A DNA stretch of 64,000 nucleotides from Halalkalibacter krulwichiae (lineage in GTDB: Bacteria; Bacillota; Bacilli; Bacillales; Bacillaceae_D), in NCBI RefSeq assembly GCF_002109385.1, contig NZ_CP020814.1:3185501-3249500 (forward strand). The letters run 5' to 3'. A program made the translations under genes and the position numbers. The number at the start of each line of letters is the position of its first letter. The first letter of the stretch is position 1. A model generated the notes under the pieces. It saw only the letters and a list, made by a program, of their open reading frames with translations. It searched no databases and was not told where the DNA came from. This document shows, piece after piece, positions 1-64,000 of this stretch.

Positions 1-87
1 TAAAAATACTGCAAATCCGTTTGGACGTTCTGGAAGATAGATGACGTTCCACTGTTCTTCTATACGAATAAAACGTGCATGTATCAT
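1..87 (-). CDS. Hypothetical protein, C-terminus cut by window edge
   Basis: An open frame of 29 codons runs from an ATG at 87 off the left edge of the window. A GGAGAG ribosome binding site lies about 10 bases upstream. The visible N-terminus starts MIHARF and contains QWNVIYLPERPNGF. I do not recognise the family. It lies downstream of yjzC on the same strand, but a terminator separates the two, so it probably has its own promoter in 88-280, where I could not fix a convincing -35/-10 pair. Confidence 0.5.
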   Translation of the reverse strand, partial: MIHARFIRIEEQWNVIYLPERPNGFAVFL

Positions 88-283
88 TGCATTACGTCTC
101 TCCAATCATTCTATGGTTTCACTCCCTACGTTACTACGTTATGCAAAACTTTTAAAAAAGGAAGTTATTACGTATATAAAAGCGTTTAATTTTTATGCTT
201 ATGAATTTCATAACTGAAATATTCACATTATCCCTTCACATTCTTTACCCGGTGTAAGCAAAATTCACTTGAAAAACTTCGCC

Positions 284-324
284 AAAAAAAACTCTCCTAC
301 ACTATGAGTAGTGCGGAGAGTTTT
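284..324 (-). terminator. Rho-independent terminator of yjzC
   Basis: Arms AACTCTCC and GGAGAGTT form a hairpin just downstream of the yjzC stop codon. Read on the minus strand the stem is followed by a run of eight T. It ends the arg-car-yjzC transcription unit. Confidence 0.8.
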
Positions 325-328
325 CAAC

Positions 329-520
329 TTATAAGCCTGCTTTTGGCTTCGGTTTATACGTCCATTTCCGATTATGGTTTTGAGTATCTGGGAACGTATC
401 ACCAGCTTGCAACTTTAAAGATTTCGGACTTTGAACCATATCGCCTGTTTCACCAATTTCAACGTAAATTCCGTTATTTGGCGCTTTTTGACCCGGTTCA
501 AACATTCGGCTTTGCCCCAT
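329..520 (-). CDS. yjzC: YjzC-like small protein
   Basis: A 63-residue protein beginning MGQSRMFEPGQKAPNNG, which I recognise as the YjzC family of unknown function; B. subtilis yjzC also follows argF. The ATG at 520 is chosen over an upstream in-frame start because AAGGAGG lies 7 bases before it. The protein is hydrophilic with no signal peptide, and its C-terminus is rich in lysine and proline. It is 63 bases downstream of argF, so it may be the last cistron of the arginine operon. Confidence 0.85.
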   Translation of the reverse strand: MGQSRMFEPGQKAPNNGIYVEIGETGDMVQSPKSLKLQAGDTFPDTQNHNRKWTYKPKPKAGL

Positions 521-583
521 AATTATCCCTCCTTCCATGACTAGAATGCCCACAAAAGCTTGCATTCATGAAAGGAACTAGAA

Positions 584-1537
584 TTATTTACCTAGTAATG
601 CGACTAATATTGCTTTTTGAGCATGAAGACGGTTTTCAGCTTGGTCGTAAATAACTGAATGACTTCCATCAATCACTTCTGCTGTTACTTCTTCGCCGCG
701 ATGTGCAGGTAAACAATGTAAAAAGATAAAATCATCTTTTGCATGAGCTGCTAACTGATCATTTACTTGAAACTCATGAAATTGTTTCACTCGCTCCGTT
801 TGCTCTTGTTCATAACCCATGCTCGCCCAAACATCCGTATAAATAACATCAGCATTTTGAACAGCTTCAATTGGATCATTTGTTTGAACAATTTGGGCAC
901 CTGTTTCCTGTGCTACAGCTTGCACTTTCGCAAAGATTTCTGAATTGACTTCATATCCTTTTGGAGTTGCAATGCTTACATCTATGCCTACTTTCGCTCC
1001 AGCTATTAGCAATGAATGTGCAACATTATTGCCATCGCCTACATATGCTAACTTCAATCCTTCTAACGTGCCCTTATACTCGATGATTGTTAATAAATCA
1101 GCCATAGCTTGGCAAGGATGATAATTGTCCGTTAAGGCATTAATAACCGGAACAGATGAATATTGAGCCAACTCTTCTACAAGCTCATGGGAGTTTGTGC
1201 GAATCATAATTGCATCAACATAGCGCGCAAGAACATTTGCCGTATCAACGACTGGCTCCCCTCGACCAATTTGCATATCTTTTGGACTTAAAAATAAAGC
1301 ATGGCCGCCTAATTGTGTCATTCCGACTTCAAATGAGACACGAGTACGCGTTGAAGCATTTTCGAAAATCATTCCTAATGATAATCCTTTTAATGCTTCA
1401 GCATATTTAGCCTTATCTTTTTTTAGTTCAATTGCCAACTCTATAAGTTCAGTAATTTCAGCTGCTGTATAATCAAATAACGTAAGAAAATCACGTCCAG
1501 ATAACGTTTTATTGTTATTATTAACTACTGTATTCAC
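584..1537 (-). CDS. argF: Ornithine carbamoyltransferase
   Basis: Transfers the carbamoyl group of carbamoyl phosphate to ornithine, giving citrulline, in cytosolic arginine synthesis. The 317 residues match the normal family length. The carbamoyl-phosphate loop STRTR is at residues 62-66 and the ornithine-binding HCLP motif at about 274-277. The start is a GTG at 1537 with GGGAG eight bases upstream, overlapping the end of carB, so translation is probably coupled. It is the last biosynthetic gene of argCJBD-carAB-argF, so its carbamoyl phosphate substrate comes from the two preceding genes. Confidence 0.96.
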
Positions 1538-1549
1538 CTAATTCACTCC

Positions 1550-4500
1550 CTAGTTTATTGATGCTTCTTCTTTTGCCCACCAGTCTTGAATAGCGTTGTA
1601 ACGAACATTAGAGACGGTTAATCCTCTTAGCATGACATCCAAAGTCGTTAGTTCCGAAATAACTGTACAACGCTGTCTTAACGCTTCTTGTCGCTTCTCA
1701 GTTCCGTCCTTTGTTCCAAGTTTTGGCAAACTTATTAAAGCAATCGCTTCATCTGTTTGAACCCAATTCCCGAAATCATTATTTACTAGATTAAAGCCTA
1801 ATTGTTCTAATTTTGTTGAGTAAGAAGCAAATGCTTCTTGAAACTCTTCTGCAATATCAATATAGATCGATCCGCTCTTTTGAGTAAAGAACTTTGGCTT
1901 TGACTGTTGAGACCAAACAAACGCTTTGTAAAAAGCTTCATCAAGATTGGCACTCATGCTCATTAATTCCCCTGTTGATTTCATTTCTGCTTCTAGAATT
2001 GGATCAAGGCCTGCTAACTTTTGATACGAAAAAACAGGTGCTTTTACCGTATAGAATGTCGGTTCTGGTAGAATAACTTCCGTAAGATTTAAATCAGATA
2101 ATGAAGATCCTAAAAGCAATTGAACCGTATAATCAATTAATGACTGGTTAGAAATCTTACTCAAGATTGGAACCGTTCTAGATGCACGAGGATTAATTTC
2201 AATAACATAAAGCTGATTTTCAAATAATACAAATTGGATATTAAAGATACCTTTAAAGTCCATTCCTCTTGCAATTTGTTTCGTATATGCATAAACAAGT
2301 TGTTTCACTTCTTCTGTAATAGTAAAAGAAGGTGTCACAGCAATACTATCACCCGAATGAACTCCGGCACGTTCTACGTGCTCAAACATCCCAGCTATAC
2401 ATACATTATCACCATCGGTTAATGCATCAATTTCCAGCTCAATTCCAGGATAGTAAGCATCAATTAATATTGGGTAAGCAACAGTATGCTCTTCATCAGC
2501 TAAATAAGAGACAAACTCCTTCTCCGATTCAAACAGCATCATCCCTTGACCGCCAATAACATAAGAAGGACGAATTAAGACAGGATAGCCAATTTCTGCT
2601 GCCTTGGCCAATGCATCTTGTTCATCAGTAGCTGTCACACCAGGAATATGCGGAACCTCTACTTGCTTCATAAACGAATAGAAACGGCCACGATCTTCTA
2701 ATTGATCGATTGTGTCAAGGTTTGTTCCGTAAAGCTTTACCCCAGCTTTTTCTAATCCTTCAACAAGAGAAATAGCTGTTTGTCCACCTAACTGAACAAT
2801 TACCCCTTCAACTTGTTCTAAATCAATAACATTTAAGACATCTTCAACCGTTAAAGGTTCAAAATATAATCTATCAGCAGTCGCATAATCCGTACTTACC
2901 GTTTCTGGGTTATTGTTCATCATAATTGCCTCATAGCCTAAACGGTGCAAACTTTGAATCCCTTGTACAGAGCAATAGTCAAACTCGATCCCTTGACCAA
3001 TTCGAATTGGACCAGAACCAATTAATAATATTTTCTTTTTACCTGACTGAGCAATCGTATCATGTTCTCCGGACCAACTTGAATAAAAATATGCTGTTGA
3101 TGCTGTAAACTCACCAGCACACGTATCAACCATTTTGTAAGAAGGAACAATATCGAAATTTATTCTTTTTTGGCGAACTTCTTCTTCTTTAACATCCCAT
3201 GCATGAGCCAGCCAAGCATCTGCAAATCCAGCTTTTTTTACCGTTTGTAAAAACTCCGGATCCAACTGCTGAAAACGAGTCTGTTTAATTTTTTGTTCTA
3301 ACTGAATTAAGCGTTCGAAGGATTGCAAGAAAAATTCCGTAATACCAGTTGCATCATGAATTTCTTTGCGTGTTACTCCTCTTCTCAAAAGCTCCAATAA
3401 AACAAAGAAACGCCGGTCATCAGGATTTTTCAATAAAGTCCATAATTGTTCTGTTGTCTTACTTGAAACAGTAGGTAGTGATAATCCGCATGTTTTTAAT
3501 TCAAGAGAACGCACTGCTTTTTGAATGCCAGCCTCTAAGTTTCGCTCAATTGCCATTACTTCTCCTGTAGCTTTCATCTGAGTACCAAGTTTTCTCTCAG
3601 CGTGAACAAACTTATCAAATGGCCATCGCGGAAACTTTACGACAACATAGTCTAACGCTGGCTCAAAGCTTGCATAGGTATGACCCGTTACAGGATTAAT
3701 TAACTCATGTAACTGGTAGCCGATACTAACTTTTGCAGCCATTTGAGCTATTGGATATCCTGTTGCTTTTGAAGCAAGAGCTGACGAACGACTAACTCGA
3801 GGATTTACCTCAATTAAGTAATATTGCTTACTATGAGGGTCTAACGCAAATTGTATGTTACATCCTCCAACGATACCTAATGCCCGAATAATCTTAACTG
3901 AACAAGTTCTAAGCATTTGATACTCAACATCTGTAAGAGTTTGAGACGGCGCAACAACAATTGAATCACCCGTGTGAATCCCTACTGGATCAATGTTTTC
4001 CATGTTACAAATTGTAATACAAGTATCGTTGCTATCTCGCATCACTTCATACTCTATTTCTTTGAAACCAGCAATACTTTTCTCAATTAGACATTGACTG
4101 ATTGGGCTGAGCGAGAGCCCAGCCTTTATAATATGTTTTAATTCATTTACGTTTGAGGCAATACCCCCACCAGCTCCACCAAGTGTGTAAGCTGGACGTA
4201 CAATGATTGGATAGCCAACTTCTTCAGCAAACTGTAAAGCCGCTTCAGCCGTTGTGACAATTTCACTTTCAGGAACAGGTTCATCTAGCTCTTGCATAAG
4301 AGCTCGAAACGCTTCACGATCTTCACCTTTTTTGATAGACTCAATCGGCGTTCCTAGTAAATTAACATTATATTTCTCTAAAATTCCATTATCATGTAGA
4401 TCGAGCGCTAAGTTTAAACCTGTTTGACCACCTAATGTTGCTAAAATTCCATCTGGCTGCTCTTTCTGAATAATAGCTTCTACACTCTCAATTGTAAGTG

Positions 4501-4702
4501 GTTCAAAATATACACGATCTGCACACGATTCATCTGTCATAACCGTTGCTGGATTGTTATTAATTAGAATTACTTCTATTCCTTCTTCTTTTAAAGCTAG
4601 ACAAGCTTGTGTTCCTGCATAATCAAATTCAGCAGCCTGCCCGATGACAATCGGTCCTGATCCTATGACAAGCACTTTCTTTAAATCTTGTTGTTTAGGC
4701 AT
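1550..4702 (-). CDS. carB: Carbamoyl-phosphate synthase large subunit, arginine-type
   Basis: Makes carbamoyl phosphate from bicarbonate, ATP and ammonia delivered by CarA. The 1050 residues contain two homologous ATP-grasp halves, each opening with a GSGPI nucleotide-site motif (GSGPIVIGQAAEFDYAG near residue 14 and GSGPIRIGQGIEFDY near 560). ATP-grasp glycine-rich loops (RPAYTLGGAGGGI and RPSYVIGGQG) are present. The length resembles the shorter arginine-specific enzyme of Bacillus rather than the pyrimidine one. It overlaps carA by 8 bases and sits in the arginine operon, supporting assignment as the arginine-regulated isozyme. A second, pyr-linked enzyme would be expected elsewhere in the genome. 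Confidence 0.96.
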   Translation of the reverse strand: MPKQQDLKKVLVIGSGPIVIGQAAEFDYAGTQACLALKEEGIEVILINNNPATVMTDESCADRVYFEPLTIESVEAIIQKEQPDGILATLGGQTGLNLALDLHDNGILEKYNVNLLGTPIESIKKGEDREAFRALMQELDEPVPESEIVTTAEAALQFAEEVGYPIIVRPAYTLGGAGGGIASNVNELKHIIKAGLSLSPISQCLIEKSIAGFKEIEYEVMRDSNDTCITICNMENIDPVGIHTGDSIVVAPSQTLTDVEYQMLRTCSVKIIRALGIVGGCNIQFALDPHSKQYYLIEVNPRVSRSSALASKATGYPIAQMAAKVSIGYQLHELINPVTGHTYASFEPALDYVVVKFPRWPFDKFVHAERKLGTQMKATGEVMAIERNLEAGIQKAVRSLELKTCGLSLPTVSSKTTEQLWTLLKNPDDRRFFVLLELLRRGVTRKEIHDATGITEFFLQSFERLIQLEQKIKQTRFQQLDPEFLQTVKKAGFADAWLAHAWDVKEEEVRQKRINFDIVPSYKMVDTCAGEFTASTAYFYSSWSGEHDTIAQSGKKKILLIGSGPIRIGQGIEFDYCSVQGIQSLHRLGYEAIMMNNNPETVSTDYATADRLYFEPLTVEDVLNVIDLEQVEGVIVQLGGQTAISLVEGLEKAGVKLYGTNLDTIDQLEDRGRFYSFMKQVEVPHIPGVTATDEQDALAKAAEIGYPVLIRPSYVIGGQGMMLFESEKEFVSYLADEEHTVAYPILIDAYYPGIELEIDALTDGDNVCIAGMFEHVERAGVHSGDSIAVTPSFTITEEVKQLVYAYTKQIARGMDFKGIFNIQFVLFENQLYVIEINPRASRTVPILSKISNQSLIDYTVQLLLGSSLSDLNLTEVILPEPTFYTVKAPVFSYQKLAGLDPILEAEMKSTGELMSMSANLDEAFYKAFVWSQQSKPKFFTQKSGSIYIDIAEEFQEAFASYSTKLEQLGFNLVNNDFGNWVQTDEAIALISLPKLGTKDGTEKRQEALRQRCTVISELTTLDVMLRGLTVSNVRYNAIQDWWAKEEASIN

Positions 4703-5774
4703 ACGCTTTCTCTCTCCCTTTATTACCTAGCATTTCAATGAATGTATTAAAGAGCTGTTCACTATCAGCTGGCCCTGGATGAGCTTCTGGATGAAATTGT
4801 ACGGTAAATACTTGATGCTCTTTATGCATTAAACCTTCAATTGAACGGTCATTTATATTAATATATTTCGCTTCAAACCCTGTGTCTTCTAAAGAGCTTT
4901 CCTTCACAACATAACTATGATTTTGCGAAGTCATATAAACTTTATTTGTTGTAACATCCATTACAGGTTGATTTGCTCCACGATGACCAAAAGTTAATTT
5001 CTCTGTATCTGCACCAAAAGCAAGAGCTAACAATTGGTGCCCTAAACATATTCCCATAGATGGGTATGTTTCTGCTATCTTCTTAATCGTAGGCAACACA
5101 GCTTCCAATTGTTTTGGATTACCTGGTCCATTCGTAAAAAGAACTCCATCGGGATTTAATTGCTCAATTGTAGAAAATGGTGTGTTATAAGGCACGATTG
5201 TTACCTTATTTCCTAACTTTACTAAAGAATCTAAGATTGACTTTTTATAACCAAAGTCGACCATAACAACATGTTTTTCTCCTTCTCCATGCGTTTCAAT
5301 CATCGAAGTTGAAACCATTGGCACAACATCTTGTTGACCTAGTGAAGGGAATTGGTTAAAGACTACATTATTAGGATCCGTTGTAATAATTGCTCGCATA
5401 TCGCCCTGTTCTCGTATCCTTTTCACAATCGCTCTCGTATCAACCCCTGATAATAGTGGAATTGAATGTTTGTCACAATAATCTATTAGAGAAATACGAG
5501 ACTCATAGTGAAAGCCTTCATTTGAAACTTCACTAACGATTAGCGCATTTACTTGCGGAGTAATACTTTCAAAATCTACATCATTTACTCCATAATTGCC
5601 TATTAATGGATACGTGAACACGACCATTTGCCCCTTAAAGGATGGATCACTTAATACTTCTTGATAGCCTGACATTCCAGTAAAAAAAACAATCTCTCCA
5701 TGTACTTCTTGTGTTTTGTTATGAAGAATACCTTCAAATACTTCACCGGTTTCTAATACTACGTATCCTTTCAT
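4695..5774 (-). CDS. carA: Carbamoyl-phosphate synthase small (glutaminase) subunit
   Basis: Hydrolyses glutamine and passes ammonia to CarB. The 359-residue protein has an N-terminal CPSase small-chain domain and a C-terminal class I glutamine amidotransferase domain. The nucleophile Cys lies in GICLGHQ at about residue 243, and the His/Glu of the triad in FHPEAHPG at about 328-330. The 93-base gap before it holds an ARG-box-like sequence and a hairpin over the argD stop, so carAB-argF may also be controlled separately from argCJBD. Confidence 0.96.
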   Translation of the reverse strand: MKGYVVLETGEVFEGILHNKTQEVHGEIVFFTGMSGYQEVLSDPSFKGQMVVFTYPLIGNYGVNDVDFESITPQVNALIVSEVSNEGFHYESRISLIDYCDKHSIPLLSGVDTRAIVKRIREQGDMRAIITTDPNNVVFNQFPSLGQQDVVPMVSTSMIETHGEGEKHVVMVDFGYKKSILDSLVKLGNKVTIVPYNTPFSTIEQLNPDGVLFTNGPGNPKQLEAVLPTIKKIAETYPSMGICLGHQLLALAFGADTEKLTFGHRGANQPVMDVTTNKVYMTSQNHSYVVKESSLEDTGFEAKYININDRSIEGLMHKEHQVFTVQFHPEAHPGPADSEQLFNTFIEMLGNKGREKAYA

Positions 5775-5815
5775 CTCATTCCCTCCACCCTTGTTTGACG
5801 AATACTTATACTACA

Positions 5816-5834
5816 AGTTCAATTTTTATACATA
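5816..5834 (-). promoter_or_regulatory. ARG box upstream of carA
   Basis: Read on the minus strand the 19 bases are TATGTATAAAAATTGAACT. As I recall the Bacillus AhrC/ArgR consensus (CATGAATAAAAATKCAAKT), 15 of 19 positions agree. It lies about 40-60 bases before the carA start, in the argD-carA gap. No clean promoter is visible beside it, so it may act as an internal operator. Confidence 0.5.
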
Positions 5835-5847
5835 ATTTCTGTTTTAA

Positions 5848-5872
5848 AATCACTACTACTGTAGTGATTAGT
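5848..5872 (-). terminator. Hairpin at the argD-carA junction
   Basis: ATCACTAC-AGTA-GTAGTGAT forms an 8-bp perfect stem directly after the argD stop, followed on the minus strand by TTTT. It could be a partial terminator or attenuator that lowers carAB-argF expression relative to argCJBD. The T tract is short, so full termination is unlikely. Confidence 0.4.
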
Positions 5873-7039
5873 TTTCTACACTTACTTTAGGTGCTTGATC
5901 AACGGTTGATAATACATCCTTTAAAATACCAATAGCCGTTTTAATCTCATCTTCTGTAACAATTAAAGGCGGCAAAATACGAACGACTTTTGGTCCAGCA
6001 GGTAAAACAAGTAAGCCTTTTTCGCGACAAGCTTCAATTATAGGTGCAACTTCCGTTTTACAAGCGATACCAAGCATTAGACCTTTTCCTCTTACTTCTT
6101 CAACCAACTCCAGCGAACGCAAACTTTGTTCAAGTTCTTCTTTAAACAACTCACCTTTTTCTTTAACATCAACAAGAAATTCCGGGCTAAAGACCTCATT
6201 TACTACAGCTTCTGCAGCTGCCATAGCTAAAGGATTTCCACCAAATGTTGAACCGTGACTTCCAGGGCTAAAGGCTTCTTTCAAATGCGATTTTCCAATA
6301 AGTGCTCCAACTGGAAATCCATTTCCAAGACCTTTTGCTACAGTAATAATATCTGGTGAAAGATTAAATTGTTCATATGCAAAAGCTGTTCCTGTTCGGC
6401 CGATTCCAGTTTGTACCTCATCGATTATTAATAAGCAACCATATTTCTCGCAAACATTTTTCAATGCTTCTGCGAAGTCATCATTCATCAATTGAATTCC
6501 GCCTTCACCTTGAATAACTTCAACCATTATCGCTGCTGTTTCAGTCGTTACTACCTCTTCAAGAGCTTGTTGATTATTCATTTCGATGTACGTAAATTCT
6601 GATAAGAGGGGCCAAAACCTTGATGAATTTTATCCTGACCTGTTGCAGCCATGCTCCCAAGTGTACGCCCATGAAAGGAATTTCTCATTGAAACAATATG
6701 GTGTTTACCAGTAGATTTCCTAGCAAGCTTAATAGCCGCCTCATTTGCTTCTGCACCACTATTGCAAAAGAAAACATAATCACCTACACTATTATTCACA
6801 AGTATCTGTGCAACTTTTTCTTGACCTTCAATTTGAAAAAGGTTTGATACATGCCATAATTGTTGTAATTGACTTTCTACAGCTGCATTAACTTTCGGGT
6901 GACAGTGACCAAGGTTACAAACTGCGATACCTGATATGAAATCTAAGTATTCTTTCCCCCTTGAATCAATCAACCTTGAACCATTTCCTTTAATCGGCTT
7001 AACATCCCATTTTGCATATGTGGGAAACAATGCACTCAT
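5868..7039 (-). pseudogene. argD: Acetylornithine aminotransferase, frameshifted
   Basis: PLP-dependent enzyme converting N-acetylglutamate semialdehyde to N-acetylornithine. The sequence is in two frames: 7039 down to about 6612 encodes the N-terminal part ending at GFGP, and the rest continues to 5868 in another frame. Inserting one base in the run GGGG at 6608-6611 restores [18 protein letters not shown] and a full-length protein of about 390 residues. All expected parts are present, including [21 protein letters not shown], and the PLP lysine in VAKGLGNGFPVGA. The start at 7039 has TAGGAGGAAT upstream, 12 bases after argB. The intact remainder and the homopolymer position point to a sequencing error or very recent mutation. 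Confidence 0.9.
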
Positions 7040-7051
7040 TACTTATTCCTC

Positions 7052-7837
7052 CTAAGAAATAGAAAGCTCTATTTTTGATTTAACAATGATCGTTCCTTGG
7101 ACAGAGCCATCTTCTCCAACAGTTGTCGACTTTCCATTCATAATCATAACCGACTGAATCCCACCGGTAAATGTAGAAAGAGCAGCTTTTACTTTAGGAA
7201 TCATCCCTCCATAAATAGTGCCATCGGCGATATATTCCTCAATATCGTTACTAGTTACTCTATCCAGACACTGACCATCTTTTAAAATCCCATCTACATC
7301 AGTGACAAAAACTAACTGCTCCGCACCTAAAGCCTTAGCAATTGCTCCAGCCGCACTATCAGCGTTGACATTATAATGAACTCCATCTTCATTCAATCCG
7401 ATTGGCGCTATAACAGGAATCATGCTTAAATCAAATAACGTTGTAAGTAAACTGGTATTCACCTTTGTAGGCTCACCAACGTAGCCAAGCACCTTTTCAT
7501 TAACCGGAGTAACCTCTAACAACCTACCATCGCAACCTGATAATCCAACCGCCTGACCCCCAGCTTGCTGAATGCTCGTGACGACTTGCTTATTAACCTT
7601 TCCACATAAGACCATTTCTGCAGTGTTAAGGACATCCTCAGTTGTCTTTCTTAATCCATCCACGAATTCTGAATGAATATCAAGTTTTTCGAGAAGGTGA
7701 TTAATAGCTGGGCCCCCACCATGAACAATAATAGGATGTTTTCCGCTTTTTTGCATATTCACTACACTTTTAAAGAATTCTGGCGATAATTCAGCAATTG
7801 TGCTTCCTCCGCATTTAATGACTATTACATCCTTCAC
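7052..7837 (-). CDS. argB: Acetylglutamate kinase
   Basis: Phosphorylates N-acetylglutamate, the second step of arginine synthesis. The 261-residue amino-acid-kinase fold protein has the N-terminal IVIKCGGS motif and the substrate/phosphate loop HGGGPAINHLL near residue 40. The start is a GTG at 7837 with AAGGAGG upstream. It lies 28 bases after argJ and 12 bases before argD in the same operon. Bacillus ArgB is about 258 residues, so the length is normal. Confidence 0.95.
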   Translation of the reverse strand: MKDVIVIKCGGSTIAELSPEFFKSVVNMQKSGKHPIIVHGGGPAINHLLEKLDIHSEFVDGLRKTTEDVLNTAEMVLCGKVNKQVVTSIQQAGGQAVGLSGCDGRLLEVTPVNEKVLGYVGEPTKVNTSLLTTLFDLSMIPVIAPIGLNEDGVHYNVNADSAAGAIAKALGAEQLVFVTDVDGILKDGQCLDRVTSNDIEEYIADGTIYGGMIPKVKAALSTFTGGIQSVMIMNGKSTTVGEDGSVQGTIIVKSKIELSIS

Positions 7838-7865
7838 ACGCTTCTCCTCCTTAGTTGAAAACGAA

Positions 7866-9101
7866 TTATGTTCTATATCCAGCGTTTATACGTACATAAT
7901 CGTAAGACAGGTCACAACCCCAAGCTTTTCCAGTTCCATCCGCTAAATGAAGGTCTACAGCAATTACAATCGTGTCTGAACTTTCCATATATGCTTTTGC
8001 TTCTTCTTCTGAAAAAGCAGTTGGCTGACTTTGACTTAGCGTTTGAACTGGACCAATCGCAATATCAATCGTATCAGGATTGATCTCACAACCACTATAA
8101 CCTATTGCACAAATAATCCGGCCCCAATTCGCATCTGTTCCATACACCGCAGATTTAACTAGATCTGACCCTACGATTTTCTTTGCAACTTTTCCTGCTT
8201 CCTCATCATTCAACGCACCTTTTACACACACTTCAATTAACTTTGTTGCTCCTTCGCCATCACGAGCAATCTGCTTTGCTAATGATTCGCAAGCTTCTTT
8301 TAACGCATGGTAAAAACCGTCCCAGTCAGGGTGCACTGGAGTAAGCGAATGATTTCTAGCAAGTCCCGAAGCCATCACGACAACCATATCATTTGTTGAA
8401 GTGTCACCATCAACTGTAATCCGATTAAATGTTTTGTTTGTAATTTCTGATAAGGCGTTTTGTAACACAGCAGTTTCAATGTTTGCATCAGTTGTAACAA
8501 AAGAGAGCATTGTAGCCATATTCGGATTAATCATTCCCGATCCTTTTGCAACTCCTCCGATAGATATCGTTTTTCCATCCACAACCGTTTGATAACAAAC
8601 TTTCTTATAACATGTATCAGTTGTTAAAATCGCCTGATTAAATGCTTCTGCACTTTCTAACGTTGAAGCAGGATCCAATTGTTTGATCCCTTTTATTATT
8701 TTATCCATTGCTAGATATTCTCCAATTACGCCAGTTGACGTCACTGCAACATAATGTTCTGGAATTTGAAACTGATCTGCAGATTGCTTTCTCATCTCAT
8801 ATGCGTCTTTTAATCCTTTTTCTCCAGTACAAGCATTTGCATTTCCACTATTCACAACGATAGCTTGGATCTTGCCTTCTTTAGCAATGGATTCTTTTGT
8901 CACTTTCAGTGGAGCCGCTTGAATTCTATTACATGTATACACAGCTGCTACATTAGCAGGTACTTCACAGAATATAGCGCCCAAATCATTTCTTTTTCTC
9001 TTTACTCCTGAATATAGGCCTGATGCTTGAAATCCTCTTGGTGTCACTATACTCCCATTCTCAATCTCCGTTACTATTGGCGCATTCGCTATTCCCTTCA
9101 C
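7866..9101 (-). CDS. argJ: Bifunctional ornithine acetyltransferase / N-acetylglutamate synthase
   Basis: Recycles the acetyl group from N-acetylornithine to glutamate and may also use acetyl-CoA. The self-cleavage site of the family is present as PNMATMLSF near residue 195, where Thr becomes the N-terminal nucleophile of the beta chain. GSGMINPN precedes it. I prefer the GTG start at 9101 (411 residues) because AAGGGTGG lies eight bases upstream; an alternative ATG at 9119 overlaps the argC stop as TAATG and lacks a ribosome site. It is between argC and argB. Confidence 0.93.
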   Translation of the reverse strand: MKGIANAPIVTEIENGSIVTPRGFQASGLYSGVKRKRNDLGAIFCEVPANVAAVYTCNRIQAAPLKVTKESIAKEGKIQAIVVNSGNANACTGEKGLKDAYEMRKQSADQFQIPEHYVAVTSTGVIGEYLAMDKIIKGIKQLDPASTLESAEAFNQAILTTDTCYKKVCYQTVVDGKTISIGGVAKGSGMINPNMATMLSFVTTDANIETAVLQNALSEITNKTFNRITVDGDTSTNDMVVVMASGLARNHSLTPVHPDWDGFYHALKEACESLAKQIARDGEGATKLIEVCVKGALNDEEAGKVAKKIVGSDLVKSAVYGTDANWGRIICAIGYSGCEINPDTIDIAIGPVQTLSQSQPTAFSEEEAKAYMESSDTIVIAVDLHLADGTGKAWGCDLSYDYVRINAGYRT

Positions 9102-9118
9102 AAGATGACCACCCTTCA

Positions 9119-10156
9119 TTATGGATACATTGGAACATTATTAATTCCAAGTTCCTCCTCAAATCCGTTCATGATATTAAAGTTTTGTATTGCCTGACCT
9201 GAAGCTCCTTTAACGACATTATCGATTACAGAAACTACCGTAATTCGTCCCGTTCTCTCATCATACGTAACTCCTATGTCACAATAGTTACTACCATATA
9301 CTTCTTTCGTAGCCGGGAACTGACCTTTAGGTCTTACTCGAACAAAGTGTTCTTTTTGATAAGCTTCCTGGTAAAGTTCTCTCAATTCCTCTTCACTTGT
9401 TTGTCGTTTTGCTTTGACATAAATCGTTGCCATGATGCCACGAACCATCGGTACAAGGTGAGGCTGAAATGTCACAGTTTGAATATTGTTATTCCATTCA
9501 TTCAAAAGTTGCTCTATTTCTGGAACATGTTTATGTGTATTAATTTGATAAATTTTAAAGTTTTCGTTCATTTCACTGTAATGTGTAACCGCAGAAGGCG
9601 ATCTTCCGGCTCCAGATGTACCCGACTTAGCATCAATAATGATTGAATCAACATCGATGATTTCACTTTTTGCAAGTGGAGCTAAGCCTAATAGAGTAGC
9701 TGTCGGGTAACAACCTGGATTAGCAATGATTTTAGCCTTTTTTATATAGTCACGATTCCATTCAGGAAGTCCATACACAGCATTTTCTATAAGTGATAAG
9801 GGAGCAGCTTCTCGCTTGTACCAAGTTTCATATACTAACGGATCTTGCAAGCGCAAGTCTCCTGATAGATCAATAACTTGACAACCAGCTTTTGCAATAG
9901 CTCCTGACCACTCTGTTGAAACTCCGGGTGGCGTTGCAAGAAAAACTGTATCTACTTCCTCTTTCATCGATTGTAATTTAATTGACTTCAATTCTTTATT
10001 ATAAATTCCAGAAACATGTGGATAAGATTCTTGTATATTCATGCCTTCCTTTGATGATGAGTATAAAACAATCTCTTCTACTTTAGGATGCTGGTTTAAC
10101 AGTCTTAATAGTTCTGCACCGCCATATCCTGTTGCTCCAATAATCCCTACTCTCAT
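9119..10156 (-). CDS. argC: N-acetyl-gamma-glutamyl-phosphate reductase
   Basis: NADPH-dependent reduction of N-acetylglutamyl phosphate to the semialdehyde. The 345 residues equal the B. subtilis length when the ATG at 10156 is used (MRVGIIGATGYGG, a dinucleotide-binding GxxGxxG loop); a GGGAGAG site lies upstream, while longer in-frame starts lack one. The catalytic Cys is in NPGCYPTA near residue 150. It is the first gene of the operon, directly behind a sigma-A promoter overlapped by ARG boxes. Confidence 0.95.
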   Translation of the reverse strand: MRVGIIGATGYGGAELLRLLNQHPKVEEIVLYSSSKEGMNIQESYPHVSGIYNKELKSIKLQSMKEEVDTVFLATPPGVSTEWSGAIAKAGCQVIDLSGDLRLQDPLVYETWYKREAAPLSLIENAVYGLPEWNRDYIKKAKIIANPGCYPTATLLGLAPLAKSEIIDVDSIIIDAKSGTSGAGRSPSAVTHYSEMNENFKIYQINTHKHVPEIEQLLNEWNNNIQTVTFQPHLVPMVRGIMATIYVKAKRQTSEEELRELYQEAYQKEHFVRVRPKGQFPATKEVYGSNYCDIGVTYDERTGRITVVSVIDNVVKGASGQAIQNFNIMNGFEEELGINNVPMYP

Positions 10157-10205
10157 GTTAAATCTCTCCCAACTATCTATCTCTGCTCTAATGATCTTGG
10201 TAATC

Positions 10206-10234
10206 ATTATATCTATGTATAAAAATTAATTCAA
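10206..10234 (-). promoter_or_regulatory. Sigma-A promoter of the arginine operon
   Basis: On the minus strand TTGAAT (10234-10229) and TATAAT (10211-10206) are separated by exactly 17 bases, 50 bases upstream of the argC start. This is a near-consensus housekeeping promoter. Confidence 0.8.
10214..10232 (+). promoter_or_regulatory. ARG box overlapping the argC promoter
   Basis: The plus-strand 19-mer TATGTATAAAAATTAATTC agrees with the recalled ARG box consensus at about 14 of 19 positions. It fills the spacer between -35 and -10, so AhrC/ArgR bound with arginine would block RNA polymerase. Confidence 0.6.
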
Positions 10235-10253
10235 CTGTATTTTTATTTTATTT

Positions 10254-10272
10254 TATTTAATTTTTACTCATA
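10254..10272 (-). promoter_or_regulatory. Second ARG box upstream of argC
   Basis: On the minus strand the 19-mer TATGAGTAAAAATTAAATA matches the ARG box consensus at about 15 of 19 positions. It lies 40 bases upstream of the first box, close to the four helical turns often seen between cooperating ARG boxes. Confidence 0.6.
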
Positions 10273-10447
10273 TCTAAAAATTTATATATTTCCATCAAAA
10301 ACAAACGATAACAAAATGGCCGAATTCACAAAATTATCATACTTTTTAACTTAGCAATTTGTGTCTGTCATAATTGTCCTTTCATAAGAGCTTTTTCGGA
10401 AATTTATTGCTATTGGAGCAACACTTATTGAGAAAAGAGTTCTTGAT

Positions 10448-10482
10448 AAAAAAAGGAGACATGCCTATGTTAGGCATGTCTC
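10448..10482 (-). terminator. Terminator after the redoxin gene
   Basis: A perfect 12-bp stem (GAGACATGCCTA / TAGGCATGTCTC, loop TGT) is followed on the minus strand by a run of T. It ends the ctaG-SCO-redoxin unit. Confidence 0.85.
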
Positions 10483-10499
10483 TATACAATTCATTTAAT

Positions 10500-11021
10500 T
10501 TAATTTACCTTATTCAATTGTTCATAAATAATATCTGCTGTTTGTTCAATCTGGTCACCCCAAAAATCATTTATTTCATGGTGAATATATGTCCCATCTT
10601 GATCAAGAATACTAATTCCGCGGTAAGATATTTGGTCATTTTTCATTTTGGTTCGATCTAGGACAGAAAATGATTTATCTGATAAAAAAGAAAAAGTAAA
10701 TGCCCCTGCTTCTTTTAGACGTTTAGAATTTTCAGGACTATCTGTACTAATCGCATAAAGGTCAGCATCAATCCCATCAAATAATTCAATGTTATTTTGC
10801 AACTCAACTAGTTGCTGTTGGCAAAGTCCTCAGCCAACTTCTGTAAAATGAAATAAAATGGTAGCGCGCTCTTTATTTAATAGCGATACTTCTTCGCCTT
10901 GTTCATTAACAGCTGTAAGTTCTCCCTCATTCTCAGAAGTAGAATCACCACAACCCGAAAGTACAAGTGCTGCTATCGCTAAAAGTGAAAAGAGCCATAT
11001 GCATTTTCTAAATTGTTTCAT
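10500..11021 (-). CDS. Candidate selenocysteine-containing redoxin lipoprotein (in-frame TGA at UxxC)
   Basis: One frame runs from the ATG at 11021 (GGAGAG upstream) to 10500, interrupted only by a TGA at 10830-10832. Read through, it gives 173 residues: a lipoprotein signal with lipobox LSGC (Cys24), a short linker, then a thioredoxin/peroxiredoxin-like domain. The TGA is codon 64 in FTEVG-TGA-GLCQQQL, where the first cysteine of a CxxC redox motif is expected, giving UGLC. Downstream residues remain fully redoxin-like (LYAISTDSPENSKRL, FSFLSDKS, DQDGTYI). A hairpin follows the TGA. It shares the strand with a SCO protein and CtaG, suggesting an extracytoplasmic thiol/selenol oxidoreductase in cytochrome oxidase copper-site assembly or oxidative defence. 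The alternative is a Cys-to-stop point mutation; no selA/B/C/D gene is in this window. Confidence 0.65.
10796..10832 (-). promoter_or_regulatory. Possible bacterial SECIS hairpin after TGA
   Basis: In minus-strand RNA, four bases after UGA, UUUGC pairs with GCAAA; after a bulged C, AAC pairs with GUU, leaving a 13-base loop whose second base is G. An alternative fold pairs GCAAC with GUUGC around loop UAGUUGA. Bacterial SECIS elements usually have the apical loop about 16-37 bases from UGA with an early G, which both folds roughly satisfy. The stems are weak, so this is only suggestive. Confidence 0.35.
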
Positions 11022-11056
11022 CTTTCTCTCCTTTTCACACACATTAAGAATACACT

Positions 11057-11650
11057 CTATTGAATTGTTTTTAATAAGTCATCAATAATGGATTCTTGGT
11101 TTGTTTGTAATCCATCATATTTTCGTATAATCGTTCCATCAGGGTCAATTAAGAAAAAGCTTGTTGGATGCAAAATATCTTCACTATCCTCAATCTGCTG
11201 AACAGGAACCTTGAAACTTTCAAGAGCAAACTCTGAAATTTCTTCAAACTCATAACCAGTTAGAAATTTCCAAGTTTCATGGTTTGCACCGTTGTTTTCA
11301 GCATAAGAATAAAGATGATCTGATGTATCTCGTTCTGGGTCGACGGTAAAGGAAACAAACGACATGTCCACACCTTCGTCTTCCATGACGGCTTGTAACC
11401 GACTCATATTCGGTGTCATTGTAGGACATACAGTCGGACAGTACGTAAAAATAAAGCTGGCAAGCCAATATTGACCTTGTAACTCTGTTGAACCAAATGG
11501 TTCCCCGCTCTGCTCAGTAAATTCAAAATCTTGAACTTCTATTTTAGCTTCAGAAATATCGTAATCGGAAGAACCCCCATTTCCAACTTGATAGACCCAG
11601 CCACAGCCGCTAAGCATCGCTACTAACATGATTGGTACTAAGAACCTCAT
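11057..11650 (-). CDS. SCO1/SenC family copper chaperone lipoprotein
   Basis: A 197-residue membrane-anchored thioredoxin-fold protein. Its signal peptide ends in lipobox LSGC near residue 16. The copper-binding CPTVCP motif (CxxxC) is near residue 85 and the third ligand His is in ILHPTSFF near 160. SCO proteins deliver or reduce copper at the CuA site of cytochrome c oxidase subunit II. It lies 17 bases after ctaG and 35 bases before the redoxin, as one operon; B. subtilis YpmQ is the closest family member I know. Confidence 0.9.
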   Translation of the reverse strand: MRFLVPIMLVAMLSGCGWVYQVGNGGSSDYDISEAKIEVQDFEFTEQSGEPFGSTELQGQYWLASFIFTYCPTVCPTMTPNMSRLQAVMEDEGVDMSFVSFTVDPERDTSDHLYSYAENNGANHETWKFLTGYEFEEISEFALESFKVPVQQIEDSEDILHPTSFFLIDPDGTIIRKYDGLQTNQESIIDDLLKTIQ

Positions 11651-11667
11651 TATTGTTATCCTTTCTA

Positions 11668-12585
11668 TTACGATTTCACTGTTGGTATATCGCTGATCGT
11701 TAACTCACCATCTTGTTGTTTTTCCTTCGATAACCATTGCTTAAATACATAGCCAATCGTAATGCCATACGTAATCTCTTGCATTATTTTCATTAACACA
11801 CCAGCCAACTGCTGATCCATCCTCGTCTCAAGGAAAGCAAATGAATTTGGACCGGAAAATAGAGCCATTGGAACCTCGGCTCCAGCCGGTAAACAAAACG
11901 CCATAACACTTGCCCAAATCGTAGGGTCTGTATATGTTTGATACAATGGAGCTCCAGCAAAAATAATTAACGCACAAGCTGGTGTAATTAAAATACCATT
12001 TGCAAAAATATAACCTACACGCCTTAAATCTGACAAAGGAAACGCATTAGGTAAAGGAGCAATCATATGCCACCACATTAAAACAGCCGCAAAAAGCAAT
12101 AAATATTCATATAAGCTGTGCAATACCACAGACTGCATTAACGTATCAAACATTAATGGGACATGATAAAATGAAAAAAGCCCATTAAATAGGAAAAGTG
12201 CAACAATTGGGCTCCAAATGACCCGAAAAACTTTTTCTGTTACCGGAGATCGAAAACGATCAATTACCGCTTGGAAAAACCACTTAGGGGTTCCTAATAG
12301 AAAGAGAGGTGTTGCAATAAAGTACGCAAACACCATTTGCGTCATGTGAAAACTAATCATAATGTGTCCAGCAACATAAAGTGGACTTCCCCAACCAATA
12401 TATAAAGCAACTAACGCCAAGACGAAATAGATTTTTTGCTTTAGACTTACAGGTTTTGAATCCTTGAAGCGGTGTCGCCACTTTGTTATTACTAATAAGT
12501 AAAGTATTCCAATAATGAGCAATCCAACTAACAACTCTGGAGTCCATAAAGCTCGAAAACCAAAGTTCTCAAATAATACACTCAC
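11668..12585 (-). CDS. ctaG: Cytochrome c oxidase assembly factor CtaG
   Basis: A polytopic membrane protein of 305 residues, close to the 297 of B. subtilis CtaG, with about seven hydrophobic segments. Family features include SPLYVAGHIMISFHMTQM and the His-rich stretch VLHSLYEYLLLF. In B. subtilis CtaG is needed for active caa3 oxidase and is thought to help form the CuB centre. Here it is not next to ctaCDEF but heads an operon with a SCO protein and the redoxin. The start at 12585 follows an AGGAGG-like site. Confidence 0.9.
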   Translation of the reverse strand: MSVLFENFGFRALWTPELLVGLLIIGILYLLVITKWRHRFKDSKPVSLKQKIYFVLALVALYIGWGSPLYVAGHIMISFHMTQMVFAYFIATPLFLLGTPKWFFQAVIDRFRSPVTEKVFRVIWSPIVALFLFNGLFSFYHVPLMFDTLMQSVVLHSLYEYLLLFAAVLMWWHMIAPLPNAFPLSDLRRVGYIFANGILITPACALIIFAGAPLYQTYTDPTIWASVMAFCLPAGAEVPMALFSGPNSFAFLETRMDQQLAGVLMKIMQEITYGITIGYVFKQWLSKEKQQDGELTISDIPTVKS

Positions 12586-12724
12586 ATTCCTTACCTCCTT
12601 TATAAGGGAATGTTCCTTTCATACCTTAGAAAACAAGTCTATCATATCATACTTTTATCATTTGAAAATTGAACGAATCGGGAATCTTTGATAAGAAAAA
12701 TCAACCAGCGAAAGGACGATTTAA

Positions 12725-13534
12725 ATGTCTACAAAGCACTTAATTGCACTCGATTTAGACGGTACCTTACTAACCGATGAAAAGAAGATATCTCCACGGA
12801 CAAAAGAAGTAATTGCTAAAGCACGAGCTCAGGGACATATTGTATGCATTTCAACAGGCCGTCCTTATAGAGCCAGCATCCAGTATTACCAAGAACTACA
12901 ACTTAATACGGCTATCGTAAATTTTAATGGGGCATTTGTTCACCACCCATTTGATAGAAGCTTTGGTACGCATCACTCTCCACTTGATCTTCAAACAGCT
13001 AAAACAGTCATAGAAACGTGCGAAGCCTTTAATGTTAGCAATATTATGGTTGAAGTTATTGATGACTTTTACCTTAGATATTTTGACCAAGTATTGTTAG
13101 AAACGTTTCTAGCTGGACAATCCCCCGTTGATCACGGAAATTTATTACATATTTTAAAAGAAGACCCTACGTGTGTTTTAATTCACCCACAAGATCATCA
13201 TGTTCAGCAATTAAGAGAGCTACTGGTTGATGCACATGCTGAAGTAATTGATCAACGAGTTTGGGGAGCTCCTTTTAACGTCATTGAAATCGTAAAAGCA
13301 GGAATGAATAAAGCAGTTGGCTTAAAGAAAGTTGCTGATTTTTATAACATTCCTAAGGAACGAATTATTGCATTCGGTGATGAGGATAATGATTTTGAAA
13401 TGATTGAATTTGCAGGGCAAGGTGTTGCGATGGCTAATGGAATTAGTGAACTGAAACAATTAGCTAATTCCGTTACACTATCAAACGAAGAAGATGGCAT
13501 TGCGATCTATCTAGAAGAAGCACTTAATTTATAA
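12725..13534 (+). CDS. Cof-type HAD-IIB phosphatase
   Basis: A 269-residue cytosolic haloacid-dehalogenase hydrolase acting on sugar phosphates or related small phosphates. Motif I DLDGTLLTDE lies near residue 10 (nucleophile Asp), motif II STGRP near 45, the motif III lysine around 190-195, and motif IV GDEDNDFEM near 220. The type IIB cap is in the middle. AAAGGACG precedes the ATG. It is divergent from ctaG. B. subtilis has several paralogues (YkrA, YxeH and others), so the substrate cannot be assigned. Confidence 0.88.
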   Translation: MSTKHLIALDLDGTLLTDEKKISPRTKEVIAKARAQGHIVCISTGRPYRASIQYYQELQLNTAIVNFNGAFVHHPFDRSFGTHHSPLDLQTAKTVIETCEAFNVSNIMVEVIDDFYLRYFDQVLLETFLAGQSPVDHGNLLHILKEDPTCVLIHPQDHHVQQLRELLVDAHAEVIDQRVWGAPFNVIEIVKAGMNKAVGLKKVADFYNIPKERIIAFGDEDNDFEMIEFAGQGVAMANGISELKQLANSVTLSNEEDGIAIYLEEALNL

Positions 13535-13602
13535 TAGGATAAACTTCACATGAATGGGAATGTTAAAAAACGTAAACCATTACATGCTAAAGGAGTTAAG
13601 AA

Positions 13603-13671
13603 ATGAGTATCTTATTAAACCGTAAGCCGAATAACTTTATGAATACACAAACATTTCGAGTGATTAACTAA
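13603..13671 (+). CDS. 22-residue leader peptide ORF
   Basis: A very short ORF with a strong site, AAGGAG, eight bases before its ATG. It encodes 22 residues starting MSILLNRKPNNF. Its TAA stop overlaps the ATG of the next gene as TAATG, and that gene has no ribosome binding site of its own. This arrangement implies translational coupling. No known family is recognised. Confidence 0.5.
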   Translation: MSILLNRKPNNFMNTQTFRVIN

Positions 13672-13898
13672 TGGATAATCCCTACTTCCAAGAAGCAAGG
13701 CAGACGATTGCCCGTTTAGAATTATTAGCTTTTGCTGCAGAAACAGATACTCAACGTGAAGCTGTCAAAAAAGAATTACATCGTGCAAAAATGATTCTAA
13801 ATTCAGCCTTTCCTTATTCATCCCCTGCTGAACAGGATCAGATTATTCATATGCAAGATCTTCTTAATGATCTTTATGATTACGATCTCTATCAATAA
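13671..13898 (+). CDS. Small DUF3813-like protein
   Basis: A 75-residue acidic, helical cytosolic protein starting MDNPYFQEARQTI. The N-terminal xxxFQEAR segment and the heptad-like helices resemble what I recall of Bacillus DUF3813 proteins, function unknown. It is translationally coupled to the upstream 22-codon ORF and follows the HAD phosphatase by 136 bases on the same strand. Family assignment is tentative. Confidence 0.6.
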   Translation: MDNPYFQEARQTIARLELLAFAAETDTQREAVKKELHRAKMILNSAFPYSSPAEQDQIIHMQDLLNDLYDYDLYQ

Positions 13899-14017
13899 TC
13901 GTCTCACTATAAAAACGCCCTTTATATTTCAGTAATAATTTTGCTACTCACTAATAGCAATTTGTGTTACCCTTTATATAGTTATAATAGGTTAACAATG
14001 TAGGGGGAACTTAAAGA

Positions 14018-14473
14018 ATGCTTAAGGTGTATGAGGTGGATAAAGACGTAGATATCCAATTCAAACGACGTATTGCCAATTTATTTATGGGTCAGTTAGA
14101 GCCCATCGGCCCAAAAGATATGTATGATCAATTAATGGGCACAATTGAACTTGCCTTAAAACAAGATTCACAAGCTCATATCTTCGTCGCAGAAAAAGAA
14201 GAAACGTTGGTCGGGGCTGCATTTTTTAACGTTGCACTTAGCATAGATAAAGGCGGTCATTACATATGGCTTAATGATCTTTATGTCCATAAAGAACACC
14301 GTAATCAAGGAATCGCAAAAAAACTGCTCCTTAAAGTTATTTACTGGGCAGAAAGTGAAGGAATCAAAGGGATAGAATTAGAAACTGGAATAAACAACGA
14401 AGCGACAAAATCACTATATAATTCACTCGGATTCTATGATATTATTTCCAAGCGCTACGGATTTCGTTATTAA
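14018..14473 (+). CDS. GNAT family N-acetyltransferase
   Basis: A 151-residue single-domain GNAT protein. The acetyl-CoA pyrophosphate loop is HRNQGIAKKLL near residue 105, preceded by the beta-4 segment IWLNDLYV; the C-terminal KSLYNSLGFYDI is typical of motif B. The substrate is unknown. AGGGGG precedes the start, and a terminator follows immediately, so it is a single-gene unit. Confidence 0.88.
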   Translation: MLKVYEVDKDVDIQFKRRIANLFMGQLEPIGPKDMYDQLMGTIELALKQDSQAHIFVAEKEETLVGAAFFNVALSIDKGGHYIWLNDLYVHKEHRNQGIAKKLLLKVIYWAESEGIKGIELETGINNEATKSLYNSLGFYDIISKRYGFRY

Positions 14474-14499
14474 CTGCTGATTCATTCAGCAGTTTTTTT
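14474..14499 (+). terminator. Terminator of the GNAT gene
   Basis: CTGCTGA-TTCAT-TCAGCAG followed by seven T, beginning one base after the stop codon. Confidence 0.9.
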
Positions 14500-14584
14500 A
14501 TTTATTCGAGAAAATCACTTGAGCCATTTACCCACTGGTTAGCTTATTTGGTTCATTCGTCCAATCCCATATTGTTAATTTATC

Positions 14585-14624
14585 CGCCCATTTCGCTTGA
14601 AACTGGGCGTTTCGCTTCTTTTTT
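14585..14624 (+). terminator. Second hairpin with T-rich tail
   Basis: CGCCCA-TTTC pairs with GAAA-TGGGCG around GCTT (one extra C on the right arm), then TTTCGCTTCTTTTTT. It could be a backup terminator in the 221-base gap before the next gene; nothing else is apparent there. Confidence 0.45.
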
Positions 14625-14694
14625 CTGACTTTTCAACATATGATGTAGCAACCTAACCATTAGCACTGCGAAGCTGTCAAAGGAGTGTTACAAA

Positions 14695-15054
14695 ATGATG
14701 AGAGATTCGTTTATAGAAGTGGAGTTTTCAGATATTTATATTGAGCTTTCGAAACCTGCGCTACATCAGTTTATTAAGAAAATGATGAGTCAGCATTATT
14801 CCCTCTTTTGGCGCTATGATGCTAAAACAATCTACCTCATGATCGAACTTGACGATTCTGTCCACGAGCTCCCTTTTATCCGCAATTCTGAATTTCTCAC
14901 ACTTTCAGCTGCTAATCTTCAGATCTATGATGATGTACTAGCAAATGCGCTTGAGAAACTACTACAGCATGAAAAAGGCAATGGTATAGTCAAACGTTCC
15001 ACTGAAGGCCCCTTTATATTACGTCATACCAGTCCGGTGATATTGAGTCTATGA
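14695..15054 (+). CDS. Hypothetical protein (119 aa)
   Basis: I do not recognise this protein. It has 119 residues, starts MMRDSFIEVEFSDIYI, mixes beta-like and helical stretches, and has no signal peptide or membrane segment. AAAGGAG lies upstream of the start. Its stop overlaps a downstream ATG (ATGA), which suggests the two products are made together. A terminator after the second gene makes them a bicistronic unit. Confidence 0.6.
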   Translation: MMRDSFIEVEFSDIYIELSKPALHQFIKKMMSQHYSLFWRYDAKTIYLMIELDDSVHELPFIRNSEFLTLSAANLQIYDDVLANALEKLLQHEKGNGIVKRSTEGPFILRHTSPVILSL

Positions 15055-15296
15055 TCGAAATTGATGGGAGTGAAAAGGTCATGATGAACCGAAATGGATC
15101 GATGATTCAGTACAAAGATGATGGAAAATCACTTGAGCCTAGGATCATATATAACATGATGAATCTTGAGATTGACTATGTATTAATGGAATTACATGAA
15201 GCTTTACTCGATTCTGATGAATGGTTGATTAGCTCACATAAGAAGAAATTAAAGAAGCTTTTGTCTCGTCGCGAACAAGTCGAACAGCTGCTATAA
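15051..15296 (+). CDS. Hypothetical protein coupled to upstream gene
   Basis: An 81-residue protein of unknown function. The N-terminal half contains NRNGSMIQYKDDGKSL and the C-terminal half is a lysine/leucine-rich helix. The ATG at 15051 overlaps the previous stop but lacks a good ribosome site; ATGs at 15081 or 15084 have GGGAGTGAAAAGG upstream and may be the true start (about 70 residues). Confidence 0.55.
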   Translation: MIEIDGSEKVMMNRNGSMIQYKDDGKSLEPRIIYNMMNLEIDYVLMELHEALLDSDEWLISSHKKKLKKLLSRREQVEQLL

Positions 15297-15329
15297 ATGA
15301 TTAATCTCTGCTCCAATATGAGCGGAACA

Positions 15330-15360
15330 TGCAAGCACCACTTATGTGCTTGCATTTTTT
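15330..15360 (+). terminator. Terminator
   Basis: TGCAAGCAC-CACTTAT-GTGCTTGCA followed by six T, 33 bases after the second small gene of the pair. Confidence 0.9.
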
Positions 15361-15370
15361 CGGGCGCCCA

Positions 15371-15392
15371 AATAGGGAAAGAAATCCCTATT
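15371..15392. other. Hairpin in the gap before azlC
   Basis: AATAGGGA-AAGAAA-TCCCTATT is a perfect 8-bp stem without a T tract, in the 293-base gap 15297-15589. It is about 200 bases upstream of azlC. I found no T-box, riboswitch or clear promoter in the rest of that gap. Confidence 0.35.
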
Positions 15393-15589
15393 GAATAACG
15401 TTATAAAATCTTCGCTTAATCACTCTTCATCATTCAGTCATTTAATTTGACTAACTTGTTTCCTTTCCACTTAGCTATAACAATTCCGTTCCCGTTCATT
15501 GTATTTTCACTCTTGTCCAAATTTGTTCTTTCACATACAATCTATATAGCTTGATTACATATATTGTTAGTTAGAGAGGAGTTTTTCAC

Positions 15590-16297
15590 ATGGCTACGAC
15601 TGCTATTTCCCACCAGAAGTCATCTTTTTCACAAGGGCTATTAGCAGGAATAAGCATCGCAATTGGTTATTTACCAGCAGCTTTAACCTTTGGGCTATTA
15701 GCCAAAAGTACTGGCTTAACATTTGCTGAAACATTGGCGATGAGTTTGTTTGTTTTCGCCGGAGCAGCTCAATACATGGCGCTTAATTTAATAGCAATCG
15801 GAACAGGTGCATTTGAAATTATTTTTACGACTTTTATTGTAAACATAAGGCATTTATTGATGAGCGCTTCCGTTCGAGAACGTGTTGAAGATGATCACCC
15901 TATTATTAAAGCTGTCTACTCTTTTGGAATTACTGATGAAGTGTTTGCTGTCACAACAACACAAGAAGGCAAGATTAAGTCAGGTTTCGTAGCAGGCGTT
16001 GCCTTAATTGCCTATTGCAGTTGGGTTATTAACTCTGGAATTGGTTATTATGTTGGATCGATCTTACCTACTTCCCTTCAAGAAAGTATGGCCATTGCCT
16101 TATACGCTATGTTTATTGCTCTTCTTATGCCATCTTTAAAGAAACACCGTAAAGTGGCCGCACTTGCCATTAGTGCAGCTGTGTTTAATAGCCTTTTATC
16201 GTTGTTTCTTCCTAGCGGATGGTCAATCATCGGGGCAACGATATTAGCTTCTGCCGGAATCGAAATACTGACAAAGAAAGGTGGACATTCAAAATGA
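15590..16297 (+). CDS. azlC: AzlC family branched-chain amino acid exporter, large subunit
   Basis: A 235-residue inner-membrane protein with about six hydrophobic segments and the AzlC signature region FAGAAQYMALNLI, followed by IVNIRHLLMSASVRE. AzlC with AzlD exports branched-chain amino acids (analogues YgaZ/YgaH in E. coli export valine). AGAGAGGAG precedes the ATG. The stop overlaps the azlD start as ATGA. Confidence 0.88.
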   Translation: MATTAISHQKSSFSQGLLAGISIAIGYLPAALTFGLLAKSTGLTFAETLAMSLFVFAGAAQYMALNLIAIGTGAFEIIFTTFIVNIRHLLMSASVRERVEDDHPIIKAVYSFGITDEVFAVTTTQEGKIKSGFVAGVALIAYCSWVINSGIGYYVGSILPTSLQESMAIALYAMFIALLMPSLKKHRKVAALAISAAVFNSLLSLFLPSGWSIIGATILASAGIEILTKKGGHSK

Positions 16298-16599
16298 ATA
16301 TGACAATGTTTCTAATCATTGCAGGTATGGCAATTGTCACCTATATTCCAAGAATGCTTCCACTCGTTTTCATGGATGTCGAAAAAATCCCCAATTGGTT
16401 TCAAGCGATATTACGAAATGTACCATATGCGGCTCTAGGTGCACTTATTTTCCCTGGAGTGCTAACCGTTCATGAAAATACCTGGTTTGGGATCAGCGGG
16501 GCCATAACAGCTATTATTGTTGGATATTTAGGGGCAAACCTCATTATTGTTGTCATGAGTAGTATTGCCATGTTAATGCTTTTGTCCTGGCTATTTTAA
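16294..16599 (+). CDS. azlD: AzlD family small subunit
   Basis: A 101-residue membrane protein with about four hydrophobic segments and the family segment YIPRMLPLVF near the N-terminus. The ATG at 16294 overlaps the azlC stop and has AAAGGTGG upstream; a longer in-frame start inside azlC is not credible. It partners AzlC in the exporter. Confidence 0.86.
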   Translation: MNMTMFLIIAGMAIVTYIPRMLPLVFMDVEKIPNWFQAILRNVPYAALGALIFPGVLTVHENTWFGISGAITAIIVGYLGANLIIVVMSSIAMLMLLSWLF

Positions 16600-16644
16600 T
16601 AAAAGAACTGGCTAAAAGTCGAATTAGAGATGGTAATAGCTTCG

Positions 16645-16688
16645 GAGGCGTCTCAAAAGGTAAAATTAAACCTTTTGAGACGTCCTCT
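16645..16688 (+). repeat. Intergenic palindromic repeat, copy 1 (terminator-like)
   Basis: Arms CGTCTCAAAAGG and CCTTTTGAGACG with loop TAAAATTAAA, extended by GAGG/CCTC after one mismatch, then CTTTTATTTT. It lies after azlD. It is one of six related copies in this window. Confidence 0.8.
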
Positions 16689-16815
16689 TTTATTTTCACT
16701 ATTCCTTTGCTTCCCCTTTCATTCCATGATGATTTTTGCCGTTCCCTTTCTTTCTTTTGTTGAACACGATACAATGAAAGAATGGAATTTTTCGTATTAG
16801 AGGTGAGAATGTAAA

Positions 16816-18075
16816 ATGACTCGTTCATTGGTAAAGAAAGAATCAGAATTATATCAAGACATAGAACAACCAATCCTCTTAACGTACCAAACCATTACTG
16901 CTTCGAGATACGTGACAAATCGTCATTTAGAGCAAATCGTTCATGAAACGGTTACAGCCGTAACAAATTTGAAAAGTGATTATCCTTATCTTTATTATCT
17001 TACATATATGAAGGGAGTCTTTCAGTACTCAACCCGCCTTGACAATTATCAGGAATTTCAAAGAAGATTTGACTATTTTTATCATTCGATTACTGTTGAG
17101 ATCATTCGTCTCACAAAAAATTTACAATCAAAGTCGTATCGGCTATTTTTGAAAAGATTGCTTGTCCTGTTAATCAAGCAAGGCAACCATGCTAATGAAC
17201 CTTGGGGGAATTTATTTATCAAGCTTTTGCCAACCATCCCCGCTGCTCATATTGATTACTTATATCAAGTCCTATCAGAAAATATAGATACATCGCAGTG
17301 TTCTTCTACAGTCGCACTTGCATATAGCTACTTAGCTTTAATAGCTGGAAAAGAAGTTACTGCTTTAAGGATTTTACAGAGGAATAACAAAGCATTTAAA
17401 GAGCATGATGTAGTTCCACACTTTGAACTAATGAAAACGAGAGCTCGCTATAGAACAATGAAACAATGGCTTTCTGTTCTTTTCCCTAAAAAAAGTAGTG
17501 GACAATACGGATCGCTTCAAAAATATGTCGATGAAATAAACTCTGCGATACCACTAAGTTTAAAAGAACAAGAATCTGTTTGGAATCGCTGGCTGCTTTC
17601 TCCCAATTATCAAAGGTTCATTACTTATACACGTCATTTAAGTGAAGAGCAGCAATTGACGATTGTTGAGCGTTTATTGCCTGAACTCGAACAGAGACTA
17701 CATCAATTAGAAGCAGCAAAAACATATGAAAAATTACTGCTTTCTTACGAGAAGTTTGAAGAAGCTTCGCACTATTTTCTTCGCCATGAACGTGACGCCC
17801 ATCGACTTCGTGAAGAAAAAGAAGAACTTTTATACGCCTTGAAAGCATCTCGACCAGATTTAGCACGACCGATTTATCATCAATTTATCGTTCGTCTTGT
17901 TGAGAAGAAATCTCGAGCGCATTATGAGCAAGCAGCACTTTATATGAAAGACTTACAAGAAGTTTATGTAAGCCTTGAAGACCAAGAGCTTTTTCATACA
18001 TTTGTCTCAAAACTAAAAAAAATGTATAAAACATACCGAGCATTTATCGAGGAGTTGAAACGGATTGGCCTCTAA
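16816..18075 (+). CDS. YwqB-like partner of SNF2 helicase, no SWIM finger visible
   Basis: A 419-residue, mostly helical cytosolic protein overlapping the SNF2 helicase gene by 11 bases. The C-terminal region (YEQAALYMKDLQEVY to FIEELK) resembles the end of SWIM zinc-finger proteins encoded with SNF2 helicases in Bacillus (YwqB-YwqA), as far as I recall. The CxC...CxH SWIM motif of that family is not present, and the region upstream of 16816 has no open frame to carry it. GAGGTGAGA precedes the start. Function is unknown. Confidence 0.6.
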   Translation: MTRSLVKKESELYQDIEQPILLTYQTITASRYVTNRHLEQIVHETVTAVTNLKSDYPYLYYLTYMKGVFQYSTRLDNYQEFQRRFDYFYHSITVEIIRLTKNLQSKSYRLFLKRLLVLLIKQGNHANEPWGNLFIKLLPTIPAAHIDYLYQVLSENIDTSQCSSTVALAYSYLALIAGKEVTALRILQRNNKAFKEHDVVPHFELMKTRARYRTMKQWLSVLFPKKSSGQYGSLQKYVDEINSAIPLSLKEQESVWNRWLLSPNYQRFITYTRHLSEEQQLTIVERLLPELEQRLHQLEAAKTYEKLLLSYEKFEEASHYFLRHERDAHRLREEKEELLYALKASRPDLARPIYHQFIVRLVEKKSRAHYEQAALYMKDLQEVYVSLEDQELFHTFVSKLKKMYKTYRAFIEELKRIGL

Positions 18076-21049
18076 AATTATTGTTCATGGAGGATGGCTT
18101 AATGAAGCTTTCTTTATCTGGGGAGAGCGTTCACCTACTTCGCGATTTGACCAAATTGTCAATTTTCAATATCCATTTCTTTATTCGCCTTTTGAGCTTA
18201 AACTACTATTATTTCGAAAAGATCAGGCTTCTTTTTTTGGTACGTTTATCGAAACCGATAAAGCGATTATTGATGTACCGATTGATTCTAGAATGTACTC
18301 ATCACTAGCAGGGGAAATTACTGTCTATCAGGCCCAATCTTCTATGGAACAATATTCATTCCCGCTAGAGGGTCTTGTTTTATCAGTGGACTCTTTAGCT
18401 GAATATATTCCATTGTTTGAATCTTGGAACGATGAAAAGGAGCTGTACCTTGCTCCCGATTTTAAAGCTTGGCTGTCTGTATATAAACAAATTCAAGATT
18501 GTATTAAAATTGGATCATTCTCACCAAAAGGTTCGGGAGAGTGGCAACTTGATCACTTTCCTTATGATCAATGGCTTCAATATTTGCCCATGTCAGGAAA
18601 AGCGATTAGAGCTAACACTAGTTATATTCAGCATGAGCAAGCAACCATACTGACGGAGGAAATGTTTCATCTTATTGTGAATAAGATCGCAGACGCATTC
18701 ATTCGCTCACTCCTAAATGATTCCGTCACGGATGCATTTAACAATTGGAAAACAACGGTTAGCTCTGACTGGACACCACTTGTTAATAAATTGTTCGAGA
18801 AAGGAACGGCAGAAAAGAGCGAGTCTACCTCTGTCTTCCAACAGCAGACTGGTGTTCTGCAAATGAAACCTTTTAAATCAGGGTTAGCGTTAAAAGAACC
18901 AAATTCAAAGGAAGGGAAATGGAAAGTATCACTTTGTATGGTTGACCGGAAACGTCCTTCTATGATGATTGAAATGGATCAATTAGAAAGAGGAGAACAT
19001 CCTTGGCGTGAGAATCCGATTGCGCAATTAAAAATAGATTTAAAGAAGGCTCAAAACACGTTAGATATTTTGAAACCACTTCGTCTGTCTTCTCCTACAT
19101 TATCCTTAACGGCAGAGGACGCATATGAACTTTTCACAACGTCAGATGAGCTTTTAAAACAGCTTGGATTCCACTTAATTGTGCCAAAATGGATGAGAGA
19201 AAATAAGAAACCACGCGTAAACTTAATTATGAAGCAACCAGAACGAGGTGGGGCAGTAAGCGAACCTCTGCTTGATTGGCAAAGTGTAGCTTCATTTACT
19301 TATGATATCGCACTCGGTAATCAAAAAATTAATAAACAAGAGTTCGAAGAATATGTAAACGGCCAACGACCGTTCCTTTATTCAAATGGTGAATGGACTG
19401 CTTGGGACAAGTCTCTTGCTGATAAGCTTCTTCAATACTTAGATCGTGTAGAAAATGAAACCTCCTTCTTAGATGCTTGGAGGCTCGACCAAACGAATGA
19501 AGCAAACAATGAACTAGAACTAGATATCGATTGGGATGTTTCATGGGGAGAGTCTCTAACAACTGCTTTAAAAGAACTATACACTACATCACCAGATCTC
19601 GTTCCTATTCCAGAGAAATTAACAGGAACCCTACGCCCTTACCAACATGAAGGTCTTTCATGGTTAGTTCATTTAAGAAGGTCGGGTTTTGGTGGTTGTT
19701 TAGCCGATGATATGGGGCTTGGAAAGTCAATACAGACAATCGCATATATTTTATATGTTATTGAGGCACAAAAAGAAGCTCAGGAAAATCATGCTCCTTT
19801 TCTTCTCATTTGTCCTACTTCCCTACTCTATAACTGGGTAAATGAATGTCAACAATTTGCCCCTAGTATTCGCGTATTTGTACACCATGGTCCCTCAAGA
19901 CTAAGCGCAGCGGACATTGATTCTAAAAGATGGGATCTTGTTATAACCACTTATCAATTAAGTGTAAGAGATAGTGAGTTGCTTCAACAAGTGAGTTGGA
20001 ACGGTTTGCTTTTAGATGAAGCTCAGCACATTAAAAACATTGAAACGAAACAGCGACGAATTATAAAGGGAATTAATGCGATTCACCGAATCGCATTAAC
20101 CGGTACTCCAATTGAAAATCGATTACGTGAACTATGGTCCTTACTAGATGTATTAAATCCAAATTATCTGGGATCCTATCAATCTTTTCAATCGAATTTC
20201 ATGAGACCAATTGAACGTGATCAAGATGATGAGCAATTAATAAAATTACAGAAACTTATCCATCCACTTATTCTAAGACGTAAAAAGTCGGACAAATCGT
20301 TACAGCTCGGATTACCTAAAAAGAAAGAAAAGGTTCATCATGTTCATTTATCTTTGGAACAAGCTGGGCTCTATCAAGCAGTAGTTGATGATATTGTCGG
20401 AAAGCTTGATGAGGTTTCATCTTTAGAAAGAAGAGCATTAATTTTAAAAAGCCTAACGAAACTTAAGCAGATCTGTAATCATCCAGCCCACTTTTTAAAA
20501 GATCGTGTATTGGATGATCATGAATCAGGAAAGTGGGATTCCTTCATTTCACTTGTAAGCAGCCTACATGAAAAAAAGGAAAAAGTATTGATCTTCTCAC
20601 AATACAAGGAAATGGGAATGCTCATCACTCAAACACTAGAGAATAAGTTTAAGAAACAAGTCCCGTTTCTTCATGGAAGTCTAACGAGAATGAAACGACA
20701 AGAAGCGATAAAAGCTTTTCAAGAACAAAGTGATGTTCCATTTTTTGTTCTATCACTAAAAGCTGGTGGTGTTGGACTTAATCTTACTGCTGCCACAAAT
20801 GTGATCCATTATGACCGTTGGTGGAATCCAGCAGTTGAAAACCAAGCAACAGATCGCGCTTACCGGATTGGCCAAACAAAGGATGTAACGGTCCATAAAC
20901 TAATTACAACTGGCACCTTAGAAGAACGTATTGACCAGATGCTAGTTAAGAAGCAAGCATTAGCAGACCATATCTTGGCTGCAGGTGAACAACAAATCAC
21001 CGAACTAACAAACGATGAAATACTCGAGCTTATTCAATTAAGGAATTAA
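18065..21049 (+). CDS. SNF2-family DEAD/DEAH-box helicase (YwqA-like)
   Basis: A 994-residue ATP-dependent DNA translocase. The N-terminal ~480 residues are the bacterial SNF2-associated region; the SNF2_N ATPase starts near 525. Walker A DDMGLGKS is near residue 548, LDEAQHIKN (motif II, DEAQ) near 650, LTGTPIENRL follows. The helicase C domain includes HGSLTRMKRQ, SLKAGGVGLNL and DRAYRIGQ. The start is TTG with GAGGAG upstream, inside the end of the preceding gene, implying coupling. Likely role: nucleoprotein remodelling or DNA repair; B. subtilis YwqA is the homologue. Confidence 0.9.
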   Translation: MASKIIVHGGWLNEAFFIWGERSPTSRFDQIVNFQYPFLYSPFELKLLLFRKDQASFFGTFIETDKAIIDVPIDSRMYSSLAGEITVYQAQSSMEQYSFPLEGLVLSVDSLAEYIPLFESWNDEKELYLAPDFKAWLSVYKQIQDCIKIGSFSPKGSGEWQLDHFPYDQWLQYLPMSGKAIRANTSYIQHEQATILTEEMFHLIVNKIADAFIRSLLNDSVTDAFNNWKTTVSSDWTPLVNKLFEKGTAEKSESTSVFQQQTGVLQMKPFKSGLALKEPNSKEGKWKVSLCMVDRKRPSMMIEMDQLERGEHPWRENPIAQLKIDLKKAQNTLDILKPLRLSSPTLSLTAEDAYELFTTSDELLKQLGFHLIVPKWMRENKKPRVNLIMKQPERGGAVSEPLLDWQSVASFTYDIALGNQKINKQEFEEYVNGQRPFLYSNGEWTAWDKSLADKLLQYLDRVENETSFLDAWRLDQTNEANNELELDIDWDVSWGESLTTALKELYTTSPDLVPIPEKLTGTLRPYQHEGLSWLVHLRRSGFGGCLADDMGLGKSIQTIAYILYVIEAQKEAQENHAPFLLICPTSLLYNWVNECQQFAPSIRVFVHHGPSRLSAADIDSKRWDLVITTYQLSVRDSELLQQVSWNGLLLDEAQHIKNIETKQRRIIKGINAIHRIALTGTPIENRLRELWSLLDVLNPNYLGSYQSFQSNFMRPIERDQDDEQLIKLQKLIHPLILRRKKSDKSLQLGLPKKKEKVHHVHLSLEQAGLYQAVVDDIVGKLDEVSSLERRALILKSLTKLKQICNHPAHFLKDRVLDDHESGKWDSFISLVSSLHEKKEKVLIFSQYKEMGMLITQTLENKFKKQVPFLHGSLTRMKRQEAIKAFQEQSDVPFFVLSLKAGGVGLNLTAATNVIHYDRWWNPAVENQATDRAYRIGQTKDVTVHKLITTGTLEERIDQMLVKKQALADHILAAGEQQITELTNDEILELIQLRN

Positions 21050-21071
21050 CAAAAGGAGTCTATTAGACCAT

Positions 21072-21260
21072 ATGAAAAAGCTTAAAAAGCCTTTTGATGA
21101 GTATTGGCATAGTAAAAAAACACGAAAGCCTGACTTGATTACACCTGAAGCTACAATCGAATCCGAAGACGACGAGCCGTACACTCAATTTAAAAAAATG
21201 CTTCAACATGAAGCAAACCGAAGATGGAACGCGGAGGTCCAATCAGAAAAAGAACGTTAG
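21072..21260 (+). CDS. Small hypothetical protein
   Basis: A 62-residue hydrophilic, charged protein (MKKLKKPFDEYWHSKK start) of unknown function, 22 bases after the SNF2 gene. AAAAGGAG lies 13 bases upstream, a longer spacing than usual. It is followed by a palindromic repeat that probably terminates the three-gene unit. Confidence 0.55.
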   Translation: MKKLKKPFDEYWHSKKTRKPDLITPEATIESEDDEPYTQFKKMLQHEANRRWNAEVQSEKER

Positions 21261-21271
21261 TATGAAAAGAA

Positions 21272-21309
21272 GGGCGTCTCAAAGTTTTATTTACAACTTT
21301 GAGACGCCC
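21272..21309. repeat. Intergenic palindromic repeat, copy 2
   Basis: A perfect 15-bp stem, GGGCGTCTCAAAGTT with AACTTTGAGACGCCC, loop of eight bases. It sits between convergent genes and can terminate transcription from both sides. Confidence 0.85.
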
Positions 21310-21322
21310 GCCCTCTTCGTTA

Positions 21323-21796
21323 TTATTTAATTTCAATTTCAACTTGTTTCATAAATGTATCACTATCATTTGCTTTGCCATTTATTGCCGCGACAATGAA
21401 TTTCACTTCCATCATATACGTACCTGGCTCGAGTTCTTCAAGTTGAATCGTCTCTTGATATTTCTTTGTTTCAGAAGGTGCAAAAGTTTCGTGAACAAGT
21501 GCCATCGTAAACATTTTCCCCTCCGAATATCGATACTTAATTACTCCATTTTGATCTAATAAAACAATTTCGTATTTTTGTCCTGATGAAAAATCAATGG
21601 ATGAATCTTTTTCTTGATTATTCGTAACAGCCATTGTGACGATTAGCTCTCCATTTGATTGCTCAGTTACCACATCAAATAACCAATCAGTTGTTTCCAT
21701 TGAATCATCTCCACCTTTTAATTCAACAGGAGCGTTCACTCCCGTACCACAGCCTGTTATGATAAATAGGAAAGCAATGAACCATGCCCACTTCAT
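21323..21796 (-). CDS. Lipoprotein with BsuPI-type domain
   Basis: A 157-residue secreted lipoprotein. The signal peptide ends in lipobox ITGC near residue 15. The mature part is beta-rich and resembles the intracellular proteinase inhibitor (BsuPI) fold: VTNNQEKDSSIDFSSGQ, YEIVLLDQNG, and LEPGTYMMEVKF. The ATG at 21796 has AAAGGAGG seven bases upstream, so I prefer it to the ATG at 21814 that overlaps this site. It lies 14 bases after the yitT-like gene. Ligand or target is unknown. Confidence 0.75.
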   Translation of the reverse strand: MKWAWFIAFLFIITGCGTGVNAPVELKGGDDSMETTDWLFDVVTEQSNGELIVTMAVTNNQEKDSSIDFSSGQKYEIVLLDQNGVIKYRYSEGKMFTMALVHETFAPSETKKYQETIQLEELEPGTYMMEVKFIVAAINGKANDSDTFMKQVEIEIK

Positions 21797-21810
21797 TACG
21801 TTTCCTCCTT

Positions 21811-22644
21811 TCATTCTTTTCGGAAGAAGCCAAATATCCCTGCTGTTTCAACAATGTTTGTAAAAGCTTTTGGATCTACTTCCTGTATGACTTGCTTCAG
21901 TTCAAATAATTCGTAACGGGTAATAACAATCATTAAGACTTCTTGTTCTTCTGACGTATACCCTCCGATGGAAGGAATTCTAGTAATCCCTCTCGTTACA
22001 CGTCTATGAATTGCTTCTCGTAATTGCTCAGCATTTTTTGTAACAATCATAGCTGTTAACTTTACGTGTCGTGTATAGATCGCATCAATTACGCGAGAAG
22101 AAACATATAATGTTACTAAAGTATACAACGCCTTCTCAGGATCAAACAACAGTCCAGATGTTATCACAATCACACTGTTTAATCCTAAAAAGTAAATTCC
22201 TACCGGTCGATCACTAACTCTAGATAAGATTAACGCAATGATGTCAAGACCACCTGAGGAAGAACCCCATTTCAACGGAATTCCTGCACCAATAGCAAGT
22301 ATGACACCACCAAAAACCGCATTTAATAAAATATCAGGTGAGAATTGCCAAACTGGTAATAATTCAAGAAAGAAAGTTGTCAAAGCAACATTTATAAAGC
22401 TATAAATCGTAAAGCTCTTCCCTATTTTCAACCACCCTAAAATAGCGACTGGAATGTTTAATAAGAAAAGTAATACACCAGTAGATAGTGGGACAACTAC
22501 TGCAATGATTTGCGCAACCCCAGTAAATCCACTCGCAAACACATTTGCGGGAATCAAAAAGAAGTTTAATCCAGCTGCAAGAAAAAAGGCTCCGACTATG
22601 ACTGCTATTATTTTTTGAATTTCTTGTAATGTTCTTTGCTTCAT
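21811..22644 (-). CDS. yitT: YitT family membrane protein
   Basis: A 277-residue membrane protein with about five or six hydrophobic segments and a cytosolic C-terminal DUF2179 domain (around 225-275). Family features include GAFFLAAGLNFFLIPANVFASG and LKWGSSSGGLDI. Function is unresolved, possibly a transporter. The start is uncertain: the ATG at 22644 gives the usual family N-terminus but has a weak site, while a TTG at 22692 would overlap the upstream esterase gene. Several Bacillus paralogues exist, so the symbol marks family only. Confidence 0.82.
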   Translation of the reverse strand: MKQRTLQEIQKIIAVIVGAFFLAAGLNFFLIPANVFASGFTGVAQIIAVVVPLSTGVLLFLLNIPVAILGWLKIGKSFTIYSFINVALTTFFLELLPVWQFSPDILLNAVFGGVILAIGAGIPLKWGSSSGGLDIIALILSRVSDRPVGIYFLGLNSVIVITSGLLFDPEKALYTLVTLYVSSRVIDAIYTRHVKLTAMIVTKNAEQLREAIHRRVTRGITRIPSIGGYTSEEQEVLMIVITRYELFELKQVIQEVDPKAFTNIVETAGIFGFFRKE

Positions 22645-22660
22645 ATTCCAAATCTCATCA

Positions 22661-23440
22661 TTATGATGTAACCTTTCGTAAATGTCGGTCAAACCAATCT
22701 ACAGAATGCAAAACTGCTCTTCTTGAAACCTTATGTCCTGTTTTCTCTTCTGCTAAAAACTGAAGATGCTCTGGAGCGTCTTGATAATTCGCGGCTAATT
22801 CTTCATATAGCTTCTCTGAAAGAGGATATGGGACAACCTCATCTTCTTTTCCATGCCATATTAACAAAGGACGACCATTTATCTTGTGTAACTGAGTTGA
22901 TAAATCAAACGGAATAATCTGCTTAAACATTTCTTCTTTCAGGTTGTCCTCGATCGTTAAGCCTCTTTGTTCTACTGTCGAGAGAAGTCCATGGGCAAAC
23001 CTTTGATAATAGGCTGTCCCCATAAATGATACAGCTGTCTCGATCCATCTATATTGTGTTAACGCTCCAAACATTGTAATCGCGCCCATCGAAGTACCAA
23101 TTACACCTATATTCTCCCCGTTGATTACCGATTGCTGTTCGAGTGTCTTCTTCATCATGTTCAACTCTTTTATCGATGTTAAGACAATTTCCCAAAAAGA
23201 TAAATTGCGTTGTTCAGCCGATATATTCTTTTCACGTTCCCCGTGATGTAATGCATCTGGGAGGAACACCCTGAAGCCTCGCTCCGCTAATAAATAAGCA
23301 ACATGTAAATTATGCTCTTTCGCACTTGTAAACCCATGTAAGAAGAAAACCGTTGGTAGTTCTTGTTGATCTTGAATTTCTTCTTTCACTACATGTAACG
23401 TTGGAATCTGTGTAATTGTTTCATTTTTAATTGTAATCAT
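22661..23440 (-). CDS. yitV: Alpha/beta hydrolase (YitV-like esterase)
   Basis: A 259-residue cytosolic hydrolase. HGFTS gives the oxyanion region near residue 40, the nucleophile elbow is GTSMG near 120, the acid is in HGKEDEVVP near 208, and the catalytic His is in EKTGHKVS near 240. GGGAG eight bases upstream supports the ATG at 23440. It precedes the yitT-like gene, an association also seen for B. subtilis yitT/yitV. The natural ester substrate is unknown. Confidence 0.82.
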   Translation of the reverse strand: MITIKNETITQIPTLHVVKEEIQDQQELPTVFFLHGFTSAKEHNLHVAYLLAERGFRVFLPDALHHGEREKNISAEQRNLSFWEIVLTSIKELNMMKKTLEQQSVINGENIGVIGTSMGAITMFGALTQYRWIETAVSFMGTAYYQRFAHGLLSTVEQRGLTIEDNLKEEMFKQIIPFDLSTQLHKINGRPLLIWHGKEDEVVPYPLSEKLYEELAANYQDAPEHLQFLAEEKTGHKVSRRAVLHSVDWFDRHLRKVTS

Positions 23441-23527
23441 TAATACTACTCCCATCCTTTACCAAGATCATTTTCTAATTATAGCATTCCATAATTATCA
23501 ATTCACATTACTGCTAACTGAATCATA

Positions 23528-23575
23528 ACAAAAAAGGTGTCTCAAAAGGTAATGTTTAACCTTTAAAGACACCTT
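23528..23575 (-). repeat. Intergenic palindromic repeat, copy 3 (terminator)
   Basis: AAGGTGTCTCAAAAGGT pairs imperfectly with ACCTTTAAAGACACCTT; on the minus strand the stem is followed by TTTTTT. It terminates the gene ending at 23591. Confidence 0.8.
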
Positions 23576-23590
23576 AACCGTAAAGCTCAT

Positions 23591-23860
23591 TTAACTTGTT
23601 TGTTGTTTTTTATTATAATATTGCACACTTGTAAGTGCTCCTTCTCCAACCATTTTATTATCCTCATAATCATAAGGATGAGAATGGCCAAGATTCTTCT
23701 TCTTTTCTGCAACATTTAATTTGTTCTTTTCCTTTTGCCTAAGTGGTAATATCTTCTGAACAGATTGAGATATCTTTGTTCTGCGATTACGATCTCCTAA
23801 TAAAACCGTCGCGGCACCAACTACTGCCGCCGCTGAAGCAACGATTGCTTTTTTTACCAT
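23591..23860 (-). CDS. Small hypothetical protein with N-terminal membrane segment
   Basis: An 89-residue protein. Residues 4-22 are an alanine/valine-rich hydrophobic segment (MVKKAIVASAAAVVGAATV), possibly a membrane anchor, followed by a basic, hydrophilic tail. GGTGGAG lies six bases before the ATG at 23860. I do not recognise it. It forms a single-gene unit with the terminator that follows. Confidence 0.55.
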   Translation of the reverse strand: MVKKAIVASAAAVVGAATVLLGDRNRRTKISQSVQKILPLRQKEKNKLNVAEKKKNLGHSHPYDYEDNKMVGEGALTSVQYYNKKQQTS

Positions 23861-23988
23861 TTTCATCTCCACCTTTCAGTTGTATTACTATTTAACTACC
23901 CTGCTCTCTGAAAATAAAACATCATCTTCATACAATCGCTAAAATCGGACAAACTAAAAATAAACTTTTGGCGAAAGAAGGTGATTAC

Positions 23989-24120
23989 ATGTCTCGAACA
24001 GGCGATAATAATAAAAAGAAAAAAGACAACAATGCACTTAACAGACAAAAGAATGAACAGGCACACATGAATGCTGAACAAGGAAAACATAGTTATTCTA
24101 AAAAGACTGATCACCTATAA
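23989..24120 (+). CDS. DUF3941-type small protein
   Basis: A 43-residue, very hydrophilic, asparagine/lysine-rich protein starting MSRTGDNNKKKKDNNAL and ending YSKKTDHL, matching what I recall of the DUF3941 family of Bacillus, function unknown. GAAGGTGA precedes the ATG. It is divergent from the gene at 23591-23860 and converges on the rhodanese gene. Confidence 0.75.
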   Translation: MSRTGDNNKKKKDNNALNRQKNEQAHMNAEQGKHSYSKKTDHL

Positions 24121-24140
24121 GAATTTTGTTTTTGTCTACA

Positions 24141-24178
24141 AAAAAGATTCAAGAGGTTTTAAGCCCCTTGAATCTTTT
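24141..24178. terminator. Bidirectional terminator
   Basis: AAAAGATTCAAG and CTTGAATCTTTT pair around a short loop between convergent genes; T runs flank both sides. Confidence 0.85.
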
Positions 24179-24181
24179 ATT

Positions 24182-24550
24182 TTATTTTTTGAGTTCACTT
24201 ACATCTTTTACTACCCATTCCAGACCTGATTGAACTTCTCCATCCCAAGCTAACATTCCTCCAAAGTAATTCTGAACATGTTTGAAGCCTTGGCTTTGTA
24301 AATACATCGCTACATTTTGGCTTCTTCCCCCACTTCGACATACAAAAAGATAAGATTGCTCCTTGTCTAATTGCTTCACAACATTTGGGATATTTCCCAT
24401 AGGGATTAATGGCACTCCTGGGATATGCGCCTCTTCATACTCTTCCAATTCACGAACATCAATAATAATAGGGTCTTTTCGATCTCCTTTGATTAATTCC
24501 TTTAGTTCTTCTTTTTCAACTTGAATAATTCCATCTTGTTCAAATCCCAT
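24182..24550 (-). CDS. Rhodanese-like domain protein
   Basis: A 122-residue single-domain rhodanese. The active loop is CRSGGRS with the persulfide Cys near residue 78; IIDVRELEEYEEAHIPG is the conserved CH2A-like segment. It probably carries sulfane sulfur in the cytosol. The ATG at 24550 has GAGGTGG upstream. It follows the AI-2E family gene by 22 bases, likely in one operon. Confidence 0.88.
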   Translation of the reverse strand: MGFEQDGIIQVEKEELKELIKGDRKDPIIIDVRELEEYEEAHIPGVPLIPMGNIPNVVKQLDKEQSYLFVCRSGGRSQNVAMYLQSQGFKHVQNYFGGMLAWDGEVQSGLEWVVKDVSELKK

Positions 24551-24572
24551 TAGCTCCACCTCAATTTATCAT

Positions 24573-25658
24573 TTAATCAAGCTTAGTATTTCTTAATAAC
24601 CACAATCGATAAATATGTAATACTAGTACTTTTCCAACCGCGTACGTTGGGACAGCAATTAATAGTCCAATTAAACCTGCAAAGCGACCTGCAACTAGGA
24701 GTAAGAAAATAATCGTTAAAGGATGAATCGATAATTTTCTACCCATAATTTGAGGAGAAATTAAGTTACTTTCAATTTGCTGAACAATGACCACGACAAT
24801 AATTACTAGTAATGCCATGAATGGAGAATGCAGCAAACCGACGATAACAGCAGGAATCGTCCCAATCCATGGACCAACGAACGGTATAACATTTGTAAAC
24901 ATTGCTACTAACGCTAGTACTAACGGATAATCTAGGCCAATAATAAGAAAAGCAATATAAGCGAGAATCCCTACACAAATACTCACAAGAATTTGCCCTT
25001 GGATATACGAGCTTAATGCAAAGTCCATCGCTTTTAATATTTCTCTTCCTTCTTGTTGTCTTTTTTCAGGTAAAAGCTTTAGTAGTTGATTGGGAGCCTT
25101 CTCTCCCTCCTTTAACATATAAAACAATACAAATGGAATAATCACTACTATAATTAGTGCATTTGCAACAAATCCAATGAAGTTAGCTAAATTATGGCCA
25201 ATATTAGAAAAAATATTATTAACATAATTCGCAAGCTCCATTGTAATTTCTTCAAATGTGAAATTTTCACCTTCTTGGAATCTTGCTATGTATTCATTTT
25301 CTTGAAGGCTGATAAACATATCACGAATTTCATTAATAAAAACAGGCATATTCCGTGTAAAACTATAAAATTGCTTTTGCAACTCAGGCCCAATGATTAA
25401 GAAAGCTGCTGTTAACAACCCTAAAACACTTAAATACAAGATCAAAATGGCAAGTGTTCTCGGTATTCTTATTGAAAGCAGCCTAACAAACGGACGTAAT
25501 AAATAGTATAATACACCAGCCAGAACGATTGGAGCAAATAACGTTTGAACTAGAATTGCTATTGGCTTAAACACCCAATCGACTAAAGAGCCAAGATAAA
25601 TAATAACGAAAACAAGCACAATTCCATATCCGATTCGAAAAGCCTTCGTATTTGGCAT
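24573..25658 (-). CDS. AI-2E family transporter / permease
   Basis: A 361-residue membrane protein of the PF01594 family, with around eight hydrophobic segments, the central region IIPFVLFYMLKEGEKAP, and the conserved FTNVIPFVGPWIGTIPAVIVGLL separated into loops. Members include TqsA, YrrI and Na+/H+ antiporters of halophiles; a role in sodium or pH homeostasis is possible but unproven. It heads a two-gene unit with the rhodanese. Confidence 0.85.
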   Translation of the reverse strand: MPNTKAFRIGYGIVLVFVIIYLGSLVDWVFKPIAILVQTLFAPIVLAGVLYYLLRPFVRLLSIRIPRTLAILILYLSVLGLLTAAFLIIGPELQKQFYSFTRNMPVFINEIRDMFISLQENEYIARFQEGENFTFEEITMELANYVNNIFSNIGHNLANFIGFVANALIIVVIIPFVLFYMLKEGEKAPNQLLKLLPEKRQQEGREILKAMDFALSSYIQGQILVSICVGILAYIAFLIIGLDYPLVLALVAMFTNVIPFVGPWIGTIPAVIVGLLHSPFMALLVIIVVVIVQQIESNLISPQIMGRKLSIHPLTIIFLLLVAGRFAGLIGLLIAVPTYAVGKVLVLHIYRLWLLRNTKLD

Positions 25659-25875
25659 CGCAAAATCCCTTTCGTATGTAATTCTTTTCTTATTGTACCA
25701 TGTTCTGCTGAAATCTTCTTCTTTTACACATTAAATCAATATGAACAACCTCAATTCTTCTTTTCACCAAATTTCTCATTGTAATTCGACATGATTCATG
25801 TAGAATTTAATGTGTAAGATTTCCTGTATAATGAATCATTGGAAACGTTTCTTACTACGAAAGGGGGAAGCATTT

Positions 25876-26610
25876 ATGAAAAGACTATCATGGTTTATGA
25901 TACTAGGACTATTTATTCTTGTTCTAAGTGCTTGCGGGCAAGGTACCAACGAAAATCAAGGGACCGAAACAGCTGAAACTGAAGAGCCGGCAATCGATGA
26001 AGCTGAGCTTGAAGAATCAGACAATGAAGAGGCTAATCTTGAAGAGGAAGAACTTGAAACAGAACATGCAGAAGAGCCTGTTGAAGAGCCTGTTGAAGAA
26101 CATACGGAAGAAACTATTGCTACGGAGGAACTAGAAGAAGATACTAGTGACAGTGAAACAACAGAAGAAGCAACTGTTGAAGAGCCGTCTACTACTACTG
26201 TACAATTAATTTTTTCAGATGATAATGTTATGGACATGTATCGTGTTGAAAGAGCAATTGAAACTTCTAACGATTCAATCTATAAAGATACGTTAGAAGC
26301 TTGGATGGAAGGACCAGGCATTTCCGGATTAACATCAATTATTAAACAAAACGTTGAAGTTCAATCGGTCGAGATCAAAAATGGAGTTGCTCATGTATCG
26401 TTTTCCAATTCCTTCTTAGAAACACAAGTCGGTGCTGGAACTGAACACATGCTCCTTCAACAAATCGCGATGATCATGAAACAATTTGGTTATAATCAAA
26501 CTCAAATTTTAGTTAATGGTGAAATCCATCCAGAGTTGTTTGGACATATTGACACAAGTGAACCAATTGTAGCTGAAAACCTCGAAAACTATCAAATGTA
26601 TACTGAATAA
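25876..26610 (+). CDS. GerMN domain lipoprotein with acidic linker
   Basis: A 244-residue lipoprotein. The signal ends in lipobox LSAC near residue 18. Residues about 25-110 are a Glu-rich, Thr-containing linker with repeated EEPVEEPVEE-type units, probably an extended spacer. The C-terminal ~130 residues form a GerMN (sporulation/germination) domain: VQLIFSDDNVMDMYRVER, LEAWMEGPGISGL, IKNGVAHVSFS. The ATG at 25876 follows AAAGGGGGAA. It is probably surface-exposed at the membrane-wall interface; its precise role is unknown. Confidence 0.82.
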   Translation: MKRLSWFMILGLFILVLSACGQGTNENQGTETAETEEPAIDEAELEESDNEEANLEEEELETEHAEEPVEEPVEEHTEETIATEELEEDTSDSETTEEATVEEPSTTTVQLIFSDDNVMDMYRVERAIETSNDSIYKDTLEAWMEGPGISGLTSIIKQNVEVQSVEIKNGVAHVSFSNSFLETQVGAGTEHMLLQQIAMIMKQFGYNQTQILVNGEIHPELFGHIDTSEPIVAENLENYQMYTE

Positions 26611-26616
26611 CACATG

Positions 26617-26660
26617 GAAAGTGTCTCAAAAGTCAAGAAAGCTTTGGGACACTTTTTTTG
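26617..26660 (+). repeat. Intergenic palindromic repeat, copy 4 (terminator)
   Basis: AAAGTGTCTCAAAAG pairs with CTTTGGGACACTTT, loop about ten bases, then a T run on the plus strand. It follows the GerMN gene. Confidence 0.85.
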
Positions 26661-26710
26661 TTAGGAACCGTTCTATATTTCAGGTCTTCTCCTCCTTGTA
26701 AATGACCTTT

Positions 26711-26740
26711 TTGATCAAGTTCTTCAAGTTGTGTTATGAT
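26711..26740 (+). promoter_or_regulatory. Likely sigma-A promoter of radical SAM gene
   Basis: TTGATC at 26711-26716 and TATGAT at 26735-26740, spacing 18, ending 37 bases before the ATG. Confidence 0.5.
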
Positions 26741-26777
26741 ACAGTACGGAGTAAAAGAATAGAATTGAGGGGTATTA

Positions 26778-28529
26778 ATGAAAATCGTCGTTACGACGTT
26801 AAATGCAAAATACATTCATACTTGTTTAGCATTACGTTGTCTAAAAGCATATGCAGAACCTGAGTTTCCGATAGAAATGGTTGAATATACAATAAAAGAT
26901 CCAACCATGAACATTGTTTCAGATCTTTTTGAAAAAAAGCCTGATGTTATAGGGTTTAGTTGTTATATATGGAACATTGAAGAAACCATTAAAGTGATCA
27001 ACCTTCTAAAGAAGGTATTACCTAATACAAAGATTATCCTAGGAGGACCAGAAGTCTCTTACGATGTAAAAGAATGGCTAACTTCACTTGAAAATGTTGA
27101 CTTTATTGTCGTTGGCGAAGGAGAAGAAACATTTAAACACTTGCTTGAGGAAATCAATTCAACTGAGAAATACCATATGGTTTTTGGCCTTGCCTATCGT
27201 AAAGAAGGGGAAGTGATTCTCACTGCCCCTAGACCTAAGTTGAAACTTGACGAGGTGCCAACACCTTATCGTTTTCCTGAAGACTTGGATGGATTAACAA
27301 AACGAGTTACGTATTTCGAAACAAGCCGCGGCTGTCCTTATAGTTGTCAATTTTGTCTTTCATCTATTGAAGTTGGAGTTCGATACATTGATATCAACCG
27401 GGTGAAAGCAGATTTATTGTTCTTAATTGAAAATGGTGCTAAATTAATCAAGTTTGTTGATCGTACTTTTAATATTAAGCGTGATTATGCCTTAGAGATT
27501 TTTCAATTTTTAATAGACAATCATCAGGGCTGCGTATTTCAATTTGAGATTACGGCAGATATTATGAGACCTGAAGTACTGACTTTCCTTAACGAACATG
27601 CACCTAAAGGAATTTTCAGGTTTGAAATTGGCGTTCAATCTACAAATGATGCGACAAATGAGCTTGTGATGCGCCGTCAAAACTTTGAAAAGTTAAAGCG
27701 GACTGTTACGATGGTAAAAGAAGGCGGTAAAATTGATCAGCATCTCGATTTAATTGCAGGTTTGCCCGAAGAAGATTATCAATCGTTTCGAAAAACCTTT
27801 AATGACGTATTTGAGATGAGACCAGAAGAACTACAATTAGGTTTCTTGAAAATGCTTCGCGGGACAGGATTACGAATCCGTGCAGAACAACACGACTATG
27901 TGTATATGGACCACTCCCCATATGAAATATTAAAAAACAATGTGCTGAGCTTTGATGAGATTATCAGAATGAAGCGTGTAGAAGATGTTCTTGAAAAATA
28001 CTGGAATGATCATCGAATGGACCGAACAATTAAATATTTAGTTGAAAAAGAATTTGATTCAGCGTTTGACTTCTTTCAAGAGTTCGGCGACTTTTGGGAC
28101 AAGCGAGGCTGGGCAAGAATTGGACACCAATTAGAAGACCTTTTTGCTAGATTAAACGAATTTTTAATGGATCGTTCTACGAAGAATCTAGAAACAATTC
28201 GTGGATTAATGATGATTGATTTCTTTGAGAATCACAAACATAAACCACGGAAAACATGGTGGAACTTCTCTTTATCTAAGGAAGAACAATCTCATTACTT
28301 AAAAGTCATTGCCAAACAACCAACTCTTGTTTCTTCACAATTTGCTGAATTAGCATTAAGTGAAAAAGACTTGCACAAACACACAATGATTGAGACGGTA
28401 CCATTTCATTTAACAAATAACGAAATAAAGCAAGGTGACAGCCTCATCATCGCTTATTTCCATCCAAAAACAAATAAGACACTTGTCTTTCCAACTCCAC
28501 TTGAACATTTAACTGTAAACTCCCAGTAA
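26778..28529 (+). CDS. B12-binding domain radical SAM protein (DUF4080 type)
   Basis: A 583-residue protein with an N-terminal cobalamin-binding-like Rossmann domain (about 1-140, with GEGEETFKHLL), a radical SAM core with the iron-sulfur motif CPYSCQFC near residues 191-198 and a DUF4080-like C-terminal region from about 360. Members bind a 4Fe-4S cluster and SAM; the reaction of this subfamily is unknown. GAGGGG precedes the ATG. The classical cobalamin-binding DxHxxG motif is not evident in the N-terminal domain, so cobalamin binding is uncertain. Confidence 0.85.
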   Translation: MKIVVTTLNAKYIHTCLALRCLKAYAEPEFPIEMVEYTIKDPTMNIVSDLFEKKPDVIGFSCYIWNIEETIKVINLLKKVLPNTKIILGGPEVSYDVKEWLTSLENVDFIVVGEGEETFKHLLEEINSTEKYHMVFGLAYRKEGEVILTAPRPKLKLDEVPTPYRFPEDLDGLTKRVTYFETSRGCPYSCQFCLSSIEVGVRYIDINRVKADLLFLIENGAKLIKFVDRTFNIKRDYALEIFQFLIDNHQGCVFQFEITADIMRPEVLTFLNEHAPKGIFRFEIGVQSTNDATNELVMRRQNFEKLKRTVTMVKEGGKIDQHLDLIAGLPEEDYQSFRKTFNDVFEMRPEELQLGFLKMLRGTGLRIRAEQHDYVYMDHSPYEILKNNVLSFDEIIRMKRVEDVLEKYWNDHRMDRTIKYLVEKEFDSAFDFFQEFGDFWDKRGWARIGHQLEDLFARLNEFLMDRSTKNLETIRGLMMIDFFENHKHKPRKTWWNFSLSKEEQSHYLKVIAKQPTLVSSQFAELALSEKDLHKHTMIETVPFHLTNNEIKQGDSLIIAYFHPKTNKTLVFPTPLEHLTVNSQ

Positions 28530-28536
28530 CATTTTA

Positions 28537-28578
28537 AAAGGTGACAGTAAGGATTACATATCCTTTCTAGTCACCTTT
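28537..28578 (+). terminator. Hairpin after radical SAM gene
   Basis: AAAGGTGAC pairs with GTCACCTTT with an inner AGGAT/ATCCT stem; only a short T run follows. It is the probable terminator of the plus-strand gene. Confidence 0.6.
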
Positions 28579-28591
28579 CATTTGCTAGAAT

Positions 28592-28726
28592 TCAAAGGAA
28601 ACAACGGATGTCTCTCTCATAAACTTCATCAGCCTGTATAGGTCTTTCATTTGGTTTCCCGAAGTAATAACCTTGAGCAAGAGGAATACCTAAGTCCTTA
28701 CAATATTCAGCCTCTCTCCACAATGA
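28592..28726 (-). pseudogene. Remnant of an EAL-domain protein C-terminus
   Basis: A 44-codon open stretch ending in TGA, preceded in frame by TAG at 28727-28729 and without a start. It encodes SLWREAEYCKDLG followed by IPLAQGYYFGKPNERP, the signature of an EAL (cyclic di-GMP phosphodiesterase) domain end. No upstream EAL sequence is visible. This is a decayed fragment between meaB and the radical SAM gene, not an active gene. Confidence 0.75.
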
Positions 28727-28767
28727 CTATAGGACTATTTTACTTCACTTGATCTACAATTTATATA

Positions 28768-29769
28768 TTAATGTTGACCAGAGTCTTGATTGTATTTAGT
28801 AAGCAAAGTAATAGCAGCTAACGTCGCACTAATGTCACCATTTACTACCTCTTGCTTAAGCTGGGGCAAGGTTCTTTGAATCTCTTTATTTTCATAAAAG
28901 TTCTTTAAAATCTGTTCTTCTAATAGCGAATGGAACCAATTGGCAGCTTGTTCTTTCCTTCTTGCTTGGAATTGATTTGTCTCTTTCATATGCTTGCAAA
29001 ACTGCTCAACCGTATCCCAACTCTCTTTAATTCCTGTTCCTTCTATTGAAGAAACCGCCCTTACAGCCGTCTGCCACCCCTCAGTCGTTTTTGGAAGCAT
29101 ATGAACAATCCGTTCAAACTCCAATTTAGCCTTTTCAGCTATGATTTTGTTCTTACCATCTGCCTTGTTAATGAGCATAATATCTACCATTTCCATAATT
29201 CCTTTTTTCATTCCCTGTAGCTCGTCTCCTGCTCCAGTTAACATCAATACGAGAAAACAATCTACCATTGAGCGCACCGTTATTTCGCTTTGGCCCACCC
29301 CTACTGTCTCAACAATAATAATGTCATAGCCTGCAGCCTCACAAAGCAACAGCGACTCTCTTGTCTTTCTAGCAACTCCTCCTAATGTTCCACCTGAAGG
29401 TGACGGACGAACGAAAGCATTAGGATGCCTTGACAATTGATCCATCCTAGTCTTATCACCAAGGATACTCCCTTGTGAAATAGAACTCGATGGGTCAATG
29501 GCCAAAACAGCGACTTTATGTCCCTTATCCGCCAGCATAACTCCAAGTGCTTCAATAAACGTACTTTTCCCGGCTCCAGGAACTCCGGTTATTCCTATTC
29601 GAATCGATTGACCTGTAGCTGACATAATAGACGTTAATACGTCTTGCGCTAAAGTAAAATGGCGGTCTGCATTGCTTTCGACTAAAGTGATCGCTCTAGC
29701 CAAAATAGCTCTATTGTTAGCTTTTATTCCATTTACATACTCATCGACGGTAAGTACATTTCGCCTCAT
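28768..29769 (-). CDS. meaB: Methylmalonyl-CoA mutase-associated GTPase MeaB
   Basis: A 333-residue G3E GTPase that guards loading and repair of adenosylcobalamin in methylmalonyl-CoA mutase. The Walker A loop GVPGAGKST is near residues 61-69, Walker B region IIIVETVGVGQSE follows, and the specificity motif is NKADG near 203. AAAAGGAGG lies seven bases before the ATG. It is last in the operon behind both mutase subunits, 161 bases after the large one, with a hairpin in that gap. Confidence 0.93.
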   Translation of the reverse strand: MRRNVLTVDEYVNGIKANNRAILARAITLVESNADRHFTLAQDVLTSIMSATGQSIRIGITGVPGAGKSTFIEALGVMLADKGHKVAVLAIDPSSSISQGSILGDKTRMDQLSRHPNAFVRPSPSGGTLGGVARKTRESLLLCEAAGYDIIIVETVGVGQSEITVRSMVDCFLVLMLTGAGDELQGMKKGIMEMVDIMLINKADGKNKIIAEKAKLEFERIVHMLPKTTEGWQTAVRAVSSIEGTGIKESWDTVEQFCKHMKETNQFQARRKEQAANWFHSLLEEQILKNFYENKEIQRTLPQLKQEVVNGDISATLAAITLLTKYNQDSGQH

Positions 29770-29839
29770 CTATCCACCTCCTTTTGCTTGTGAGAAAAAG
29801 AGGAAGTATGCATTCTTAAGGCTACCGCTTTATGTTAAG

Positions 29840-29868
29840 CCTGATACGAAGGACTCTTTCGTATCAGG
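29840..29868 (-). other. Intercistronic hairpin between mutB and meaB
   Basis: CCTGATACGAA and TTCGTATCAGG form an 11-bp perfect stem with loop GGACTCT. No T tract follows on either strand, so it is more likely an mRNA processing or stability element than a terminator. Confidence 0.5.
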
Positions 29869-29930
29869 TTGTACAGTGAAAGAAAACTATTACCGTTCTA
29901 TGGAGTTTTCTCAGTACCCTCTTCCTCTTC

Positions 29931-32093
29931 TTACCTATCATAACCGAGTCTCTTATTTAACTCTTTCATAATTTCCTGTGCCGCTACTGGAATGACAGTA
30001 CCTGGACCAAAAATGGCCGTAGCGCCTTTCTCTTTTAAAAATTGATAATCTTGAGCTGGTATGACACCACCAATAATAACCATAATGTCTTCTCTTTCTA
30101 ATCTTTTTAGTTCTTCAACTACTTGTGGCAAAAGCGTTTTATGACCTGCTGCTAACGAGCTCATCCCAAGGATATGCACATCATTTTCAACTGCCTGAAG
30201 TGCAGCTTCTTCTGGCGTTTGAAATAAAGGACCAATGTCAACGTCAAATCCCATATCGGCAAATGCCGTGGAGATAACTTTCGCCCCACGATCATGGCCA
30301 TCTTGGCCCATCTTTGCAATCATAATTCGTGGGCGCCTTCCTTCATTTTCAGCAAATTGATCTGTTAATTCCCTAATTTTCTCCATCTCTTCTTTTTCTC
30401 CAAACTCTGATCGATACACTCCACTAATAGAACGAATGACAGCCTTATGTCGACCCACTACTTTTTCATAGGCCATCGAGATCTCTCCAAGACTAGCACG
30501 TGCTCTTGCAGCATTTACAGCAAGTTCTAATAAATTCCCTTTTCCTTCTTTAGCAGCTTTCATTAGTTCATTTAGAGCTAGTTGTACTTGTTTTTCATCT
30601 CGATTTTGACGCAACATTTTAAGCCTTTGAATTTGGGCTTCTCTTACTGCTGTATTATCAATATTTAAAATATCTAACTCTTCTTCATGGTCTAATCTAT
30701 ATTTATTAACCCCTATAATTGTTTCTTTCTTTGAATCAATTTGTGCTTGTCTTCTAGCTGCTGCCTCTTCAATCCTCATCTTAGGCAACCCTGTTTCAAT
30801 TGCTTGGGCCATCCCGCCTAATTCCTCAATTTCTTGAATATGCGACCAAGCTTTATTCATTAATTCTGTCGTTAATGTCTCTAAATAAAAAGAGCCGCCC
30901 CACGGATCAAGTACATTGGTTATTCCAGTTTCCTCTTGTAAGTACAGCTGAGTATTACGAGCGATTCTCGCAGAAAAATCTGTAGGTAATGCAATCGCCT
31001 CATCAAGGGCGTTTGTATGAAGAGATTGTGTATGTCCTAAAGCGGCAGCCATAGCCTCAATACACGTTCGCACGACATTGTTATAGGGGTCTTGTTCAGT
31101 TAGACTCCACCCTGACGTTTGTGAATGGGTGCGAAGCGCTAATGATTTATCATTTTTAGGATTAAAAGGTTTAATTAACTTCGCCCATATTAACCTCGCC
31201 GCCCGCATTTTTGCGACTTCCATATAATAATTCATTCCTATCGCCCAAAAGAAAGAAAGTCTTGGAGCAAATTGATCAATGTCTAATCCTGCTTTCATTC
31301 CTGTTCGGACATACTCTAGTCCATCAGCTAATGTGTATGCAAGTTCGATATCTGCTGTAGCTCCTGCCTCCTGCATGTGATAGCCTGAAATACTAATGCT
31401 ATTAAATTTAGGCATATATTTAGATGTGTACTCAAAGATATCTGCGATAATCTTCATTGAAGGTTCGGGTGGGTAAATATATGTGTTTCGAACCATGTAT
31501 TCTTTTAAAATATCATTTTGAATCGTTCCTGATAACTTCTCTAGTGCTACACCCTGTTCTTCTGCTGCAACAATATAGAATGCCATAATTGGAAGAACCG
31601 CACCGTTCATTGTCATGGAGACTGACATTTGATCTAACGGGATTTTATCAAACAAGATTTTCATATCTAAAATAGAATCTACAGCAACCCCTGCTTTCCC
31701 TACATCTCCTACAACCCGCGGGTGATCTGAATCGTACCCTCGATGGGTAGCTAAGTCAAAGGCAATTGACAAACCTTTTTGTCCTGCTGCTAAATTACGA
31801 CGATAAAAGGCATTGCTTTCCTCAGCTGTTGAGAAGCCCGCATACTGCCGTACTGTCCACGGTCTCGCTTTGTACATTGCAGGATAAGGTCCTCTGAAGA
31901 AAGGAGCTATTCCTGCAACATAATCCAAATGGTTCATTCCTTCTGTATCTTTATTCGTATAGACTGGCTTAATGGGTATTTGCTCCATTGTTTGAAAAGA
32001 TGCTGTCGGTTGATCCACACATTTACTCTCGCTCGTTCCATTATTTACTTGAGACGGGAAGGGCATCGTTTTGAAATTTGGCTTATGGCTCAT
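29931..32093 (-). CDS. mutB: Methylmalonyl-CoA mutase, large (catalytic) subunit
   Basis: Adenosylcobalamin enzyme interconverting (R)-methylmalonyl-CoA and succinyl-CoA. The 720-residue protein has an N-terminal substrate TIM barrel ([18 protein letters not shown], near 75-95; [17 protein letters not shown] near 125-140) and a C-terminal B12 domain with DxHxxG (DGHDRG, cobalt-ligand His at about 600). GGGGGAG precedes the start, next to the mutA stop. It is expected to form a heterodimer with the preceding gene's product. Confidence 0.95.
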
Positions 32094-32094
32094 T

Positions 32095-34146
32095 TTACTC
32101 TCCCCCTATCTTAGTTAGTAACTCTTTTAGCACACGATAAGCATTTGTTTTCATATGGATAAATTGATCCACCCCCACTGAAAGGAGTTGTTTTTCAAAT
32201 ACTTCGTTTTGGCGTCCTGCTAGAAGAATGATTTTCGTTGGATCGTTTTTTAAAGCGCTGACCAACCGTATAGCATGCTCATGATAGGATTGATCATCAC
32301 CGCATAGGACAATAATTTGGGAATCTCCTGCAGCTTCAACTATTTCGCTTTCATTTGTAACACTTGAATAACGAACATCGAAGCCACCACTACGAAAGAA
32401 CTCACTGGAAAAATCTACACGAGTTTTGTGATTAGCAAATACCCCTACCCCAATCAATTGAACAATCAACTGTCCATCTCTTTTTTCCTTCAGAACTTTT
32501 GCTTGCTTTTTTAGATGTTCAAATGCCTCAGCTAATCGCTTTGTTTCTATTGGTGATAACTGTTCACCGTTACAGCCTTCTTGTAAAAGGTTGTGTATAA
32601 CATGAATAGGAGTCTTATTCATTAATAAAGCACGTATATGTTCCATTGATATTCGTTTTAATCTTCCTATATCATTAACATCCTCTATCACTTTAGAGGC
32701 ATATTCTTTTACCTCTGCTCGGTAGGTATCAGCATTTGGAGGCATAGCAATATTCTCGCTTACATATCGATTCACACCTACAATGGTTTTTTTTCGCTGT
32801 TCTATTTCGACTTTCCTTTGTTCCCAGCTATTCTCTACCCAATCTTGAATCAGACCTTTCCTTAAGGCCGGAATCATTCCTCCAGCCTTTTCAATTTCCT
32901 GAAAAATTGCCCAAGCAGTTTGAGCTACCTTTTCAGTAAGCGCTTCGACATACCAAGAGCCTCCTGCAGGATCTTTCGTTACATGAATATATGCTTCTTC
33001 TTGTAAAATCAAAGATGTATTTCTAGCTATTCTTCTTGAAAAGGCAGATGGTCTGTGTAGAGCTTCATCAAGTGGACTCACATGGATACTATCAACTCCA
33101 GCAACCGCTGCTGCAAAAGCTTCACTTGTTCCTCTAAGCAAATTTACATATGGATCCTGTTTCGTTTTCGTTAACGATGACGTGCGTGCATGAACAGACA
33201 TTTTTTGACCTTGTTCACTCGCACCAAATTCTCTCATAATTGCTGCCCATAATAATCTAGCAGCACGAATTTTCGCCAATTCAGTAAAGAACTCATTGCC
33301 GATTGAAAACGAAAATGTGATCGACTTCCCAGCATCCGTAGCTGACACACCTCGATCCATCAACTCGTTTACATATGTTACTCCGGTAGCAAGGGCAATC
33401 GCCAACTCTTGACATGGGCTAATGCCACCATTATGGTATGCGTGTGTTTGGACTAGTACGGTTCTAAGCCCATTATGCTTTTCCTTTGCCCACTCTACTG
33501 CTATTTTCATATAATCAAAGCTTGCTTTGAAAGAATAACACCCTTTTCCTTCTTGAATAAGTTGATGGATTGGATCGGCAGCGATCGTACCTTCTAGTCG
33601 GTCTGTTACTTCGCTTAATGCAGCTAATAACGGGATATTCACCATGCCCGCATCTATATGCCAAGGATAACTTGTTAAATCTATGTCCTTAATAGTTGTT
33701 TTTACATCATTTAGATCATAGATAGGTACCCCATAACCATTTTCCTTCACACTAGGGATGTTTCCATTTTTCATGTTTTTCTCTAAAACGATGTGAAGTA
33801 CATTCTGTCCTCTTTTTAAATCATGTTTAATAAGTTCATTTAATAGCTTTGGAGTTGGAGCTTCTAACTCTTGAGAAATGTTCCATGCTTTTGGAAGTAC
33901 TTCATTTCCTCTTATAAAAGGGTAGACACCAGGTTCCATCCGTAACGTTGAACAGTTTTCCAAATCTTTTTGCTGATACATTGGTTCAATAACAATATCA
34001 TCGAGAAGCTTTGTCAATAACGTTTCAAAAGGCTTACCTTTAAGAGCTTTTTCTGTCGTTTCACGCCACTGTTGATAGGTTGGAATTGGAAAATCATGAG
34101 AAAGTGTATTTTCAAGTTTATTATTCATAATTGGCGCGGTTACCAA
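32095..34146 (-). CDS. mutA: Methylmalonyl-CoA mutase, small subunit
   Basis: The 683-residue partner of MutB, with the same barrel architecture but lacking the DxHxxG cobalamin motif (the corresponding place reads [11 protein letters not shown]), as expected for the non-catalytic subunit. The start is unclear: TTG at 34146 has GGAGGAG 16 bases upstream, and ATG at 34128 has no nearby site. It lies 92 bases after the carboxylase gene and 1 base before mutB. Confidence 0.92.
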
Positions 34147-34238
34147 AAGGGCAAACCGCTCACTCCTCCTTGCCTATTTGTATGGAGCGTGCTCTTTTCA
34201 CTAGTAAAGCATTTGGCGCTAGCCCCAAATCCTTCTTG

Positions 34239-35789
34239 TTATAGTGGGATATTCCCGTGCTTCTTCTTTGGTAACTGCTTCTTTTTATTTCGTAACATTT
34301 CCAATCCTTGTGCCAAACTCTTTCTCGTATCACGAGGATCAATGACATCATCGACCATCCCATTAGCAGCTGCAACATAAGGATTGGCAAACTTTGACCT
34401 GTACTCAGCAATTTTCCGTCTTCTAGTTTCCTCTGGTTGTTCACTATCTTTTATTTCCTTAGCAAAAATAATATTAGCTGCACCTTCTGGTCCCATAACA
34501 GCAATTTCAGCATTTGGCCATGCAAACACTAAATCTGCTCCAATTGCTTTGCTATTTAATGCGACATATGCTCCACCAAAAGCCTTTCTTACTATCACCG
34601 TAATTTTCGGAACCGTTGCTTCAGAATAAGCATATAAAATTTTTGCTCCATGTCGGATAATACCTCCATGCTCTTGTTGAATTCCAGGTATAAAACCGCT
34701 TACATCTTCGAATGTTATAAGAGGAATATTAAAACAATCACAGAATCTAATAAACCTCGAACACTTATCTGAAGAATTGATATCTAATCCTCCAGCCATC
34801 ATCTTAGGGTTGTTTGCGACAATCCCAACCGTTTCCCCCTCAATTCTTCCGAAACCAACTACAATGTTTTTAGCAAAAGAGGATTGAACTTCCATAAACA
34901 TTTCATCATCGACAATTAACTTTATGACTTTTCGTACGTCATAAACTTTTGTTCCATCGACCGGTACCACATCTATTAGTTCTTGAACTCTTTCGTGAAC
35001 AGGACGTTTATGGTTTGGTTCCACACGTTTTGCTTTCTCTTCATTATTGGAGGGTAAGAAGTCAATTAGCCTTCTTACTGCTAATAGAACTTCTTCCTCC
35101 GTTTCACCTGTGAAGTGTGCATTTCCACTAACACTTGAATGCACTTTAGCCCCGCCTAAATCTTCTGTATTGATTTTGGCTCCTGTTACACTTTCTATAA
35201 CTTTAGGTCCTGTGATAAACATTTGACTCGTTTTCTCGACCATAAAGACAAAATCTGTTATGGCAGGTGAGTAGACCGCACCTCCCGCACACGGTCCTAA
35301 TATAACTGAAATTTGCGGCACAACCCCTGAATAAATTGAATTGCGATAAAAGATATGGCCATACCCATCTAATGATAAAACACCTTCTTGGATACGCGCC
35401 CCACCAGAGTCATTTAAACCAATGATAGGAGCACCATTTTCCACAGCCAAGTCCATAATCTTCGCAACTTTAAGGGCATGCATCTCGCCTAGCGCCCCAC
35501 CAAACACAGTGAAGTCTTGGGCAAATAGAAAAACCAATCTTCCATTCACCTTGCCGTAACCTGTTACAACTCCTTCGCCTGGAGCTTCAGAAGCATGAAA
35601 TTCTGCACCGCGATATTCAATAAATGGGTTAAGCTCGACAAATGTCTCTTCATCAATTAGCAAATCAATACGTTCTCTAGCCGTTAATTTCCCTCTATCA
35701 TGCTGTGCTTCTATCCGATCGTAACCTCCACCAAGCTTCACTTTCTCTCGACGGTCCTCCATCTCATTAATATAATCAATCATATCCAT
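34239..35789 (-). CDS. Acyl-CoA carboxylase beta subunit (propionyl-CoA carboxylase / MmdA type)
   Basis: A 516-residue carboxyltransferase with the two crotonase-like halves of the family; GGARIQEGVLSLDGYG and PCAGGAVYSPA lie in the N-terminal half, and KAFGGAYVALNSK in the C-terminal half. It transfers carboxyl groups between biotin and propionyl/methylmalonyl-CoA. B. subtilis YqjD is the nearest relative I know. No biotin carboxylase or biotin carrier gene is adjacent, so those must be supplied from elsewhere. AGGAGG precedes the ATG. It is the first enzyme gene after the TetR regulator. Confidence 0.9.
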   Translation of the reverse strand: MDMIDYINEMEDRREKVKLGGGYDRIEAQHDRGKLTARERIDLLIDEETFVELNPFIEYRGAEFHASEAPGEGVVTGYGKVNGRLVFLFAQDFTVFGGALGEMHALKVAKIMDLAVENGAPIIGLNDSGGARIQEGVLSLDGYGHIFYRNSIYSGVVPQISVILGPCAGGAVYSPAITDFVFMVEKTSQMFITGPKVIESVTGAKINTEDLGGAKVHSSVSGNAHFTGETEEEVLLAVRRLIDFLPSNNEEKAKRVEPNHKRPVHERVQELIDVVPVDGTKVYDVRKVIKLIVDDEMFMEVQSSFAKNIVVGFGRIEGETVGIVANNPKMMAGGLDINSSDKCSRFIRFCDCFNIPLITFEDVSGFIPGIQQEHGGIIRHGAKILYAYSEATVPKITVIVRKAFGGAYVALNSKAIGADLVFAWPNAEIAVMGPEGAANIIFAKEIKDSEQPEETRRRKIAEYRSKFANPYVAAANGMVDDVIDPRDTRKSLAQGLEMLRNKKKQLPKKKHGNIPL

Positions 35790-35810
35790 CTGAAGTTGCC
35801 TCCTTAGACG

Positions 35811-36449
35811 TTATTTTAATGCATGTTTATTCGTTAAGAAAAAGCGTTTATATTCAGGCTTTACACTTGCTTCTTTTGTCAGTACAGCATTCATTACAAG
35901 GTCTGCGTAAATATCGGCAATGTCTTCAATTGTATATTGCCCAGTCTCTTTGTACCATTTATACGTCCAATTCGTCATTCCAAAGATTGCCATAGATGTG
36001 ATCGGTACAGGAATCTCTTCGCGAAATTCTCCACATTCAATTCCTTCAGCTACTAAACGAAACATCATCTTCTTATAGCGACTTCGTTTCTTTTTAATCG
36101 TTTCAAAATATTCTTTACTTAAGTATAGAGACTCCTGATAAAAAACGGTCACGTGTGGCCGGTACATTTCGAACATCATCACAAATGATTTAACGGTTTC
36201 GTACAATCGTTCAGCGGGAGTTGAATACCTTTGGTAAGCATCTTCTGCTTTATCTAGAATGTATGTAATAAATGAATCATGAACTGTATAAAGCAACTCA
36301 TCTTTTGATTTAAAGTTATGATAAAAGCCGCCCTTCGAAGTTCCACTCTCCTTGACAATGCGATCTACTGTTACAGCATGAAATCCACTCTCCTCAAAAA
36401 GAAGTAAAGCAGCTTCAATTATTCGTTCTCTTGTCGGTTTTTTCTTCAT
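35811..36449 (-). CDS. TetR/AcrR family regulator of the methylmalonyl-CoA operon
   Basis: A 212-residue repressor with an N-terminal helix-turn-helix (VTVDRIVKESGTSKGGFYHNFKSK spans about 22-47; key residues TSKGGFYHNF) and a variable helical ligand-binding domain. Start MKKKPTRERIIEAA at 36449. It is the first gene of a five-gene unit and lies 22 bases before the carboxylase. A palindrome over its own promoter suggests autoregulation, with an acyl-CoA as a plausible effector. Confidence 0.88.
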   Translation of the reverse strand: MKKKPTRERIIEAALLLFEESGFHAVTVDRIVKESGTSKGGFYHNFKSKDELLYTVHDSFITYILDKAEDAYQRYSTPAERLYETVKSFVMMFEMYRPHVTVFYQESLYLSKEYFETIKKKRSRYKKMMFRLVAEGIECGEFREEIPVPITSMAIFGMTNWTYKWYKETGQYTIEDIADIYADLVMNAVLTKEASVKPEYKRFFLTNKHALK

Positions 36450-36485
36450 TCAACCTCACCCGCCTTTCAGTTATGGTAAATTAAC

Positions 36486-36519
36486 AATCTCTAACCGACT
36501 GGTTAGTCTGTTAGAGATT
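36486..36519. promoter_or_regulatory. Palindromic operator of the TetR regulator
   Basis: Outer arms AATCTCTAAC and GTTAGAGATT, with an inner palindrome CTAACC-GACT-GGTTAG. It overlaps the -10 and start region of the promoter just upstream of the regulator gene, the usual place for TetR autorepression. Confidence 0.65.
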
Positions 36520-36545
36520 TTACAAAATATTTCAATTATTGTCAA
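36517..36545 (-). promoter_or_regulatory. Sigma-A promoter of the methylmalonyl-CoA operon
   Basis: On the minus strand TTGACA (36545-36540) and TAAAAT (36522-36517) with a 17-base spacer ending in TG, an extended -10. It lies about 70 bases upstream of the TetR start. Confidence 0.8.
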
Positions 36546-36555
36546 TTGATTATTT

Positions 36556-36569
36556 TGTAACCGTTTACA
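36556..36569. promoter_or_regulatory. cre-like site (CcpA)
   Basis: TGTAACCGTTTACA fits the cre consensus TGWAANCGNTNWCA at every defined position. It lies 11 bases upstream of the -35 of the methylmalonyl-CoA promoter, consistent with carbon-catabolite control of this operon. Confidence 0.6.
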
Positions 36570-36688
36570 CTATTATCTTAAATCTTTCATCTTTTGTAAA
36601 TATGTATTTTTCAAAAGAGCATTAAATACCTATAACCTAAACATTTCTCTTGTGCACACCGTTTTACTATTTATTCACTTAGATGCAT

Positions 36689-36726
36689 AAAAAAGACATT
36701 CAGGCCTCGACCTAAATGTCTTTTTT
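36689..36726. terminator. Bidirectional terminator
   Basis: AAAAAAGACATT and AATGTCTTTTTT pair around an AGG/CCT inner stem. It follows the IDEAL-domain gene on the minus strand. The rest of the gap 36570-36688 shows nothing clear. Confidence 0.85.
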
Positions 36727-36743
36727 ATTTCTTACTATATAAG

Positions 36744-37040
36744 TCAGTCAAAATTCAAGTAAAGCTCAAACCCGTTTTCACTAACCGTTTTTCCTTCTTG
36801 ATGTGATTCAATCAGCTGAATATATTCTGCTGTTGCTTCTGTAAATAATTGCTCATCTTTTGTAACTAGAGCATGATCGATCCGATCGTATAACTGTTTC
36901 TTTTTGTAATAATAAAAGGAGTATTCAAGAACAGCTTGTGCGTAAAGAGATTTTACCGTATCTTCAGATCTTGATTCTAAACTGCGAATTACTTTCAACT
37001 GTCTCGTAACATTAGGGTCCATCGCAAAATCATTCAACAT
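36744..37040 (-). CDS. IDEAL domain protein
   Basis: A 98-residue cytosolic protein. The central IDEAL domain is recognisable: SLYAQAVLEYSFYYYKKK, then the signature-like RIDHALVTKDEQLFTEAT. IDEAL domains occur in Bacillus ComK, YpiB, YpbD and similar adaptor-like proteins. A strong AGGAGG lies seven bases before the ATG. It stands alone, with a terminator directly downstream. Confidence 0.82.
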   Translation of the reverse strand: MLNDFAMDPNVTRQLKVIRSLESRSEDTVKSLYAQAVLEYSFYYYKKKQLYDRIDHALVTKDEQLFTEATAEYIQLIESHQEGKTVSENGFELYLNFD

Positions 37041-37170
37041 ATGTATCCCTCCTGTAATCTGTTACTTCTAAAATACCCGTTTGGTAAATGTTTCAAACAT
37101 CTTATTCATGAAAATTATTAACATCATAACCAGAAGTATAGATTAAGGTGATACAGGTAAATGTTAGTTC

Positions 37171-37947
37171 CTATTTGCTAGACGACTGTTCCCCACGAGC
37201 TAATCGTTTCTCAGGTGAGAGCTTTGGACATGAAAAACAATAATTACCTTCTGCCTTCAGATAACTCATACAACAAGCCGCCTTTATTCGCACTGATTTA
37301 TTCGCGTCTTGCCAACTAGAAACATAACGGAATGTTACATCATAAGGATTTCGCTTCAATCCAAAAACGCTAGGTGTAATTGATTTTAGCAGTTCAAGAT
37401 TTATTTCGACCTGTTTTGCATCCCCATTATTGATCCAGGAATCAATATGATTATAAAAAGGATTGGCTATTAGTCCCCATGTCTGTTGGATGGAAAGTCC
37501 AGACGATTTTGAAATACCTTCAAACAACGGTCTACATGTTGCAAAAAGCTGTGATAGGTTTTCTCGAATATACTCTAGTCGTCCAGCCAGCGGAACCTCC
37601 TCTAATATAGGTTGTATGACTTCCATATATGCATCTTTCCCTTCATCAACGAAGGCTAATTGCTGATAAGATAACGACTTATTTTCAACAAATAGAAAGT
37701 AAAGGTGAGCCGTTACTAAATTGCCCAACCACTTCATCATATTTGCCCCACCTGCTCTATGGTCAGTCGCCTGAATGCATTCCGTTCTTTTTTCAATAAG
37801 AGACTCGAGCATTTGCTTTTCTACTATATGATTTAAATCAAGTCCTCGAATTTCCTCAGGACGATCAACAACTTTTATAAAAAAGGTATCTAATGTTTCA
37901 TGATATTTTTGTTTCAACGTCATTCTCTCCATTCTCTTACAAATCAT
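37171..37947 (-). CDS. FhuF-like iron-sulfur protein (putative ferric-siderophore reductase)
   Basis: A 258-residue protein whose C-terminus carries CCMSYLKAEGNYCFSC (CC-x10-C-x2-C at about 225-240), the 2Fe-2S ligand pattern of FhuF-type siderophore reductases. The N-terminal part is helical and divergent; AGGANMMKWLGNLVTAHLYFL resembles the family core. It probably releases iron from siderophores in the cytosol. Several ATGs near the start (37947, 37932, 37923) leave the N-terminus uncertain. No siderophore transporter is adjacent. Confidence 0.72.
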   Translation of the reverse strand: MICKRMERMTLKQKYHETLDTFFIKVVDRPEEIRGLDLNHIVEKQMLESLIEKRTECIQATDHRAGGANMMKWLGNLVTAHLYFLFVENKSLSYQQLAFVDEGKDAYMEVIQPILEEVPLAGRLEYIRENLSQLFATCRPLFEGISKSSGLSIQQTWGLIANPFYNHIDSWINNGDAKQVEINLELLKSITPSVFGLKRNPYDVTFRYVSSWQDANKSVRIKAACCMSYLKAEGNYCFSCPKLSPEKRLARGEQSSSK

Positions 37948-38036
37948 TTACAAGCTAGTAACTTCTATTATCATACTAAAAAACCCTAGTCTGGGATTTT
38001 TAAAATCATAAATGTAAATAAAAAAGGATTAGCTCT

Positions 38037-38696
38037 CTACATTCCCTCATCTTCAAAACGTTTCAAGTCATTTTTATGTCCAATCACTATAAGAATATCA
38101 TCTCTTTCAATATGATCAGTAGGTGTCGGAGCAATATTGATGTCTTCGCCTCTTTTGATTCCTAATATTGTACAGCCATACTTTGCACGAATATCTAAAT
38201 CAATTAAAGATTTTTTCGCTACTTTATTCGTTGCAATTAATTCGACAATACTGTAATCAGCAGAAAGCTCTATGTAATCAACAATTTTTTCTGAAGTTAA
38301 ATGCTGAGCAATCCGAATCCCCATATCTTGTTCAGGGTGAACGATTCTATCAGCGCCTATTTTTTCTAGGACTCTTTGATGGTAATAATTTTGTGCTTTG
38401 ACCCAAACGTTCTCGACACCAAATTCTTTTAGAACGAGCGTGCACAATATACTTGATTGAATATCCCCACTAATCGCAACGACTACATAATCAAAATTCC
38501 GAATCCCTAACGACTGTAATGCTTTTTCATCCGTCGCATTAGCAATGGCACTATGAGTCGAATAGCGTGTCATTTCATTTACTTTTTCTTCATTAGAATC
38601 AATGGCTAAAACTTGATGACCTTGTTTATAAAGTTCCTTACAAACACTGCTGCCAAATCGCCCGAGTCCAATTACAGCAAATTGTTTTTTTACCAT
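38037..38696 (-). CDS. ktrC: Ktr/Trk potassium uptake regulatory subunit (RCK)
   Basis: A 219-residue cytosolic RCK protein: N-terminal NAD/ATP-binding Rossmann fold (GLGRFGSSVCKEL, GxGxxG near 10) to about residue 140, and a C-terminal TrkA_C domain (ILGIKRGEDINI). It gates a KtrB/KtrD-type potassium channel in response to nucleotides. No membrane subunit lies beside it, as for B. subtilis ktrC, but ktrA cannot be excluded. Confidence 0.85.
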   Translation of the reverse strand: MVKKQFAVIGLGRFGSSVCKELYKQGHQVLAIDSNEEKVNEMTRYSTHSAIANATDEKALQSLGIRNFDYVVVAISGDIQSSILCTLVLKEFGVENVWVKAQNYYHQRVLEKIGADRIVHPEQDMGIRIAQHLTSEKIVDYIELSADYSIVELIATNKVAKKSLIDLDIRAKYGCTILGIKRGEDINIAPTPTDHIERDDILIVIGHKNDLKRFEDEGM

Positions 38697-38847
38697 TTTA
38701 TTCTACTCTCCTCTACCATGAGAATCTTCATGTTCATTTTTTCTTTCTATTTCTCATTATACCATTCATCTATTAGCTCAGCGAAATTCCATTCCCTATC
38801 TTATGTATTTATTTTGCTGACCATGTTTACTGATCGTTCCTGAGGCT

Positions 38848-38888
38848 AAAAAAACACCCTCAACTTTTATTCCAATCGTTGAGGGTGT
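38848..38888 (-). terminator. Terminator of cheA-cheW-cheY
   Basis: ACACCCTCAAC pairs with GTTGAGGGTGT; on the minus strand a T run follows. It begins about eight bases after cheY. Confidence 0.9.
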
Positions 38889-38895
38889 ACCGACA

Positions 38896-39255
38896 TTAGC
38901 TTAACACTTTTTTAATTGCTTCTATTACACGGTCTGCTTGAAAAGGTTTTACGATAAAATCCTTTGCACCGGACTGAATCGCATCAATTACCATTGATTG
39001 TTGGCCCATTGCAGAGCACATAATCACTTTTGCGCTCGCATCTACTTGTTTAATTTCCTTTAATGCTTGAATCCCATCCATCTCTGGCATCGTAATATCC
39101 ATTGTTACAAGATCTGGTTTTAATTCCTTGTATCTCTCAACTGCTTCAGCTCCATTAGCGGCTTCACCCGCGATGTCGAAACCATTTTTCATTAAAATAT
39201 CCTTTATCATCATTCGCATAAACGCTGCATCATCAACAATTAGTACTGACGCCAT
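38896..39255 (-). CDS. cheY: Chemotaxis response regulator CheY
   Basis: A 119-residue single receiver domain, nearly colinear with B. subtilis CheY. Phospho-acceptor Asp53 is in LVTMDITMPEMDG, acidic residues are in IVDDAAFMR, and the conserved Lys is in FIVKPFQADRV near 103. The ATG at 39255 has GAGGTG seven bases upstream. It binds the flagellar switch when phosphorylated by CheA. It is last in a cheA-cheW-cheY unit. Confidence 0.93.
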   Translation of the reverse strand: MASVLIVDDAAFMRMMIKDILMKNGFDIAGEAANGAEAVERYKELKPDLVTMDITMPEMDGIQALKEIKQVDASAKVIMCSAMGQQSMVIDAIQSGAKDFIVKPFQADRVIEAIKKVLS

Positions 39256-39283
39256 TCGATTCACCTCATTACAATTCTCAAAA

Positions 39284-39724
39284 TTATGCTATTACTTTGT
39301 CTAAATCTAGTAACGTAAATAATCGATTCTGAAGCTTTACAACACCTCTTAAATAATCGATTTCTTTTCCTCCAATGACTTCCGGCGGAGGCTCTATCTT
39401 TTCTATTGGAATATCAATTACATCATTAGCCCCATCAACAATCATTCCCATTTCAAGTTGACCTTTTGAAATGACCAAAATGCGTGTTGCATCATCGATT
39501 TCTTTTTCTTCAATTCCAAATCGTTTTCTCAAATCAATGATTGGGGTTATCACTCCACGTAAATTCATTACCCCTGTTACAAAGGGAAACGTACGAGGAA
39601 TACGTGTAACGGGCTGCATTCTCTCAATAGATTGAATATAATCCACTTCGATTGCATATTCTTCATCTTTTAATTGAAAGATAATCACTTTCATTTCTTG
39701 TTTACTAATTATTTCAGTAGACAA
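39284..39724 (-). CDS. cheW: Chemotaxis adaptor CheW
   Basis: A 146-residue SH3-like adaptor linking receptors to CheA; typical segments are MNLRGVITPIIDLRKRFG and MIVDGANDVIDI. I prefer a TTG start at 39724, giving MSTEI..., with AGGAGG nine bases upstream. An ATG at 39748 overlaps the cheA stop (TAATG) but lacks a site. The position between cheA and cheY matches its job in the array. Confidence 0.9.
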   Translation of the reverse strand: MSTEIISKQEMKVIIFQLKDEEYAIEVDYIQSIERMQPVTRIPRTFPFVTGVMNLRGVITPIIDLRKRFGIEEKEIDDATRILVISKGQLEMGMIVDGANDVIDIPIEKIEPPPEVIGGKEIDYLRGVVKLQNRLFTLLDLDKVIA

Positions 39725-39747
39725 CTCCGTTGACCTCCTCATGTTCA

Positions 39748-41772
39748 TTACTTGATTAAAGCATTCGTATCTATAATCAAAGCAACTTGCCCATTTCCAA
39801 GAATAGTAGCACCTGAAATCGCAAATACTTCTTTCAAATAATTCCCAAGTGATTTTAGAACAACATCATGCTGACCGATCAAAGAATCGACAACAAGTCC
39901 TGCTACCTTGTTTCCTTTATGAACAATAACTAATGAATATGACTCTTCTTCTAGTTGACTACCAGGAACTTCAAAAATCTCCTTCAAAAAGACAAGAGGA
40001 ATAACTTTCCCTCTGAAATCAATGACCTTTTGATTATGAGAGTTAAAAACATCTTTTGTATTCACAATTGCCGTTTCAATGATAGATGATAATGGTATTG
40101 CATATTTCTCATTTTGTAATTCAACGAGCATTACATCTATAATCGAGAGTGTTAAAGGCAGTTGAATGGAGAATACAGAGCCTTTCCCTACCTCAGAGTT
40201 GACTGTCACAACTCCACCTAACGATTCAAACGTGTTTCTCACGACATCAAGACCAACACCACGTCCAGATACATCTGTTATTTTGTCAGCTGTACTGAAT
40301 CCTGAAGAAAATAACAAAGAAAATACTTGTTGGTCGGACATTTTAGAAGCTTCTTCTTCTGTTACGACACCATTCGTTAGTGCTTTCTTCAGAACTTTTT
40401 CACGGTCAATTCCAGAACCATCGTCCTCAATTTCAATAAAGACATTATTGCCACTATGAAAGGCTTTTAGAAGCACTGTTCCTTCTTCAGGCTTGCCCGC
40501 CGCTAGTCGTTTTTCTGGTGTTTCAATACCATGGTCTATGGAATTACGTAATAAATGAACGAGAGGATCTCCAATTTCATCAAGTATCGTTCGATCAAGC
40601 TCTGTTTCGGCCCCTATAATTTGCAAATTAACCTTTTTATTTAAATCTTTTGATAGACTCCGTACCATTCTAGGAAAACGATTAAAAACTTGTTCAACTG
40701 GCATCATTCTCATATTCAAGATGATTTCTTGTAAATCTCCGGAAATGCGTGACATTCTTTCAACCGTTTCATTCAATTCATTATTGTTCAATTCACTGGC
40801 AATCTGTTCAAGTCGACCACGATCTATAACCAATTCCTCAAATAAATTCATTAGGACGTCTAGTCGTTCAATGTTCACACGTATCGTTTTGTTAAGTTCT
40901 GTTTTCTGCTTTGGTGGCTTTTCTATTCCATCCGGTTTCACTGTCTCAATTGGCATTTCTACATTCTTAACTTCCACTTGTTCTTCTAGTACTTCCTCTG
41001 AAGAAGAAAGTTTGCCAACTTCAACGCCTTGTATATCTACGCTATCAATCTCAGAAATGTTTAAAATACGATCCTTAATTTCTTCCATTTGAATCTTTGA
41101 AAGGACTGTTACTAAAAAGTCTGAATCAAACTTTTCTTGCTCTAAGTCTTCTGCAACTGGCGTAGATTTAATAACTTCTCCTATCTGCTCCAATACATCA
41201 AAGACCATAAAGACACGGGCAGCTTTCAACACCACTTGTGGATCAAGTGTTATTTTCATCAAGTAGATATTGTACCCTTGTTCAAATGATTGCTCTATAA
41301 TGGTCCGTTCAAATTGATCATATTGTTCGATCGTCTGAAGGTCAGTGTCACTTTCTATGCTCTTTGTCGATGGTGCTATTACATCGTTGGCGTTTCTATT
41401 CTCAATCTGTTCTAATTGCTTGATCGCTTCGGAGACATCGCGTTTCCCTTCCCCACCTGAAGCTATATCTGTTACCATAGCTTCTAAATCATCAAGCGCT
41501 AAGAAAACAACATCTAAAACAGAAGGATTGACTTCTAGTTTGTCATTGCGAATTAGGTCTAACACATTCTCCATGTTATGCGTTAGATGAGCAAGGTCTT
41601 CAAATCCCATTGTTGCAGCCATTCCTTTTAACGTATGAGCGGACCTGAAAACTTCACTCACAATTGATCGATCATGTGGAGCCTGTTCTAGTTTTAATAA
41701 ATTATCGTTGATTGCCTGCAGATGTTCTTGACTTTCATCAATAAATAAGTCTAAATACTCTGTATTGATCAA
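39748..41772 (-). CDS. cheA: Chemotaxis histidine kinase CheA
   Basis: A 674-residue kinase: P1 Hpt domain with phospho-acceptor His46 in AHTLKGMAA, P2-like region to about 300, P3 dimerisation around 335-395, the ATPase (HLLRNSIDHGIETP, GRGVGLDVV) about 395-580 and a C-terminal CheW domain. Upstream codons are open to 41889, but the TTG at 41772 with GAGGTG nine bases before it places the Hpt His at residue 46 as in B. subtilis. It is first in the cheA-cheW-cheY unit, outside a flagellar operon. Confidence 0.92.
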   Translation of the reverse strand: MINTEYLDLFIDESQEHLQAINDNLLKLEQAPHDRSIVSEVFRSAHTLKGMAATMGFEDLAHLTHNMENVLDLIRNDKLEVNPSVLDVVFLALDDLEAMVTDIASGGEGKRDVSEAIKQLEQIENRNANDVIAPSTKSIESDTDLQTIEQYDQFERTIIEQSFEQGYNIYLMKITLDPQVVLKAARVFMVFDVLEQIGEVIKSTPVAEDLEQEKFDSDFLVTVLSKIQMEEIKDRILNISEIDSVDIQGVEVGKLSSSEEVLEEQVEVKNVEMPIETVKPDGIEKPPKQKTELNKTIRVNIERLDVLMNLFEELVIDRGRLEQIASELNNNELNETVERMSRISGDLQEIILNMRMMPVEQVFNRFPRMVRSLSKDLNKKVNLQIIGAETELDRTILDEIGDPLVHLLRNSIDHGIETPEKRLAAGKPEEGTVLLKAFHSGNNVFIEIEDDGSGIDREKVLKKALTNGVVTEEEASKMSDQQVFSLLFSSGFSTADKITDVSGRGVGLDVVRNTFESLGGVVTVNSEVGKGSVFSIQLPLTLSIIDVMLVELQNEKYAIPLSSIIETAIVNTKDVFNSHNQKVIDFRGKVIPLVFLKEIFEVPGSQLEEESYSLVIVHKGNKVAGLVVDSLIGQHDVVLKSLGNYLKEVFAISGATILGNGQVALIIDTNALIK

Positions 41773-41879
41773 GATCTCATTCACCTCGATGTTCTCTACC
41801 ATTGCATACACATACAATCTTTCCATTAATCGACAAGAAGTACTTTTTGTCATCATAGCATACCTTTTTGTAAAAAAGT

Positions 41880-41905
41880 ATATAGGCATAGGAGATTTGT
41901 ATTAG
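41880..41905 (-). promoter_or_regulatory. Possible sigma-D promoter of cheAWY
   Basis: On the minus strand CTAA (41905-41902), 14 bases, then GCCTATAT (41887-41880), against a sigma-D pattern of TAAA-N15-GCCGATAT. It is about 110 bases before cheA. One mismatch in each element and short spacing lower confidence. Confidence 0.4.
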
Positions 41906-41928
41906 TTTGTATGACCCGTCACAAAATC

Positions 41929-43611
41929 TTAAATTATTTTTGTCCTTAAATATTTTTGGTAATCTGACATACATAATGGTTTGGTATAATAATAGCCTTG
42001 TACTTTGTTACAATTCTGCTTTTGCAAAAACATAAGCTGTTGTTCTGTTTCAACGCCTTCCGCAATTACTGAGATCTCCAGATAGTGAGCGAGATTAATA
42101 ATCATCGAAATGATCCCCTCACTTTGTTTCCCCTGACCAATATTACGGACAAAAGATTGATCTATTTTCAATTCTTGAATTGGAAGCTGACTTACATATT
42201 GTAATGAACTATAACCTGTACCAAAATCATCTAAACTGATTTTCACTCCTAAAGCCAGTAAACGATTTAATATATTGACCGTACGGTCAATATCGATTGT
42301 TACACTTTCAGTAACTTCGAGTTCTAATAAACGTGGCGCTAAACAAGAATCATGGAGGGCACCTTCAACTTGTTTGACAATGTCTCTATGGAGAAACTGA
42401 CGTAATGAAAGATTGACAGACATCGGAACTTGCGGAAAGCCCATATTAACTAGTTTTTTCTTTTGATAGCAAGCTTCTCTTAAAACCCACTCTCCAATCG
42501 AAACAATGAGTCCGGTTTCTTCAGCCACAGTAAGAAACTTCACTGGACTTATAAGACCTTCTGTTGGGTGATTCCAGCGAACTAACACTTCTTCACCACA
42601 GTATTGATTCGTTTTAAGATCAAACTGCGGTTGAAAATAAAGAGAAAACTCCCCTCTTTCTAACGCGCGGCGCAAATCATTTTCAACATAGAATTTTTCA
42701 TGTAGCAAAAATCTCATTTCACTCTGAAACAATTTATTGGCATCTCCACCATCGGCCTTAGCTCGGTACAATGCAGCATCAGCTGATTTAATTAACGACT
42801 CTGCATCTTTAGCGCATTCTGGAAAAATAGCTATACCAATGCTACCTGTTAACGTGAATTCATACTCATCGATCAATAAAGGATATCGAATTTCTTCAAG
42901 CAGTTTCTCCGCCGTTTGTTTTGCTTCATTAACATTTTCCAACTCAGGTAAAAGAACAACAAATTCATCCCCACCAACCCTTGTGATAATAGCAGAATCA
43001 GGCAATGCATCCCGCAATCGTAAGGCAACTAGCTTAAGAGCTTGATCCCCTAAATAATGCCCTAACGTATCATTCACAAGCTTGAAACGATCTAGATCAA
43101 TAAATAAAACAGCAAGTTTCTCTTTCCTAACAGTTGTACTTGCAAGAGATGCTGTTAGCTTTTCCATTAAATATCTTCGATTTGGCAGTCCTGTTAATTC
43201 ATCTTCCATAGCCAATTGACTTACTTTTAATTGGTCAGTAATGTCCTCGATAATTCCAATCACCTCATGCACCTTGTCATTTTCTTGAATGGGAATGACC
43301 GAAACATTAACTATTGGATGATTGGGCACCGCATAATTGAATTGCATTGAAACGGTAACACGTTGACCACTTAAAGCAAGTTGAAATAATTGTTTCAATT
43401 GTCGATGATCTTCTTTGTTAAAAAGACTATAAAAATTTTTTTTGAGAAGTTCCTCTTCACCATATCCTGTCATCTCACTAGCCGCGGGGTTAATCTTAGT
43501 AATAAGAGCAGACGAACTTAAATGAAATATAGCACTTGGACTGTGCAAGAAAAGAGATTGATAATACTGTTCACTTTTTTTTACTACCTTACATTTTTCA
43601 GTACCGCTCAT
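41929..43611 (-). CDS. PAS-GGDEF-EAL cyclic di-GMP signalling protein
   Basis: A 560-residue protein: PAS domain (about 12-130), GGDEF domain (about 135-300) with intact RVGGDEF near 213, and EAL domain (about 310-560) with EEVLVRW near 340, plus DDFGTGYSSL and EGVET. Both catalytic signatures look complete, so it may make or degrade cyclic di-GMP. It contains no membrane segment. It is next to cheA, in line with a motility role, but the two are probably separate transcription units. Confidence 0.88.
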   Translation of the reverse strand: MSGTEKCKVVKKSEQYYQSLFLHSPSAIFHLSSSALITKINPAASEMTGYGEEELLKKNFYSLFNKEDHRQLKQLFQLALSGQRVTVSMQFNYAVPNHPIVNVSVIPIQENDKVHEVIGIIEDITDQLKVSQLAMEDELTGLPNRRYLMEKLTASLASTTVRKEKLAVLFIDLDRFKLVNDTLGHYLGDQALKLVALRLRDALPDSAIITRVGGDEFVVLLPELENVNEAKQTAEKLLEEIRYPLLIDEYEFTLTGSIGIAIFPECAKDAESLIKSADAALYRAKADGGDANKLFQSEMRFLLHEKFYVENDLRRALERGEFSLYFQPQFDLKTNQYCGEEVLVRWNHPTEGLISPVKFLTVAEETGLIVSIGEWVLREACYQKKKLVNMGFPQVPMSVNLSLRQFLHRDIVKQVEGALHDSCLAPRLLELEVTESVTIDIDRTVNILNRLLALGVKISLDDFGTGYSSLQYVSQLPIQELKIDQSFVRNIGQGKQSEGIISMIINLAHYLEISVIAEGVETEQQLMFLQKQNCNKVQGYYYTKPLCMSDYQKYLRTKII

Positions 43612-43806
43612 TTCTCACATCACTTTCTGCCCAGTAATTCTGGCTTCTTCTTTTATATCGTATATTTTTAATAAATCTTAAGTGGAATTTATGATAATAA
43701 CAAACTTTTTATGTAAAACTGTAACACACATGCAACATTATATGTTTTCCTATAAAATTAATCTGTTTCTTCAAACTAGAGTTCCAGTTACATTCCACAT
43801 AACAAC

Positions 43807-43845
43807 TTAAAGCCCAACGACATAAGACATATTAAATGTCATCAT
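43807..43845 (-). CDS. Possible 12-codon leader ORF
   Basis: ATG ATG ... TAA encoding 12 residues (MMTFNMSYVVGL), with TAGGAG seven bases upstream. It is about 195 bases before the GGDEF-EAL gene. It could be a leader peptide or chance. The remainder of the 492-base gap 43612-44103 holds only palindromic repeat copy 5. Confidence 0.2.
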   Translation of the reverse strand: MMTFNMSYVVGL

Positions 43846-43947
43846 CGTCACACTCCTATATTTTATCATAACTGCTTTCTTGCAAAGTTAACATAAAATG
43901 GTAATGATTGTTACAACTTTAATACTTTAGGGGAATATTGTGAAAGA

Positions 43948-43987
43948 GGCCGTCTCAAAAGGTCTTTTGACCTTTTGAAACGCCCCC
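43948..43987. repeat. Intergenic palindromic repeat, copy 5
   Basis: GGCCGTCTCAAAAGGT pairs with ACCTTTTGAAACGCCC, loop about seven bases. It lies about 115 bases downstream of the AddA-like gene. Confidence 0.75.
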
Positions 43988-44103
43988 GAAGCAATAAGCG
44001 AAATCGCTATATTTTTAAAAAAGCTTTCTCTCAAGGTGTCTAACGAATCAAGCTATTTCATCTATGAGTAAGACTTTTAAGACAGCCTTATCCTTCAAAA
44101 TAG

Positions 44104-47100
44104 CTACAGTGACTCAAAAGTGGATACCAACTCTTGATAAGCGCTTTTAGGCGCTTGCTGCTCTCGTAATGTAACCATCGTTCGAATTGCTTTGCGAATC
44201 TTGTTCTCTTGATTAGTGTTACTCTCAAGTGAATGCAATGGCGCAGCTTCATCACGAAACACAAATAACGAGAGTTCATCTATTAACTCCTTCGTTTCTT
44301 GCTCATAAGCTATTTTATAAAGGACAAGCTGAGGCCAGTAAAACTCTAGTAGTTCGGATCCAGATTTTTTTATATGGTTCGTCTTAAAATCAATCAAATG
44401 TCGTTTTCCATTTTTAATCGCCACTTTATCAATTTCACCGATGATTTCTGCTCCTTCAATAAACGTGGAAAACCCCCACTCGTTAATAAGTGTTTCACCC
44501 AAATGTTCCTTCACTTCGTCCGTATACACTTGCATTAATTTTTGCATTTGTGTTTCATATTGAAGACTACCATCCAACTCCTCTTCACGTAGAGCCTGGA
44601 CTAATGCTTGTTCTTGAGGTAAGCCACTATCACGTAATTCACATGCACGGTGAACCAAAGAGCCCAATCTTGAAGCATCTACTTGATACTTCTTATCATA
44701 CAAACGAGGTTCATCATTGAATAATATGATTTCTGGTATACCAATCACATGCTTATTAAAGTAAGCAATAGGATCCTTGATAAACAACATCACTTCAGAA
44801 ACGGAAAAGCTAATAGGTACTTTATTTTTTTCAACCTTTGTAGGCGGAGTGTAAATAGACTGAAGATCTTGAACGTTCTCTTGGTCTATTATCTCATTAT
44901 TTGTGACGATATTCTTTGACAAGTTCGTTTGTTCAAGCGCTCCTTGAGTCATGTCAAGCCATGTATGAGAAGCCTTTGACTGTTCACCAATCATATACAA
45001 ATAATCACGCGCTCTTGTCATCGCAACATAAAATAAACGTTTTGCTTCCTCTCTTGCCTCAGCATTTGCACGGTCTTTGACGATTCCAAAAGCAGGTGTT
45101 TCATGTACAATTGAGTCTTCTTCAAATTCACTTAAATCCATCTCGACATTTAGAACAATCCCAAAATCGGCATGGAATCGAATACTCCCTTTATCACCTT
45201 TGTTTTGTCTTTCTAGTTGCGGAAGACAGACAATTGGAAACTCCAATCCTTTGGAAGCATGAACAGTCATAATTTGAATGACATCACCATCTACCCGCTC
45301 AACCTCAGATTCACCTTCTTTTTCACTAAGAGCAATACGCTCCTCTAACTCCATTAGAATGGTTTCTAAATCTTTGTTATTCGTTCCAGCGATTGTCTGA
45401 ATAAGCTTTTCTACATTTCTAACTTTCTGCAAACCATTTTGTTGAAGAAAAAGAGCCGTCCGTAATCCTGTCTCATTAAAAATAGAGTCCAGCGTGGCTT
45501 CTAATGTTGCTTTGGGTCTAAATGGCGTCCAGGTTTCTAGCCACTTTTGCACAAATTGACATGCCTTTTGGATATGAGTAGGTAATTGATTGTATGAAGA
45601 ATGCCTTTGATCATAAACCAATTGATAAAGAGCTTCATTTTCCCCTATTTCAGATTTCAACGTAAGAAAATCATCGACTGTTAAGCCACAGATCGGATTA
45701 CGAAGAATCGCCAATAGATGTAATTCTTCAAAGGGACGGTTTAGCCATCTCAGAAAGGTGACAAAATCTATAATCTCTTGCCTTTCATAAAATCCTACCC
45801 CACCACTGACAACATACGGAATCCCTTTATTCATTAAAGCTCGTTCAAGTGTAAGAAGATGTGACCTTGCGGGAATAAGAATGGCAATATCTCCCCAGCT
45901 CGGTTTGACCCAACGATCATCCTTATTGACTCGTGGGAAGCCAGTATGAATCATTTCTACTAAACGATTGGCTAACACATCATATGAATGAAGACAATCA
46001 GCTTCGTTTTCATTCTCAAGTATGGTTAACTCGACTCTTTTCTCATTTAATTGTTCGCTTTGTCTATGTGCTTCTAGTGGTGCATAAACCGTTTCATATG
46101 AATGTGTTCTTTTTGAGACCATTGCATAAGAAAACAATTCATTTACAGCTTCGATAACCGGTGCTTGAGTTCGGTAATTTTGGTTCATTAATATTACCTC
46201 TGCATCTTCAAGAGAATGAGCCAAATCCTCACGTTCATTCATTAAGCTCACATTTGCTCCGCGGAAACGGTAGATCGATTGTTTTTGATCTCCAACAATA
46301 AATTGAAAAGCTGGTTCTATTCGTTCCAACATTTCAAGTTGAAGTCGATTTGTATCCTGAAATTCATCGACCATCATATGGCGGAATTGTTTTTGACTCA
46401 CTTCTTTAATAGCCTCATGTTGCAATAAAGCAACCGCTTTTTGCTGTAAATCTGAAAAATCTAGCATCCCTGCAATTTTCTTTTCATACATATATCGCCT
46501 TGAGAACTCTTTCAACAATTGAACAAACCGTTTAGTAATCTCTCTTGTTTGTTCATCTACGACACCATCTCCCCCAATTTCCTTCCATTTTTCCTTAAAG
46601 GGTTTCCAATAGCCTTCAAATAGTTCGTATAAAGATGTAACTTTCTCAGACCATCGTTTATCTGAACGCGAAGGCATTAATGGTTCAACTTTGCTCATAT
46701 AATGTGTTGGCTCTTCTGATCCTGTTATTGATTGAAAACCTTCTGTGATTCTTTCGACATGACTTTTTTGAGCTTTTGTTAAATCACCACCTAGAGGAAA
46801 TGCTTCGATACACCGAACCGCATTTTCATGGAAATGCTTTACTATCTCAACTTGAGCTTGTAATTTCGCTTGCTTTTGTTTTTCTAGCATTTCATCCACA
46901 TGTAATGTCATAATTGCTTGTTCGCCAACTACAAACTCACGAATGTCATCATGAACCTTTTCTACATATTCAAACAATTGATTTTTACTCATTACTTGTA
47001 GAAGTGGCAGAGCCAATTCATGGTGTTCCTTTTCTTCTAACATTGTTTTTAATATGGAACGTTTACGACTCCTTGCCTCGACATCATCAATGACACGACT

Positions 47101-47490
47101 ATTAGGAATTAAATCTGCTTTCATTGCATGTTGCGTTAACAGCCGTTGACAAAAACTATGAAACGTTGAGATATGAGCACGTTCAATCGCCTCTTTTTGT
47201 TCCTGCCAATACATTTGTGCCCGTTTATCATCAGCTTCAGTTTCCTTTTCTGCAAGTCGTTTTCTAATTCGATCCTTCATCTCTCTAGCTGCTTTCTCGG
47301 TAAAGGTAATCGCAGCAATCTCTTCAACCGTCGCACCGACAGGGTGGCTCGGATCTTTCAACTGCAATTCACATAGGTGAATAAAACGCTCTGTTAACAC
47401 ACGAGTTTTACCTGAACCAGCACCTGCAGAAACGAGAACAAGCGCTTTTTCACTAGTAATAGCTCGAAGTTGCGAATCATTAAATTTCAT
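44104..47490 (-). CDS. AddA-like UvrD-family helicase-nuclease
   Basis: An 1128-residue superfamily 1 helicase. Walker A AGAGSGKT is near residue 22, motif II DEFQDTN near 375, motif VI VAMTRARDYLY near 815, and a C-terminal PD-(D/E)XK nuclease (GEIDKVAI, LIDFKTNH) near 1015-1035. AGGAG seven bases upstream favours the second ATG at 47490. AddA is usually about 1230 residues, so this is shorter. It follows an AddB-like gene by 23 bases. It is likely involved in double-strand break processing, either as AddA itself or as a divergent paralogue. Confidence 0.85.
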   Translation of the reverse strand: MKFNDSQLRAITSEKALVLVSAGAGSGKTRVLTERFIHLCELQLKDPSHPVGATVEEIAAITFTEKAAREMKDRIRKRLAEKETEADDKRAQMYWQEQKEAIERAHISTFHSFCQRLLTQHAMKADLIPNSRVIDDVEARSRKRSILKTMLEEKEHHELALPLLQVMSKNQLFEYVEKVHDDIREFVVGEQAIMTLHVDEMLEKQKQAKLQAQVEIVKHFHENAVRCIEAFPLGGDLTKAQKSHVERITEGFQSITGSEEPTHYMSKVEPLMPSRSDKRWSEKVTSLYELFEGYWKPFKEKWKEIGGDGVVDEQTREITKRFVQLLKEFSRRYMYEKKIAGMLDFSDLQQKAVALLQHEAIKEVSQKQFRHMMVDEFQDTNRLQLEMLERIEPAFQFIVGDQKQSIYRFRGANVSLMNEREDLAHSLEDAEVILMNQNYRTQAPVIEAVNELFSYAMVSKRTHSYETVYAPLEAHRQSEQLNEKRVELTILENENEADCLHSYDVLANRLVEMIHTGFPRVNKDDRWVKPSWGDIAILIPARSHLLTLERALMNKGIPYVVSGGVGFYERQEIIDFVTFLRWLNRPFEELHLLAILRNPICGLTVDDFLTLKSEIGENEALYQLVYDQRHSSYNQLPTHIQKACQFVQKWLETWTPFRPKATLEATLDSIFNETGLRTALFLQQNGLQKVRNVEKLIQTIAGTNNKDLETILMELEERIALSEKEGESEVERVDGDVIQIMTVHASKGLEFPIVCLPQLERQNKGDKGSIRFHADFGIVLNVEMDLSEFEEDSIVHETPAFGIVKDRANAEAREEAKRLFYVAMTRARDYLYMIGEQSKASHTWLDMTQGALEQTNLSKNIVTNNEIIDQENVQDLQSIYTPPTKVEKNKVPISFSVSEVMLFIKDPIAYFNKHVIGIPEIILFNDEPRLYDKKYQVDASRLGSLVHRACELRDSGLPQEQALVQALREEELDGSLQYETQMQKLMQVYTDEVKEHLGETLINEWGFSTFIEGAEIIGEIDKVAIKNGKRHLIDFKTNHIKKSGSELLEFYWPQLVLYKIAYEQETKELIDELSLFVFRDEAAPLHSLESNTNQENKIRKAIRTMVTLREQQAPKSAYQELVSTFESL

Positions 47491-47513
47491 CATTGTACTC
47501 CTTTCTCATAGCC

Positions 47514-50396
47514 CTATCCATTGGCCTGTTCTCTCTTTTCATCGGTCACTCTGCAAATCGAGCGATACTGGCAAAATTGAGAGCACTCTAAAGGAGCGAC
47601 TGGGAAGTTCGAATGCATCCCTCTCCATAGTTCTTCTATTCGCTCGATTAGATTATGGGAGATTAAGAATTGCTCCGTTCCTAACTCATCTTCGCGATTA
47701 CGACAGTGGGAAGAGACTTTGTATCGAGATTCCTTCCCAACATGTTCACTTCGCCAAATTCCATTTCCTGCTCGTTTGTTTGGCTCTTTTAAAGAAATAT
47801 ACGTTGCTCCGTCTGCTTTTACTGTCGCTTCCTCTATACGCTCTATTTCTTCTCTTATCGCATAGGCATATAACGGTAACTGCAGTTTCAAACCTGCCTT
47901 CACGTCCTCCATTTTTACACTTGCTTGACCAGATTTATAATCATAAATAACAATTGAATCATCTAAACGATCGACCCGGTCCGCTTTTCCTGTCAAAACA
48001 AGCTTTTGACCGTTCGATAACTGTATTTCAAAACGGATAGGTTTCTCAAGTGCCATCATTTCCATTTTTTGCAAATGATCATTGTCCCAAAAGTGTTTTC
48101 GCTCTGCTATCCACCAACGTAATAGTCGTTTTTTCCATTCAGCCTTCGTTAGTTCTAAATCAAACCGTGATATTTCTAGACTTTGATTTTCAATTTGTTC
48201 CCATTTTTCTTCAAATAATCCCTCTAAACGTTCGGGTATTTTCAGTATGTCTTCCCTTGCCTCTATAAACGATCTGCCAATCGCAGAAGTTTCTATATAT
48301 AACTGTTCAATTATTGAGTGCATCAAATGACCAATATCAATTGGTGAAACTTTTTCTTGGAGTGCTTGCGGTTCATCTACTTGCAAAATTCTTTCCATTC
48401 CATACTTAAATGGACATCGCGCATAGCTTTCTAAAGCTGTAACCGACACAACTGGCTGAAGAGGTTTATCATTGTAAAGTGAAATCGGCTCTTCCGCTTC
48501 CTCTATTCGCTTAATTCTGTGTAATAGATGCTCGATTGTTTCTGGTTGCTCTTCAACCAAACAACCCTTTCCGACATGATAAGAAATTTTTTCGATTTGA
48601 TCTGTAGTGGAATAAGCTACTTTTGCTTCAATCCTTTTCTCTAACGTCCATACTTTATCTGCTTTTCCAACCTGTTCTAATAATGGAGACGGCAACTTAG
48701 GATGGTTAACATCAATGCCTTTAACATACGTATACGTTACCGACTCTGCAACATAAGGCAATTGTGCAAAATGAGCTTGCTGCTTCAGTCTAAAATGCTC
48801 TTGAGTAGGAGGACTATAACGAACGAGGCCTTCGGTTAAATCCCTTTCTTGAACATAACCGCTCAGTCGATGAACGGCTGGAAAAACACCTTCATTCATT
48901 CCAACGACATAAAGCTTCTTCCCTTTAAATAGACCTACGTCTCTCCACGTATGAACTGCAAGGCCTTTTTTCGACCCCCGTGCTTCAAAAAGGTGAAGTT
49001 TCTCACCAAGATTTTCAACCCATTCTACAAGTAAATCATGAGTCATCATCAAAGAGCCTAAGCCCTTTTCACGTAAAAGCTGTTCATATGTTTGCAATTC
49101 ATTTTTTAGTTCGGTAAAGGCTTTATGCTCATCTGCCAATTCACGCAATTTGGAGACGTCTTCCTCCACCTTCATACTATTTATCCAGTTTGTTTCAAAC
49201 GTCCACTTTTCTAAAAGTTCTCGTATTTCTTTTAGATACTCAACAAATGAATTTTGTTGTTTCCAGCGCACTTGGCTTACCTGTTCATAAAATGCCTGAA
49301 TCTTCTCGTCATACCACTCACCTGTTTGCAGAAAGGCTTGTTTTTGTTTTGCAAAATCTAGCCCACTTACTTGGTACAACCTTAATATGAGTTCAATAAG
49401 AGGTAGCTGCTCCCATTTTGACTTAGGCCTACCATCTCGTTCTAGTATAGCGACAATAAATGAATGAATCGTGGTGGTGGACACTTTACGTTTTCGTGCT
49501 TTATTTATAGGGACTTCATACATCTTTGCAAATCGTTCAAGCTGTTCCATCCCCTTACTCTCATCGACTACAAGAATTCCTGCTTCTTCATAATTCTTAT
49601 AGCTCAAACTTATTTCCTCAAGGATTCCTCTCCATTGCTCTTCTTCAGTTGACGCAGCTACTAGTTCGTTTTCAACCATAACTTCAACTTCTTCTAAACT
49701 TCCTCTTTCATCCTCAAACCCCATCTTAATTAATTCACTAACAGTCTTGTCAACAAGCTCAAGCGCTGGATGATGCGGAATATAAACATTCACGGCAACA
49801 CCTGCTTTTTTTAACGCTTCAATGAAAAGAGCTTGAAGAGGGCTAAAATCATAATAGCCATCAACAACAACAAGGGAAATTTCGACCTGGCTTGGCTCGT
49901 CTAATAAAACGCGGATCGCTCTTAACAAAATATTTTCAGGATCTAACAAATTACGATTATGAATCGTTTCCTTTTCATAGCTTTTAAAAAGCGAAACAAG
50001 TGGCTGTAGAGACAACGGACTATGATCAACCTCTAAACCAAGACGTTTTATTTGCCCGTAAGTATCAGCGTAAGCGCGTGCTTTCCCTGATACAACTAGG
50101 TCATCCCGTAACATCTCGTCTTCTCTAATAAATTGCAAGAAAAACAACGTTCGTTCTTCTTCTGTTAAAGGTATATAAGAAACGTTAGCTTGTTGTAAGA
50201 TGTAACTGGCAATGTCATCAAAAGTCGTAAAAGGCAAACTCGGTTGCTTCCTCCTCGCTTCTTGCAACCACATATGAGAAGGCAAAACGTAAAATGCCGT
50301 TTTCTTTTCTTCTTTTTGAATCGAAAATGTTTCTTTTAACCTGGTTTGATTTGCAACTTTTGTAACATGAGTGCCATAAATGACATGTTTACTCAT
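47514..50396 (-). CDS. AddB-like PD-(D/E)XK nuclease
   Basis: A 960-residue protein with a C-terminal Cas4/RecB-type nuclease. First cluster Cys in YARCPFKYG near 657, nuclease residues in GKADRVDRL and YDYKSG near 805-820, and further Cys ligands in CSQFCQYRSIC near 940, suggesting a 4Fe-4S cluster as in AddB. Canonical AddB begins with a Walker A loop and is about 1160 residues; here the N-terminus (MSKHVIYGTHVTK) has no GxGKT and is shorter. The ATG at 50396 follows GGAGGGG. It overlaps the acetyltransferase gene by 8 bases. Confidence 0.8.
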   Translation of the reverse strand: MSKHVIYGTHVTKVANQTRLKETFSIQKEEKKTAFYVLPSHMWLQEARRKQPSLPFTTFDDIASYILQQANVSYIPLTEEERTLFFLQFIREDEMLRDDLVVSGKARAYADTYGQIKRLGLEVDHSPLSLQPLVSLFKSYEKETIHNRNLLDPENILLRAIRVLLDEPSQVEISLVVVDGYYDFSPLQALFIEALKKAGVAVNVYIPHHPALELVDKTVSELIKMGFEDERGSLEEVEVMVENELVAASTEEEQWRGILEEISLSYKNYEEAGILVVDESKGMEQLERFAKMYEVPINKARKRKVSTTTIHSFIVAILERDGRPKSKWEQLPLIELILRLYQVSGLDFAKQKQAFLQTGEWYDEKIQAFYEQVSQVRWKQQNSFVEYLKEIRELLEKWTFETNWINSMKVEEDVSKLRELADEHKAFTELKNELQTYEQLLREKGLGSLMMTHDLLVEWVENLGEKLHLFEARGSKKGLAVHTWRDVGLFKGKKLYVVGMNEGVFPAVHRLSGYVQERDLTEGLVRYSPPTQEHFRLKQQAHFAQLPYVAESVTYTYVKGIDVNHPKLPSPLLEQVGKADKVWTLEKRIEAKVAYSTTDQIEKISYHVGKGCLVEEQPETIEHLLHRIKRIEEAEEPISLYNDKPLQPVVSVTALESYARCPFKYGMERILQVDEPQALQEKVSPIDIGHLMHSIIEQLYIETSAIGRSFIEAREDILKIPERLEGLFEEKWEQIENQSLEISRFDLELTKAEWKKRLLRWWIAERKHFWDNDHLQKMEMMALEKPIRFEIQLSNGQKLVLTGKADRVDRLDDSIVIYDYKSGQASVKMEDVKAGLKLQLPLYAYAIREEIERIEEATVKADGATYISLKEPNKRAGNGIWRSEHVGKESRYKVSSHCRNREDELGTEQFLISHNLIERIEELWRGMHSNFPVAPLECSQFCQYRSICRVTDEKREQANG

Positions 50397-50847
50397 TTTT
50401 ACCCCTCCACCTGCGCATATCAAGATGATTGATTCCATCTAATAAATAAATGTCCGAAACTGGTTGAAAGCCAAAAGATTGATAAAAATACGTTAAGTAC
50501 TCCTGCGCATGAATTAAAATGGAATCGTCATGAAATTCGTTAGTAATTAACGATATTGCATGTTCTAACAACTCTTGTCCATATCCTTTAGCACGTTCAC
50601 TTTCTCTTACAATGACTCTTCCAATCGAAGCATCCTCATAAAGTGTGCCGCTTTTAAATAACCGACTGTACGCCTGAAGCTTTCCATCTTTGTAACCTAA
50701 AAGATGAAAGGCAATCTGATCCTTATCATCAAGCTCCTGATAGACACAAGCTTGTTCAACTACAAATACCTCTATTCTCAATTGAACGAGTTCGTATAAT
50801 TCATCAACCGTTAACTGATTAAATTCTTTTACCTTCCAATTTAACAC
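50389..50847 (-). CDS. ElaA-type GNAT acetyltransferase
   Basis: A 152-residue GNAT protein. The start WKVKEFNQLTVDELYELVQLR followed by EVFVVEQ is typical of ElaA-like proteins; the acetyl-CoA loop is RESERAKGYGQELL near residue 85. The substrate is unknown. It is first in a three-gene unit with the AddB- and AddA-like genes, overlapping the second by 8 bases. A functional link to DNA repair is not established. Confidence 0.82.
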   Translation of the reverse strand: MLNWKVKEFNQLTVDELYELVQLRIEVFVVEQACVYQELDDKDQIAFHLLGYKDGKLQAYSRLFKSGTLYEDASIGRVIVRESERAKGYGQELLEHAISLITNEFHDDSILIHAQEYLTYFYQSFGFQPVSDIYLLDGINHLDMRRWRGKNE

Positions 50848-51013
50848 TTCTATATCCCCTAGAATTGAATATTACTATTTTAGCATTTTACGTCATGACT
50901 AAAAAAGAAAACACGCTAAAAAGTGTCCTCTTATTTCCTGGGCACTCTTGTATTTTTTGGCGCATATACTGTGAAGAATCTTAGCAAGAAACTTAAAATG
51001 AGGTGGCGATCAC

Positions 51014-52468
51014 ATGGCAGTCATAAAAGGTAGTGATTATATTGACCGGATTGATCAATTACAAAATGAAGTATGGATAGACGGAGAGCAAGTAACGGGA
51101 AAGTTATCTGAACACCTTGCTTTTAAAGGCATTTTGCATAGCAAAGCCGCACTATATGATTTGCAACACGATCCTAAATTAACACACCTCCTTACTTGTA
51201 CCTCTTCTACAAGTGATGATTGCTATAATTTTGCCTTTGAGCAACCAACAACGATTGAAAAGCTTACGAAAAGACGAATGGCAACTCAATTTTGGGCTAG
51301 AAAAAGTGGGGGAACCATCGGCCGCTCACCAGATTATATTAATACAGCTATTATGACATTAGGATCTTCCCATTCATTTTTTAAAGAGCCTTATTCAACG
51401 AACATTAAGCAAATTTTTGAACACGCGAGAAAAAACGATCTATCCTTTACCCATACGTTTATCAACCCGCAAGTTAATCGCTCTCCACATTATCTTGAAT
51501 TTTCCGATGATCGTGAAAATATTATTGCTGCAAAAATCATTGATGAAACCGAGGAAGGAATTGTTATTCAAGGAGCACGTTTGCTTGCAACTCAAGGAGG
51601 ATTGACAGATGAAATATTAGTTCTGCCTGTTGGGGGAAATACGATCGATCCTGACTATGTGTATGCTTTCGCCATTCCATCGAATACACCTGGCTTAAAG
51701 TTCCTATGTCGAGAATCCTATGCAAAAATGGTTACAAGTGAATATGATTATCCTTTAACTTCACATTTTGATGAAATTGATTCAATTGTTGTTTTTGACA
51801 ATGTTTTGGTTCCGTGGGACCGTGTCTTTCTCTATAAAGATTTGGAAGCCGTTGGTCGAATTTATACGATACCTAATTTAAATATCATGCTCTTATTTCA
51901 AGCCGTTTGCAGGCAAGTTGTTAAAACAGAGTTTTTACTTGGGTTAACAGAAACGCTTGCTCAAACGCTCGCTATCACTGAGTATCAACATGTTCAAGAA
52001 AAACTTACAGAGCTGATCATGACTCTAGAAATCATGCAATCTCTACTTACGAAAGCAGAAGTAGAAGCAAAACAAAATGAATTTGGAACGATGGTACCCG
52101 ATGCAAAGCCCTTAATGGTTGCCTCCAGCTATTATCAAAAAACATACCCACGTCTTGTCGAGGTTCTACACTTACTAGGAGCAAGTGGCTTGACTGCCTT
52201 GCCGACAGAGAAAGACTTCCGTTCTGAAATTGGCAAGGACCTAGAAAAGTATTTACAAGCAAGAAATTGTTCTGCTGATGACCGAGTTCAACTATTTCGA
52301 TTAGCATGGGACTTAACGATGAGTCCCTTTGGATCAAGACAAACACAATACGAGCGTTATTTTTTTGGTGATCCAATTCGTTTATCATCAGCACTTTATC
52401 TCTCTTATGACAAAAGTCCATTTACCGATCAAGTTCAATCGTTTTTAGCAAGAAAGAAAAAGAAGTGA
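51014..52468 (+). CDS. HpaB-family 4-hydroxyphenylacetate 3-monooxygenase
   Basis: A 484-residue flavin-dependent monooxygenase or related vinylacetyl-CoA isomerase fold. Conserved pieces include HTFINPQVNRSP near 150, SIVVFDNVLVPWDRVFLY near 270 and LLGASGL near 400. Such enzymes hydroxylate phenols using FADH2 from a separate reductase. No HpaC reductase is nearby. B. subtilis YoaI is the relative I recall. AGGTGG precedes the ATG, and it is a single-gene unit. Confidence 0.82.
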   Translation: MAVIKGSDYIDRIDQLQNEVWIDGEQVTGKLSEHLAFKGILHSKAALYDLQHDPKLTHLLTCTSSTSDDCYNFAFEQPTTIEKLTKRRMATQFWARKSGGTIGRSPDYINTAIMTLGSSHSFFKEPYSTNIKQIFEHARKNDLSFTHTFINPQVNRSPHYLEFSDDRENIIAAKIIDETEEGIVIQGARLLATQGGLTDEILVLPVGGNTIDPDYVYAFAIPSNTPGLKFLCRESYAKMVTSEYDYPLTSHFDEIDSIVVFDNVLVPWDRVFLYKDLEAVGRIYTIPNLNIMLLFQAVCRQVVKTEFLLGLTETLAQTLAITEYQHVQEKLTELIMTLEIMQSLLTKAEVEAKQNEFGTMVPDAKPLMVASSYYQKTYPRLVEVLHLLGASGLTALPTEKDFRSEIGKDLEKYLQARNCSADDRVQLFRLAWDLTMSPFGSRQTQYERYFFGDPIRLSSALYLSYDKSPFTDQVQSFLARKKKK

Positions 52469-52490
52469 ATTGAATCAAATAAACAACGGC

Positions 52491-52530
52491 AAAAAAACTA
52501 GCTAGAGAGGACTCACTAGCTAGTTTTTTT
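52491..52530. terminator. Bidirectional terminator
   Basis: AAAAAAACTAGCTAG and CTAGCTAGTTTTTTT between convergent genes. Confidence 0.92.
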
Positions 52531-52534
52531 AAAG

Positions 52535-52897
52535 TTAAAAAGAGATAATGCCCATTCCGAGTAATACAACAAGTACAAGGGTAAGAGCAAATAATCCCCA
52601 ATACATAGGTGCTCTTGAACCAATCGTTCCTTTTTTGGTTTTAACAAGAATCATTTCAATGGCATAAATCAGTACTAGAGCTAAGATACCTTTTAATACG
52701 TATACAAACGGGAATTGCAAACTGATTAAGAGCGTTACACCAGAGAAAATCATAATGACATAGAATAAACGTAAGATCATATGTACAATTTTAGCACCTT
52801 TTTGCTTGCCAGCTTTAAGTAAGAAATAAGCAATAACAAACAAAAGAATGGTTAGCCACCATGAGTCAACATGTGCATGATACATCCCAGTTACCAT
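52535..52897 (-). CDS. yisL: YisL family (DUF1516) membrane protein
   Basis: A 120-residue integral membrane protein with four hydrophobic helices, start MVTGMYHAHVDSWW with AAGGAGGG upstream. The segment KGAKIVHMILRLFYV matches B. subtilis YisL almost exactly. Function is unknown. The 320 bases upstream to 53221 contain no gene I can support. Confidence 0.85.
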   Translation of the reverse strand: MVTGMYHAHVDSWWLTILLFVIAYFLLKAGKQKGAKIVHMILRLFYVIMIFSGVTLLISLQFPFVYVLKGILALVLIYAIEMILVKTKKGTIGSRAPMYWGLFALTLVLVVLLGMGIISF

Positions 52898-53221
52898 ATT
52901 TCACCCTCCTTTTTAAATAGCACTTCCTCTATTATAAACGAAAACAAACAGAAGTAATAACATGAACCGTTAACAAATTCCAAACGATTACGAACTTCAT
53001 GAATTTGTTCGGTAGAAAATCTATCAAAAATTTCCCTCTCATTTGCTTTTTTCCCTATACTTTCTTTAAGCCACCTAAATAAAACAATTAATCTAAATTT
53101 AACAATCAATTAACTTAGATCCCATGCTCTTTTGCTATGATTAAAGAGCAAGTGCTTAGCTACCTAACACGCTAACATCTATCATAATACAACTAACACA
53201 AGAAATTTGGAGGGGATATAA

Positions 53222-53467
53222 ATGGAATCAACAGAGCATTTTTCGATTGCTCAGAACTTCAGTAGTAAAAAAGTATTTCAATTAGTAAGTGTAGCAAATC
53301 AATTTGAAAGCAACATTTTAATTGAACTAAATGAAAAAAAACTAAATGCAAAAAGTTTGTTAAGTGTTGGTATGCTCCATGGCCTTAATGGACGAATATG
53401 TGTTCATGCTGAAGGTACCGACTCCAAAACAGCCCTTCATGAGTTAAAAAGAATTTGTTTAGATTAA
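53222..53467 (+). CDS. HPr-like protein lacking the phosphorylatable histidine
   Basis: An 81-residue protein with the length and layout of HPr/Crh. The region around HPr Ser46 is kept (NAKSLLSVGML), followed by the GxxVxxxAEGxD-like GRICVHAEGTDSKTAL. The HPr active-site GLHARPA near residue 15 is replaced by NFSSKKV, so phosphotransfer through His15 cannot occur. It may act like Crh in regulation, or be diverged further. AGGGG precedes the ATG. No PTS gene is nearby. Confidence 0.75.
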   Translation: MESTEHFSIAQNFSSKKVFQLVSVANQFESNILIELNEKKLNAKSLLSVGMLHGLNGRICVHAEGTDSKTALHELKRICLD

Positions 53468-53538
53468 CCTAAGCTCATACCCCCTCTCAAGAGGGCCAAC
53501 CATATTTAGAGATCGCCATTGGCCCATACGTCGAACAA

Positions 53539-53573
53539 CTTGAGAAGGAGAACCTCCCCCTTCAAGACTTTTT
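53539..53573 (+). terminator. Possible terminator of the HPr-like gene
   Basis: CTTGA-(GA)-AGG pairs with CCTTCAAG, followed by ACTTTTT. The stem is bulged, so this is moderate evidence. Confidence 0.4.
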
Positions 53574-53598
53574 AAAAAAGGCTCCACATATTACTTCG

Positions 53599-53643
53599 AG
53601 GGCGTCTCCAAAGGTAAAAAGTAAACCTTGGAGACGCCCCCTT
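53599..53643. repeat. Intergenic palindromic repeat, copy 6
   Basis: GGGCGTCTCCAAAGGT pairs with ACCTTGGAGACGCCC (one bulged A), loop about eight bases, between the convergent HPr-like and tatC genes. Confidence 0.82.
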
Positions 53644-53646
53644 TAT

Positions 53647-54390
53647 TTACGCAATATCATTTGATAAATCGGAACGAACAGACTTTGCCTTTGCTCGTTT
53701 ATAAACAAACTTTGATAAAATAACACTACATTCATAAAGCAAGATGAGTGGGATGATCACTAATACATCTGATAAAAAATCTGGAGGAGTAATTAATATT
53801 GATATAATAATTAGAATAAAGTAGGCATATTTCCGAGATTTTTGTAGTGCATAAGGATTAAGAATACCAAGGCTTGTTAAGAACATTATGACGACTGGAA
53901 TTTCAAATAGAAATCCAAAAGGCAAGGTCATTTGCATCATAAACTGAAAATACTTTTCTGTTGTGTAGAACATCTCGAATAAGTCCCCAGCTAATGCAAC
54001 TAGAAATTGCAAGACTAGTGGAAACAAGATAAAATACCCAAAACAAATTCCAAGTAAAAATAATAGAAATAAAGCTGGTATATAGGCGAGTGTGATTTTC
54101 CGTTCTTTTGCATCTAATGCTGGGCGTACAAATAACCAAATCTGATAAGCGGCTATAGGAATCGTCACTGCAATAGCAAACACACTTGCAATTTTTAAAT
54201 AGACCCACAAAATATCACTGGGCCCTAGTATAGCTAATTTACTAGGTAAATCTCTTACTAAAAATACATAAATTTTATCAACAAAGATAAATGCAGTTAC
54301 TAATGAAACAACAAAAGCACATAGAGTCACAATGATTCTTTTCCTTAGTTCTTCAAGATGATCAACCAACTGGAACGTGTTGTCATTCAT
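53647..54390 (-). CDS. tatC: Twin-arginine translocase subunit TatC
   Basis: A 247-residue membrane protein with six hydrophobic helices and the conserved N-terminal LVDHLEELRKRI; FVRPALDAKERK and PFGFLFEIPVV lie mid-protein. It binds twin-arginine signal peptides. AAGGAGAG before the ATG at 54390 supports this start. It follows tatA by 76 bases, in an operon whose first gene is the Tat substrate phoX, like the phoD-tatAd-tatCd arrangement of B. subtilis. Confidence 0.93.
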   Translation of the reverse strand: MNDNTFQLVDHLEELRKRIIVTLCAFVVSLVTAFIFVDKIYVFLVRDLPSKLAILGPSDILWVYLKIASVFAIAVTIPIAAYQIWLFVRPALDAKERKITLAYIPALFLLFLLGICFGYFILFPLVLQFLVALAGDLFEMFYTTEKYFQFMMQMTLPFGFLFEIPVVIMFLTSLGILNPYALQKSRKYAYFILIIISILITPPDFLSDVLVIIPLILLYECSVILSKFVYKRAKAKSVRSDLSNDIA

Positions 54391-54466
54391 CTCACTCTCT
54401 CCTTCCATTTAACTGAAAAAAGAAGATGTAAGCTATGCTAAAAATTCTTACATCCTCTTTCGTTAT

Positions 54467-54664
54467 TTACACCGTTTTTTCTTTTTTCATCGAGTCTTCT
54501 TCCTCTTTTTTGTCATCACTCATGATTTCATTTGTAGAGCGTTTAAACTCGCGCAATGTTTGGCCAAAAGCTCGACCAATTTCTGGGAGCTTAGAAGGTC
54601 CAAAAATAATGAGGGCAATCACTAAGACAAGTATAAGACCTGGAATTCCAATATTTTGTAACAT
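54467..54664 (-). CDS. tatA: Twin-arginine translocase subunit TatA
   Basis: A 65-residue protein with one N-terminal membrane helix ([22 protein letters not shown]), the [11 protein letters not shown] hinge, and an amphipathic helix, then a charged tail. It forms the Tat pore. It lies between phoX and tatC; GGAGAGGAAGAAGG precedes the start. Confidence 0.93.
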
Positions 54665-54681
54665 CCTTCTTCCTCTCCTCT

Positions 54682-56287
54682 CTAGAACCCTTTAATTGCC
54701 ACAACAGACGGTCTTGGCATCGTATCACCTTTACGATGCGGCCACATACTAGTTGGATTGTTGAGATTCTTCGTTTGCTCACCTGGATGTTGAACCGCTA
54801 AGAACAACGTTTTCTCATTAGGTGTAAACCATGGACCTGTTAATTCAGACTCAACTGGTCCTGAGGCAAATTGAAATGCTTGTCCTTTGTCCTTTCCTGT
54901 TGTCGGGATGACAAACATACCGTTATTCTTAAATGGTTCATACGTTCCTTTATTTAAACTACTTGTAGAAATATCTGTTACGGTCCATAAATTACCATGG
55001 CGGTCAAAATCTAAATTATCAGGTGCACTAAACCCACTTTGTGTTCCACCAGCTGCGAAAATTTCATAGGTGAAATTCAATGCCCCTAGGTCACCATCCT
55101 TCTCAAAGAAACGAGTAATATGACCATGGAAATTTCCTTTACTTGCATTATTCGTATGGGCAATAAAGATCGAATTATCAATCGGACTAATTTCAACATC
55201 TTCCGGACGATCTGTAGGCGTAGCACCAAGTAAAATGGCAGCTTCATGAGCATTTACGAGTACATCAGCTTGTGTTTTAAACTTATTCAATAACTCATTA
55301 TCTTCCTTTGCTGCTTCCCTAACATTATCAAGTGTTAAAGCAAGCCATTTTCCATTTTCCATATCAGCAGCATATAGCGTTCCATCTTCTAAAAGCTTGG
55401 AATTCTCTTTTCCTTTGGCTTCATTGTACTTGCCTTTACTAATGTATTTATATACACATGCACCCGCTTTATCATCTCCAGAATATACAACGACTCGACG
55501 GTCTTTAGATAAGCCCATTGCACAATTTTCATGGTGGAAACGTCCTAAAGCCGTATGTTTACGTGGTTTAAAATATTGGTCCTCTTTATCAAACGGATCA
55601 ACTTCAACAACCCAACCATAATGAGTGGTATCTAATCCTGCTTTATCCGCTGTACTTTCCCAGTTCTCTTCACATGACAAGACCGTGTTCCAAAGAGTCG
55701 CGCCACCAGAACAGTTCGCAAATGTACCTTGTACTTGTGTTGCCCCATTGACCGCAGAGGTTCCTTTTGCAGCCCCTGTTAGTTGAAAAGTTGCAAGACC
55801 TGAAATTCTACGGGCATATTTTGATTCTGTATCCATTTTCCAAGTTTTCGTTTTCGGATCTTGGTACACTTCAATAATTGACAACCCTTGGTTATATAGA
55901 AGCGTTTCGATTTGTTTTGCTGTATAGCTACCGACTATCGGTCCTTCTACGAATAATGGATTCGTATATTCATGATTAACTAGAAGTAACCCACGCTGAC
56001 TTACAGTTAAATCCGAATGTATCACCTTTCCTATTAATAACATCGCCATATGCGGCAATCACATCATATGTATACCCTTTCGGTAATAATAATTCATCTG
56101 CGGTAGATGCCTCAATTGGTTTAAAGTCAATTCTTGAAGCTCTATTTTCATAACCAAATAAACTTTCTCTACCTTTGTCTGCAGCTGCTGCTTTAGGAGC
56201 TAATGCCGTTAAACCAGTTGAAGCAAAAGTTAAGGCTGTCATTCCTGTCCCAACATAAGTTAAAAATTTTCTACGATTACGATCCAC
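54682..56287 (-). pseudogene. phoX: PhoX-family alkaline phosphatase (DUF839), frameshifted
   Basis: A secreted calcium/iron-dependent phosphomonoesterase family. A GTG at 56287, with GAGGTGG upstream, opens a twin-arginine signal (DRNRRKFLTYVG) with a hydrophobic stretch and AxA site. The first frame runs through GDTFGFNC and stops at about 55977; the rest (SQRGLLLVNHEYTNPLF onwards, to 54682) is in another frame. The junction is near 56000-56015. The remainder (about 440 residues) is intact: EENWESTADKAG, HENCAMGLSKDRRVVVYSGDD, SPIDNSIFIAHTNN. PhoP boxes precede it and tatA-tatC follow. Active enzyme cannot be made from this sequence as given. Confidence 0.88.
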
Positions 56288-56335
56288 TCTTACCACCTCG
56301 TTATGTCTTCTATATGTTTTTTCTCTTACATAGTA

Positions 56336-56389
56336 ATAGTACAAATTCAATGTAAAGCTTGTTCGCTAACTTTGTAATATTAATGCAAA
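56336..56389 (-). promoter_or_regulatory. PhoP boxes and promoter of phoX-tatA-tatC
   Basis: On the minus strand hexamers TTTGCA, ATTACA, AGCGAA and TTTACA occur at exact 11-base intervals, then nine bases, then TACTAT as -10. The spacing is identical to the pstS promoter in this window. Three of four hexamers match TT(A/C/T)ACA closely. Confidence 0.65.
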
Positions 56390-56504
56390 TTTTGTAAATT
56401 TTTTACTCAAGTTAAATCCCACTATCTTCTCTTTTTTCAACATTGATAGAATGATACAATGTACTTTCATAAATTAACTTTTTAGTAGAAAGAGAGTAAG
56501 ATTA

Positions 56505-57158
56505 ATGTCAATTAGTAAAAACAATCTGTTCATTATGGTAACTTGCTTTTTCCTTTTTCTTTTCATTACATTCCTATCGTTACAAAATAATTTAGTTGCA
56601 GTTGACCAATTTCTGATTAATTGGTTAACAAATACATTTTCTTATTCCATCCCTGTGATGGAAGCTGTAACGAAAGCAGGATCTGGAGAATTTATCCTTA
56701 TAGCAACTTTGGGTATTGGGATCATACTTTTGCTCACGAAACTGTGGTCTCATCTTGTTTTTTTCTTTGCGCTCACGTTTGGCGGAATTGCTTTAAACTT
56801 CATCCTTAAAATTAGCTTTCAAAGGGAAAGACCTGGAGAGATGACTGTCATAGAAGTGTTTGGTTATTCTCTCGAGATGGCTTCTTACAGTTTTCCTAGT
56901 GGTCACACTATGAGGAGTGTGTTGCTGTTTTCCTTTTTAATCTTTATTAGCTATCATTTTTTACAGAGTTTCAAAAGCAAAGTTACGATGATCATCATTT
57001 TCTTTCTGTCTATTGCAACCATTGCCATGAGTAGAGTGATCATTGGTGCTCATTTTCCAACTGATATTTTTGCTGCTATTACGATTTCCATTAGCTGGTT
57101 TTTCTTTTGCTTATGGATGATTCGGCTTATTAGTAAAGGAAGACTTCAAACAATTTAA
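56505..57158 (+). CDS. PAP2 family membrane phosphatase
   Basis: A 217-residue membrane protein with about six hydrophobic helices and the three phosphatase motifs: KISFQRERPG (KxxxxxxRP) near 102, SFPSGHTM (PSGH) near 130, and SRVIIGAHFPTD (SRxxxxxHxxxD) near 172. It probably dephosphorylates undecaprenyl pyrophosphate or another lipid phosphate on the outer membrane face. It is between the phoX and pst regions, but no PhoP box is evident before it. Confidence 0.88.
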   Translation: MSISKNNLFIMVTCFFLFLFITFLSLQNNLVAVDQFLINWLTNTFSYSIPVMEAVTKAGSGEFILIATLGIGIILLLTKLWSHLVFFFALTFGGIALNFILKISFQRERPGEMTVIEVFGYSLEMASYSFPSGHTMRSVLLFSFLIFISYHFLQSFKSKVTMIIIFFLSIATIAMSRVIIGAHFPTDIFAAITISISWFFFCLWMIRLISKGRLQTI

Positions 57159-57165
57159 CTAGTCA

Positions 57166-57210
57166 AAAAAACAGACCTTTGTTCATGAAATGCAACAAAG
57201 GTCTGTTTTT
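57166..57210. terminator. Bidirectional terminator
   Basis: AAAAACAGACCTTTGTT pairs with AACAAAGGTCTGTTTTT between the PAP2 gene and phoU. Confidence 0.92.
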
Positions 57211-57212
57211 CG

Positions 57213-57875
57213 TTAATTTAAATCAAAATGTTTACCATTCACCTCATATACAACCCATTCCGCAATATTGGTTGCGTAATCAGCAATACGCTCGATGTAT
57301 CTCCCAATAAAGGCAAGTTGTGTGACTTGATCAATCTCAATCTCATGATCTACTAATTGGAATAAGTCTCTTATAAACTCACCATATAAATGATCAACCT
57401 TATCATCCATTGTAGCGATCTTTTGAGCTTGTAGAATATCCGTATTTCGAAATGCCATCAATGCTTTTTGAATCATTTCTTGAGCAATTGTGAGCATCGC
57501 AATAATTTTAACTTGATATGGCAAAAGGCTGTTTTTCTTTAATCTTTTTGATTGTTTAGCAATATCAGCAATTAAATCCGCTACTCTTTCAAGATCACCT
57601 GAGATCTTAAGTGCTACAATCAATTGCCTCAAATCCGTTGCAACTGGCTGTTGTCTTGAAATAAGCAAAATCACTTGATCATGGACATCTTGCTCTAACT
57701 GATTAATTTCTTCATCTCTATGAATGATTTCTTCCATTGCTCTTATATTCGATGATGAAAACGCATGTTTCATCTCATCTAAGACGATCTGCACACGCTC
57801 ACCCATCTCTAGCAATTGCTGTTTCAGAAGCTGAAGCTTGGAATGGAAACTTTCACGAACAGCCACTTTTTTCAC
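57213..57875 (-). CDS. phoU: Phosphate signalling protein PhoU
   Basis: A 220-residue, all-helical cytosolic protein with two PhoU repeats, each with conserved acidic metal-binding residues (ALKISGDLERVADLIADIA near 90-110 and FIGRYIERIADYATNIAEW near 190-210). PhoU links the Pst transporter with the PhoR kinase. It is two bases after pstB, last of the pst operon. B. subtilis itself lacks phoU there, so this differs from the model. Confidence 0.93.
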   Translation of the reverse strand: MKKVAVRESFHSKLQLLKQQLLEMGERVQIVLDEMKHAFSSSNIRAMEEIIHRDEEINQLEQDVHDQVILLISRQQPVATDLRQLIVALKISGDLERVADLIADIAKQSKRLKKNSLLPYQVKIIAMLTIAQEMIQKALMAFRNTDILQAQKIATMDDKVDHLYGEFIRDLFQLVDHEIEIDQVTQLAFIGRYIERIADYATNIAEWVVYEVNGKHFDLN

Positions 57876-57877
57876 TC

Positions 57878-58711
57878 CTATCCAAATCGACCAGTAATAT
57901 AATCTTCAGTTCTTTTATCCGTTGGATTCGAAAAAATCACATCCGTTTTATCAAATTCAACAACTTCTCCATTCAAGAAGAAGGCTGTACGATCTGAAAT
58001 ACGCGCCGCCTGTTGCATGTTATGCGTTACAATAATAATTGAATAGTTTTGCTTTAACTCTTGAATAAGCTCTTCAACTTTTAAAGTTGACTTTGGATCA
58101 AGGGCAGATGTCGGCTCATCCATTAAAATGACATCTGGTTCGATCGCTAAACAACGTGCGATACATAAACGTTGCTGTTGCCCCCCTGATAATCCATAAG
58201 CATTTTCATGAAGACGGTCCTTTACTTCTTCCCATATAGCTGCACCACGTAGACTACGTTCAACGATTTCATCTAATATCTTTTTATTACGAATGCCATG
58301 AATTCTTGGTCCGTATGCGACATTATCGTAAATCGATTTCGGGAATGGATTGGGTTTTTGGAAGACCATTCCAACACGCGTTCTTAAATCTTCTACTTTA
58401 TAAGCTTTATCATTTAAAATACTATTTCCTCGATACGTAATATCTCCTGAAATACGCACGATTGGTACTAATTGAACCATACGATTCAATGTTTTAATAT
58501 AAGTTGACTTCCCACAACCAGAAGGTCCAATTATAGCTGTTACTTCGTTTTCATATATAGAAAGGTTAATATTTTTTAATGCATGGTCTTTTCCATACCA
58601 TAAGTTTAAATCTTTCGTATCATAAACAACCTTCTTATCTGCTTGAGCATTTTTAGAAGAATCCACTCTTTTCTCATACGCTACTTCTACTTTTTGCGAT
58701 GCAACGGCCAT
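57878..58711 (-). CDS. pstB: Phosphate ABC transporter ATP-binding protein PstB
   Basis: A 277-residue ATPase: Walker [10 protein letters not shown] near 72, Q-loop [16 protein letters not shown], signature LSGGQQQRL near 175, Walker [14 protein letters not shown] near 195. GGAGGGG lies before the start; ATG at 58711 has better spacing than GTG at 58714. It energises phosphate import with PstC and PstA. Confidence 0.96.
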
Positions 58712-58729
58712 CACGAACCCCTCCTATAA

Positions 58730-59614
58730 TTAATATCTTTGTTGAAATTTATTGCGAATAATAATGGCAACTGAATTTAATACGAACAGGACAACGAGTA
58801 ACACAACAATAGTTGCTGCTGCTAGATTGGCATATTCCGCCACTAGAGCCGAATCAATGGTCCAGTAATAAATTTGCATTGGTAAAATCGTAAATCGGTC
58901 CATTAGACTTCCAGGGAACGGGATTAATAACGCCGGAATTCCAATTACAACAAGAGGAGCAGTTTCTCCAATTGCCCGTGAAAGCGACAAAATCGCCCCA
59001 GTCAAAATTCCAGGAAGTGCTGCTGGCAAGATGATATTTTTTATCGTTTGCCACTTTGTCGCACCCATTCCATAAGACGCTTCGCTTAATTGAGAAGGTA
59101 CTGATCTAATCGCTTCTTGACTAGCAACTACGACAATGGGTAGGACAAGTAGGGCCATCGTCAATCCCCCAGCTAATACAACGTTGCCTAATTCCATCGT
59201 ACGAACAAAAACGGTTAGTCCTAGAATTCCAAAGACAATCGATGGCACTCCTGCCAAGTTAGAAATATTCGTTTGAATAAATGAATGAAAGCGGCTTTTC
59301 TTGGCATAACACTCTAGGTAAATGGCTGTACCTACACCAATTAACATTGTTACTGGAGCCACTACGACCATTAGCCACAATGTCCCAAGAATCGCTCCCA
59401 TAATTCCAGCTCGCTCTGGATTGTTTGATAGTTTCCCAGTTAGAAAATCAAGATTAATCCAGGCAATCCCTTGTGAGATCACTCTAAAAATAAGAACGAC
59501 TAGAACAATTAGTCCAAATAACGTTGAGAGGAAGAATAGCGATTTTGCAATTTTATTCGTTAACAAGCGTGTATTCATTTTTTTCTGTACTTGTGCTGTG
59601 TCTACATATTTCAT
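58730..59614 (-). CDS. pstA: Phosphate ABC transporter permease PstA
   Basis: A 294-residue permease with six hydrophobic helices and the coupling EAA motif around SYGMGATKWQTIKNIILPAA near 180-200, ending in GILTGAILSLSRAIGETAPL. GGGAGGAAT precedes the ATG at 59614, immediately after pstC. Confidence 0.95.
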   Translation of the reverse strand: MKYVDTAQVQKKMNTRLLTNKIAKSLFFLSTLFGLIVLVVLIFRVISQGIAWINLDFLTGKLSNNPERAGIMGAILGTLWLMVVVAPVTMLIGVGTAIYLECYAKKSRFHSFIQTNISNLAGVPSIVFGILGLTVFVRTMELGNVVLAGGLTMALLVLPIVVVASQEAIRSVPSQLSEASYGMGATKWQTIKNIILPAALPGILTGAILSLSRAIGETAPLVVIGIPALLIPFPGSLMDRFTILPMQIYYWTIDSALVAEYANLAAATIVVLLVVLFVLNSVAIIIRNKFQQRY

Positions 59615-59615
59615 A

Positions 59616-60572
59616 TTAATATTCCTCCCTGAATCTACGAGAAATATATCGAGCTAGTAAATTCATTATTAACGTGAAAACAAATAACGTCATCGCAACA
59701 GCATATAAACTGTAATATATAGTTGAACCAGCCGGGGCGTCCCCACCAGTTACTTCAACAATGTATGCAGTCATCGTCTGCATAGATTGAGTAATGTCGA
59801 ATGTAAAGTTTTTGGAGCTTCCACTTGCTATCGTTACAATCATTGTTTCGCCAATTGCACGTGAAATCCCAAGAACGAAAGAAGCTATTATGCCTGACAT
59901 TGCAGCCGGAATGATGACCTTTCCAGTTACCTCCAGCTTTGTAGATCCTAATGCTAGCGCTCCTTCTCTCATTGAATTCGGAACTGAACTCATTGCATCT
60001 TCTGATAAGGACGCTACCATTGGGATGATCATAATTCCCATCACAATACCAGGGCTTAAAATATTTGTTGCCTGTAAACCAGGAATGAACTCTCTTAAAA
60101 TCGGTGTAACAAACGTTAACGCAAAAAATCCATAGACAATCGTTGGAATTCCAGCAAGAATTTCAAGAATTGGTTTTACAATTCTTCTAACTTTATCTGA
60201 TGCATATTCACTTAAATAAATAGCTGTCATTAATCCAATTGGAATTGCGACAAACATCGCAATTCCTGATGAAATCAATGTGCCCGTAAGTAAAGGTAAT
60301 ACTCCAAACTCCGGATTTTGACTTAAAGGTTTTAATACAGTTCCAGTAAAAAACTCAACAAATGGTATGCGCTGAAAAAACTCAATTGTTTCCGTTAATA
60401 ATGTAAATAAAATCCCTATCGTTGTCAGAATTGAAATCGTTGCAATAACCAACAGAACTTTTGGCATTACCTTTTCCATTACATTTGAAAGATTTCTTGA
60501 CCTTTTTTTGTCGGCAATCATATCTCGAACGTTAACAGCATTCCCCTTATTCACTGCGCTGTTTGCTTCCAT
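59616..60572 (-). CDS. pstC: Phosphate ABC transporter permease PstC
   Basis: A 318-residue permease with six hydrophobic helices; EGALALGSTKLEVTGKVIIP followed by ISRAIGETMIVTIASG is the EAA region. The N-terminal ~40 residues are a hydrophilic extension rich in Asn, Lys and Arg. It pairs with PstA and follows pstS across a 94-base gap holding a strong hairpin. Confidence 0.95.
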   Translation of the reverse strand: MEANSAVNKGNAVNVRDMIADKKRSRNLSNVMEKVMPKVLLVIATISILTTIGILFTLLTETIEFFQRIPFVEFFTGTVLKPLSQNPEFGVLPLLTGTLISSGIAMFVAIPIGLMTAIYLSEYASDKVRRIVKPILEILAGIPTIVYGFFALTFVTPILREFIPGLQATNILSPGIVMGIMIIPMVASLSEDAMSSVPNSMREGALALGSTKLEVTGKVIIPAAMSGIIASFVLGISRAIGETMIVTIASGSSKNFTFDITQSMQTMTAYIVEVTGGDAPAGSTIYYSLYAVAMTLFVFTLIMNLLARYISRRFREEY

Positions 60573-60608
60573 CCCTTAGGCACCCCTTCCACCATCATCA
60601 GCTTTAGA

Positions 60609-60649
60609 AGTGATAGGATGAGAACAGTTGAAGTTCTCATCCTATCACT
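60609..60649 (-). other. Strong hairpin between pstS and pstC
   Basis: A perfect 17-bp stem AGTGATAGGATGAGAAC with GTTCTCATCCTATCACT, loop AGTTGAA, no T tract. It probably stabilises the pstS mRNA end or attenuates transcription so that binding protein exceeds permease. Confidence 0.8.
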
Positions 60650-60666
60650 CTACTTAGTTCTACTCT

Positions 60667-61680
60667 TTATTTTAAACCCTCTAGGAAATCAATATATTCT
60701 TGTACTTCTGTATCTGGTAACGGAGCAAAGCCCGCTTCTCCAGCAAAATCATTTACATTTTTGGCAACGTATAAAGCAAAGTCTAATACTTGTGGCTTTT
60801 CTTTAGCCATATCTACATTTAAATACGTAAATACCGGACGAGTGAACGTCGCATATTCAGCATCCTCACCAATTGTGTCAAGACTTGGCTCAACTGGACC
60901 ATTTCCAAAATCTACACTTACTGCTGTTAACTTTTCTTGGTTGTTTACATAGTATCCAAATCCAAAGAATGCAATTGCATTCACATCTTCAGATACTAGA
61001 TTTACTAAAGTTGAATATTCTTGCTGTAAATTCACACCGTCAACTAAATCTGCTTTATCAAGCACATTTTCATAGAAAAATTCATACGTACCATGGTTTT
61101 CGTTAGGACCCATTGGGTGAATCTCTTCATCTGGAAAATCTGGGCGAATATCAGACCACTTCGTTACGCCACCTTCGCTATGAAAAATACTAATTAATTC
61201 TTCTTCTGTTAATTCTGTAGCCCAATCATTTTCTTTGTTAATAACAAAAGTTAAACCATCAAGTGCTACTTTCATTTCTTTTACTTCTATTCCAATTTCA
61301 TCTGCTTCTGCTTGTTCTTCTTCTTTAATTTCACGTGATGCGTTATTAAAGTCTGTTCCATTATCAACTAAGAATCTTCCAAATCCAGCACTTGTTCCAG
61401 CACGACTTACTTCAACTGATACATTTTCTTGCTCAGTGAACATATACTCTTCAGCAACAAGTGACATTAAAGGATACACCGTACCCGATCCATCAACTAC
61501 AACACTTCCGTCTAGAGAAGTTGCTTCCTCATTTGCATCTGCTTCTGTATTTTCTACAGGTGCTTCTTCTGTATCTGTACCTTCAGCAGCAGTTGGCTCA
61601 TCTGAACCGCCCCCACACGCTGTAACTAGCACCATTAGTGCTGCCATTACTAAGAACACTACATACCTTTTAAGATTCAC
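60667..61680 (-). CDS. pstS: Phosphate-binding lipoprotein PstS
   Basis: A 337-residue binding protein. The signal ends in lipobox VTAC near residue 22. An acidic, low-complexity linker (Glu/Asp/Ala) follows to about 55. The binding domain has DGSGTVYPL near 63, SRAGTSAGFGRFL near 90, and NASREIKEEE near 113, which provide phosphate contacts in homologues. The start is GTG at 61680 with GGGAGG eight bases upstream. It heads the operon directly behind PhoP boxes. Confidence 0.95.
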   Translation of the reverse strand: MNLKRYVVFLVMAALMVLVTACGGGSDEPTAAEGTDTEEAPVENTEADANEEATSLDGSVVVDGSGTVYPLMSLVAEEYMFTEQENVSVEVSRAGTSAGFGRFLVDNGTDFNNASREIKEEEQAEADEIGIEVKEMKVALDGLTFVINKENDWATELTEEELISIFHSEGGVTKWSDIRPDFPDEEIHPMGPNENHGTYEFFYENVLDKADLVDGVNLQQEYSTLVNLVSEDVNAIAFFGFGYYVNNQEKLTAVSVDFGNGPVEPSLDTIGEDAEYATFTRPVFTYLNVDMAKEKPQVLDFALYVAKNVNDFAGEAGFAPLPDTEVQEYIDFLEGLK

Positions 61681-61746
61681 TGAATTGTCCTCCCTTTTCT
61701 CTCCGAAAATGTTTATGTAAGGGGCTGTCTCCCCCTCACAATTTGA

Positions 61747-61800
61747 AGTATAGTCGAGGAATGTTAAGGCGGTATGGTCTGAATGTAAAGCTTTTGTAAA
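61747..61800 (-). promoter_or_regulatory. PhoP boxes and promoter of the pst operon
   Basis: Minus-strand hexamers TTTACA-N5-TTTACA-N5-ACCATA-N5-TTAACA, then nine bases and TATACT. Three of four hexamers match the Bacillus PhoP repeat TT(A/C/T)ACA, with perfect 11-bp periodicity. The -10 ends 66 bases before the pstS start. Confidence 0.8.
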
Positions 61801-61819
61801 TCAATGTCGAACCCTAACG

Positions 61820-61867
61820 AAAAAAGGTTGTACCACACTGTCTATTTATTGACAGTATGATACAACC
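61820..61867 (-). terminator. Terminator of the DUF4023-type gene
   Basis: A 17-bp stem with two G-U pairs in the minus-strand RNA (GGTTGTA arm at 61826), then TTTTTT. It also insulates pstS from the upstream gene. Confidence 0.88.
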
Positions 61868-61904
61868 TAGGATTAACACATATAAGTTCTATAAAGAACA
61901 TCCA

Positions 61905-62024
61905 TTAATGCTGTTTATTAGGAAGCTTTTGACTAGGATTTCCTTTTCCTTGACGTTTACGATTACGTTCATCTTTTTCTTGTTTATTATGAAGTTTTTC
62001 TACAAACTCATTAGTATTATCCAT
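61905..62024 (-). CDS. DUF4023-type small protein
   Basis: A 39-residue hydrophilic protein beginning MDNTNEFVEKLHNKQ and ending GKGNPSQKLPNKQH, which matches my memory of DUF4023, a Bacillales family of unknown function. GGAGGGATTGAG precedes the ATG. It has its own terminator. Confidence 0.75.
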   Translation of the reverse strand: MDNTNEFVEKLHNKQEKDERNRKRQGKGNPSQKLPNKQH

Positions 62025-62085
62025 CTCAATCCCTCCTTCATTTACCTTTAGGATTACCGTGGCTTACGAAAACATGTATGTAATA

Positions 62086-63464
62086 TTAAGAAGCAGCGTG
62101 ATTTATAGGTAGTAAGATTTCTATTTTTGTTCCTTGATTTGGTTTACTCGAAATCGTTATATGGCCTTGGTGTGAGTCAACAATTTTAAAGGTTGTCATT
62201 AACCCAAGACCCGTTCCTTTTTCTTTTGTTGTATAAAAAGGTGTACCAATATCTTTTAAAAATTCTACTGGAATGCCACAACCTTGATCGATTACCTCGA
62301 CTAATATACTTGTAGTATTAGTCGTTGATGCTACAACAGTTACACGGCCTCCATCTGGCATTGCTTCAATTGAATTTTTGATTAAATTAATAAACACTTG
62401 CTTCAATTGACTTGGAACACATTTAATCAGTGGTATATTACTTGATTGAACGACCACTTCAACATTGTTAATTAATGCTTGTGACCTTAATAAAAGGACG
62501 ACATCATCAATGATTTTCTCTAAGCTTTCTTCCTGAAATTTATGCGCTTGCGGCTTTGCCACCAGTAACAGTTCTCCTGTTATCATTTCAATTCTCGTAA
62601 TTTCTTCAGCCATGATTTCTAAATAATGATCCTTAAATTCTAATTCAGTGCTCCTAAAAGCATCTAGAAAGCCTTTAATAGAAGTTAATGGGTTTCGGAT
62701 CTCGTGAGCAATTGATGCAGCCAATTGACCGACAGCAGTAAGCTTCTCTGATTCGAACAAAAGGTTCTCTGTATGTTTCTCTTTTGAAATATCTTTGGCA
62801 ATTCCGTAAATTCCTACTATTTTTCCTTCAACATCAATCGGGATATTTGTAACTCTTGTATCAATGACATCTCCCCTCTTATTCTTTACTTTCGTTTCAT
62901 AATTCTGAGTGATCCCTAGCGTCGCTTTCGTAAAAGAACCGTTTATTTTTTCTATCTCATCCTCAGTAATGATTGATTTATATGACATCGTTAATAATTC
63001 ACTTTCACTATAGCCTACTAGTTGTTCCATCGCTGGATTGACATCTAAATAATTTCCTTCAAGATCTAATGAATACACGGCATAAGGATTATTATCAAAT
63101 AACGAGCGATAATGTTGCTCGCGCTTAGAATTCATATGTTTTTCTTTTGTAACATCTTGAAAATAAATAGATAAACCATTAGTAGAAGGAAAAACCCGAA
63201 TATTAAACCACTTTTTTAAAGGGGATAATACATATCAAAAGTTACCGTGACCTGCTCTTTGAATGACTTCTGAAATTCTTTGTACATCCCGAGGTCAGCT
63301 GCATAGGGTAATACTTTCCAAATGCTCCTTCCTTTAAATTCTTCTTTTTTGCGATTTAAGATCTTTGCTGCTTCTTTGTTGACATACGTAAAATTCCAAT
63401 TTTCATCTAAAGCGATAAAGCCGTCTGATATTCGATCTAAAATTTCCTTTTCTGAATTATTCAT
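62086..63464 (-). pseudogene. PAS-PAS sensor histidine kinase, frameshifted
   Basis: An orphan kinase of about 460 residues split into two frames. The first part (from 63464) is a PAS domain ending DMYYPL; the second (63135 to 62086) has another PAS domain, a HisKA H-box ASIAHEIRNPLTS, and HATPase motifs (NLIKNSIEAM, DQGCGIP, GTGLGL). Adding one base to the GGGG at 63221-63224 restores YYPPLKKWFNIRVFPS, the normal end of such a PAS domain. No membrane segment or response regulator is present, resembling sporulation-type Kin kinases. Sequencing error is likely. Confidence 0.85.
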
Positions 63465-63579
63465 TTCATACCTCTCACGTCACTAGCATACCTAGTACCT
63501 TACTTTTTCATTTTCTCCACATCTATAAGATTATTCCCTGATTCTTCGTTATTTCCTTTTTTATTTATTACATTATAAC

Positions 63580-63613
63580 AAAAAGGAGCTGGAAACTATT
63601 CCAACTCCTCTTT
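63580..63613 (-). terminator. Terminator of the ABC permease gene
   Basis: AAAGGAG-x-TGGAA pairs with TTCCA-x-CTCCT, followed by TTTTTG on the minus strand, about eight bases after the stop. Confidence 0.8.
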
Positions 63614-63621
63614 ATTATCCC

Positions 63622-64000
63622 TTATTCTTTTTTTGTTAAGTCAATTGCTTTTTTAATGTCTTTAAACGAGTTTGATTTTCCATACATCAATACTCCACCT
63701 CTATAAACTCTCGCTCCAAAGACTGCAAGGATAATGATGGAAGCTAGTAGAATGACGATCCCAAGAATAGGCTCTATTGGCGATAAATTTAACATTCCCG
63801 CTCGTAAGAACATTACCATTGGTGTGAAGAATGGAATATATGAAGTGATCGTTATAAAGGACGAATCTGGTGCCCCTAATCCGAACATAGCTATAAAAAA
63901 GCCAATCATTACTAGAAACACTAGTGGAAAGATCATTTGTTGCACATCTTCTATTCGACTTACTACTGAACCTAGCAATGCAGCTAACGTCGCATATAGG
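63622..64000 (-). CDS. ABC transporter permease (YhaP/NatB-like), N-terminus beyond window
   Basis: The frame is open to the right edge, so only the C-terminal 125 residues are seen. They contain three hydrophobic helices, ALLGSVVSRIEDVQQMIFPL and SYIPFFTPMVMFLRAGML, typical of ABC-2 type permeases such as B. subtilis YhaP or NatB, which export sodium or small molecules. The cytosolic tail is basic. An ATPase gene would be expected just beyond 64000. Confidence 0.8.
   Translation of the reverse strand, partial: LYATLAALLGSVVSRIEDVQQMIFPLVFLVMIGFFIAMFGLGAPDSSFITITSYIPFFTPMVMFLRAGMLNLSPIEPILGIVILLASIIILAVFGARVYRGGVLMYGKSNSFKDIKKAIDLTKKE

Follow-up and report, generated by a model that had tools for sequence, protein, structure and literature searches.

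A candidate selenocysteine-containing redoxin lipoprotein encoded downstream of ctaG and sco in Halalkalibacter krulwichiae

A redoxin lipoprotein gene with an in-frame UGA codon

The window analyzed here, a stretch of 64,000 nucleotides corresponding to positions 3185501-3249500 of a 4.61-Mb contig, carries on its minus strand a redoxin lipoprotein gene of 173 codons (10500..11021) that is interrupted by a TGA (10830..10832). The question raised by this locus is whether that codon ends translation or is read as selenocysteine (Sec), and, if the latter, which role the product may play. The frame runs from the ATG at 11019-11021 to a TAA stop ending at 10500, and its sole internal stop is the TGA, just as the first-pass annotation of this DNA had described it. 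The codon lies in the context FHFTEVG-TGA-GLCQQQ and would encode Sec64, which opens a UxxC motif (UGLC). With TGA read as U, the protein matches PF00578 (AhpC/TSA; E 1.2e-14) with a score of 54.8 bits, the cut-off being 26, and it also exceeds the cut-off of PF08534 (29.4 versus 26.6 bits). The codon of a predicted lipobox cysteine, Cys24 (LSGC), is located at 10950..10952, and a Shine-Dalgarno-like AAGGAG (11028..11033) lies 6 nt 5' of the ATG, both on the minus strand. An intrinsic-terminator-like hairpin on the same strand (10456..10482) follows the redoxin stop; it is weak by itself because two such sites occur in the region and 1.6 are expected from shuffles.

Conservation of the UGA codon and co-occurrence with selB

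Orthologues (E < 1e-57) are present in 19 of the 41 genomes of the GTDB family, each with exactly one TGA, which is embedded in a GUG[L/I/H]C motif in all 19; every other match of the family search scores 24.4 bits or less. The redoxin profile (E 1e-12) hits 75 of the 397 genomes of the order, giving 84 matches, 76 of which carry the TGA and belong to 72 genomes. Fifty-nine distinct TGA-bearing homologous genes were read, which for the 76 matches of the order means those with a fetched locus, and the TGA occupies the identical column in 59/59, within UGxC, USxC, UQxC, UTLC or UDFC. A 33-sequence alignment (U shown as C, identity to the window protein down to 26%) has C24, T60, U64, C67, Q70, L71, L74, S92, D115, R134 and G135 as invariant residues. 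In seven pairs chosen by hand, the 62 codons that directly follow the TGA show a dN/dS of 0.03-0.17. The shared column and these low ratios indicate that the TGA is not a chance hit and that the 3' half of the gene is undecayed, as the first-pass annotation had argued.

Eight of the 84 rows from the order lack the TGA. In one of them (G336) the TGA is in fact present, preceded by a frameshift. Four hold distant CxxC proteins, namely the row of G252 and the second rows of G227, G122 and G151. The remaining three are G178 and the second rows of G374 and G274. The G178 locus (L099, G178:C37:366500-369500) holds a decayed redoxin remnant, and selB persists in that genome. Four genomes contain two Sec redoxin genes each: G152 (L104/L126, L125), G275 (L129), G412 and G067. 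The second copy of G152 adjoins a nitric oxide synthase oxygenase gene.

The distribution of the gene follows that of selB. Within the family, selB occurs in exactly those 19 genomes that have the orthologue (in G021 it is partial, with a stop inside), and the 22 selB-less genomes contain no orthologue, a Cys version included. This pattern is repeated within genera: the sole selB-less genome of one genus (G016 of g1) is also without the redoxin gene, and in another (g6), G027 carries the two genes and G026 carries neither. Across the order, selB was found in 179 of 397 genomes, and all 72 genomes with a TGA-bearing homologue are among these 179 (hypergeometric 6.7e-30; the lists were compared by hand, and the test ignores relatedness). 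The only selB-less genome of the 75 is G252, which has a distant CPVC protein without TGA. Conversely, 74 of the 179 selB-bearing genomes match the redoxin family and the other 105 show no match. Sec use had been presumed uncommon in this group, a view at odds with the presence of selB in 179 of 397 genomes, which indicates that it is not rare. A phylum-wide search (E 1e-10) matched 2 of 398 genomes, G000 (the genome of the window) and G123, both in the order of the window, so that the redoxin family looks order-bound at this threshold; a plasmid search gave no redoxin match.

The expectation that homologues would carry TGA in some relatives and Cys at this column in Sec-lacking ones holds in part. 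The selB-bearing relatives in the family do have the TGA, but its selB-less genomes have no orthologue rather than a Cys version. Cys at the Sec column occurs only in distant CxxC proteins (CPVC in L100-L103, and database proteins P0027-P0031), as far as these go in line with the expectation; a close Cys orthologue was found neither in the genomes of the order nor, among relatives sharing short words, in a search of 5.8 billion proteins.

A conserved SECIS-like hairpin downstream of the UGA codon

A putative SECIS hairpin with a 6-bp stem and a 5-nt loop (AGTTG) is located at 10799..10815 on the minus strand, 14 nt from UGA to stem and 20 nt from UGA to loop. By the criteria in section 5 of PMC13188914, it fits the published bacterial SECIS model. 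Its predicted energy is borderline, with -7.7 kcal/mol over the 48 nt from the UGA and -5.5 kcal/mol for the 17-nt hairpin alone. In the 19 family orthologues, all 114 of 114 stem cells are paired, and one stem pair covaries through two synonymous changes, with A-U in 12 genes and G-C in seven. Over the 59 genes this covarying pair is GC in 34, AT in 22 and GT in three, and the basal pair is GC in 46, TA in eight and mismatched in five. The stem is complete (six pairs) in 54 of 59 genes and has five pairs in the other five. An energy of -7.5 over 48 nt is reached by 58 of the 59, and the lowest-energy fold of the 48 nt contains the hairpin in 52 and lacks it in seven.

When the genes were randomly recoded with synonymous codons according to their pooled codon use, all six pairs arose in 3.9%, and the observed mean of 5.92 pairs compares with a highest mean of 4.23 in 400 recoding runs. 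This test comprised 62 loci including three repeats (L126, L127 and L128), which the 59-gene recount omits. The leucine codon TTA is used in 0 of 62 loci at either leucine position of the stem, though it is the commonest leucine codon elsewhere in these genes. A phylogenetic sign test on the covarying pair, from which a position filter removed L047 (counted in the recoding test and in the recount), was not significant, with only four supported independent pairs and a median p of 0.25. The hairpin is conserved far beyond the expectation from synonymous recoding.

Besides the split selA discussed below, the genome of the window encodes three parts of the machinery needed to use such an element: selB (354.8 bits against a cut-off of 242), selD (405.7 bits, with an in-frame TGA of its own) and a tRNA-Sec (selC) with the anticodon TCA (57.7 bits against the Rfam gathering score of 47). 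It is proposed that UGA 10830-10832 would be read by the ribosome as Sec64 because SelB with Sec-tRNA would bind the hairpin just 3' of the codon. What the genomes show directly is the UGA codon and how well it is conserved, the hairpin, the Sec machinery and the synteny described below. Taken with the co-occurrence of selB and the TGA in 19/19 family orthologues, they support the selenoprotein reading of the first-pass annotation, and we consider the gene to encode a selenoprotein with a redox UxxC pair at a probability of roughly 0.93, as judged from sequence.

Predicted fold, gene neighborhood and proposed role

Of the two AF2 models, the first (alignment A3) had a pLDDT of 62 and truncated rows and was dropped; the second, based on alignment A5, was used. 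In both, Sec was entered as Cys, and A5 includes nine rows with Trp at that column. The predicted structure has a Prx fold, and a Foldseek match is 3c73_A (ResA; E 6.9e-9). On alignment with AhpE, Cys67 falls at the Cys of TxxC and R134 at the Arg of ANRGTF, which we take to be the peroxidatic Cys and the catalytic Arg, respectively. The peroxiredoxin active-site Arg is therefore present as R134, and the canonical PxxxT/SxxC(U) motif is not: TEVGUGLC has Thr60 for Pro and Sec64 for Thr. At the protein level, we infer Sec insertion, export, lipidation, redox chemistry and substrate. The product would be exported and lipid-anchored at Cys24 on the outer face of the membrane, and in its PrxQ/AhpE-like thioredoxin fold Sec64 and Cys67 may form a UxxC redox pair, Sec64 standing in place of the Thr of the peroxiredoxin TxxC and Cys67 in place of the peroxidatic Cys.

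The gene order in the window is ctaG, sco, redoxin and then argC. The sco gene (11057..11650, minus strand; PF02630, E 2.4e-33), encoding a SCO1/SenC copper chaperone, lies 35 nt upstream of the redoxin gene, and ctaG (11668..12585, minus strand; TIGR02737, 411 versus 279 bits), encoding a caa3 cytochrome c oxidase assembly factor, lies 17 nt upstream of sco. By tblastn, sco and ctaG precede the redoxin gene in 18 of the 19 family loci, the remaining one (L047) being cut by a contig end. They do so as well in six named Halalkalibacter/Alkalihalobacillus loci, which overlap in species with the family loci in some cases, and in eleven loci of three further GTDB families (L075-L083, L085 and L115), among which L075 and L076 have about 0.6 kb between sco and redoxin. 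All 22 selB-less genomes of the family keep sco, and 16 of them have ctaG, sco and argC together at a single locus where a search at E 0.1 gives no redoxin match, which argues that the redoxin gene comes and goes with selB at the same site.

A different neighbor is found in genus g52 (L089-L096), where the redoxin gene adjoins a gene for a cupredoxin-domain (PF13473) lipoprotein that contains the stretch CSVPCGNGHADM, which resembles a CuA site. The cupredoxin lipoprotein at L089:1017-1412 (minus strand) and the matching neighbors in L090-L096 share this CuA-like stretch in the form CxxxCGxGHxxM. In L112 the neighbor is YtkA-like. Beyond the ctaG-sco clade and g52, the remaining 17 scanned loci have mixed neighbors, so the link to oxidase assembly is not universal. 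The adjacency of ctaG and sco is also described for Bacillus halodurans (PMC9145763).

It is the gene neighborhood alone that speaks for a TlpA-like function. In Bradyrhizobium, according to PMC9145763 and PMC6696091, TlpA reduces Sco and oxidase subunit II before copper loading. By analogy, the redoxin would most likely act as a selenol/thiol reductant on the cysteines of Sco, of the CuA site in oxidase subunit II, or of both, holding them in the reduced state, a role we put forward tentatively and still at somewhat less than even odds. B. subtilis is without TlpA, and its place is presumed to be taken by other oxidoreductases (PMC9145763). A Sec redoxin encoded after ctaG-sco is a good candidate for the Sco/CuA reductant in Sec-using Bacilli. 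However, Sco itself and ResA have been proposed as the B. subtilis reductants (PMC9145763 and PMC6696091), so a further reductant may not be needed.

The same selenoprotein may instead reduce peroxides or organic hydroperoxides at the cell surface, as a Sec-assisted PrxQ-like peroxidase protecting the oxidase or the membrane. The Prx fold and the alignment of Cys67 and R134 with their AhpE counterparts, together with the invariance of R134-G135 in the 33 sequences, would suit this role too. On the other hand, the invariant Thr60 and Sec64 stand where PxxxTxxC has its Pro and Thr, UxxC is a dithiol-type motif, and copper-site assembly genes adjoin the redoxin gene in the clade of the window; we regard peroxidase activity as a serious possibility that we would nonetheless bet against. 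What likelihood is left falls to some role other than Sco/CuA reductant or peroxidase.

Alternative fates of the UGA codon

Even if the gene encodes a selenoprotein in its relatives, the UGA would end translation in this strain if selA were truly broken. A selA gene is present (L031:4165-5621, about 2509164-2510620 of the contig), but in the assembly a frameshift divides it between two frames, and a TAA interrupts it; a real break would mean that the strain might not make Sec. The first-pass annotation had named selA, selB, selD and tRNA-Sec as the genes to look for in the genome, and this split selA is the one component of the four found other than intact: selB and tRNA-Sec look whole, as does selD, which is open but for its Sec-type TGA. 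Among the 19 Sec genomes of the family, 17 have a full-length selA match, and only G000 and G021 have it split. In the window, argD (5868-7039, minus strand) is likewise in two frames, 6578-7039 and 5868-6581, indicating a frameshift. A molybdopterin oxidoreductase of this genome is also frameshifted, its halves accounting for two PF00384 matches. With three genes split in this way, indel errors in the assembly are the simplest reading, which suggests that they explain the split selA, and a genuine loss of Sec synthesis in this strain appears improbable. A Sec formate dehydrogenase was considered as the main Sec user of the genome and rejected, none of its five PF00384 matches having an internal stop.

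A second alternative is that the UGA is decoded as Trp, as in code 4, or passed by simple readthrough. Single-sequence search of the 5.8 billion proteins, which reaches relatives sharing short words, returned 12 proteins of 99-109 residues covering 55-62% of the query, and the five of these placed in alignment A5 start after the UGA; the short copies are annotated "redoxin domain-containing protein" or similar, for example in Halalkalibacter, Alkalihalobacillus and Desertibacillus. A search with the 33-row profile gave 32 proteins, among them nine full-length metagenome proteins (P0013-P0021) with Trp at the Sec column. These nine come from contigs of 614-3118 bases, and their Trp is most simply explained, as we infer it, by a gene caller having translated TGA with code 4. 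Such calling on short contigs is a systematic error that would hide selenoproteins. That TGA stops 3 of the 38 ORFs of at least 200 codons in the window is a weak point against Trp, because a second stop follows only 4-10 codons further on; a stronger one is that the gene tracks selB, and we find a Trp reading scarcely credible.

An ordinary Cys redoxin gene hit by a nonsense mutation or a sequencing error, thus a pseudogene, would look alike if judged from a lone in-frame stop in one genome, and a decayed copy does exist (G178), but this reading is refuted by conservation, with 59 distinct genes sharing the position of the TGA, selB co-occurrence, the hairpin and purifying selection after the TGA, leaving it a negligible chance.

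Relation to known selenoproteins and extracytoplasmic reductants

Selenoproteins of the UxxC kind in PF00578 and PF08534 are already known (PMC13188914, PMC9312934 and PMC2398784), in keeping with the first-pass remark that known Sec redoxins share this layout. Table 1 of PMC13188914 has Prx-like thiol:disulfide oxidoreductases (PF00578, UxxC/UxxU) and a redoxin family selenoprotein (PF08534, UxxC). The redoxin of the window shares with the former the domain, the UxxC motif and Sec in place of the first Cys, and with the latter, by its description, the redoxin domain and UxxC. Unlike the PF00578 Prx-like selenoproteins as described, it is a predicted lipoprotein confined, among the genomes searched, to one order of Bacilli (E 1e-10), is without a close Cys orthologue, and is partly tied to ctaG-sco or a CuA-like cupredoxin; the word "lipoprotein" is absent from PMC13188914. 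Two selenoprotein-type NCBIfam models match weakly. SelL_rel_redox (NF040769) matches 29 of 33 members at E 0.001, with displayed scores of 19.2-35.7 (19.3 for the window protein) against a cut-off of 120. The other, redoxin_TUGYCR (NF053656), matches six of 33, the one displayed score being 19.2 against a cut-off of 100, and does not match the window protein at E 0.001. The known UxxC kind and scores so far below cut-off lead us to regard the protein as a variant of the known Prx-like selenoproteins and not as a new kind.

TlpA is a CxxC protein with a Trx-type fold. Like the proposed product, Bradyrhizobium TlpA is a membrane-anchored extracytoplasmic redox protein, and it reduces ScoI and CuA-site cysteines (PMC9145763 and PMC6696091); unlike TlpA, the redoxin would have Sec, a Prx-type fold and a lipid anchor. 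B. subtilis ResA, to which the structural match 3c73_A belongs, is an extracytoplasmic CxxC reductant of Bacilli, but it serves cytochrome c synthesis (PMC9145763), and its sequence match is weak (NF002854 in 13 of 33 members). The redoxin differs from the PrxQ/BCP and AhpE peroxiredoxins by its loss of PxxxTxxC, in which Pro has become Thr60 and Thr Sec64.

Significance

No earlier description of a Sec redoxin lipoprotein was found in the literature searched, which extended to papers outside subscription. A 2006 survey gives three selenoproteins for Bacillales (PMC1794560). In the 2026 review PMC13188914, the main text is free of the string "Bacill". The new part is a lipid-anchored Sec subfamily across one order, some of whose members are linked to oxidase assembly. 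The same review, in its section 10, holds that selenoproteins are rarely retained by aerobic bacteria, a view with which a Sec redoxin spread through an order of Bacilli with selB in 179 of 397 genomes contrasts. The annotated copies found are "redoxins" of about 100 residues, which lack the part on the other side of the active-site UGA.

It is conceivable that respiring, mostly alkaliphilic Bacilli keep the whole Sec machinery largely for a lipid-anchored Sec redoxin that matures oxidase copper centers. We consider this unlikely; the mixed neighbors of 17 loci and the other reductants proposed for B. subtilis slightly lower the odds of selenium-dependent respiration. If true, it would mean a selenium dependence of aerobic respiration in these bacteria, in which the close orthologues read all have Sec and the gene and the machinery are lost together. 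The locus offers a concrete and testable way to connect selenium with aerobic respiration and, for Bacilli, a candidate for the CuA-site reductant.
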